From Candidatus Bathyarchaeota archaeon (lineage in GTDB: Archaea; Thermoproteota; Bathyarchaeia; TCS64): 32,987 nucleotides of DNA. A program made the position numbers and the translations under genes. The notes under the pieces were generated by a model, which saw only the letters and a list, made by a program, of their open reading frames with translations, had not been told where the DNA came from and ran no database searches. Each line of letters starts with the position of its first letter. The first letter of the stretch is position 1. Of this stretch, positions 1 to 32,987 are shown piece after piece. Location of the stretch: NCBI GenBank assembly GCA_017883585.1, contig JADGNG010000012.1:1-32987 (forward strand), given 5' to 3'.

Positions 1-310
1 CCAACCGCTTTGTCCAACCGGCTCTAAGGGGGAGTATGAGTCCTGCCATTACTCCGAGCACGTTCAATGCCGTGCACTCGCGCACGATCGAGACGTTAAC
101 AATATGCTGCCCAGCCAGGGTGAGGGTTGTTTCACCATCAAGCTGCCCCCAACTGGCGGCGAGGCTGAAGGCTGATAGCGCCCAAGCGGATGTCTCCGCC
201 GTCAGCGCCTCCACGAGCCCCGAGGGGACAAGATAGAAGACAAGGAGAATGGCTGAGAAGGATGCCGCGTAGAGTGCTATGTACCTCAGCGACGGCTCCG
301 CGGCTGCCAT
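1..310 (-). CDS. Exosortase/archaeosortase family protein, N-terminal part (3' end truncated by window edge)
   Basis: Manual translation of the minus strand from ATG at 310: MAAAEPSLRYIALYAASFSAILLVFYLVPSGLVEALTAETSAWALSAFSLAASWGQLDGETTLTLAGQHIVNVSIVRECTALNVLGVMAGLILPLRAGWTKRL. Hydrophobic segments plus a 'I-V-x-E-C-T-A-L...AGLILP' motif like the exosortase/archaeosortase catalytic Cys region. Open to the window edge, so absent from the ORF track. Confidence 0.7.
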   Translation of the reverse strand, partial: MAAAEPSLRYIALYAASFSAILLVFYLVPSGLVEALTAETSAWALSAFSLAASWGQLDGETTLTLAGQHIVNVSIVRECTALNVLGVMAGLILPLRAGWTKRL

Positions 311-494
311 GGTGTTTGTTCCCGATCACCAGCATAAAAAGGGTGGGCCTAACATCTCCTGCCCAGGACAAGGAACGCGGCGCGCGCGTGGTCGCCGCCG
401 GGACCGTGAGGGTGAGGAGCATTAGGATAAGGGGTAGGCCGTTTTTAGTGCCCACGCCCTGCCCTTGGGAGCGTGTTATTTGATTTTGCATATA

Positions 495-1892
495 TTAGGG
501 TTGGGGGTCCGGCGGGTGGCGTGTGTGCCAGTCGGTTAACCCCTGATAGGCACGTGCGATGGCTAGGATCGTGTTCTCACCGTATGGCTTGCCCATGAAC
601 TGGATGCCAGTCGGGAGGCCGGCGTCGGTGAAGCCGTCTGGGACGCTTACGGCGGGGAGGCCGCACCCGTTGCCCACGGCGCCCATCACGTCCTTGGTGG
701 TTCCGGGGGCGACCTTCCTGAACTCCTCGCCGATGGGTGTGGCGGGTTTCTTGCCGCTCGGGGCCACGAGGGTGTCGTACGGTTCCATCGCCTGCGTGAC
801 TGCACTCATCATCTTACCTCGGAGGCGCATGGCCCTGAGGTAGTCTGTGGCTAGTAGGGCTGTCCTCGCGTATGCCCCCCAGTGGTCCTCGGGTGCGGTA
901 AGCTCCTGCACGGTGCCTGATTCAACTACGTCCTCGAAAGCGCTCGCGGCCTCGGCGTTCAGGATAGTTCGGGTGATCGCCTCATAAGGCAGGTCGGGTA
1001 GCTCAACCTCTTCGACGTCCGCGTACCCGCGTATAGTCTTGAGGGCTTTCTCGAAATTGTCCCTGACCCCCGGGTTGGCATCATCAGCGACTCCGGTTAG
1101 GACGGCGAGGCGTGGCCTACGCCTCGGGGGGCTGGAGTTGTAATGCCAGGGCTTCTGGATGGTCGTGGGATCGTCGGGGTCGGGTCCGGCGAGGGCCTGT
1201 AGGATTGTACCACAGTCGTCTGCGGTCTGGGCGAGGGGGCCGAGTTTGTCAAGAGTCCAGCACAGTGCCATGGCCCCGTGACGGCTAACGCGCCCGTATG
1301 TCGGGCGGAGGCCTGAGACACCGCAATTGTTTGCGGGGCTGAGAATGCTTCCCCAGGTCTCGCTACCGATGGCGAAGGGTAGGAGGCCCGCGGCAACTGA
1401 GGCGCCTGAGCCACTCGATGATCCGCCAGTCCACATGTCGGGGTTCCAGGGGTTGCGGGGCGGGCCGGTGAGGCATGCGTTTGGTTGGCGGTAGCCCATT
1501 CCCCCAGCGAACTCGATCATGGCGAGCTTCCCGCAGAGGACGGCGCCCGCGTCGCGGAGCTTGACCACGGCCGTGGCGTCTGTGCCGATGATCCTGTTTC
1601 GGAAGGGCTCGGCGCCCCATGTGGTGGGTATGCCCTTTGTCGAGAGGAGGTCCTTGGCTCCCCACGGGACGCCGTGGAGAGGGCTGCGGTAGTTGCCCTC
1701 CTCGATCTCCTTCTCGGCCTTGCGCGCCTGTTTGAGGGCAAGACTTCGAGTTGTGGTGACGACGGCGTTTAGGCGGGGGCCGATGGTTTCGAGACGATCG
1801 AGGAAGGTCTCGGTGAGCTCGACAGGGGAGACCCTGCCCCGTCTGATGTGTTTGGATAGTTCCGAGATGGGTGTGTGAATGGGGGACTTCAT
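495..1892 (-). CDS. Amidase signature family enzyme (GatA/AtzE-like)
   Basis: 465 aa; GVPWGAKD (catalytic Lys), GGSSSGSGASVAAGLLPFAIGSETWGSILSPANNCGVSGLRPTYGRVS amidase signature with Ser-Ser. Confidence 0.93.
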   Translation of the reverse strand: MKSPIHTPISELSKHIRRGRVSPVELTETFLDRLETIGPRLNAVVTTTRSLALKQARKAEKEIEEGNYRSPLHGVPWGAKDLLSTKGIPTTWGAEPFRNRIIGTDATAVVKLRDAGAVLCGKLAMIEFAGGMGYRQPNACLTGPPRNPWNPDMWTGGSSSGSGASVAAGLLPFAIGSETWGSILSPANNCGVSGLRPTYGRVSRHGAMALCWTLDKLGPLAQTADDCGTILQALAGPDPDDPTTIQKPWHYNSSPPRRRPRLAVLTGVADDANPGVRDNFEKALKTIRGYADVEEVELPDLPYEAITRTILNAEAASAFEDVVESGTVQELTAPEDHWGAYARTALLATDYLRAMRLRGKMMSAVTQAMEPYDTLVAPSGKKPATPIGEEFRKVAPGTTKDVMGAVGNGCGLPAVSVPDGFTDAGLPTGIQFMGKPYGENTILAIARAYQGLTDWHTRHPPDPQP

Positions 1893-2092
1893 TCTGGCTC
1901 ACCGCTGGGCTTGAAGGACGGGTTGGGTTCGTCCCCGTTTTCGAGCTTGATGGCGTGCATCGCCTTGGCCGAGTCGAGGATGGCGTCGAGTCCCTTACGG
2001 ATCTCCTCAAGCTCCTCGGGGGTGCAGCGGTCTCCGTATCTTGCCTCGACGAGGCTGTAGAGTATCTCTGCCTCGCGCTTGGTCTGGGTCAT
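1889..2092 (-). CDS. Small AtzG/GatC-like putative amidase partner subunit
   Basis: 67 aa; stop overlaps the amidase start (ATGA). Helical, with C-terminal 'LENGDEPNPSFKPSGEPE' reminiscent of the AtzG/GatC-type 'L..ADEP...F.P' tail. Confidence 0.5.
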   Translation of the reverse strand: MTQTKREAEILYSLVEARYGDRCTPEELEEIRKGLDAILDSAKAMHAIKLENGDEPNPSFKPSGEPE

Positions 2093-2348
2093 GGTCTCTT
2101 GATCGGGTGTCGCGGGGATAAAAGCTGGGGGCTTATAACGTGCCGCGCGATCTCAGCCAACTTCACCGTGCCGCTGGGAGGCACGTTCAAGGTATTCACA
2201 TTCGTCTTCACGACATCGAAGGTGGGGGAGCTGAAGCTGACGGGGTTGGGCGTCGGCAAAACGGTAACGGTCCTACCGCTTGAGCCATGATCCGCGCAAA
2301 TGGCGGAGCAATATGTCAAAAGAACAGATAATTATTGAAAAAAATATT

Positions 2349-4610
2349 TTAGATGGTGACGCGGTAGCGGTCCATTAACTCCTGGCGCTTACCCTCGTTC
2401 CATCCCGTCACGTCCGTGTAGTACCCCGTGATCCTGCTCCACCAACGCACGCTCTCCGAACCACACGACGGGCACGTCTTCAGCATACCCGCCGACGTGT
2501 GCTGGCACTTGCTGCACACCGTCAGGTCCTTCGTGTAGCTGAAGTAACCGATCTGGCTGTTCCTGCAGATACGCTGCGTGAGCTTGTAGAGTGCCTCCGG
2601 ATCGCTGCACGCTTCGCCGAGCCAGGCGTGGAAGATGTTGCCGCCGCTGAGTATGGGGAAGAACTTGTGCTCGATGTCGATCTTCGTCCCCAGCGGTATC
2701 TTCGCGCCGACGTAGGTGTGCGTGCCGTTGCTATAGTAGACGGGTAGGTCCCTCTTCCCCTTCAGCAGCGCCGCGGCCCCCTCCATGTCGCCCTTCACCG
2801 TGCCCACGGCGAACTTCTTGTAGGTGGGCGAGACGAGGTCGCTGATGGCGAAGGTCTGCGCCGTGGACTCGGCGGGTGTGCGGGCCAGCATTATCTTGAA
2901 CCCGTTCCTCATCTCGAGCCCCTTCCGGTACTTCTCCATATCCAGCAGGAGCCTGATGGCGAGGCGCACCGAGTCGGGGTCCTCGTGAAGCTGCTTACCC
3001 GTGAAGTGTTGCACCATCTCGTTGACGCCGACTACGCCGATGACGTTCACCAGCTCGCTGAAGTCGACCGCGGGTGGCCCAAGCTGCCCCGTATGGGGGT
3101 CCCTCGGCGTCTGCGTCGCGAATGGCACCATCTTGTTCGCGAGCGCTTTCTTCATCCAGTGCTGCTTCGTCTTGAAGACGTCCACCGCCATCCGCATGTT
3201 CTCCTGCGCTGCCTCGAGAAGCTTGTCGTAGTCGCCGTTGGCGCGGTAGGCCATCCTCGGCATGTTGAGGCTGACGACCTGCCAGCCACCCATGCTGAAG
3301 TGCTGCCCGCCCTCGAAGTACAGCTTCTCGTTGAAGTGAGGATCCGTCTCGGGCGTGTTCGCGAACTGGTACGCGCAGCACTGGTAGCAGCTGATGCCGT
3401 TGCCGTAGCCGCGGTATGTCGGGAGCATGTTGTCGAAGTAGGGCGCACCGAACTTGCCCACAGACTCGTGAACGAGCATCCAGAGGTCATCGTACTCCGG
3501 CTTGAAGAACTCGGGCGAGACGTAGTTCTCGTTCTTCGGGAAGTTGAACGGCTTGCCCCAGTAGTCCCCCTCGAGCGCCACCTCCGTGATGGCGCGGAAG
3601 AACATCTGAACCTCGTCCTCGTAACTGCCGTAGGTGTCCGGCCCGACGCGCCCCTTCATCACGACGGGGACGTCTCGCCAGATCTTCGGCACACCCATAG
3701 GCAACTGGATGTTGCTGAACACCAGCTGCCCACCGCGTGTGACGTAGGTCTGCGTAAGCTCGTAGAACATCATCTGGGCGAGCTGCTTCACCTTCTCGTA
3801 GGGGAGCCCCCTGAGGAATGGAGCGAGGAACATCGTGTAGTACATGAAGCCCTGCCCCCCGCTGAAGTTCGTCTGCCCCGCGGCCAACACCTTCACGCTG
3901 TGGAGGATGGCCACCTCAGGCTGCTTCGCCGGGCCAGCCACACTGCTACGGAAGCCCGAGCCATCCGGGATTAGGCCGTAGTAGAGGAAATAGCGGAGGT
4001 CCCAGTCCTGACAGAAGGGGCGACTGCCGAAGTACTCCAATGTGTGGATGTGGATGTCACCCTGATGGTGCGCCGTCGCCAGCGTCGGGTCCATCAGCAG
4101 AAGGTACTGCTCCTTGCTGAGCCTATCCGCCTTCTTCTTGTGCACCGTCTCCGGGTTCGGCTGAAGGTTCGCGTTCTCCTTCGCCTCAAATCCCGAGCCG
4201 GTGTCGATCTCGTAAGCGTCAACCACAGGCACACCGACACGAGTCAGGATGTTCCGGTATATCTGCAACTCGGGCATGTTCTCCGACTCGCTCCACTCAA
4301 GGAGAACGTTGTTCGTGATCTCCCTGATCATGGGGCCGGAGACGACCTTTGGCTTGATGAGCTTGATGCGCTTCTCGACCTCCTGGCTGAGCTTCTCTGC
4401 TCCCATGTTGCTCATGGGCTTTATCCCGAACATCGTCTCGGCTAGCTCCGTCTCACGGACAAGCTGGTCGACTATGCGCGCCTTGTTCCACTCCACGAGG
4501 TAGCCGTCGGTGGTGCGCACCATTGGCATGCCCTTGTAGAGGCGCTCAGACTTGTAAAACTGGTCTATGAACGTCTGCCCCTCGGAAATATCCCTACCCT
4601 TCTTTAACAT
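2349..4610 (-). CDS. nrdD: Anaerobic (class III) ribonucleoside-triphosphate reductase
   Basis: 753 aa; N-terminal ATP-cone-like segment (VRTTDGYLVEWNKARIVDQL), HxGDIHIHTLEYF, C-terminal zinc site CSKCQHTSAGMLKTCPSCGSE and glycyl-radical-type RITGYYTDVTGWNEGKRQELMDRYR. Confidence 0.95.
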   Translation of the reverse strand: MLKKGRDISEGQTFIDQFYKSERLYKGMPMVRTTDGYLVEWNKARIVDQLVRETELAETMFGIKPMSNMGAEKLSQEVEKRIKLIKPKVVSGPMIREITNNVLLEWSESENMPELQIYRNILTRVGVPVVDAYEIDTGSGFEAKENANLQPNPETVHKKKADRLSKEQYLLLMDPTLATAHHQGDIHIHTLEYFGSRPFCQDWDLRYFLYYGLIPDGSGFRSSVAGPAKQPEVAILHSVKVLAAGQTNFSGGQGFMYYTMFLAPFLRGLPYEKVKQLAQMMFYELTQTYVTRGGQLVFSNIQLPMGVPKIWRDVPVVMKGRVGPDTYGSYEDEVQMFFRAITEVALEGDYWGKPFNFPKNENYVSPEFFKPEYDDLWMLVHESVGKFGAPYFDNMLPTYRGYGNGISCYQCCAYQFANTPETDPHFNEKLYFEGGQHFSMGGWQVVSLNMPRMAYRANGDYDKLLEAAQENMRMAVDVFKTKQHWMKKALANKMVPFATQTPRDPHTGQLGPPAVDFSELVNVIGVVGVNEMVQHFTGKQLHEDPDSVRLAIRLLLDMEKYRKGLEMRNGFKIMLARTPAESTAQTFAISDLVSPTYKKFAVGTVKGDMEGAAALLKGKRDLPVYYSNGTHTYVGAKIPLGTKIDIEHKFFPILSGGNIFHAWLGEACSDPEALYKLTQRICRNSQIGYFSYTKDLTVCSKCQHTSAGMLKTCPSCGSESVRWWSRITGYYTDVTGWNEGKRQELMDRYRVTI

Positions 4611-4878
4611 TCAGCACATCCCTCACTACGCTCTCGCTCATCACCCCAGCGGGGAACATCTCCTCAGACGACGCGCAACGGTCCCCTACCTCAAGTATCG
4701 GTGGGTTACCGAACATGTTCCTCATGACGAACTCCGTCTGCGCTTCCGTGTCGAACCACTTCGCCTCGAATGCCAAGTGGCGCTCCTTCATCCATTCCTT
4801 CAGCTGCTCACACTTCTTACAATCCGGGAGGGAGTAGACCCTCGCGACGGAGTTCGATGCACTCATACCAAACATCAC
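4594..4878 (-). CDS. Glutaredoxin/NrdH-like thioredoxin-fold protein
   Basis: 94 aa; YSLPDCKKCEQLKEWM (CxxC) and NPPILEVGD (cis-Pro region); overlaps the nrdD start by 17 nt. Confidence 0.8.
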   Translation of the reverse strand: MMFGMSASNSVARVYSLPDCKKCEQLKEWMKERHLAFEAKWFDTEAQTEFVMRNMFGNPPILEVGDRCASSEEMFPAGVMSESVVRDVLNVKEG

Positions 4879-5006
4879 CGATGGAGACTGCTAAGCTTGA
4901 TGATGCATGCTCGACCCGCGCCATATAAGAACGTAATCTTGCAATTCATAATACTCCGAATAACGAATTTATTGGAACAATCTCTTTTAACTCATCCAAT
5001 ATAGGA

Positions 5007-5045
5007 TTGTCTCAATTAAATAGAATCATATAAATGTTGTCTCAA
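5007..5045. promoter_or_regulatory. Candidate operator: two direct TTGTCTCAA repeats, 30 bp start to start, between nrdD/grx and the CARF regulator
   Basis: TTGTCTCAA at 5007-5015 and 5037-5045 in an A/T-rich divergent intergenic region; ACAATC at 4977-4982 is complementary to GATTGT at 5005-5010. Confidence 0.35.
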
Positions 5046-5119
5046 ATATCTGCAATAGTTTATATATTTAGATATACGCAGTTACATTCCGTAAAGATTC
5101 GTAGAAAGCGGGCCTAAAC

Positions 5120-5917
5120 ATGACAATCATCGTCTGCCTCGTGGGCACACACTTCCGCCGCCCCTTCGACGGCATCCGCTACTGGAGCAAACACCATGGC
5201 ATAACCAAGCTCTACCTCCTATACAGCAACGCCAAGGCAACAGACGAGACCGCAGTCTTCAGCTACATGAGCCAGAAGAATGCGGAGGAGTTACGCAACA
5301 AGCTCGAGATCCTCGACCCAGAGCTCGTGGGCTTCGACCCGATGGACCACAGGAGCGCATTCAAGGCGATCTACGCCGTCGTTAGCAAGGCGAGGGCCAG
5401 CGGCGAGGAGGTACTCATCGATGTCACTAGCACGACCGACATCTCACAGGGTGTCGCCCTCACGGTCGCCTTGATGTTCAGAAACGCCCGCGTTTACAGC
5501 GTTCCACCCGAGAAATCGGCCTGGTATGTCACTGGAAAGGTTGGAGACCCCCAGTTCGAGAAGTGGTTCGAGAACGCTCGCAACCAATCAAGCAAGGAGC
5601 CCAAAGAGATACAGCTTCCCGGCTACCGCCTTGAGCCCAACACAAAGCACGAGGAGAAGGAGTGGGACCGCGAGAAGAAACTCCTCGTCCTCCTCCGTGA
5701 GAATGGCGGCGAGGCCGAGTCCATCAGCGACATTATCCGTTGGTTCGGCCACAAGGCGGCATCGAGCACCCTCCGAAACAAGTTTAGCCGTATAGTCACG
5801 AAGCTCGAGATGAAGGGGCTCATCGACGCCGAGAAGGGGAGCAAGATGAAGGTCATAAGCCTCACCGAGTTTGGCGAGATATTCGCCGAGGCACTCGCGG
5901 AGCAGAGCGCAGTATAA
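5120..5917 (+). CDS. CARF domain-winged HTH transcriptional regulator (Csa3 / HFX_2341-DUF6293-like)
   Basis: 265 aa; Rossmann-like N-terminus (MTIIVCLVGTHFRRPFDGIRYW), 'LIDVTSTTDISQGVALTVALMFRNARVYSVPPEK' CARF-type motif, C-terminal wHTH (ISDIIRWFGHKAASSTLRNKFSRIVTKLEMKGLIDAE). Confidence 0.7.
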   Translation: MTIIVCLVGTHFRRPFDGIRYWSKHHGITKLYLLYSNAKATDETAVFSYMSQKNAEELRNKLEILDPELVGFDPMDHRSAFKAIYAVVSKARASGEEVLIDVTSTTDISQGVALTVALMFRNARVYSVPPEKSAWYVTGKVGDPQFEKWFENARNQSSKEPKEIQLPGYRLEPNTKHEEKEWDREKKLLVLLRENGGEAESISDIIRWFGHKAASSTLRNKFSRIVTKLEMKGLIDAEKGSKMKVISLTEFGEIFAEALAEQSAV

Positions 5918-6178
5918 CGCCGATGCGCCTCGCCGTGCAACACTTTACAAGCACTAGTTAAAACCGGTGTCACCGAGGGGCGCTGTTTCCGGTTTACCTC
6001 AACATCTCGCCGATCCAGTCCCGTTGATACAAGTAATATGTGATATTATTATTCGGATTACGTATTAGGCGGAACCATTCAGTCAAGACGGAAGATAATC
6101 GCCCTTGAAAGCGCCTGCCTTTAGCTAAGTTTTTAAACCAATCGCCCCGAGGCTACCATAAGAATCGAGGGATAATGC

Positions 6179-6955
6179 TTGCTAGCTGAGGTAGTTCTTA
6201 CCCCATCAGAGGGGAAGAGGCTCATCGCCAAGGCGATAGCCCATATGGAGGTAGTCAAACTCGCCAAGGAGAACGGCACCGTCATCGTCGCCACCAGCAC
6301 GACGAACGCCTACGTTCTCGAGGAACTCCTAGGCAAGGAGATCAAGGAGAAAGGCATGTTCACCGCCGGCGTCGTCACGAAGGACGGGCTACAGATTACG
6401 GAGGCTAAGGGTCGCGGCGACCACACGGTCATCCAGAAGGGAAAGGTGAAGACTGTCAAGGTCCCCGAGCTCGGCGATATCCTCAAAGAGATGGGCCCGA
6501 GTGACATCTTCATCAAAGGCGCGAACGCCATCGACCCCTTCGGTCAGGCGGGCATCCTCCTCGGAGGAGTCGGCGGTGGCACCATCGGCGCTGCCTGGGG
6601 CTACCTAACCAGCAACGGAATAACCACCATCATCGCCGCGGGCCTCGAGAAGCTCGTCCCCATCAACCTCACCGACGCAGTCAACCGCATGGGTATCATG
6701 AAGGTAGACACCGCCCTCGACGTCAAGTGCGGCATGATGGTCATCGGGGGGTATATAATCACAGAGATGGAGTCCTTCAAGGAGCTCTTCGGCATCGACG
6801 TCGTCCCGATCGGCGGCGGCGGCATCGACGGCGCCGAGGGTGCCAAGATATTCCTCCTCGACGGCGACGACGACGCGGTGAAGGAAGCTGTCGCTATGGT
6901 CAAGTCCATACGCGGCGAGCCCAAGCTCACCACACGTACCATCAAGCAGAAGTAG
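6179..6955 (+). CDS. Conserved-looking protein of unknown function, Gly-rich loops
   Basis: 258 aa, TTG start; VATSTTNAYVLEELLG, IKGANAIDPFGQAGILLGGVGGGTIGAAWGYL, VPIGGGGIDGAEGA. Codon usage and length support coding; family not named with certainty. Confidence 0.8.
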   Translation: MLAEVVLTPSEGKRLIAKAIAHMEVVKLAKENGTVIVATSTTNAYVLEELLGKEIKEKGMFTAGVVTKDGLQITEAKGRGDHTVIQKGKVKTVKVPELGDILKEMGPSDIFIKGANAIDPFGQAGILLGGVGGGTIGAAWGYLTSNGITTIIAAGLEKLVPINLTDAVNRMGIMKVDTALDVKCGMMVIGGYIITEMESFKELFGIDVVPIGGGGIDGAEGAKIFLLDGDDDAVKEAVAMVKSIRGEPKLTTRTIKQK

Positions 6956-8171
6956 GCGCCTTCTCCAGCCGCCGCTCTATCTTCTCCACCCCGTTGAAGC
7001 GGGCGAAATCTTCGAGTGTCTTCTGGAACTCGTTCTCGTACGACTCATCGGGCTTGAACCCATCCTCGTACCAGAGGCCGCGAACTATGAGCTTTTTCTC
7101 CTTCCGCTCCAGCTTCGGGTCGAGGCGCCCCACTAGCCGGTCCCCGTAGAGTATGGGCGTCGTGAAGTATCCGAACCTCCTCTGCTCCGGCTTCAGGTAG
7201 ACCTCAAGCGCCCGCTCGAAGCCGAAGAGAGCCTCAAGCCTGTCAGCGTGCCAGAGTAGGCTGTCGAAGTAGTTGGCGAATCGGACGCCGCTGTAGCTCC
7301 AGTCACGCTCAAGTTCACCGAGCCTCGGCGCGTCCTCCGCGAGGCAGTAGTAGGGGGTCTTCAGTCCGTCGATGCTCAGCCTCGCGGCGATGTCCTCCTC
7401 AACGAGCCCGTCGAGGAGCGCCTGAATTTGCTTCGTCGATAGGCCGAGCTTGACGCACCATGTGTGGTAGTAGGATTTGACGTCGGCGGGCTTCGTTGCG
7501 CCGAGTGAGCCGAGGGTCCGAGTCGCGAAGAACTTGTTCCTTTCCTCCTCCGTAGGCTCCGAGGCGTCAACCCAGCTCGGGAGCACCTTCTCGGTGAGGT
7601 CGTATATCCTCTGGAAGCCGTCCCTGCGGGTCACCATCAGATCCCCGGCGCTGAAGAGTGCCTCGAGGGCGCGCTTCGAGGGTTTCCATCCCCACCATCC
7701 GCTGCTGGGCTTCTTCCCCTCGAAGTCGCTGCTCCCCAGGGGGCCCTCCTTCCTGATCCGCTCGAGGGCGGAGTCGACGAGGGCGGGGTCGACTCGGCTG
7801 AACCAGCCCGTGTGTATGACCTTACTCTTTGCCCTCTCCCTGTTGGCGGCGATAAGGTATCTCCAGTGGTCCATCGGCATGTAGCACATGGCGTGGCCCC
7901 ACCCCTCGAAGACGCGCCTGTCCTCGTACGCGAGGGAGTGAAGATCAGTCTTCTTGTACTGCCCGAGCCGGGTCCAGATGGTGAAGTAGTGGGCCCGCTC
8001 CACTACGTTTATAGTGTCTATCTGGACGCAACCTAGGCGCCCGATGGTCTCTTCTACCTTCTTCTTTGTCGCCTTCTTCGGTGGGTCGCCTATGCCCTGC
8101 TTCTCCAGTTGCAACCGGCGGGCGGCGTCGACCGACACATCTAGGCTGGAGACCATCCCAACACCAATCAA
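6942..8171 (-). CDS. Winged-helix DNA glycosylase-like protein (YcaQ/AlkZ family)
   Basis: 409 aa; N-terminal VSVDAARRLQLEKQG, LGCVQIDTINVVERAHYFTIWTRLG (Q-x-D motif), VFEGWGHAMCYMPMDHW, ending in LDPKLERKEKKLIVRGLWYE. Confidence 0.85.
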   Translation of the reverse strand: MIGVGMVSSLDVSVDAARRLQLEKQGIGDPPKKATKKKVEETIGRLGCVQIDTINVVERAHYFTIWTRLGQYKKTDLHSLAYEDRRVFEGWGHAMCYMPMDHWRYLIAANRERAKSKVIHTGWFSRVDPALVDSALERIRKEGPLGSSDFEGKKPSSGWWGWKPSKRALEALFSAGDLMVTRRDGFQRIYDLTEKVLPSWVDASEPTEEERNKFFATRTLGSLGATKPADVKSYYHTWCVKLGLSTKQIQALLDGLVEEDIAARLSIDGLKTPYYCLAEDAPRLGELERDWSYSGVRFANYFDSLLWHADRLEALFGFERALEVYLKPEQRRFGYFTTPILYGDRLVGRLDPKLERKEKKLIVRGLWYEDGFKPDESYENEFQKTLEDFARFNGVEKIERRLEKAPTSA

Positions 8172-8298
8172 ACAGGCACCTGATATATCATTCCGTTTTC
8201 TACGCGGACTTAAGCCACTTGAGTGTTCCGCGACCCGGGGTCGACCGAAACTGCAACACGCTTAAAGACCCGGATACAGATTGACTGGGGGATAAACG

Positions 8299-9279
8299 AT
8301 GCCGGAGCAACCCGCCTGGGAGATAAAGAGGACTATCTACACACGCGCCGAGGAGGAGCACGACCCCAGCCTCGGCCTCCCACCCGAGGACCGGAACCTC
8401 CAGCAGATGCTAAAACGGGGCGTCGTCATCGTCGACAAGGTACCCGGACCCACCAGCCACGAGGTCGTCGCCTGGGTGAGGAAGCTCATGGAGCTCGACC
8501 ATGTCGGCCACGGCGGGACCCTAGACCCAAAGGTCACCGGCGTACTCCCAGTCACCCTAGAAGATTCAACAAAATGCGTACAAGCCCTACTCGACTCGGG
8601 GAAGCAGTATGTCACTCTAATGCGCACCCACGAAGACGTTGAGGAGAAGCGCCTCGTGGAGACCCTGAAGCAATTCGAGGGGGAGATATACCAGAGGCCG
8701 CCGCTCCGTTCAGCGGTCAGTAGGCGCCTCCGCACGCGCACCATCTACAGGATAGAGTACATCGAGGGGGACGGCAGGAACTGGCTATTCAAGGTCGACT
8801 GCCAGAGCGGCACATACATCAGAAAGCTCTGCAGCGACGTCGGGGAGGTCCTCGGTGGAGGAGCACACATGCACGAGCTGCGCCGCACACGCAGCGGCCC
8901 CTTCGTCGAGGCTCAGGCGGTCACTCTCTACGACATCGCGGACGCGATGGACCAGCACAGGGAAGGCGACGACGCGGCGCTGATGAAAATTCTCCACCCC
9001 GTCGAGGAGGCGTTGGCATTACTCCCCCACATCTGGGTGAGGGACTCGGCGGTCGAGGCTCTCTGCACGGGCGCCCAGCTAGCTGTCCCCGGCATCCTCC
9101 GGCTGGAGTCGGGGATCGAGCCGAAGGGTCTCATCGCCGTGATGACTCAGCGCAACGAGGCTGTAGCCCTGATGAAGGCGGAGATGAACACCGACACGGT
9201 TCTGAAGGAGGAGCATGGAATCGCCGCCATACCCGAGCGCGTCATCATGATCAGGGGCACCTACCCGAAGTCTTGGTAG
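8299..9279 (+). CDS. cbf5: tRNA/rRNA pseudouridine synthase, archaeal Cbf5/TruB family
   Basis: 326 aa; GVVIVDKVPGPTSHEVVAWVRKL, HGGTLDPKVTGVLPV (catalytic Asp), YQRPPLRSAVSRRLRTRTIY, SGTYIRKLCSDVG, C-terminal PUA-like region. Confidence 0.95.
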   Translation: MPEQPAWEIKRTIYTRAEEEHDPSLGLPPEDRNLQQMLKRGVVIVDKVPGPTSHEVVAWVRKLMELDHVGHGGTLDPKVTGVLPVTLEDSTKCVQALLDSGKQYVTLMRTHEDVEEKRLVETLKQFEGEIYQRPPLRSAVSRRLRTRTIYRIEYIEGDGRNWLFKVDCQSGTYIRKLCSDVGEVLGGGAHMHELRRTRSGPFVEAQAVTLYDIADAMDQHREGDDAALMKILHPVEEALALLPHIWVRDSAVEALCTGAQLAVPGILRLESGIEPKGLIAVMTQRNEAVALMKAEMNTDTVLKEEHGIAAIPERVIMIRGTYPKSW

Positions 9280-9388
9280 AGGCAACTAGACACATATTTC
9301 TCGCGTTCTTCGCGGTCACACTACAGGGACATATGACAGTCAAACCCTTATCCCGCCTCGATTAAACGATAATCAAGGGGGCAGAGAG

Positions 9389-9886
9389 ATGGGCGAGGCT
9401 AATATCGGCATGATAAACGATGTTGTAAGGGAGTTTCTCGAAGAGGTCTACGATGGGCCGAAGCATGGCTACACCTGGTTCATAAATAACGACCCAAACT
9501 CGGGCCTGCTGGGAACGATTGAAAACATGGGCAGTGTCGAGGCATCAACTCAGATCATCACGAATGGAACGACGATCGCCGCCCACATCGAACACCTGAG
9601 GTGGACGTTGGAGAAGACGAACGCCTACCTGCACGGTGAGAAACCCGTCATGATCTGGTCGGAGAGTTGGCACGTGAGGAATTTGAACGAAAAGGAGTGG
9701 GAGATCCTGATTCAGCAGTTGAGGAGGGAGCATATCGTGCTCGAAGAATCGATTAAGGAATTAAAGTGGGCGTCCGACGAGCAGCTCAAGGAGGTCCTAG
9801 CCTTGATACCCCACGCGGCCTATCACCTCGGAGCCATCCGTCAAATAGCATTATTGACTAAACAACCGTATACTATTGAGAAATAA
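9389..9886 (+). CDS. DinB-like four-helix bundle protein
   Basis: 165 aa; TIAAHIEHLRWTL and LIPHAAYHLGAIRQI carry DinB-superfamily-style His residues. Confidence 0.65.
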   Translation: MGEANIGMINDVVREFLEEVYDGPKHGYTWFINNDPNSGLLGTIENMGSVEASTQIITNGTTIAAHIEHLRWTLEKTNAYLHGEKPVMIWSESWHVRNLNEKEWEILIQQLRREHIVLEESIKELKWASDEQLKEVLALIPHAAYHLGAIRQIALLTKQPYTIEK

Positions 9887-9978
9887 AGCGAAAATATCGG
9901 CTTATTAAGTTTGTTTCCGAACAAATCTTATCTATCAGATTAAAAGTAATATTAAATGTGGGATGTGGATTGAGTGCG

Positions 9979-10122
9979 ATGGAACCGGTTAGAGTCGACT
10001 TGATAGAGAATAAGCTTATCGAGTTGGAGAAGGAAGTCGAGGAGTTGAGAAGGATTATAATATTGTCTCGGCTGAAGGTCCACTCGATCAAGTCTGAGAT
10101 AAACGTGGGGGTTAACAAGTAA
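9979..10122 (+). CDS. Small coiled-coil ORF (47 aa), possible antitoxin-like protein
   Basis: MEPVRVDLIENKLIELEKEVEELRRIIILSRLKVHSIKSEINVGVNK; below the 60 aa threshold of the ORF track; heptad-like L/I spacing. Confidence 0.4.
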   Translation: MEPVRVDLIENKLIELEKEVEELRRIIILSRLKVHSIKSEINVGVNK

Positions 10123-10202
10123 GAGATTGGCTCGCGATTCTCATTTCTCCATATTTTTAAAAACGGATAGCCTAAAAGATACATCAATTCGCTTACCTTA
10201 GT

Positions 10203-10802
10203 GTGTCAGAGCACTACTTCTCGGAGAGTCCGACCTCCCCCGACGAGAGGGGCCTCATAAGGACGAAGTTGAGGGGTTTCGACTTCGAGTTCGAAACAAG
10301 CTCCGGCGTATTCAGCCACAAGCGCGTCGACTCGGGTACACGCCTGCTCGTCGAATCCATGACGCTCCCGGAAAGAGGCAGAGTCCTCGACCTGGGCTGC
10401 GGCATCGGCGTGGTCGGAATAGTGGCCGCGAGGCTCAACCCGGCCCTCGAGGTCTGGATGACCGACGTGAACAGCCGGGCCGTCTCCCTAGCGGAGTCCA
10501 ACACAAAACGCAACGGCGTGAAGGCCACTGTGAGGCAGGGTAACCTCTACGAGCCAGTCGGAGGTGCCAAGTTCGACCTAATAATCACAAACCCACCGAT
10601 GTCGGCGGGGATCGACGCCGTCGTGAGACCCATGATAAAGGGCGCTCCCGCGCACCTCGTTGGCGGCAGCGCCTTTCAATTGGTCGTCCAGTCAAACAAG
10701 GGTGGAAGAACCCTCTCAGGAATAATCGACGAGACATTCGGGAATTTTGAGGTCACTTCGAGAGGCGGTGGATTCAGAGTCTTCACCGCAAAGCGGCCCT
10801 GA
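10203..10802 (+). CDS. Class I SAM-dependent methyltransferase (RsmC-like)
   Basis: 199 aa, GTG start; VLDLGCGIGVVGIVAA, DLIITNPPMSAGIDAV. Confidence 0.9.
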   Translation: MSEHYFSESPTSPDERGLIRTKLRGFDFEFETSSGVFSHKRVDSGTRLLVESMTLPERGRVLDLGCGIGVVGIVAARLNPALEVWMTDVNSRAVSLAESNTKRNGVKATVRQGNLYEPVGGAKFDLIITNPPMSAGIDAVVRPMIKGAPAHLVGGSAFQLVVQSNKGGRTLSGIIDETFGNFEVTSRGGGFRVFTAKRP

Positions 10803-10817
10803 AGGGAAAAACTGGTT

Positions 10818-12050
10818 CTAGTCCTGCTGGGAGTAGGCCTCCTCGCCGTGTTCGGCGAGGTCTAGCCCCTTTTCCTCATCCTCGGCGGAGACCCTGAGGG
10901 GGGAGAAGATGTTGATGAACTTGAGTAGCAGGTAGGAGCCGAAGAAGGAGTAGGCAGCGATTACCACGACGGCGATGACCTGGGCTATGAGTAGGTGGGT
11001 GTTTCCGAAGAGTAAACCATTCACAGAGGTCGGGTTGATGAGTACGGTGGCGAAGATGCCTGTTGCGATTGAGCCCCAGATGCCGCTCATGCCGTGGCAG
11101 GAGAAGACGTCGAGGGTGTCGTCGATCCTCGTCCTTGTCGCCCTCCAGTTAGACATCAGGTTCGAGAGCACACCGGCGACGGCGCCGATGATTAGCGCAG
11201 ATATCACGTTGACGTAGCCCGATGCGGGGGTGATAGCAACCAAACCACAGACGGCGCCAACAGCCATTCCAACCGCCGAGGGTTTACCCTTCATGATCCA
11301 GTCGACAGCCATCCACGTGACTGCGGCCGCAGCGGCGGCGAGGTTCGTATTCACGAGGGCGAAGACCATTATCGAGTCTGCGCCGAGGGCGCTGCCCGCG
11401 TTGAAGCCGAACCACCCGAACCAGAGGAGGGCGGCCCCCAGGATTACGTAGGGGATGTTGCTAGGCTTCAGGGTCTCCTTCTTCTCGATGTCCTTCCTCC
11501 GCCCGATGACTATAGCAGCGGCGAGGGCGGAGAGGCCCGCGGTGATGTGGACCACTAGCCCGCCGGCGAAGTCAATCGCCCCAATGCCCTTGAGCCAACC
11601 GTCGGTGTTCCACACCCAGTGAGCTACAGGGCTGTAGATGAGTGTGGACCAGAGTATGATGAAGATGAGGAGTGAGCGGAAGTGTATCCGTTCCGCGAAG
11701 GCCCCGATGATAAGGGCGGGGGTAATCGCGGCGAACTTTAGCTGGAAAGCGAAGAATAGCAACTCGGGGATGAGAGGGGCGTAGGCCATATTTGGCGCGG
11801 CGCCTATCCCGTTGAGCCCGGCCCAGGAGAGGTCACCGATGATGCCGTGGATACTAGGCCCGAAGACGAGACTGTAGCCCCAAAGGGTCCAGACTATGCT
11901 CACAACGGCGAAGATAATCAGGCATTGGACAAGCGTCGATAGGAGGTTCTTCCTCCTGACAAGCCCCGCGTAGAAGAAGCCAAGCGCGGGGGTCATTAGC
12001 ATAACAAGGGCGGTGGCTACCGCGACCCAGGCGATGTCACCCGGATTCAA
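10818..12050 (-). CDS. amt: Ammonium transporter (Amt), copy 1
   Basis: 410 aa; LGFFYAGLVRRKNLLS, FAGGLVVHITAGLSALAAA, WFGWFGFNAGSAL, DTLDVFSCHGMSGIWGS; TTG start with GGTG upstream. Confidence 0.95.
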   Translation of the reverse strand: MNPGDIAWVAVATALVMLMTPALGFFYAGLVRRKNLLSTLVQCLIIFAVVSIVWTLWGYSLVFGPSIHGIIGDLSWAGLNGIGAAPNMAYAPLIPELLFFAFQLKFAAITPALIIGAFAERIHFRSLLIFIILWSTLIYSPVAHWVWNTDGWLKGIGAIDFAGGLVVHITAGLSALAAAIVIGRRKDIEKKETLKPSNIPYVILGAALLWFGWFGFNAGSALGADSIMVFALVNTNLAAAAAAVTWMAVDWIMKGKPSAVGMAVGAVCGLVAITPASGYVNVISALIIGAVAGVLSNLMSNWRATRTRIDDTLDVFSCHGMSGIWGSIATGIFATVLINPTSVNGLLFGNTHLLIAQVIAVVVIAAYSFFGSYLLLKFINIFSPLRVSAEDEEKGLDLAEHGEEAYSQQD

Positions 12051-12124
12051 TCAGTCAAACACCTTCAGGGAAAGACGAAAAACAACGTATTTGAGGTTTA
12101 TCCAACGAAAAATAACCTAAATCT

Positions 12125-12138
12125 ACTGAATGTTCAGT
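12125..12138. promoter_or_regulatory. Inverted repeat ACTGAA-TG-TTCAGT upstream of amt copy 1
   Basis: Perfect 6+6 palindrome with 2-nt centre in the amt1/lrpB1 intergenic region. Confidence 0.35.
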
Positions 12139-12306
12139 GATTCGACGTCTTTAATAGACATTATAAGCTGAATTAACCAATTTTTACGTACTATTTAACC
12201 CCATTAATTTGGGCTTATCCCTCTTTATCTTATTTCATGTGATAATTTAATCCCGAAATCTGCAAATTAACGATATTTTGACGTGAACTGCTGCCTATGT
12301 TCGGTT

Positions 12307-12768
12307 TTAGATTATGAAGTATTTTGGACAGATTTCGATTCCGCCCGCCCAAAGGGCAGTCTGGATGTTCTTGACGCCAGGTATCGCGGCTATCTCGCTG
12401 CCGAGCCTCATGAGGTGGCTGAAGTCGTGTATGACGCCTATGACGAGTAGGTCGTGGTCTCCGACGGTCTTTGTCGCGACGATTATGTTCGGCATCTTGA
12501 TGAGGGACCTGAGGATGTTTGTGGAGTCGGTCTTGGCGCCCCCGCTCGTGGAGACGTCTATATGGAAGGCCGCCATCCCCTCGTACCCGATCCTCACCGG
12601 CTCGACGACGATGGTGGAACCCCGGATCAATCCTTCCTCCCTGAGTCTCTCGTACCTTTTAATCACCGTGTCTGGGCTCTTGCCGAGGTCCTTCGCCATC
12701 TGCCTGAAGCTGGTCCTCGCGTCATCGGTGAGCATTTTCACGATCTTCTCGTCTATCTCGTCCATCAC
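12307..12768 (-). CDS. Lrp/AsnC family regulator, type B, copy 1
   Basis: 153 aa; MDEIDEKIVKMLTDDARTSFRQMAKDLGKSPDTVIKRYERL wHTH plus RAM-like domain; C-terminal ICPKYFII. Confidence 0.92.
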   Translation of the reverse strand: MMDEIDEKIVKMLTDDARTSFRQMAKDLGKSPDTVIKRYERLREEGLIRGSTIVVEPVRIGYEGMAAFHIDVSTSGGAKTDSTNILRSLIKMPNIIVATKTVGDHDLLVIGVIHDFSHLMRLGSEIAAIPGVKNIQTALWAGGIEICPKYFII

Positions 12769-13238
12769 GGCGCGGCCCCTTTGAGTCCCTCCAGCTCGAA
12801 GTTCTCGGGGCAGAGGAGTATATCCTCGGCCCAGATGCTCGTGGTGACCACCTTAACGTCCGTGTGTGCCTTGGTCCTCTCTATGAGGGCGTTTAGCTCG
12901 TTGACGTTCCCGAGGGCGACGATTGCAAAGACGTTCTGCATTCCGACGCTCGGTGTGCAGAAGATTACCCCAGGTTCCCCTCGCAGGCTGTCCACGACCT
13001 CATCGACGCGCTTGGGGTCGACGCCTATCTCGAGGCTGGCTACGCACTCGAGGCTGAGGTGGCGGGGGTCGAGGAGGATAGTCGTCCCTTTGACGACTCC
13101 AGTTTTCTTGAGGCGCTGGAAGCGTTTGATTATTGTGTCGACGCTGACTTCGCATTCCCCGGCGATGTTGGCGAAGTTTGTCCTAGCGTCCCGCTGGAGG
13201 CTCCTGATGACCCGGATGTCTGTTTCGTCGAACTTCAT
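12765..13238 (-). CDS. Lrp/AsnC family regulator, type A, copy 1
   Basis: 157 aa; MKFDETDIRVIRSLQRDARTNFANIAGECEVSVDTIIKRFQRL; 4-nt overlap with the type B gene; C-terminal SIWAEDILLCPENFELE. Confidence 0.92.
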   Translation of the reverse strand: MKFDETDIRVIRSLQRDARTNFANIAGECEVSVDTIIKRFQRLKKTGVVKGTTILLDPRHLSLECVASLEIGVDPKRVDEVVDSLRGEPGVIFCTPSVGMQNVFAIVALGNVNELNALIERTKAHTDVKVVTTSIWAEDILLCPENFELEGLKGAAP

Positions 13239-13286
13239 GCCGCGTCTACGGTGTTGATTGGGCGTTCTTGCCTAAAAGTTTGCCCT

Positions 13287-13565
13287 TTATTCGGACGTTT
13301 CCGCGTTTTCCCGGTAGAATATGGCGACGTTGCCGATGACGTCCACGAGGGCGGAGCTGGTCGCGCCGGCTATCTCCTCGCTAAGTTCCTTGCGGGTCTC
13401 CTTGAAGCCGAGGAACTTGACTTTGATTAACTGGTGGTCGGTGAGCGCCTTGTCAATGTGGGTGAGGGATTCGGGGGTGAGGCCGAATTTTCCTATGTGG
13501 GCGACGGGGTCGAGTTCGTGTGCCTTCGCCTTCAGCTCAGCGCGCCTCTTGGAGGTTAGTTCCAT
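13287..13565 (-). CDS. CRM/YhbY-domain RNA-binding protein
   Basis: 92 aa; ELTSKRRAELKAKAHELDPVAHIGKFGLTPESLTHIDKALTDHQLIKVKFLG. Confidence 0.9.
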   Translation of the reverse strand: MELTSKRRAELKAKAHELDPVAHIGKFGLTPESLTHIDKALTDHQLIKVKFLGFKETRKELSEEIAGATSSALVDVIGNVAIFYRENAETSE

Positions 13566-13664
13566 CGTTGCACCGTCTCTAGCATCATTGTCTGGGGTAT
13601 TTGGGTCTTGGCCCTCGTTTCGGTTAAGGCTTTATAGACTCGTGGGTGTGGTATTGGGTGCTGG

Positions 13665-13740
13665 AGCCCGGTCGTCTAGTGGACAAGGATGGAGGGCTTT
13701 GGACCCTTAGACCGGAGTTCGAATCTCCGCCGGGCTACCA
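13665..13740 (+). tRNA. tRNA-Gln (anticodon TTG/UUG), CCA encoded, no intron
   Basis: AGCCCGG TC GTCT AGTGGACA GGAT G GAGGG CTTTGGA CCCTT AGAC CGGAG TTCGAAT CTCCG CCGGGCT A CCA folds as a full cloverleaf; positions 34-36 = TTG. Confidence 0.95.
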
Positions 13741-13867
13741 TCCTCTTAGTGATGCGACGAATGGCGCGATAGTACCTTTTCGGCCCCTTTTTCCACCATT
13801 TTCACATCCATGGATTGAAGTCTCACCCGAGCAGAATAAAATACGTCCCTGTGGGAACTTGTTCCCA

Positions 13868-14593
13868 TTAGCTCCAGGATACTAGAATGCTCTCCCGGCT
13901 GAACCTGCGAATTGTGATGCGCGCCACTACGACAACAAAGGCTGCGAGGATCAGGATCGCCGCGACTTGATAGAGGGGGTTTACAGCGTATATCCCCGAG
14001 ATGAGGGCCGCGAAGGCGAGGATGGGAAGCACCGCGAAGGTCGACACCTGCTGCGCCGCCCTCACGTCCTTGATCTTCGTGGAGACGAGGAGGCTGACGA
14101 AGGTCCCAAGGAGGCCGATGAGGGGTATTAGGGCGAACTGGTAGACCATCCCCGGTGTGGGGAGTACCGCGTGGCCCAGCTTGCCTATGGTTAGGGTGTC
14201 AATCGCTCCTATGAGCACGGCGAGCGTCCCGTAACTCACTACCATCGCAGGGATGAAAGCCGCAAGACACTTCCCCAGAAGCAGCTCCGTGTCCGTTATC
14301 GGCGTCGCCAGCAGCGGCTCGAGGCTCCGATTATTCTTCTCGATGACCACGCTAGTAGACGCGAGTAATGCGGTCACAACGGAGGGGATAAGGAGCACCA
14401 CCAGCGAGGTCACCGGCAGGATCTGGCCAAGCTGCGCGGCCGTAGAAGGCAGGTTGATGATCTGGCTAACCGCGAAGACGTTCTCGATGACAATTATTAT
14501 CGGCAGCACCGAAACTGAGAGGAAGACGTAGCGATTCCTCGTCGTCTCCTGAAGATCCTTCTTGAAGATCTCGATTATCGCAGGCCAGTTCAT
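13868..14593 (-). CDS. ABC-2 type transporter permease
   Basis: 241 aa, multiple hydrophobic segments, NNRSLEPLLATPITDTELLLGKCLAAFIPAMV; 4-nt overlap with the ATPase gene. Confidence 0.88.
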   Translation of the reverse strand: MNWPAIIEIFKKDLQETTRNRYVFLSVSVLPIIIVIENVFAVSQIINLPSTAAQLGQILPVTSLVVLLIPSVVTALLASTSVVIEKNNRSLEPLLATPITDTELLLGKCLAAFIPAMVVSYGTLAVLIGAIDTLTIGKLGHAVLPTPGMVYQFALIPLIGLLGTFVSLLVSTKIKDVRAAQQVSTFAVLPILAFAALISGIYAVNPLYQVAAILILAAFVVVVARITIRRFSRESILVSWS

Positions 14594-15519
14594 TGTGGAG
14601 CCCCCTTAGAGGGTTTGACGAGCTTGAGATAGACTTCCTCGAGGCTGTGCCGTACCTCGCCCACGAACTGGACCTTGTACCCAGCCTTAACCAGCAGGTC
14701 GACTATCTGCGGGTTCTCCTCCTCCGGGTTCTCGACCTCGAGGACAAGCTTGTTCTCGGATCGCTCGGCGGAGCGGACGAAGGGGAGGGCGCGGAGCTTC
14801 GCGACGACGGCGTCGTCCGCTGCCTTCAGGTGGAAGACTATGGTGCGTTTGAAGAGGTTGGTCCTGAGGTTATCGGGGGTATCGAGGGCGATGAGGCCCC
14901 CCTGTATGACGGCGACGCGGTCGCTGAGCCGGTCCGCGTCCTCGAGGTTGTGGGTGCTGAGGACGACGGTCTTCCCCTTCGCCTTGAGGTCGAGTATGAA
15001 GTCCTTCACAGTCTTGGAAGCGACGGGGTCGAGGCCGGACATAGGCTCGTCCAAGAAGACGTACTCGGGGTCGTGGAGTAGGGCTCGGATTATTGCTAGT
15101 TTCTGCTTCATCCCTTTCGAGTAGGTCTGGACGGTGTCGCTCCTCCTGTCCCAGAGATCGAACGACTGCAGTAGGTCGCGCATCCGCTCCCCGAGCTGGG
15201 GCTGCTTCACACCGAAGAGCTTGCCATAGAACTCTAGGTTGCGCTGGGCGGTGAGAGTATCGTAGTGGCCGGGGACCTCGGGCTGGACGCCCACGTTCCT
15301 GTGCACCTGCATCGGATTACGGGTCACGTCAACGCCCTCAATTGTGCACGTGCCGCTCGTGGGGGCGATGAGTCCCGTGAGCATTCGTATGGTCGTCGTC
15401 TTCCCCGCCCCGTTCGGGCCGAGGAGGGCGAAGACCTCGCCTTTCTTTATCTCGAAGCTGAGGTCCTTGACGGCCGCTTTAGCGCCAAAGCTCCGGCTGA
15501 GGGATACCGCCTTTATCAT
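14590..15519 (-). CDS. ABC transporter ATP-binding protein
   Basis: 309 aa; Walker A GPNGAGKTT, signature YSKGMKQKLAI, Walker B YVFLDEPMSGLDP. Confidence 0.95.
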   Translation of the reverse strand: MIKAVSLSRSFGAKAAVKDLSFEIKKGEVFALLGPNGAGKTTTIRMLTGLIAPTSGTCTIEGVDVTRNPMQVHRNVGVQPEVPGHYDTLTAQRNLEFYGKLFGVKQPQLGERMRDLLQSFDLWDRRSDTVQTYSKGMKQKLAIIRALLHDPEYVFLDEPMSGLDPVASKTVKDFILDLKAKGKTVVLSTHNLEDADRLSDRVAVIQGGLIALDTPDNLRTNLFKRTIVFHLKAADDAVVAKLRALPFVRSAERSENKLVLEVENPEEENPQIVDLLVKAGYKVQFVGEVRHSLEEVYLKLVKPSKGAPQ

Positions 15520-15525
15520 GTCAGG

Positions 15526-15792
15526 TCACGGGCGCTCGAACTTCGATTCGTCTAGCTTCTTGGAATCCTTCTCGGACGGCTCAGTCTTGGGCTCAGGGGC
15601 TGCCGGCTTCTTGGTCTCTTCCCCGGGCTTCGGTCGCCGGAACTTGTAGGAACTCCCATTATACCCGCACTTGGGACAGGTCATTGTCCCTAGTGGATAG
15701 ATGGAGAACCCGCCCGTGAAACGCTTCTGTGTGAAGATGGGGTTCTTCAAGACCTCCCCGCAACTCGGACAAACGATTTCCCTCCAAGACAA
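15526..15792 (-). CDS. Zinc-ribbon protein with charged C-terminal tail
   Basis: 88 aa; CPSCGEVLKN...CPKCGYNG, then a Lys/Glu/Pro-rich tail; adjacent to the ABC ATPase gene. Confidence 0.75.
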   Translation of the reverse strand: MSWREIVCPSCGEVLKNPIFTQKRFTGGFSIYPLGTMTCPKCGYNGSSYKFRRPKPGEETKKPAAPEPKTEPSEKDSKKLDESKFERP

Positions 15793-15878
15793 CAGTTATC
15801 ACTTTAGCCAACAACGCTTGAACGCGTCTATTTAAAGTTGTACTGAAAGAAAAAACTGGCTCTGGAAGAAAAAAGGGT

Positions 15879-17114
15879 CTAGTCCTGCTGGGAATAGGCC
15901 TCCTCGCCGTGCTCGACGAGGTCGAGGCCCTTCCGCTCTTCGTCGGGCGTGACCCTGAGGGGGGAGAAGATGTTGATAACCTTCAGGATGACGTAGGTCC
16001 CGACGAAGGAATAAGCGCCGACGACGATGACGCCGACGAACTGGGCGAAGAACAGGTTTGTGTTCCCGTAGAGGAGGCCGTTCGAACCCGCGGCGTTGAC
16101 CGCGACCGTCGCGAAGAGGCCAGTCGCGAGGGAACCGATGATCCCGCCCACGCCGTGGCATGCGAAGACGTCGAGGGTGTCATCAACCTTAAGCCTAGAG
16201 GCGCGCCAGTTGGAGACCAGGTTGGACACGACGCCGGCGGTCATGCCTATGAGTATTGCCGCCCAGGGGGCGACGTAGCCAGAGGCGGGTGTGACCGCAG
16301 CGAGGCCGCAGACCGCGCCCACGGCCAGGCCGACGACTGAGGGCCTGCCCTTACCCATCCAGTCAACAGCCATCCAGCTCACTGCCGCAGCGGCGGCCGC
16401 GAGATTCGTGTTCACGAGGGCGTAGACCGCGACGGTGTCGGCGGCGAGGGCGCTACCCGCGTTGAAGCCGAACCAGCCGAACCAGAGTATGGAGGCACCC
16501 AGGATTACGTAGGGGATGTTACCCGGTTTCATCTCCTCGTGATTCTCAACATCTTGCCTCCTACCGATCACAAGGGCGGCGGCGAGCGCCGACAACCCAG
16601 CGGCCGCGTGGATGACTATCCCACCGGCGAAGTCAAGTGTACCCAGCAGGTGGAGCCATCCGTTGACGTTCCACACCCAGTGAGCCACTGGGCTGTAGAT
16701 GAGGGTCGACCAGGCGATGATGAAGATGAGGAGCGACTTGAACCTCATCCGCTCCACGAAGGCCCCGATGATTAGGGCGGGGGTGATCGCCGCGAACTTG
16801 AGCTGGAACGCGAACTGAAGCAACTCGGGGATGGTCGGCCCGTAGTTCGGGTTCGCCGCGGCGCCGACGCCGTTGAGCCCGAAGTTGGCCAGGCTCCCGA
16901 TGAAGCCCCCGATCGACGGCCCGAAGACGAGAGTGTACCCCCAGAGGGCCCATACAATGCTAACGATGGCGAATATTACGATGCACTGGATTATCGTGGA
17001 GAGGATGTTCTTCCTCCTCACCAGTCCACCGTAGAAGAAACCGAGGCCCGGAGTCATGAACATGACGAGGGCGGTAGCAACCATGATCCAGGAGATGTCG
17101 CTGCCATTTATCAT
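15879..17114 (-). CDS. amt: Ammonium transporter (Amt), copy 2
   Basis: 411 aa, highly similar to copy 1 along its length, including the C-terminal tail GLDLVEHGEEAYSQQD. Confidence 0.95.
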   Translation of the reverse strand: MINGSDISWIMVATALVMFMTPGLGFFYGGLVRRKNILSTIIQCIVIFAIVSIVWALWGYTLVFGPSIGGFIGSLANFGLNGVGAAANPNYGPTIPELLQFAFQLKFAAITPALIIGAFVERMRFKSLLIFIIAWSTLIYSPVAHWVWNVNGWLHLLGTLDFAGGIVIHAAAGLSALAAALVIGRRQDVENHEEMKPGNIPYVILGASILWFGWFGFNAGSALAADTVAVYALVNTNLAAAAAAVSWMAVDWMGKGRPSVVGLAVGAVCGLAAVTPASGYVAPWAAILIGMTAGVVSNLVSNWRASRLKVDDTLDVFACHGVGGIIGSLATGLFATVAVNAAGSNGLLYGNTNLFFAQFVGVIVVGAYSFVGTYVILKVINIFSPLRVTPDEERKGLDLVEHGEEAYSQQD

Positions 17115-17281
17115 CTAAACACCTTCCTCAAGGGGTCCAAAACACGATATTTAGAGTTTTTCTGCAAAAAAATTACGAAAAATTTATGATTGTAGTGTGA
17201 AGGCTAGGGATAATTCTACGTTTTCTATTTTAACGCCGCTATTTTTAATATATACCAAGATCCGTTGGGAAAAATGCGGGG

Positions 17282-17334
17282 GGAAACTGAAGGTTTCCAA
17301 AAAAATCGGATATTTACCAACAAATAACTGGTAA
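17282..17334. promoter_or_regulatory. Two inverted repeats upstream of amt copy 2
   Basis: GGAAAC-TGAAG-GTTTCC (17282-17298) and TTACCA-N9-TGGTAA (17314-17334) in the amt2/lrpB2 intergenic region. Confidence 0.35.
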
Positions 17335-17416
17335 GAGAGGGAAATGACACAAATTTATAATTTCGAAGAGTTAAAAGGTGTAAAATCGGAAAAAATCGAC
17401 TAAAACGCGCTGAGAA

Positions 17417-17881
17417 TTAGATTATGAAGTATCTCGGGCAGACTTCGCTATCGCTAGCCCATATAGCAGTCTGTATGCTCTTGATCCCAGGTATTGCAGA
17501 GATCTCCTTCCCCAGGCGCATCAGATGGTTGAAGTCGTGGATGACACCAATCGCGAGCAAGTCGTGGTCCCCAACCGTCTTCGTGGCCACGATGATGTTC
17601 GGCATCTTGATCAGCGTCTTGAGGATCTTCGTCGAGTCAGGCTTAGCGCCGCCGCTCTGTGAGATGTCTATGTGGAATGCTGCCATCCCCTCATACCCAA
17701 TCAGCTTAGGGTCAACGATCACCGTCGAGCCCCGGACGTCCCCGGAGTCCAGGAGGCGCTGAAAGCGGTTAATTATGGTGTCTGGGCTCTTGTCGAGGAC
17801 CTTCGCTATCTTCCGGAAACTCATCCTCGCGTCCTCGGTGAGCATCTCAACGATCTTCTGGTCGAGCTCATCCATGCTCAT
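17417..17881 (-). CDS. Lrp/AsnC family regulator, type B, copy 2
   Basis: 154 aa; MDELDQKIVEMLTEDARMSFRKIAKVLDKSPDTIINRFQRL...CPRYFII. Confidence 0.92.
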   Translation of the reverse strand: MSMDELDQKIVEMLTEDARMSFRKIAKVLDKSPDTIINRFQRLLDSGDVRGSTVIVDPKLIGYEGMAAFHIDISQSGGAKPDSTKILKTLIKMPNIIVATKTVGDHDLLAIGVIHDFNHLMRLGKEISAIPGIKSIQTAIWASDSEVCPRYFII

Positions 17882-18348
17882 CGACTCTCCTTCAGCTGCT
17901 CAAGCTCGAAGTTCTCCGGACAGAGTAGGACGTCGTCGACCCAGATGCTAGTCTTCAGATCCTTTACGTGTGTGAGTCCCTTGATCGACTCCCTTAGTAT
18001 GTTCAGCTCCTTCATGCTCCGTAGGACGGCGATGGCGAAGATGTTCTGCATGCCCATGCTGGGTGTGCAGAAGACCACGCCGGGCTGCTTCCTCATCGAG
18101 GCGACCACCTCCTGAACGTCGACTGCGTCGACGTTCACCTCAAGGCTCGCGAGGCAGTCCATCCCCATTAGCCTGGGCTCTAGGAGAATGGTCGTCCCCT
18201 TCACGACGCCGTTCTTCTCCAGGCGCTGAAGGCGCTTAATGATAGTGTCAACGCTGACGCCGCACTCCTTGGCGATGTCGGCGAAGTTTGTACGGGCGTC
18301 CTTCTGTAGGTTTCGGAGCACCCTGACGTCAGTGTCGTCGAATTTCAC
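17878..18348 (-). CDS. Lrp/AsnC family regulator, type A, copy 2
   Basis: 156 aa; MKFDDTDVRVLRNLQKDARTNFADIAKECGVSVDTIIKRLQRL...CPENFELEQL. Confidence 0.92.
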   Translation of the reverse strand: MKFDDTDVRVLRNLQKDARTNFADIAKECGVSVDTIIKRLQRLEKNGVVKGTTILLEPRLMGMDCLASLEVNVDAVDVQEVVASMRKQPGVVFCTPSMGMQNIFAIAVLRSMKELNILRESIKGLTHVKDLKTSIWVDDVLLCPENFELEQLKESR

Positions 18349-18446
18349 TCAGGCACCACGTACGTACCGTATATACCAGCCTTTTAACGATGGCTATTTT
18401 CGGACAATTGGTTGCTAAAAGGTATTTTTCTGCGAACTTGTTTAGT

Positions 18447-18477
18447 TTGTCCGATTCAATTTTGAATAACCGGACAA
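18447..18477. promoter_or_regulatory. Nested inverted repeat TTGTCCG-ATTCAA-TT-TTGAAT-AAC-CGGACAA
   Basis: Outer 7-bp arms and inner 6-bp arms both perfect; a further CGGACAA at 18401-18407. Lies between the divergent lrpA2 and nitrilase-family genes. Confidence 0.45.
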
Positions 18478-18503
18478 TCTATGAAATGAAACGGGTGAGA
18501 AAG

Positions 18504-18521
18504 GGGGTCCTGAAAGACCCC
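18504..18521 (+). other. Hairpin GGGGTC-CTGAAA-GACCCC
   Basis: Perfect 6-bp GC-rich stem with 6-nt loop in a ~400 bp noncoding region. Confidence 0.35.
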
Positions 18522-18756
18522 TGCACAATTTCACTCTCCGTGATCGGTAAACGGCTCAAGCGTAGGGTCTCAGGCGTTTACATACGTTAAATCTTTACGA
18601 ATAATCGGATGGGACTTAAGGAGGGGTTTCTAACTGACAAAGCAGGGTTATGGAGTTCACCCTCAGGGCTTCGAATTTGTGACACATTCTCATTTAGAAA
18701 GTAGGCCAACACTGTTATCTACGCCATTTAGGCGGCTTAGCCTATAGGTGGAGGAG

Positions 18757-19509
18757 ATGCCGAACCCGCGCCTCGCCGCAGCCCAGTCGAGCTCCATCAG
18801 GGGTGACATCGAGGGAAACGTGGCACATCACGTGAAACTGGTTGAGACAGCTGCAAAACACGGCGTCAGCTTCATCGTCTTCCCGGAACTATCCCTCACC
18901 GGATATGAGCCCGATTTAGGGAGGGAACTGGCCCTGAAGGCGACCGACCCGAGACTGAATCCCCTCAGGGAGGTCGCCAAGGAAAAAGGTATAATCATTG
19001 TCGCCGGGGCACCGATGCTGAGCAACGCCGGGCTACACATAGCCGCATTCATCTACCGGCCCTCAGGCGACCCACTCGTCTACACGAAGCACCACCTCCA
19101 CAAGGGTGAAGAGTCGTTCTTCGCGCCGGGGAGGATTCACCCGATGGTCGAACTGGAAGGCGAGCAAGTGTCCCTCGCGATCTGCGCCGACACAACCCAC
19201 CCGAGCCACGCGGCCGAGGCGGCCAGGGTGGGCGCAGGCGTCTACGCAGCGGGCGTGCTCATCACGCCAAGTGGGATCGAGGCGGACTCGGCCCAGCTCA
19301 GGGGTTACGCCTTGAAGCACCACATGATGGTCCTGATGGCTAACCACGCCTCACCTACCGGAGGCTGGGCAACGGCGGGGCGGAGCGCCATCTGGGACGA
19401 GCAAGGTAGGGAGGTCGTAGTGGCTCCAGGGAGCGGAGAGGCCCTCCTGATCGCTTCTCGCGAGGGCTACGTCCTCCGTGGCGAGCGAATACGCCTTGAT
19501 AGAGGATAA
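18757..19509 (+). CDS. Carbon-nitrogen hydrolase (nitrilase superfamily)
   Basis: FIVFPELSLTGYEP (Glu), YTKHHLHKGEESFFAPG (Lys), VSLAICADTTHPSHAAEAA (Cys). ORF track starts at GTG 18748; ATG 18757 is an alternative start. Confidence 0.9.
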   Translation: MPNPRLAAAQSSSIRGDIEGNVAHHVKLVETAAKHGVSFIVFPELSLTGYEPDLGRELALKATDPRLNPLREVAKEKGIIIVAGAPMLSNAGLHIAAFIYRPSGDPLVYTKHHLHKGEESFFAPGRIHPMVELEGEQVSLAICADTTHPSHAAEAARVGAGVYAAGVLITPSGIEADSAQLRGYALKHHMMVLMANHASPTGGWATAGRSAIWDEQGREVVVAPGSGEALLIASREGYVLRGERIRLDRG

Positions 19510-20617
19510 GTTCTATCCACTGAAAGCCATAAGATCAGGTATGCTGGACTTTTCCCGGTTCGGTGAGACGCAGGTCGTTGACTGCCACGTCCACCCGTGG
19601 CCCCCGTGGAAAGCCGACGGGAAGCTGGACGAGACGGCGTTGAAAGCGAAGTCGGCGGAACTCTTGGAGACCATCACCTACGGTCGGTTGAGTCAGATGA
19701 ATGTCTATGGTAACCCCGACCACTCCGCCCTCTACCTCAAGGCGGTGAATCCGGGTCTCTTCTACGCGGGCGGCTATGCGCCGTGGAGCTTCGAGGCGAA
19801 GAGCTGGAAGGAAACCGATTGGCCCCGATACATCGAGTCCCTTGTGGCGCTTGGCTACGACGGGATCGGGGAGATGGGGGCAAAGCCCGTCACGCGCGAC
19901 AAGCACACGCTACTCGACTCCACCGCTTACGAGGGCTTCTGGAGTGCCTGCGAGGATGCGGGACTCCCCGTCGTCTGCCACGTCGGTGACCCCGAGGAGT
20001 TCTGGAGTGAGGAGCAGACACCCCCTTGGGCGAAGGCGCGCGGCTGGGGCTACTACAGGGGTGACTACCCCGCCCTCGAGGAGCTTTATGGGGAGGTGGA
20101 GCACCTCCTCAGCCGACACCCGAGGGTTAAGGTCGTCTTCCCCCACTTCCTTTTCCTCTCCCCCCACTTGGAGAGGCTCGACGACTTCTTCACCCGACAC
20201 CCAAACGCAAACGTCGACCTCACACCCGGCATAGAGCTCGTCTACAGCATAAGCCGCCGCAGGGAAGACTGGCGCTGCTTGTTCACCCGCCGTGCCGACA
20301 GGATACTACTCGGCACCGACATAGGGATGAGCAAGACAGTCAAGGAGCACCTCGCGCGTATCTGGATACTATGCATGTTCCTAGAGACGAGTGAGGAATT
20401 CTACACACCCGACTCCGCGGATGAGCTCCTCACCCGCTATGATGAGCCATTCATCGGCCTCGACCTGTCGAAGGAGACCCTGGAGAAGATATGTACGGGG
20501 AACTTCCATAGGCTCTGGGGTTCTAAGCCGAGGATTGTGGATGTGAAAGCCGCCGAAGCTGCCGCTGAGAGGCAGGGGCACATTGGCGTCGCCAAGGCCC
20601 TGAAGAATCTAAAATAG
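19478..20617 (+). CDS. Amidohydrolase_2/TIM-barrel metal-dependent hydrolase
   Basis: VVDCHVHPWPPW metal-binding HxH, VVCHVGDPEEFW, VVFPHFLFLSPHLERLDDFFTRHPNANVDLTPG, ILLGTDIGM. True start may be ATG 19541 (MLDFSRFGETQVVDCHVHP). Confidence 0.85.
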   Translation: MASEYALIEDKFYPLKAIRSGMLDFSRFGETQVVDCHVHPWPPWKADGKLDETALKAKSAELLETITYGRLSQMNVYGNPDHSALYLKAVNPGLFYAGGYAPWSFEAKSWKETDWPRYIESLVALGYDGIGEMGAKPVTRDKHTLLDSTAYEGFWSACEDAGLPVVCHVGDPEEFWSEEQTPPWAKARGWGYYRGDYPALEELYGEVEHLLSRHPRVKVVFPHFLFLSPHLERLDDFFTRHPNANVDLTPGIELVYSISRRREDWRCLFTRRADRILLGTDIGMSKTVKEHLARIWILCMFLETSEEFYTPDSADELLTRYDEPFIGLDLSKETLEKICTGNFHRLWGSKPRIVDVKAAEAAAERQGHIGVAKALKNLK

Positions 20618-20621
20618 TGAG

Positions 20622-21515
20622 TTAATCTTCACCTGTCTTATCGGTGGTTTTTGCCCGTTGTATTAGGTCCTTGACCGCTCCGGCGAGCTCCTCGCATGCT
20701 ACACGGCGTACTTCAACCGATCCGTCGACCTCGGCCTCGGCAACGAGCTTGTCGATCTCCCTCCTCTCGGCGATGACCTTCTCGAGTATCACACCTTTCT
20801 CTTGTTCATATTTCTTCTGGAGTGCGGCGAGCTCCTCGGCGAATATATCCTTGGCCACCTCCACCCCCTTCTCCGCGTCAGAGAGCCTCGACCTCGCGTC
20901 TTCCTCCATCTTCGCCTTGCTCTTCGTGAAGCGCTCTAGAAGTCCCACCTTCGACTCAAGCACCTCGTCCAGCTTGGCGCGGAGCGCTTCGACGCTGCTT
21001 GTCAGCTCCTTGAGATTGGTGTCCCTCCGGGTAGCCTGCTCCCTCAGCTTCTCACCGTGCTCATGCTCCGCGTGGAAGAGTTGGTCCTTGGAGGCGTGGA
21101 TGCCCATGATGTTTGCTTCCCTCGACGCCTCCTTCGCCTGCTCCGCCTTCAGCGCCGCCTCCACAGCCGAGACGATGCTGGCCCGCTCCTCGCGGAACTT
21201 TTCGTCCAGTTCGATGACCTTGCTCGTCTCGAAGTCGTCGAGTACGCTGCCAAGGCTTTTTAGCCACCTGTCGAAGTGCTGGTTGAAGGGCGCCATCGCG
21301 AATGTCTGAGAGCCGAGGGTCTCCAGCCCCGTAATGGTCCTGTCCACAACCTCCTTTGTGCTCTGCGCGCTGGTTCCCACGCGGCGAGGCCCAGAGGCGT
21401 GCTGTGTAGTCGCCTTCTTCGTCTTAGCTTTCTTCGGCCTATCGAAGCCCCTCGGCCTGTTTGAGCTGGTCCTTCCGGCGCTCGGTTGATAACCCATGTA
21501 GCTAGAAGGCGCCAA
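20622..21515 (-). CDS. Coiled-coil protein with basic, Pro/Lys-rich N-terminal tail; function unknown
   Basis: 297 aa; N-terminus RPRGFDRPKKAKTKKATTQHASGPRRVG, then long Ala/Glu/Lys heptad-like helix. Confidence 0.75.
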   Translation of the reverse strand: MAPSSYMGYQPSAGRTSSNRPRGFDRPKKAKTKKATTQHASGPRRVGTSAQSTKEVVDRTITGLETLGSQTFAMAPFNQHFDRWLKSLGSVLDDFETSKVIELDEKFREERASIVSAVEAALKAEQAKEASREANIMGIHASKDQLFHAEHEHGEKLREQATRRDTNLKELTSSVEALRAKLDEVLESKVGLLERFTKSKAKMEEDARSRLSDAEKGVEVAKDIFAEELAALQKKYEQEKGVILEKVIAERREIDKLVAEAEVDGSVEVRRVACEELAGAVKDLIQRAKTTDKTGED

Positions 21516-21546
21516 GGGAGTATTTCTGGGATCGGGCCTGGGGTGT

Positions 21547-21801
21547 TCAGTCCTTGGCCTCTTCGAGGGCTCGGGCTAGCTGGTCCGGGCACGAAGTGCC
21601 TCTGCCGCTGCAGTCGATGCCGCTGAGCCTCCTAATCACCTCGTTGATCTCCATACCCTCGACGAGATTGGCGACTCCCTGCAGGTTCCCCTCGCAACCG
21701 CCGACGAACTCCACGTGTGAGACACGCCCACAATCGATAGTGAAGAATATTCTCTCTGAGCAGACGCCTTCGGTGGTGTAAGACTTCTCCATTCTGATCA
21801 C
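21547..21801 (-). CDS. TSCPD domain protein (TIGR03905-like)
   Basis: 84 aa; YTTEGVCSERIFFTIDCGRVSHVEFVGGCEGNLQGVANLVEGM...GIDCSGRGTSCPDQLARAL. Confidence 0.9.
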   Translation of the reverse strand: MIRMEKSYTTEGVCSERIFFTIDCGRVSHVEFVGGCEGNLQGVANLVEGMEINEVIRRLSGIDCSGRGTSCPDQLARALEEAKD

Positions 21802-21856
21802 AGCGATGACGGGGAGTAGACGCCCCCTATCTTTATACCATTTCCCGGAAAAGGTG

Positions 21857-22021
21857 CTAACGCGGGTCGTTGTGGCGGGTGGCGTCGTAGAAGTAGTTCA
21901 TGTAAGTGGCGCAGCTCGTCTCTGGGCAAAGCCTGCTGCAGACGTATTCGGGGTAGACGACGAGGTCTTCATCGACCTCCTCTGCCTCAAACTCCTTCCC
22001 GCAGATCGCCTTGAGTCTCAC
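21857..22021 (-). CDS. Small Cys-rich protein (54 aa)
   Basis: GTG start; MRLKAICGKEFEAEEVDEDLVVYPEYVCSRLCPETSCATYMNYFYDATRHNDPR; Cys pattern C...CxxxCxxxxC; too short for the ORF track. Confidence 0.5.
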   Translation of the reverse strand: MRLKAICGKEFEAEEVDEDLVVYPEYVCSRLCPETSCATYMNYFYDATRHNDPR

Positions 22022-22113
22022 CAAGGGTGATCAAGACGGGGACGCCGCCGGCACTTTAAGGCGTTTCGATTTTACTTCAACTTCTCCCGCGATATCTTGA
22101 CGGCGAAGCGACA

Positions 22114-22242
22114 TCATTCGCCCCCGGTGAGTACGCTTTCCAGAACCTCGGCCTTAAGCGGAACCCCGAAGACAGCCTCGAGGGGCAGCTTCTCGACCCC
22201 GGCGCGCGCATTCACACCAGATAAGTGAAACGGGGCATCCAA
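22114..22242 (-). CDS. Possible small ORF or gene remnant (42 aa, TTG start)
   Basis: (M)DAPFHLSGVNARAGVEKLPLEAVFGVPLKAEVLESVLTGGE; protein-like composition but no recognised family. Confidence 0.25.
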   Translation of the reverse strand: MDAPFHLSGVNARAGVEKLPLEAVFGVPLKAEVLESVLTGGE

Positions 22243-22294
22243 CTGAGAAAATATCCTAAAAATCTAACTGGGATCAAGGCAACGTAGGCATAAG

Positions 22295-24457
22295 ATGAAA
22301 AAAGAGGCTCAACCCCAAGCCCCACATTTTATACGCGTTGAAGTGGAGTCAGGTGTACTCACAAGGACCGCGTGTTTTAGAATGCAAGGCAAGGAATGGG
22401 TGACGATCCGGAGGAACGTCTGCCAGGTCTGCTATTGCGACTGCGGTATGCTCACCTACATGAGGGGAGGAAAAGTCATCAAGGTCGAGGGGGACCCGGA
22501 TAACCCCCACAACAGGGGTGCCCTCTGCGCCCAGGGTCGCTCCGCCCGCCAGATGCTCTACAACCCCGACCGCCTCAAGTATCCCCTGAAAAGGGTAGAT
22601 GAGAGGGGTAGCGGGGAGTGGGAGCGCATAACCTGGGACGAAGCTATCGATACCATCGCCGATAAGCTCCTTGAGGTCAAGGGGAAATACGGCCCCGAGG
22701 CACTAGCCTTCGTCAAAGGGCCCACCCGGCAGATGATCGAGCAGGTCTTCCAGCGTTTCTGCTACGCCTACGGGACCCCGAACTACTCGGGTAACTGGAG
22801 CTTCTGCGTCGGCCCAAAGATGATCGGGTATACCTACACCTATGGGAAGACGCCACAGGGACCGCCCTACATGCCTTGGAGCGATTTCAGGAACTCGAAA
22901 TACATAATGCTCTTCGGCACAAACCCGGCTCTGAGCTTTATACATCGCTACCCTCGGATCATGTCGGACATCCTCGACGCGAAGGAGGCGGGGGCGAAGC
23001 TCGTCGTAGTCGACCCCCGCTTCACTGAGACGGCGTCGAAGGCTGACATATACCTCCCTATAAAGCCGGGGACGGACGCGGCCCTCATACTCGCCATGAT
23101 ACGGACAATCATAAGCGAGGGTTTGCACGACGCGGAGTTCGTCGAGAAGTACACCATCGGGTTCGAGAGACTGATGGAGCACGTCCAGAAGTACACGCCT
23201 GAGTACGCGGAGGAGATAACGGGGATACCCGCCGAGCGTATCGTCGAGGTCGCGAGGCAGTTCGCCACCGCGAAGCCGGCATGTCTCGACAGACGCGAAG
23301 GCGTACTCCACCACACCAACTCGACGCACACGCTCCGCGCCATGGCGATCCTCCTCGCCATCACGGGGAACGTCGACAAGCCGGGAGCCCTCCTCTTCAA
23401 CCCCGGGGTCAATCTCGCCAACATTACGCGAAAGGAGAGGCTCAAGGCGAGGCCCATCTGGGCGGAGAGGTTCCCACTGGTCGAGGACGCCACAGCAATC
23501 TTCGCCGAGGCCATACTAACCGGGAAGCCACATCTCATCAGGGCAATGATGTGCACTATAGCCAACCCCATCCAAGAGTACCCAAACACGACGAAGGTCA
23601 GGGAGGCGCTCGCCAGTCTCGACTTCCTCGTCGTCGACGACCTCTTCATGACGGAAACGGCGAAGATGGCGGATATAGTCCTCCCCGCTTCCACTTTCTT
23701 CGAGAAGACCGAGCTCTGCAAGACGCAGAACCTCGCCCTCACAAAGTACTTCCAGGTCAGTCATAGCGTGATGGAGCCGCTCTTTGAGAGCCTCCCGGAC
23801 TGGAAGTACATCTGCCTGCTCGCTAAGAGGATGAGGCTCGACGGCTTCGACTACGCTGACGAGGACGAGATCATAAACGAGATAATCAAGCCAGTGGGCG
23901 TGAGGGTAACTGACCTCGGGGAGTCAGGCGTTTACTCGGTGCCCTTCGAGATCGGGCTCCTCCGCAAGAACGGCTTCAACACCCCCTCGGGTAAGATCGA
24001 GTTGTACTCTTCGCAGCTTGAGAAACTCGGCTACGACCCGCTACCCAGCTATGTGGAGCCCCCCGAGACAAGGACTAGCCAACCAGACGCCGCGAAGAAG
24101 TACCCCTTCACCCTAATCACGGGCTCCAAGACCGCGGTCTACCACCACTCACAACAGAGGAACTACAGCTGGCTCCGCGGCTACGTCCCCGAGCCTATAG
24201 TTGAGATAAATTACAAAACCGCGTCACGCCTGAGTATCGGGGAAGGGGATCTCGTGATAGTCGAGGGACTCAGGGGCGAGGCGAAACTGAAGGCCAAGCT
24301 TACAACTGGCATCCGGGAGGACGTCGTCTCCGTCACCCACGGCTGGGAAGGGGAGTCGAATATAAACTACCTCACCGATGACACCCAACTCGACCCCATA
24401 GCCGCGATGCCCGCCTTCAGGACTATCCTCTGTAACATACGGAGGGCTGAGCCATGA
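22295..24457 (+). CDS. Molybdopterin (Mo/W-bisPGD) oxidoreductase, DMSO reductase superfamily
   Basis: 720 aa; [4Fe-4S] motif CQVCYCDCGM...GALCAQGRSARQMLYNPDRLKYPLKRV, WDEAIDTIADKL, NWSFCVGPKM, VVVDPRFTETASKADIYLPIKPGTDAAL, C-terminal molydopterin-dinucleotide-binding-type domain. Confidence 0.93.
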   Translation: MKKEAQPQAPHFIRVEVESGVLTRTACFRMQGKEWVTIRRNVCQVCYCDCGMLTYMRGGKVIKVEGDPDNPHNRGALCAQGRSARQMLYNPDRLKYPLKRVDERGSGEWERITWDEAIDTIADKLLEVKGKYGPEALAFVKGPTRQMIEQVFQRFCYAYGTPNYSGNWSFCVGPKMIGYTYTYGKTPQGPPYMPWSDFRNSKYIMLFGTNPALSFIHRYPRIMSDILDAKEAGAKLVVVDPRFTETASKADIYLPIKPGTDAALILAMIRTIISEGLHDAEFVEKYTIGFERLMEHVQKYTPEYAEEITGIPAERIVEVARQFATAKPACLDRREGVLHHTNSTHTLRAMAILLAITGNVDKPGALLFNPGVNLANITRKERLKARPIWAERFPLVEDATAIFAEAILTGKPHLIRAMMCTIANPIQEYPNTTKVREALASLDFLVVDDLFMTETAKMADIVLPASTFFEKTELCKTQNLALTKYFQVSHSVMEPLFESLPDWKYICLLAKRMRLDGFDYADEDEIINEIIKPVGVRVTDLGESGVYSVPFEIGLLRKNGFNTPSGKIELYSSQLEKLGYDPLPSYVEPPETRTSQPDAAKKYPFTLITGSKTAVYHHSQQRNYSWLRGYVPEPIVEINYKTASRLSIGEGDLVIVEGLRGEAKLKAKLTTGIREDVVSVTHGWEGESNINYLTDDTQLDPIAAMPAFRTILCNIRRAEP

Positions 24458-24855
24458 CCCAGAAGAAGGCGTTTCTGGTAAATATCGACCGATGCATAGG
24501 CTGCTACGCCTGTGAGATCGCCTGTAAGGATGAGAACGACCTCTCCCCTGGGATAAAGCGCGTCATGATCAGGATAGTTGAGGCGGGAGAGCTGAACAGG
24601 TCCTACGTCCCCGAGTTTAGCCTCGAGACGATTGATGTCTCCGGTTGCACACTCTGCCCCCAGCTGCAGATCGAGGGGAGGAGGCCCGCGTGCGTCAACA
24701 ACTGCCTCACCAACGCCTTGGACTTCGGAGACCTCGAGGAAATGAAGAAGCAGGCGGAGAAGATACGGGGCTTCAAGTTCGAGAAGGAGCAGAAGAAGGG
24801 CATCACAGTCTATGCTTCGAAGAAACCCCTAGACACCTTTCTAGCACCCGCCTAA
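24454..24855 (+). CDS. 4Fe-4S ferredoxin-type subunit of the Mo oxidoreductase (8-Cys form)
   Basis: 133 aa; CIGCYACEIACKDEND and CTLC...ACVNNCLTNAL; 4-nt overlap with the catalytic subunit gene. Confidence 0.9.
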   Translation: MTQKKAFLVNIDRCIGCYACEIACKDENDLSPGIKRVMIRIVEAGELNRSYVPEFSLETIDVSGCTLCPQLQIEGRRPACVNNCLTNALDFGDLEEMKKQAEKIRGFKFEKEQKKGITVYASKKPLDTFLAPA

Positions 24856-24899
24856 CATTTATCAACCAAGGCGCGAAGTGGAACCACGAGGTTCTTAGA

Positions 24900-25403
24900 A
24901 TGTCCGAATCGATAGAGAAGCTCATGGCCGCGTTCGCTGGGGAGTCTCAGGCGAACCGCAGATACCTAGCATTCGCGAAGAAGGCGGAGGAGGAGGGCCT
25001 CCCACAGGTCGCTAAGCTGTTCCGCGCAGCCGCGGAGGCGGAGACCGTCCACGCCATGAACCACCTCAGGATAGCGGGGAAGGTGGGCATGACGGTGAGT
25101 AACCTCGACGAGGCCATCAGCGGCGAGACCTTCGAGTACCGTCAAATGTACCCCGAGTTCCTTGCCATAGCACAGAAAGAGAAGAACAAGCAGGCTGAGT
25201 GGAGCTTCAACGTCGCTAACCAGGTCGAGGAGGTCCACGCGGGGCTCTATAAGAAGGCGCTGGAGACTCTGAATTCGAAGAAGCCCCTCCCAAACAGGGA
25301 CTATTACGTCTGCAAGGTCTGCGGGAACACGGTTGAGGGCGTGGCTCCCGAGAAGTGCGTCGTCTGCGGGGCGCCGCAAGCCCAGTTCCTCAGGGTTACC
25401 TGA
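24900..25403 (+). CDS. Rubrerythrin
   Basis: 167 aa from ATG 24900: AGESQANRRYLAFAKKAEEEG, EAETVHAMNHL, CKVCGNTVEG...CVVCGAPQAQF rubredoxin-like domain. The ORF track's longer 24645 start is not credible. Confidence 0.95.
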   Translation: MSESIEKLMAAFAGESQANRRYLAFAKKAEEEGLPQVAKLFRAAAEAETVHAMNHLRIAGKVGMTVSNLDEAISGETFEYRQMYPEFLAIAQKEKNKQAEWSFNVANQVEEVHAGLYKKALETLNSKKPLPNRDYYVCKVCGNTVEGVAPEKCVVCGAPQAQFLRVT

Positions 25404-25421
25404 GCTATAAAGTACGCGCGC

Positions 25422-25823
25422 CTAGCACTGCCCCCTGAGCAGGTCGGCGAACGACTCCCGCTCCCTAATGAGACGGGCCTCGCCACCTCGTACAATCACC
25501 TCGGCGGGCAGCGGCGCGCGCGTTCATGACCGCGAGCAGGGCACCCTCAGACACCCCGGTATGCTGCGATCCCTCACGAAGACGTCACTTGATTTGCAGA
25601 CCAGGCCATAGACGTCGACCACCTGCGTGCGCGCGCGGCGTAGAGTATCCGACTACGTGGGTACTGCTTAGTGAAAGCGTCCGTTATGCGCCTGTATTGT
25701 CCTAATTTTCTCCTCGCTATAGAGGTAGAGGGGCGTCCCGAAGCGTCGGGCCGCGTTTAGGGTGAAGACGCCGTCGACGTAAAGGTACCCGCCCCTGTTC
25801 TCGTATGGCCAATTTAGTGCCAT
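25422..25823 (-). pseudogene. lysA: Diaminopimelate decarboxylase pseudogene with large internal deletion and frameshifts
   Basis: Minus strand in pieces: MALNWPYENRGGYLYVDGVFTLNAARRFGTPLYLYSEEKIRTI / ITDAFTKQYPRSRILYAAR / QVVDVYGLVCKSSDVFVRDRSIP / [12 protein letters not shown] / [32 protein letters not shown]. These match the N- and C-terminal LysA blocks; the middle of the enzyme is missing. Confidence 0.82.
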
Positions 25824-25865
25824 GGCGTACTGCCGAATGTGCAGGGACGGATGGATAAAAGGAGG

Positions 25866-27122
25866 CTACTTGATGAGGGTGCCTAGGACGTCGAACTGGG
25901 CATCACGGGGCTCGCCGAGGAGTTCCACTCTCTTGGCGAGTTTCTTATCCTTCTTGACCACCTCAGCCAAGCTCTCACTGATCCAGATGTGCTCAAGCTC
26001 CTGAGTGTTCTTTATAACCATCATCCTAACCCTTGACCGGTCCACGGGACCTATGACACGTAGGGCGGTGTCGATGGCGTCCCTGTCGTTGGGTAGCCAT
26101 ATTGGCACCTTCCCCGTGGCGCATGTGCCCTGAGTAAGGCAGTTCACATAGGTGGAGGGGTAGTCGATCTTGTCGAAGACACGGCGCGTGATGAGGTCGG
26201 CTAAGCCGATTCCGATAGCGTTGCCGTGCGTCTCCTCGGAGAGGTCGAGGACCACGATCTTGTCTATCTTCGCCGCGTCGGTGTCCGACTCGCCCGGCAT
26301 CCAGAAGCGCCCAGTCACGTTCGTGTCCATACCTACGCCGCTGATATTCTTCCCGATCTCCTCGACGACGAGCACGTCGAGCTCCTTGAATGGGAGTCGG
26401 GCTAAGAGACCCTTCGCCTCCTTTAGGAGCTTCAACTCGGCTGCCTCGAATTCGTTTGGTTCGAGTGCGACGACCTTCACGGTCTCGTGGCGGGCGTTCT
26501 CAAGGAGGGCTAGACCCATGAGTATTGGCGCCTTCTCCATGATGAGGCGCGCAGCAGCGGGTAGGAGCGTATGATAGCCCTCGTAGAGGTTGTGGTGGAT
26601 CATCTCGGCCCCCTTCTGCTTCCCGAGGCCGATGGCCATCATCTTCATGAGGCCACTCTCGATCTCCCCCTTGAAGTCGGTGTGCGGTTTGATCCTGCCG
26701 ACGACTATTATACCGTCGGCCCTGATGGCGTTCCTGTCGACGTAGACGGGCGTTCCCCCGATCTCCCCGATCTTGTCGACCTCCATGCTGCTGATTATGG
26801 GGGCGCAGACACTCTCTTCGGTGATTCCAAGGCTTCTGAGGGTCTCGACCTGCCCATGTGGCGTGGCTCCGCCATGGCTCCCCATCGCGGGGATAAGGAA
26901 CGGCTCACCACCTGCAGCCTTCACCTCCTCGACGACGGTCCGCAGAATCTCGGGGATGTTAGCGATGCCGCGGCTACCCGCCGTGATCGCTATCCTTTGC
27001 CCCTTCCTGACCTTCTTCGCAAGCCCCTTCGAGTTGAGCTGGCGCCTGATCTCGGTTACAAAATCATCTAGGCAGGGCTGATCGATAACCTGCCTCGCCT
27101 CGACCATCTTGGGGAAGCTCAT
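25866..27122 (-). CDS. LarA/DUF2088-like protein (lactate racemase domain family)
   Basis: From MSFPKMVEARQV at 27122; RIAITAGSRGIANIPEIL, FLIPAMGSHGGATPHGQ, IIVVGRIKPHTDFKGEIESGLMKMMAIGLGKQKGAEMIHH. Confidence 0.75.
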   Translation of the reverse strand: MSFPKMVEARQVIDQPCLDDFVTEIRRQLNSKGLAKKVRKGQRIAITAGSRGIANIPEILRTVVEEVKAAGGEPFLIPAMGSHGGATPHGQVETLRSLGITEESVCAPIISSMEVDKIGEIGGTPVYVDRNAIRADGIIVVGRIKPHTDFKGEIESGLMKMMAIGLGKQKGAEMIHHNLYEGYHTLLPAAARLIMEKAPILMGLALLENARHETVKVVALEPNEFEAAELKLLKEAKGLLARLPFKELDVLVVEEIGKNISGVGMDTNVTGRFWMPGESDTDAAKIDKIVVLDLSEETHGNAIGIGLADLITRRVFDKIDYPSTYVNCLTQGTCATGKVPIWLPNDRDAIDTALRVIGPVDRSRVRMMVIKNTQELEHIWISESLAEVVKKDKKLAKRVELLGEPRDAQFDVLGTLIK

Positions 27123-27147
27123 TGACGATCGGTAGGTGGCGCTGGGA

Positions 27148-28194
27148 TTAAGCAGTTTTCTTCCTGAGGCGGACATCAGCCATCTGGGCGGCCGTCTTTA
27201 TAGCGTCGATTAGGCTCTGGGGGTTCGCGGTGCCTTCGCGTCGGCCCGCCTTACCGTAGGCGGTTCCGTGGTCGACACTCGTCCGCACGAAGGGGAGGCC
27301 GACGGTCATGTTTACTCCGCTGACATCCTCCCACTTTCCAGTCGCCTCATCGAACCTGAAGCCTTGGAGCTTGACTGGGATGTGCCCTTGGTCGTGGTAC
27401 ATGGCGACTACGACGTCGTAAATGCCGCCGACAGCTTTCGAGAAGACGGTATCCGGCGGCACGGGGCCTTCGACGATCATACCCGCCTTCCTTGCCTCGT
27501 CTATCGCCGGCGCAATGACCTCTATCTCCTCCCTCCCGAAGAGCCCGCCCTCCCCCGAATGGGGATTGAGCCCCGAGACTCCTATCCTTGGTCTGTCGAA
27601 TCCGAGGCTCCTGGTCGCCTCGTGGGCGACCCTGATCTTCTTGAAGACCCGGTCCTTGGTTATGAGGTCAGGGACCTCCCGGAGGCTGACGTGTGTGGTT
27701 ATGTGGACGACCCTGAGATTCCCCGCAATGAGCATCATTGCGTAGTCTTGTGTGTGGGCGAGTTCGGCGAGGAGCTCTGTGTGCCCCGGATATTTGTACC
27801 CCGCCATGTGCATCGCTTCCTTATTCAGCGGCGCAGTGACCATGCCGTCGACCTCGTCCCTCATCGCCATCTCCGCCGCCTTTAAGACGAACTCGACGGA
27901 TGCCTTCCCAGCCATCGACTGGGGCCTTCCCATGATAAGGGAGGAGGTGTCGACGTTGTCGAGGCTGATCATGTCGATTGTGCCACGTCTGTATAGCCCA
28001 TCTGTAGGGAAGTCGACCTTCTTAACTGCGAGGTTGAGCCCCGCGACCTCAAGCCCCATGTTCATAGCGTCGGCGTCCCCGATTACGAGGGGGCGGCAGA
28101 CGCCGTAGACCTCGTCCGTGTTGAGGGCCTTTGCTATGATCTCTGGCCCTATCCCGGCTACGTCACCCATCGTGATCGCAAGTAGTGGTCTCAT
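27148..28194 (-). CDS. PdxA-family dehydrogenase (PdxA2-like, 4-phospho-tetronate dehydrogenase candidate)
   Basis: From MRPLLAITMGDVAGIGPEIIAKAL; KEAMHMAGYKYPGHTELLAEL, GVSGLNPHSGEGGLFGREE, MYHDQGHIPVKLQGF. The upstream extension in the ORF track overlaps the kinase gene and is rejected. Confidence 0.92.
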   Translation of the reverse strand: MRPLLAITMGDVAGIGPEIIAKALNTDEVYGVCRPLVIGDADAMNMGLEVAGLNLAVKKVDFPTDGLYRRGTIDMISLDNVDTSSLIMGRPQSMAGKASVEFVLKAAEMAMRDEVDGMVTAPLNKEAMHMAGYKYPGHTELLAELAHTQDYAMMLIAGNLRVVHITTHVSLREVPDLITKDRVFKKIRVAHEATRSLGFDRPRIGVSGLNPHSGEGGLFGREEIEVIAPAIDEARKAGMIVEGPVPPDTVFSKAVGGIYDVVVAMYHDQGHIPVKLQGFRFDEATGKWEDVSGVNMTVGLPFVRTSVDHGTAYGKAGRREGTANPQSLIDAIKTAAQMADVRLRKKTA

Positions 28195-29441
28195 TTCGAC
28201 GTCAACCTCCTGAGCCTCTGTGTCGCATGGACGAGGCTGTCCTCGACGCCAAACCCACCCGCTTTCGTTACGGCAAGCATCCCGTTGCTTAGCCTGACGA
28301 GTGGTATTCCCGGCTCGATCTCTTCCATGATCGAGACCCTGTCGGCTTGGAGCTTCTGGCACACCATCAGGCTGGTGGCTCCTCCGGTAAGTATGAGTCC
28401 AAGGACCTCCGCCTCGTTGAGTACAGCGGATGTAACCTCACCTATTGCCTCTTCGATGAAAAGCTTCGCCTCGTTTTCCTTTATTCCGTGTCCGAGGGCG
28501 TGTGAGATGAACTCGTCGGCGGAGCCCTCCTTGGGAGCGGAGGTGATCGAGACATCCACTCCCACCTTAAGGGCGGCGACCACCTCCCCCACGCACCGCC
28601 TCACCTCAAACTTCGCTACGGGCCCACCGTCTATCAGCTTCAGAATCCCTATCTCGATCTCCCTGAAGCCGAGACGATCATGTAGTTTGTGCACCTGAAT
28701 CCGGCTGAGGTGCCTCGTGCTCCCGCAGACTGAGAGGACGGGCTTCGGAGCTCTCATGCCGAAGCCGATGGGTATCTCGCTCGCGAAACCCGCTGAGCCG
28801 ACGAAGACCTTCGTTTCCCCAGCGGCGCGTGATATGTCAATGAGGTGCTTCTCGCTGAGGACATCGAAGACGATTATCTCGACACGACTCTTCTTTAGCT
28901 CCTCAACGGCTGACTTGATCGATTCTACACCCCCATTAACCTTCTCGAAGTCTACGATACCGACTATGCGCTTGCTCTGCACCCCGATGATGGCCTCTAT
29001 CTCGGGAGTCTTCGCTCCAAGCTCGTTGACGTACTCAGTCTTGTCTATAGGGGTATTGTCGACGAGCTGCCTTCCGGCGAGTGTCGTCCTCCCGTAGGTC
29101 GGGTATGCGGGGGCGAAAAATGCGAGCTTCGCACTCGATGCCTCCATCACGGCGTCCAGCTCGGAGCCTATATTGCCTCGGAGGGTCGAGTCGACCTTCT
29201 TGTATATTCTTTCAGCGCCGAAACTGATCAGCTTCTCGGTGGCGCGGTAGACACGCCAAAAGGCGTCATCTGGCTTCAACCCCCTGCTCTCGGTGTCCAT
29301 CACGACCACGTCTACACCCCCGAGCTTCGAGGAGCCCTTCAACTCACCTATAATAACCTCAACGGAGAACCCCCAATTCCTGAACTGGACGCCCGTGTCG
29401 AACGCGCCGGTCAGATCGTCGGCGAGGACACCTACCTTCAA
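28191..29441 (-). CDS. DUF1537 four-carbon acid sugar kinase family protein
   Basis: 416 aa; MKVGVLADDLTGAFDTGVQF, KKVDSTLRGNIGSELDAVM, APAYPTYGRTTLAGRQLV, LILTGGATSLMVC; ATGA overlap with the pdxA-like gene. Confidence 0.92.
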   Translation of the reverse strand: MKVGVLADDLTGAFDTGVQFRNWGFSVEVIIGELKGSSKLGGVDVVVMDTESRGLKPDDAFWRVYRATEKLISFGAERIYKKVDSTLRGNIGSELDAVMEASSAKLAFFAPAYPTYGRTTLAGRQLVDNTPIDKTEYVNELGAKTPEIEAIIGVQSKRIVGIVDFEKVNGGVESIKSAVEELKKSRVEIIVFDVLSEKHLIDISRAAGETKVFVGSAGFASEIPIGFGMRAPKPVLSVCGSTRHLSRIQVHKLHDRLGFREIEIGILKLIDGGPVAKFEVRRCVGEVVAALKVGVDVSITSAPKEGSADEFISHALGHGIKENEAKLFIEEAIGEVTSAVLNEAEVLGLILTGGATSLMVCQKLQADRVSIMEEIEPGIPLVRLSNGMLAVTKAGGFGVEDSLVHATQRLRRLTSK

Positions 29442-29544
29442 AATTATCCCCGGAGTAATCTGGGGCGACGGCTAGAAAATACCTTCCATGGGCGAATTGG
29501 CCGCGACCGTAAATGCCTTTAGCCTGACAAGGCGGTGAACAAAC

Positions 29545-29934
29545 ATGGCTCAGGGATTCAACGTCAAGATAGTCGACGACTGGGTGAAGTTCTGGAACAC
29601 TTACGATCTAAACCAGGTTGAGAAGTTATTCCTGAAGGACGGTAGGGTCACCTACTTCTCCTCCGAGAGGCAAGGTGTCATCAAGGGCTATGAGGCGCTC
29701 GTGAAGCATCATGAGGGCTTTGGCTTCGTGAAAGGTGGGAAGACTCAGCCCAATAAATTGTGGCTAGAGGGGATGGATGTGGAGGACTTCGGGGACTCGG
29801 CCATTGTTTGCGCCGTCTGGTTCTTTAAACGCCCGAGCTCTGAGACGCCGCAGAAGGGCCCCGTCACTATTGTCTACCAGAGAATGCCAGGGGGCTGGCT
29901 TATAGCTCACGCCAATTTCGGGAACTACAAGTGA
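29545..29934 (+). CDS. SnoaL/NTF2-like protein
   Basis: 129 aa; VDDWVKFWNTYDLNQVEKLFLKDGRVTYFSSERQGVIKGYEALVKHHEGF...WLIAHANFGNYK. Confidence 0.75.
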   Translation: MAQGFNVKIVDDWVKFWNTYDLNQVEKLFLKDGRVTYFSSERQGVIKGYEALVKHHEGFGFVKGGKTQPNKLWLEGMDVEDFGDSAIVCAVWFFKRPSSETPQKGPVTIVYQRMPGGWLIAHANFGNYK

Positions 29935-29970
29935 CCCTCGTCCTCACAACTTGAGAGATATCTTTTTCCG

Positions 29971-31554
29971 GTGGCTGAACGGCTCAGAATGAGGCTTGCC
30001 AGCATGGGTTCTGACGTCCACTCCGAAAACGGATCACGCTGGTCCATGAAGAGGATCAGCCTCTATATTGGTCCTCTCCTGTTCATCGCGTGTCTTCTGA
30101 TTCCGAATGACCCGAACATGATCGAGGCAGCTAAGGCCGCGGGCATAACGCTCGCTGACGGACCCAAGTACGGCCTTGGGGTCCTGCTCTGGACCGCGAC
30201 GTGGTGGGTCTTCGAGACTACGAGCCTCGGCCTCGCAGCGCTTGTGCCGCCAATTCTCTTCAGCCTCGTGGGGCTGTTAGTCTGGAAGGACGCGCTCGCA
30301 CCTTTCATGGATCCACTAATCTGGGTCATCCTCGTTGGCTTCATCTTCGCGAAGTCGTTCCAGGTCTGGGGCCTCGACAAGAGGGTAGCACTCACACTCG
30401 CGAGTGTTAGCAAGACGAGAAACCCGGCGCTCGCCGCCTTCTTCGTAGCATGCCTCCCAGTCTTCCTTCTAACAGTGACGGGCTCGATGACAGCTGCTAC
30501 GAGCATCGTCTACGGGTTCGTCATCGCTTTCCTGCTCCGCCAAGGATTCAAACAGGGGAGCAGGTATGGCTCCGCAACGATGCTCGCTCTCGGGCAGGCC
30601 GCCACTGCGGGCAGCCTACTGTTCCTGACTAGCACGACGACCAACCTCATAGGTAAAAACACTGTATTCACCGCTACAGGTGGTGCAGTCAACATCACCT
30701 TCGTCGACTGGTTCTTCATCGGTACCGTGCACGCCTTCATCGGCCTCTTCCTGACGTGGTTTGTTGTCTATAGGGTCATCAAACCGGAGGTGAAGGAGCT
30801 GCCTTTCGATCCCTCGATGCTGAAAAAGGAGTTGGAGGACCTCGGCCCCATCACGAGGGGGGAGAAGATGACTATCGGCATACTCGTCTTCACGCTCCTC
30901 CTCTGGCTAATCCCGGGGATGGTGGCGAACTTCGCCGTCGACAACGCAGGGCTTCAACCGCTGAGCGCCCTGCTGGCGAAGGTCCTCCCGGAGGCGGCTC
31001 CGGCAGCTATCGCTCTGCTTCTCTTCCCGCTTCTCAAGGCGGGTGACAGGCCCCTCCTCAAGTGGGACGAGATGCTCAGGGAGTCCATCAACTGGGACAT
31101 AGTCTTCCTGGTCGGCGGCGGCATTACCCTGGGTCTGGGCCTGATGAAGAGTGGCTTCAGCAACTGGATCGGTATACTCTTTAGGGGCTTCATGGGTCCC
31201 GCGCCGAACGAGTTCGTCATCTTCGGGGCGTGCTGTCTCATCGGGTTCCTGCTGAGTTACCCTGCTTCGAACACGGGCGCGGCTTCGGTTGCGTGCCCGC
31301 TGGCAGTCAGCCTCTCTTTAGCGGCTGGGATCAACCCCATTGCCCCTGTGCTGGGGGCAGCCATCGCTACCACTATTCCAAGCACACTTCCGAGTACGAC
31401 CCCCGCCATGGCAATAGCTTACAGCTCCGGCTACGTCAGGATGAAGGACATGATCAAGGTCGGGATGATAGCGGATGTCATCCGCTTTATTCTTCTGATC
31501 CTGATTGGTCTACCTCTCATAAAGTGGTTCCTGGCGATGAGGGGCTTCATATAA
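29971..31554 (+). CDS. SLC13/DASS family permease (organic anion transporter)
   Basis: 527 aa polytopic; LIWVILVGFIFAKSFQVWGLDKR, STTTNLIGKN, LVGGGITLGLGLMKSG, SYPASNTGAASVACPLAVSL, IATTIPSTLPSTTPAMAIAYSSGY. Confidence 0.88.
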   Translation: MAERLRMRLASMGSDVHSENGSRWSMKRISLYIGPLLFIACLLIPNDPNMIEAAKAAGITLADGPKYGLGVLLWTATWWVFETTSLGLAALVPPILFSLVGLLVWKDALAPFMDPLIWVILVGFIFAKSFQVWGLDKRVALTLASVSKTRNPALAAFFVACLPVFLLTVTGSMTAATSIVYGFVIAFLLRQGFKQGSRYGSATMLALGQAATAGSLLFLTSTTTNLIGKNTVFTATGGAVNITFVDWFFIGTVHAFIGLFLTWFVVYRVIKPEVKELPFDPSMLKKELEDLGPITRGEKMTIGILVFTLLLWLIPGMVANFAVDNAGLQPLSALLAKVLPEAAPAAIALLLFPLLKAGDRPLLKWDEMLRESINWDIVFLVGGGITLGLGLMKSGFSNWIGILFRGFMGPAPNEFVIFGACCLIGFLLSYPASNTGAASVACPLAVSLSLAAGINPIAPVLGAAIATTIPSTLPSTTPAMAIAYSSGYVRMKDMIKVGMIADVIRFILLILIGLPLIKWFLAMRGFI

Positions 31555-31615
31555 CCCGGTACCCAACAAGTTTAATTCCCCAGACGTTTCGGTTTAGAGA
31601 GTTCCAGAGGACCTT

Positions 31616-32095
31616 GTGATGTCGGAACAACGGCTCAACACGGTAACCGTTGCTGGCACATTCGACTCCATGCACAAGGGCCACTGGCTGCTTCTCGACG
31701 AGGCCTTCAACGTTTCAGACAGGGTTGTAATCGGGATAACAACGGACCGCTTCGCAGCAGCAATGAAGAAGCCACATGATATAGACCCCTATGACGTCCG
31801 CCTTGGGGATGTCAAAAAGTACCTACAGAAGAAAGGGCTTCTCAGGAGGGCCACCATCTTCCCCCTCGACGACCCCTTCGGCCCTTCAACTGATGATGGT
31901 GGCATAGAGGGGATACTAGTCAGCGAGGAAACGGAAGCGAGGGCGGAGGAAATCAACCAGATAAGGGTTAAGAAGGGGGAGAAGCCGCTTCTCATTTTCG
32001 TCATGAAGATGGTACTCGCCGATGACGGGAAGCCCATAAGCAGTACACGGGTGCGGCGCCAAGAAGTCGATAGGTACGGCCGTCTCATCGGCTGA
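31616..32095 (+). CDS. coaD: Phosphopantetheine adenylyltransferase, archaeal type
   Basis: 159 aa; VTVAGTFDSMHKGHWLLLDEAF (HxGH nucleotidyltransferase), GITTDRFAA, ILVSEETEARAEEIN, GKPISSTRVRR. Confidence 0.93.
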   Translation: MMSEQRLNTVTVAGTFDSMHKGHWLLLDEAFNVSDRVVIGITTDRFAAAMKKPHDIDPYDVRLGDVKKYLQKKGLLRRATIFPLDDPFGPSTDDGGIEGILVSEETEARAEEINQIRVKKGEKPLLIFVMKMVLADDGKPISSTRVRRQEVDRYGRLIG

Positions 32096-32330
32096 GCCTA
32101 AAATAGTCAACACGCCAGATTCTAAAGCTCAGAGATCCGGACATTACCGACCCGGTCAGCCCCAGGACCTCCTTAGAGGGGTACACCTGGATCATGGCGT
32201 TCTATCCGCTCGGGAGCTGGCGCCTCAGCCAGTAGCCCCCGTTCATTACCTGGATCCCACCCTCTACCACCCAGCGCTGGAGGGCGTCGCTGCCAAGCGG
32301 CTCAGCGTGCTGACCACTCTTCTGTAAAGC

Positions 32331-32644
32331 CTGGTTGGCCTCCTGTAGAAATTTATCCTCACCCTGTAAACCCTGAGGGGTAGTCGAAGGGATAGTCGAA
32401 GGGCTGGCTGGTTGGCTGGTCGATGCATTTTAGCTGGCCCAGCCCCCTATAGCAGGGGACTCCAGGGGCTGCTCCGAAGCCCCTGGACCCTCTCGACTAC
32501 CTCGACCCTCGACTCAGCCTTCGACTCAACCCCGGCTCCAGCTATCCAACTGGGTATCTATACATCAGTGAAACCGAAGGCTCCGAGCTTCTCGTATTCA
32601 GCAGAGCCGTTTCTCATCTGAGATAACATCCCACCAAGCGCGCG
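32331..32644. repeat. Tandem repeat unit A (~314 bp)
   Basis: Starts CTGGTTGGCCTCCTGTAGAAATTTATCCTCACCCTGTAAA; central GATGCATTTTAGCTGGCCCAGCCCCCTATAGCAGGGGACTCCAGGGGCT; right CCAACTGGGTATCTATACATCAGTG...CATCCCACCAAG; all three blocks recur in unit B. Confidence 0.9.
32461..32487. other. 10-bp perfect hairpin TCCAGGGGCT-GCTCCGA-AGCCCCTGGA inside repeat unit A
   Basis: Exact inverted repeat read from sequence; the 3' arm is absent in unit B. Confidence 0.85.
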
Positions 32645-32987
32645 CTGGTTGGCCTACTGTAAAAAATTATCCTCACCCTGTAAAGCTGGTAGGCTGGGCT
32701 GGCTAGCTGGCATAGCTGGCTGGCTGGCTGGCATAGCTGGCTGGCAGAGCTGGCTGAGCTGATGCATATTTGCTGGCCCAGCCTCCTATAGCAGGGGAGT
32801 CCAGGGGCTTCCTCAGCTATACCGGCAGCTTCAGCTTTCAGCTCAGCCTTCAGCCCAGCTCCACCTCCAGCTTCAGCTCCAGCTACCCAACTGGGTATCT
32901 GTACATCAGTGTAATCGAGGGACCTGAGCTCCTCGATTTTAGCGGAGCTGTTTCTCATCTGGGTGAGCATCCCGCCAAGGGACTGAG
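32645..32987. repeat. Tandem repeat unit B (>=343 bp, reaches window edge)
   Basis: CTGGTTGGCCTACTGTAAAAAATTATCCTCACCCTGTAAA; GATGCATATTTGCTGGCCCAGCCTCCTATAGCAGGGGAGTCCAGGGGCT; CCAACTGGGTATCTGTACATCAGTG...CATCCCGCCAAG. Confidence 0.9.

Follow-up and report, generated by a model that had tools for sequence, protein, structure and literature searches.

The closest described system couples a DUF1537 kinase, DtnK or DenK (EC 2.7.1.219/220; PMC10971088), with the dehydrogenase PdxA2 (EC 1.1.1.408/1.1.1.409), which covers both epimers (PMC13185595), the two genes being encoded together. The OtnK-OtnC route for L-threonate and D-erythronate also starts from a DUF1537 kinase and also ends in dihydroxyacetone phosphate (DHAP), but it proceeds through a dehydrogenase, the OtnI isomerase, and the OtnC decarboxylase, whereas the kinase described here has a PdxA2-like partner. 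Among the homologs of LarA (LarAHs), the D-gluconate 2-epimerase GntE (LarAH19/20) is likewise an aldonate C2 epimerase in a sugar-acid context and uses the nickel-pincer (NPN) mechanism that we propose for the protein studied here, although it belongs to another LarA group and acts on a hexonate rather than on a four-carbon acid. Promiscuous LarAHs also catalyze the C2 epimerization of 4-deoxy-threonate to 4-deoxy-erythronate (PMC11770544). For NPN isomerase group 22, the LarA papers that we read report no activity and assign no substrate.

The locus analyzed here lies on contig JADGNG010000012.1 of a “Candidatus Bathyarchaeota” archaeon, of which we studied positions 1 to 32,987 (32,987 nucleotides; here, the window). 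It consists of a tightly packed minus-strand operon in the order DUF1537 kinase, PdxA2-like dehydrogenase, and LarA homolog, with two genes facing away from it, as follows:

28191..29441, minus strand: DUF1537 four-carbon acid-sugar kinase (D-threonate/D-erythronate kinase-like), operon gene 1, TTG start (PF07005 and PF17042)
27148..28194, minus strand: PdxA2-like 4-phospho-tetronate 3-dehydrogenase (decarboxylating) (PF04166 and TIGR00557)
25866..27122, minus strand: LarA homolog from group 22 of the NPN isomerases, proposed to epimerize tetronates at C2 (NF052515)
29442..29544, no strand assigned: divergent intergenic region between the kinase gene and the SnoaL-like gene (pairwise alignment)
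29545..29934, plus strand: SnoaL/DUF4440-like small protein, genus-level neighbor (subthreshold Pfam matches)
29971..31554, plus strand: SLC13/DASS anion carrier, candidate importer, genus-level neighbor (PF00939 and TIGR00785)

Pfam and NCBIfam matches placed all five genes of the original prediction where it had put them, but two starts were corrected. Judging from the sequence, the PdxA2-like gene very probably begins with the ATG at 28194, which overlaps the kinase stop by 4 bp (ATGA), and not with the GTG at 28362; for the LarA homolog, position 27122 is the most likely start. Its nearest relatives with a name were all “Candidatus Bathyarchaeota.”

The kinase has both the SBD_N (PF07005, 1.7e-50) and NBD_C (PF17042, 5e-25) domains, together with the motifs DDLTGA, KKVDSTLRG, GGATS, and KAGGFG. 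Its best NCBIfam model for DUF1537 was that of D-threonate kinase (NF047819), with 234 bits against a cut-off of 450, compared with 149 bits for the 3-oxo-tetronate kinase model, and the D-threonate kinase model scored highest for all five trio kinases compared. The PdxA2-like protein matched PF04166 (3.3e-104) and carries the motifs GHTE, TTHVSL, LNPH, and HDQGH, with metal-site histidines in TTH, LNPH, and HDQGH. Its closest PDB chains were 2hi1 (PdxA2) and 6e85 (D-threonate 4-phosphate dehydrogenase), while among the profiles only the general TIGR00557 was over its cut-off (351 bits); the D-threonate-4-phosphate dehydrogenase model NF002891 gave 331 bits, below its cut-off of 583. The operon resembles the DtnK/DenK-PdxA2 system in gene pairing and in the model closest to its kinase, but it differs in that both enzymes fall below the curated equivalog cut-offs, a LarA-type gene occupies the third position, and the host is an archaeon.

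The assignment of this third gene to the LarA/DUF2088 family, also part of the original prediction, was confirmed. The protein matched NF052515 (NPN_iso_grp_22) over its full length with 533 bits (cut-off, 400), while the match to Pfam Lar_N was weak (31.6 bits; cut-off, 23.3). Residues R51, H83, H147, K160, and H176 align with R75, H108, H174, K184, and H200 of LarA, so that all catalytic and NPN residues of the group are present, and the spacing of 16 between the lysine and the following histidine is identical to that in LarA. A profile search against PDB sequences (E value, 0.009) was too weak to sustain a claim about the fold and was dropped; therefore, the predicted structure was compared instead. 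The AlphaFold model (pLDDT, 93) has the two-domain LarA fold and gave 16 PDB matches with E values of <0.001, all of them LarA-family proteins aligned over the full length (TM scores of about 0.47 to 0.57). By its predicted fold and its aligned residues, the homolog is a genuine LarA-type protein whose active site is intact.

D-Threonate (2S,3R) and D-erythronate (2R,3R) have a common C3 and differ solely at C2, whose stereochemistry is lost during decarboxylation. LarA enzymes invert precisely this carbon, by proton-coupled hydride transfer, and an epimerase of this type would thus feed both acids into one line. We consider it somewhat probable that the trio is a D-tetronate catabolic operon, running from D-threonate and D-erythronate to DHAP with a LarA-type C2 epimerization, tetronate being suggested as the substrate by the enzyme families involved. 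The kinase would phosphorylate D-threonate and/or D-erythronate at O4, and the PdxA2-like enzyme would oxidize C3 to give a beta-keto acid that loses CO2, releasing DHAP for glycolysis or gluconeogenesis. The group-22 LarA would interconvert the two free acids, making both isomers usable by a single kinase/dehydrogenase pair. The epimerase would be less necessary if PdxA2 can act on either C2 epimer on its own, as it may. If the proposed pathway is true, it explains how two diastereomers are served by one such pair, and group 22 gains a concrete candidate substrate pair.

The trio is not restricted to the window. We compared seven more genomes from this family of Bathyarchaeia, in which it lay partly at contig ends. 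Five of them, other genera included, keep the order kinase-PdxA2-LarA; a same-genus genome has it too, with the pieces split over two contigs, and the seventh has only PdxA2-LarA. In every same-family genome with a DUF1537 gene, this gene adjoins that of LarA (7/7). Over 101 Bathyarchaeia genomes, DUF1537 was present in 11 of the 18 with a group-22 LarA versus 8 of the 83 without (Fisher P value of 8e-6, kinship ignored). In bacteria, there were 10 trio loci from at least three phyla, always on the same strand and in two gene orders. As other genera of this family share the gene order and all bacterial loci keep the genes on one strand, the arrangement exceeds chance. Together with the family matches and the fold, this conservation bears out the prediction that an archaeon combines a four-carbon acid-sugar kinase and a PdxA2-like enzyme with an epimerase or racemase of the LarA family. 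On the LarA tree, the trio label requires at least seven changes, indicating that the grouping formed or dissolved repeatedly. None of the papers available to us links DUF1537 with DUF2088 or lactate racemase, although the supplementary gene-context table for group 22 (PMC7583248) may list the link.

Several bacterial trios adjoin GntP, KdgT, TRAP, or MFS carriers, that is, acid-sugar carriers unrelated to the SLC13 protein whose place they take, and DeoR or PrpR-type regulators. These carriers and the recurrent LarA partner would be left unexplained if the kinase and the PdxA-like enzyme served vitamin B6 salvage, routing 4-hydroxythreonine to PLP with LarA as an incidental neighbor. Such salvage requires PdxJ. 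We regard this explanation as very improbable, even though the DUF1537 kinase STM0162 phosphorylates 4-hydroxy-L-threonine (PMC10971088), the PdxA reaction is possible for PdxA2 (PMC9997740), and a PdxS search of this genome (85% complete) returned nothing.

Different substrates have to be weighed more seriously. Other group-22 genes have neighbors with acid-sugar functions throughout, which also speaks for the tetronate operon, namely, IlvD/Edd, UxaA-type, and enolase-superfamily dehydratases, some of them of the hexonate type, and a DapA-type aldolase; one lies beside an FGGY kinase, a zinc dehydrogenase, and a 6PGDH-like enzyme. Two family members keep a group-22 LarA without any DUF1537 gene, and so this LarA can serve another pathway. 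DUF1537 kinases as a whole are known to have several substrates. The operon might process another acid sugar: LarA would epimerize a different 2-hydroxy acid, such as another aldonate, a phosphorylated acid, or a tetronate with a branched chain, whose product the kinase and PdxA2-like enzyme would use, as would fit the scores below the D-threonate-specific cut-offs and the existence of D-gluconate 2-epimerases among known LarAHs (PMC7583248). Nevertheless, we judge a different substrate unlikely, since the tetronate route is marked out by its PdxA2 partner and the PDB chains most similar to the dehydrogenase are those of PdxA2 and of D-threonate 4-phosphate dehydrogenase.

The tetronate pathway with a LarA epimerase tacitly assumes a supply of the nickel-pincer cofactor, and this assumption of the original prediction failed. 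Family profile searches found no larB, larC, or larE in this genome (85% complete). The best LarB-like match was PurE, and the best LarE-like matches were GuaA and a tRNA-thiolase-like protein, all named from their translations. Since TIGR00299 alone might miss LarC, PF01969 was also run; it returned the same 33 genomes, and neither profile detected LarC here. All three proteins were missing in 16 of the 18 Bathyarchaeia genomes with a group-22 LarA (this one included), seven of these 16 having a completeness of 90% or higher and no more than 5% contamination. In this the Bathyarchaeia members differ from the bacterial ones, as LarC was present in 15/15 bacterial genomes examined.

The same absence, here and in 15 other Bathyarchaeia genomes, would fit a LarA homolog that is not an NPN enzyme at all, being apo, using another cofactor, or having a binding or structural role beside an ordinary kinase-PdxA2 pathway. 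We find this quite improbable. The cofactor lysine, the nickel histidine, and both catalytic histidines, like the remaining aligned residue, are invariant across 33 homologs, including those of genomes lacking LarB, LarC, and LarE, which argues for lasting selection on NPN chemistry. Many archaeal genomes that are nearly complete encode an intact LarA site but none of the known nickel-pincer synthesis genes, which poses a cofactor puzzle. It is conceivable, if somewhat doubtful, that many Bathyarchaeia have working LarA-type enzymes, the putative tetronate epimerase among them, and obtain NPN by an unknown route or from neighbors, or tether another cofactor to the same lysine and histidines. 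A second route to the nickel-pincer cofactor, or its exchange, becomes directly testable.

The divergent genes had been predicted to be part of the system. The SLC13/DASS carrier is clear (PF00939, 1.1e-51; TIGR00785, 212.8 bits versus a cut-off of 198.6), with the second SNT motif present and SMT in place of the first, while the SnoaL-like protein stayed below the cut-offs (DUF4440, 24.1 versus 25.2 bits; SnoaL_4, 23.5 versus 24 bits). Outside the window, both adjoin the trio in just one genome, of the same genus, and we therefore no longer count them as core operon parts, their role being unsupported beyond the genus; within it, the carrier may import the acid. The intergenic region (29442..29544) contains a 20-base block, GCTAGAAAATACCTTCCATG, identical in the pairwise alignment with that same-genus locus, making it a candidate shared promoter/operator.

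All five genes named in the original prediction of a tetronate or acid-sugar catabolic cluster are present in the window, where an archaeal-type CoaD gene comes after the SLC13 carrier:

28191-29441, minus strand, DUF1537 kinase, in a tight operon with the dehydrogenase and the LarA homolog
27148-28194, minus strand, PdxA-family dehydrogenase, its ATG start overlapping the kinase stop by 4 bases
25866-27122, minus strand, LarA homolog, starting 25 bases past the dehydrogenase gene
29545-29934, divergent from the kinase, SnoaL-like small gene
29971-31554, divergent from the kinase and beyond the SnoaL-like gene, SLC13 carrier

Both DUF1537 domains are present in the kinase, whose highest-scoring curated model was D-threonate kinase (234 bits, below the equivalog cut-off, versus 149 for 3-oxo-tetronate kinase). 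For the dehydrogenase, the general PdxA model alone passed its cut-off, and the best matches among solved structures were PdxA2 (2hi1) and D-threonate 4-phosphate dehydrogenase (6e85). A search of the source genome (85% complete) for PdxS (DXP-independent vitamin B6 synthesis) gave no match. The LarA homolog matched Pfam Lar_N weakly and passed the NCBIfam model "nickel pincer cofactor-dependent isomerase, group 22" (533 bits; cut-off, 400). Its AlphaFold model (pLDDT 93) had structure matches at an E value of <0.001 to the LarA family alone, over the full length. Residues R51, H83, H147, K160, and H176 align with R75, H108, H174, K184, and H200 of LarA, and their equivalents were invariant in 33 archaeal and bacterial homologs.

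Going by the named organisms with the closest LarA genes, the host is a bathyarchaeon. Group 22 LarA was detected over the cut-off in 18 of 101 Bathyarchaeia genomes, including the source genome. As the original prediction proposed checking, synteny is conserved, with the LarA gene kept beside the kinase/PdxA2 pair in several genomes of the window's family and in ten bacterial loci. The order kinase-PdxA2-LarA is kept in five genomes of this family (G009, G014, G016, G018, and G021), parts of it are visible at contig ends in G002 (same genus) and G005, and DUF1537 adjoins group 22 LarA in all seven family genomes that have a DUF1537 gene. The two genes occur together in 11 of the 101 genomes, versus 3.4 expected (Fisher P = 8e-6, uncorrected for kinship). 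Among 70 bacterial loci with a group 22-like LarA, 10 had the trio (DUF1537 kinase and PdxA within ca. 5.5 kb), always on one strand and ordered either kinase-PdxA-LarA or LarA-kinase-PdxA; the hosts were Bacillota, Rubrobacteraceae, Armatimonadaceae, and unclassified bacteria. On a 93-row tree, archaeal trio members formed one nested group, and the minimum number of changes in the trio label was 7, compared with a mean of 15.9 after shuffling. Therefore, the partners joined or separated several times.

D-Threonate and D-erythronate are C2 epimers that DtnK/DenK phosphorylate at O4, C3 oxidation by PdxA2 goes with decarboxylation to dihydroxyacetone phosphate (DHAP), and inversion at C2 of a 2-hydroxy acid is the reaction of LarA enzymes. 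PdxA2 oxidizes C3 of either 4-phosphate (EC 1.1.1.408/409; PMC13185595), and broad-specificity LarA enzymes epimerize 4-deoxy-threonate and 4-deoxy-erythronate (PMC11770544). The simplest joint function of the trio would thus be interconversion of D-threonate and D-erythronate by the LarA protein, one kinase/dehydrogenase pair then using both; substrate, direction, and epimerized form (free acid or phosphate) are all putative. Neither the kinase-PdxA2 pair nor the LarA superfamily is new in itself. Our literature search found no paper joining DUF1537 with LarA, although a supplementary table of PMC7583248 may list gene context; group 22 is not among the LarA groups tested there.

The acid-sugar importers at bacterial trio loci were of other kinds: GntP or KdgT (L105, L112, and L127), TRAP (L078, L086, and L112), and an MFS carrier (L085); DeoR- or PrpR-type regulators also occurred there. 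Beside trio-less group 22 genes, TRAP carriers and IlvD/Edd dehydratases were common, and UxaA-type dehydratases, enolase-superfamily dehydratases, or a DapA-type aldolase rarer. Given these neighbors with and without the trio, group 22 seems to comprise C2 epimerases that differ in their sugar-acid substrates. At L035 (5428-10822), group 22 LarA has an FGGY kinase/zinc dehydrogenase pair on one side and a 6PGDH-like gene on the other, which may be a further setting for an acid-sugar epimerase; its bathyarchaeal host, G046, has LarB, LarC, and LarE. In L072, L078, and L086 (Clostridium aestuarii, Fonticella, and another Bacillota), three genes and a MoCF_biosynth-domain gene lie downstream of group 22 LarA in identical order (e.g., L078, 9246-11561); in L078, the three had no Pfam match.

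Outside the window, the trio has SLC13 and SnoaL genes as neighbors in the same-genus locus L052 alone. Import through SLC13, as originally predicted, is therefore plausible for the genus and lies outside the conserved system. The carrier keeps the second SNT motif (residues 433-435), and the first reads SMT (residues 172-174), which, speculatively, might fit a monocarboxylate rather than a dicarboxylate substrate.

The originally suggested search for larB, larC, and larE (nickel-pincer cofactor) found none in the source genome (85% complete): LarC was absent from the results, the LarB-like match was PurE, and the LarE-like matches were GuaA and a tRNA-thiolase-like protein. True LarB, LarC, and LarE were present in 41, 33, and 36 of the 101 genomes, mostly together. 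Lar_N proteins occurred in 93, 56 of which had no LarB, LarC, or LarE over the cut-off (24 of 51 when near complete). All three were missing from 16 of the 18 group 22 genomes (exceptions, G012 and G046), 7 of the 16 being ≥90% complete with ≤5% contamination. In contrast, LarC was present in 15/15 bacterial genomes with group 22 LarA (Fisher P = 1.5e-7). These absences, being search results in draft genomes, could owe partly to assembly gaps, but scores split clearly into strong matches and none, and G007, a single-contig genome of the window's family (92% complete), encodes six Lar_N proteins and zero LarB/C/E over the cut-off. Active-site residues were intact in the LarA paralogs examined. 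The alternatives are supply of the cofactor from elsewhere, an unknown route to it, and use of a different cofactor.

Two further LarA paralogs of the source genome, L002 and L003, on different contigs (C38 and C75), are nearly identical over their length; either a recent duplication or a mixture of strains (contamination, 5.9%) could explain this. Elsewhere in the window, a molybdopterin oxidoreductase gene (formate dehydrogenase/thiosulfate reductase-like) overlaps that of a ferredoxin-type Fe-S subunit, with rubrerythrin next (22295-24855), and two ammonium transporter genes (PF00909; 10818-12050 and 15879-17114), separated by ca. 4 kb, flank an ABC ATPase.
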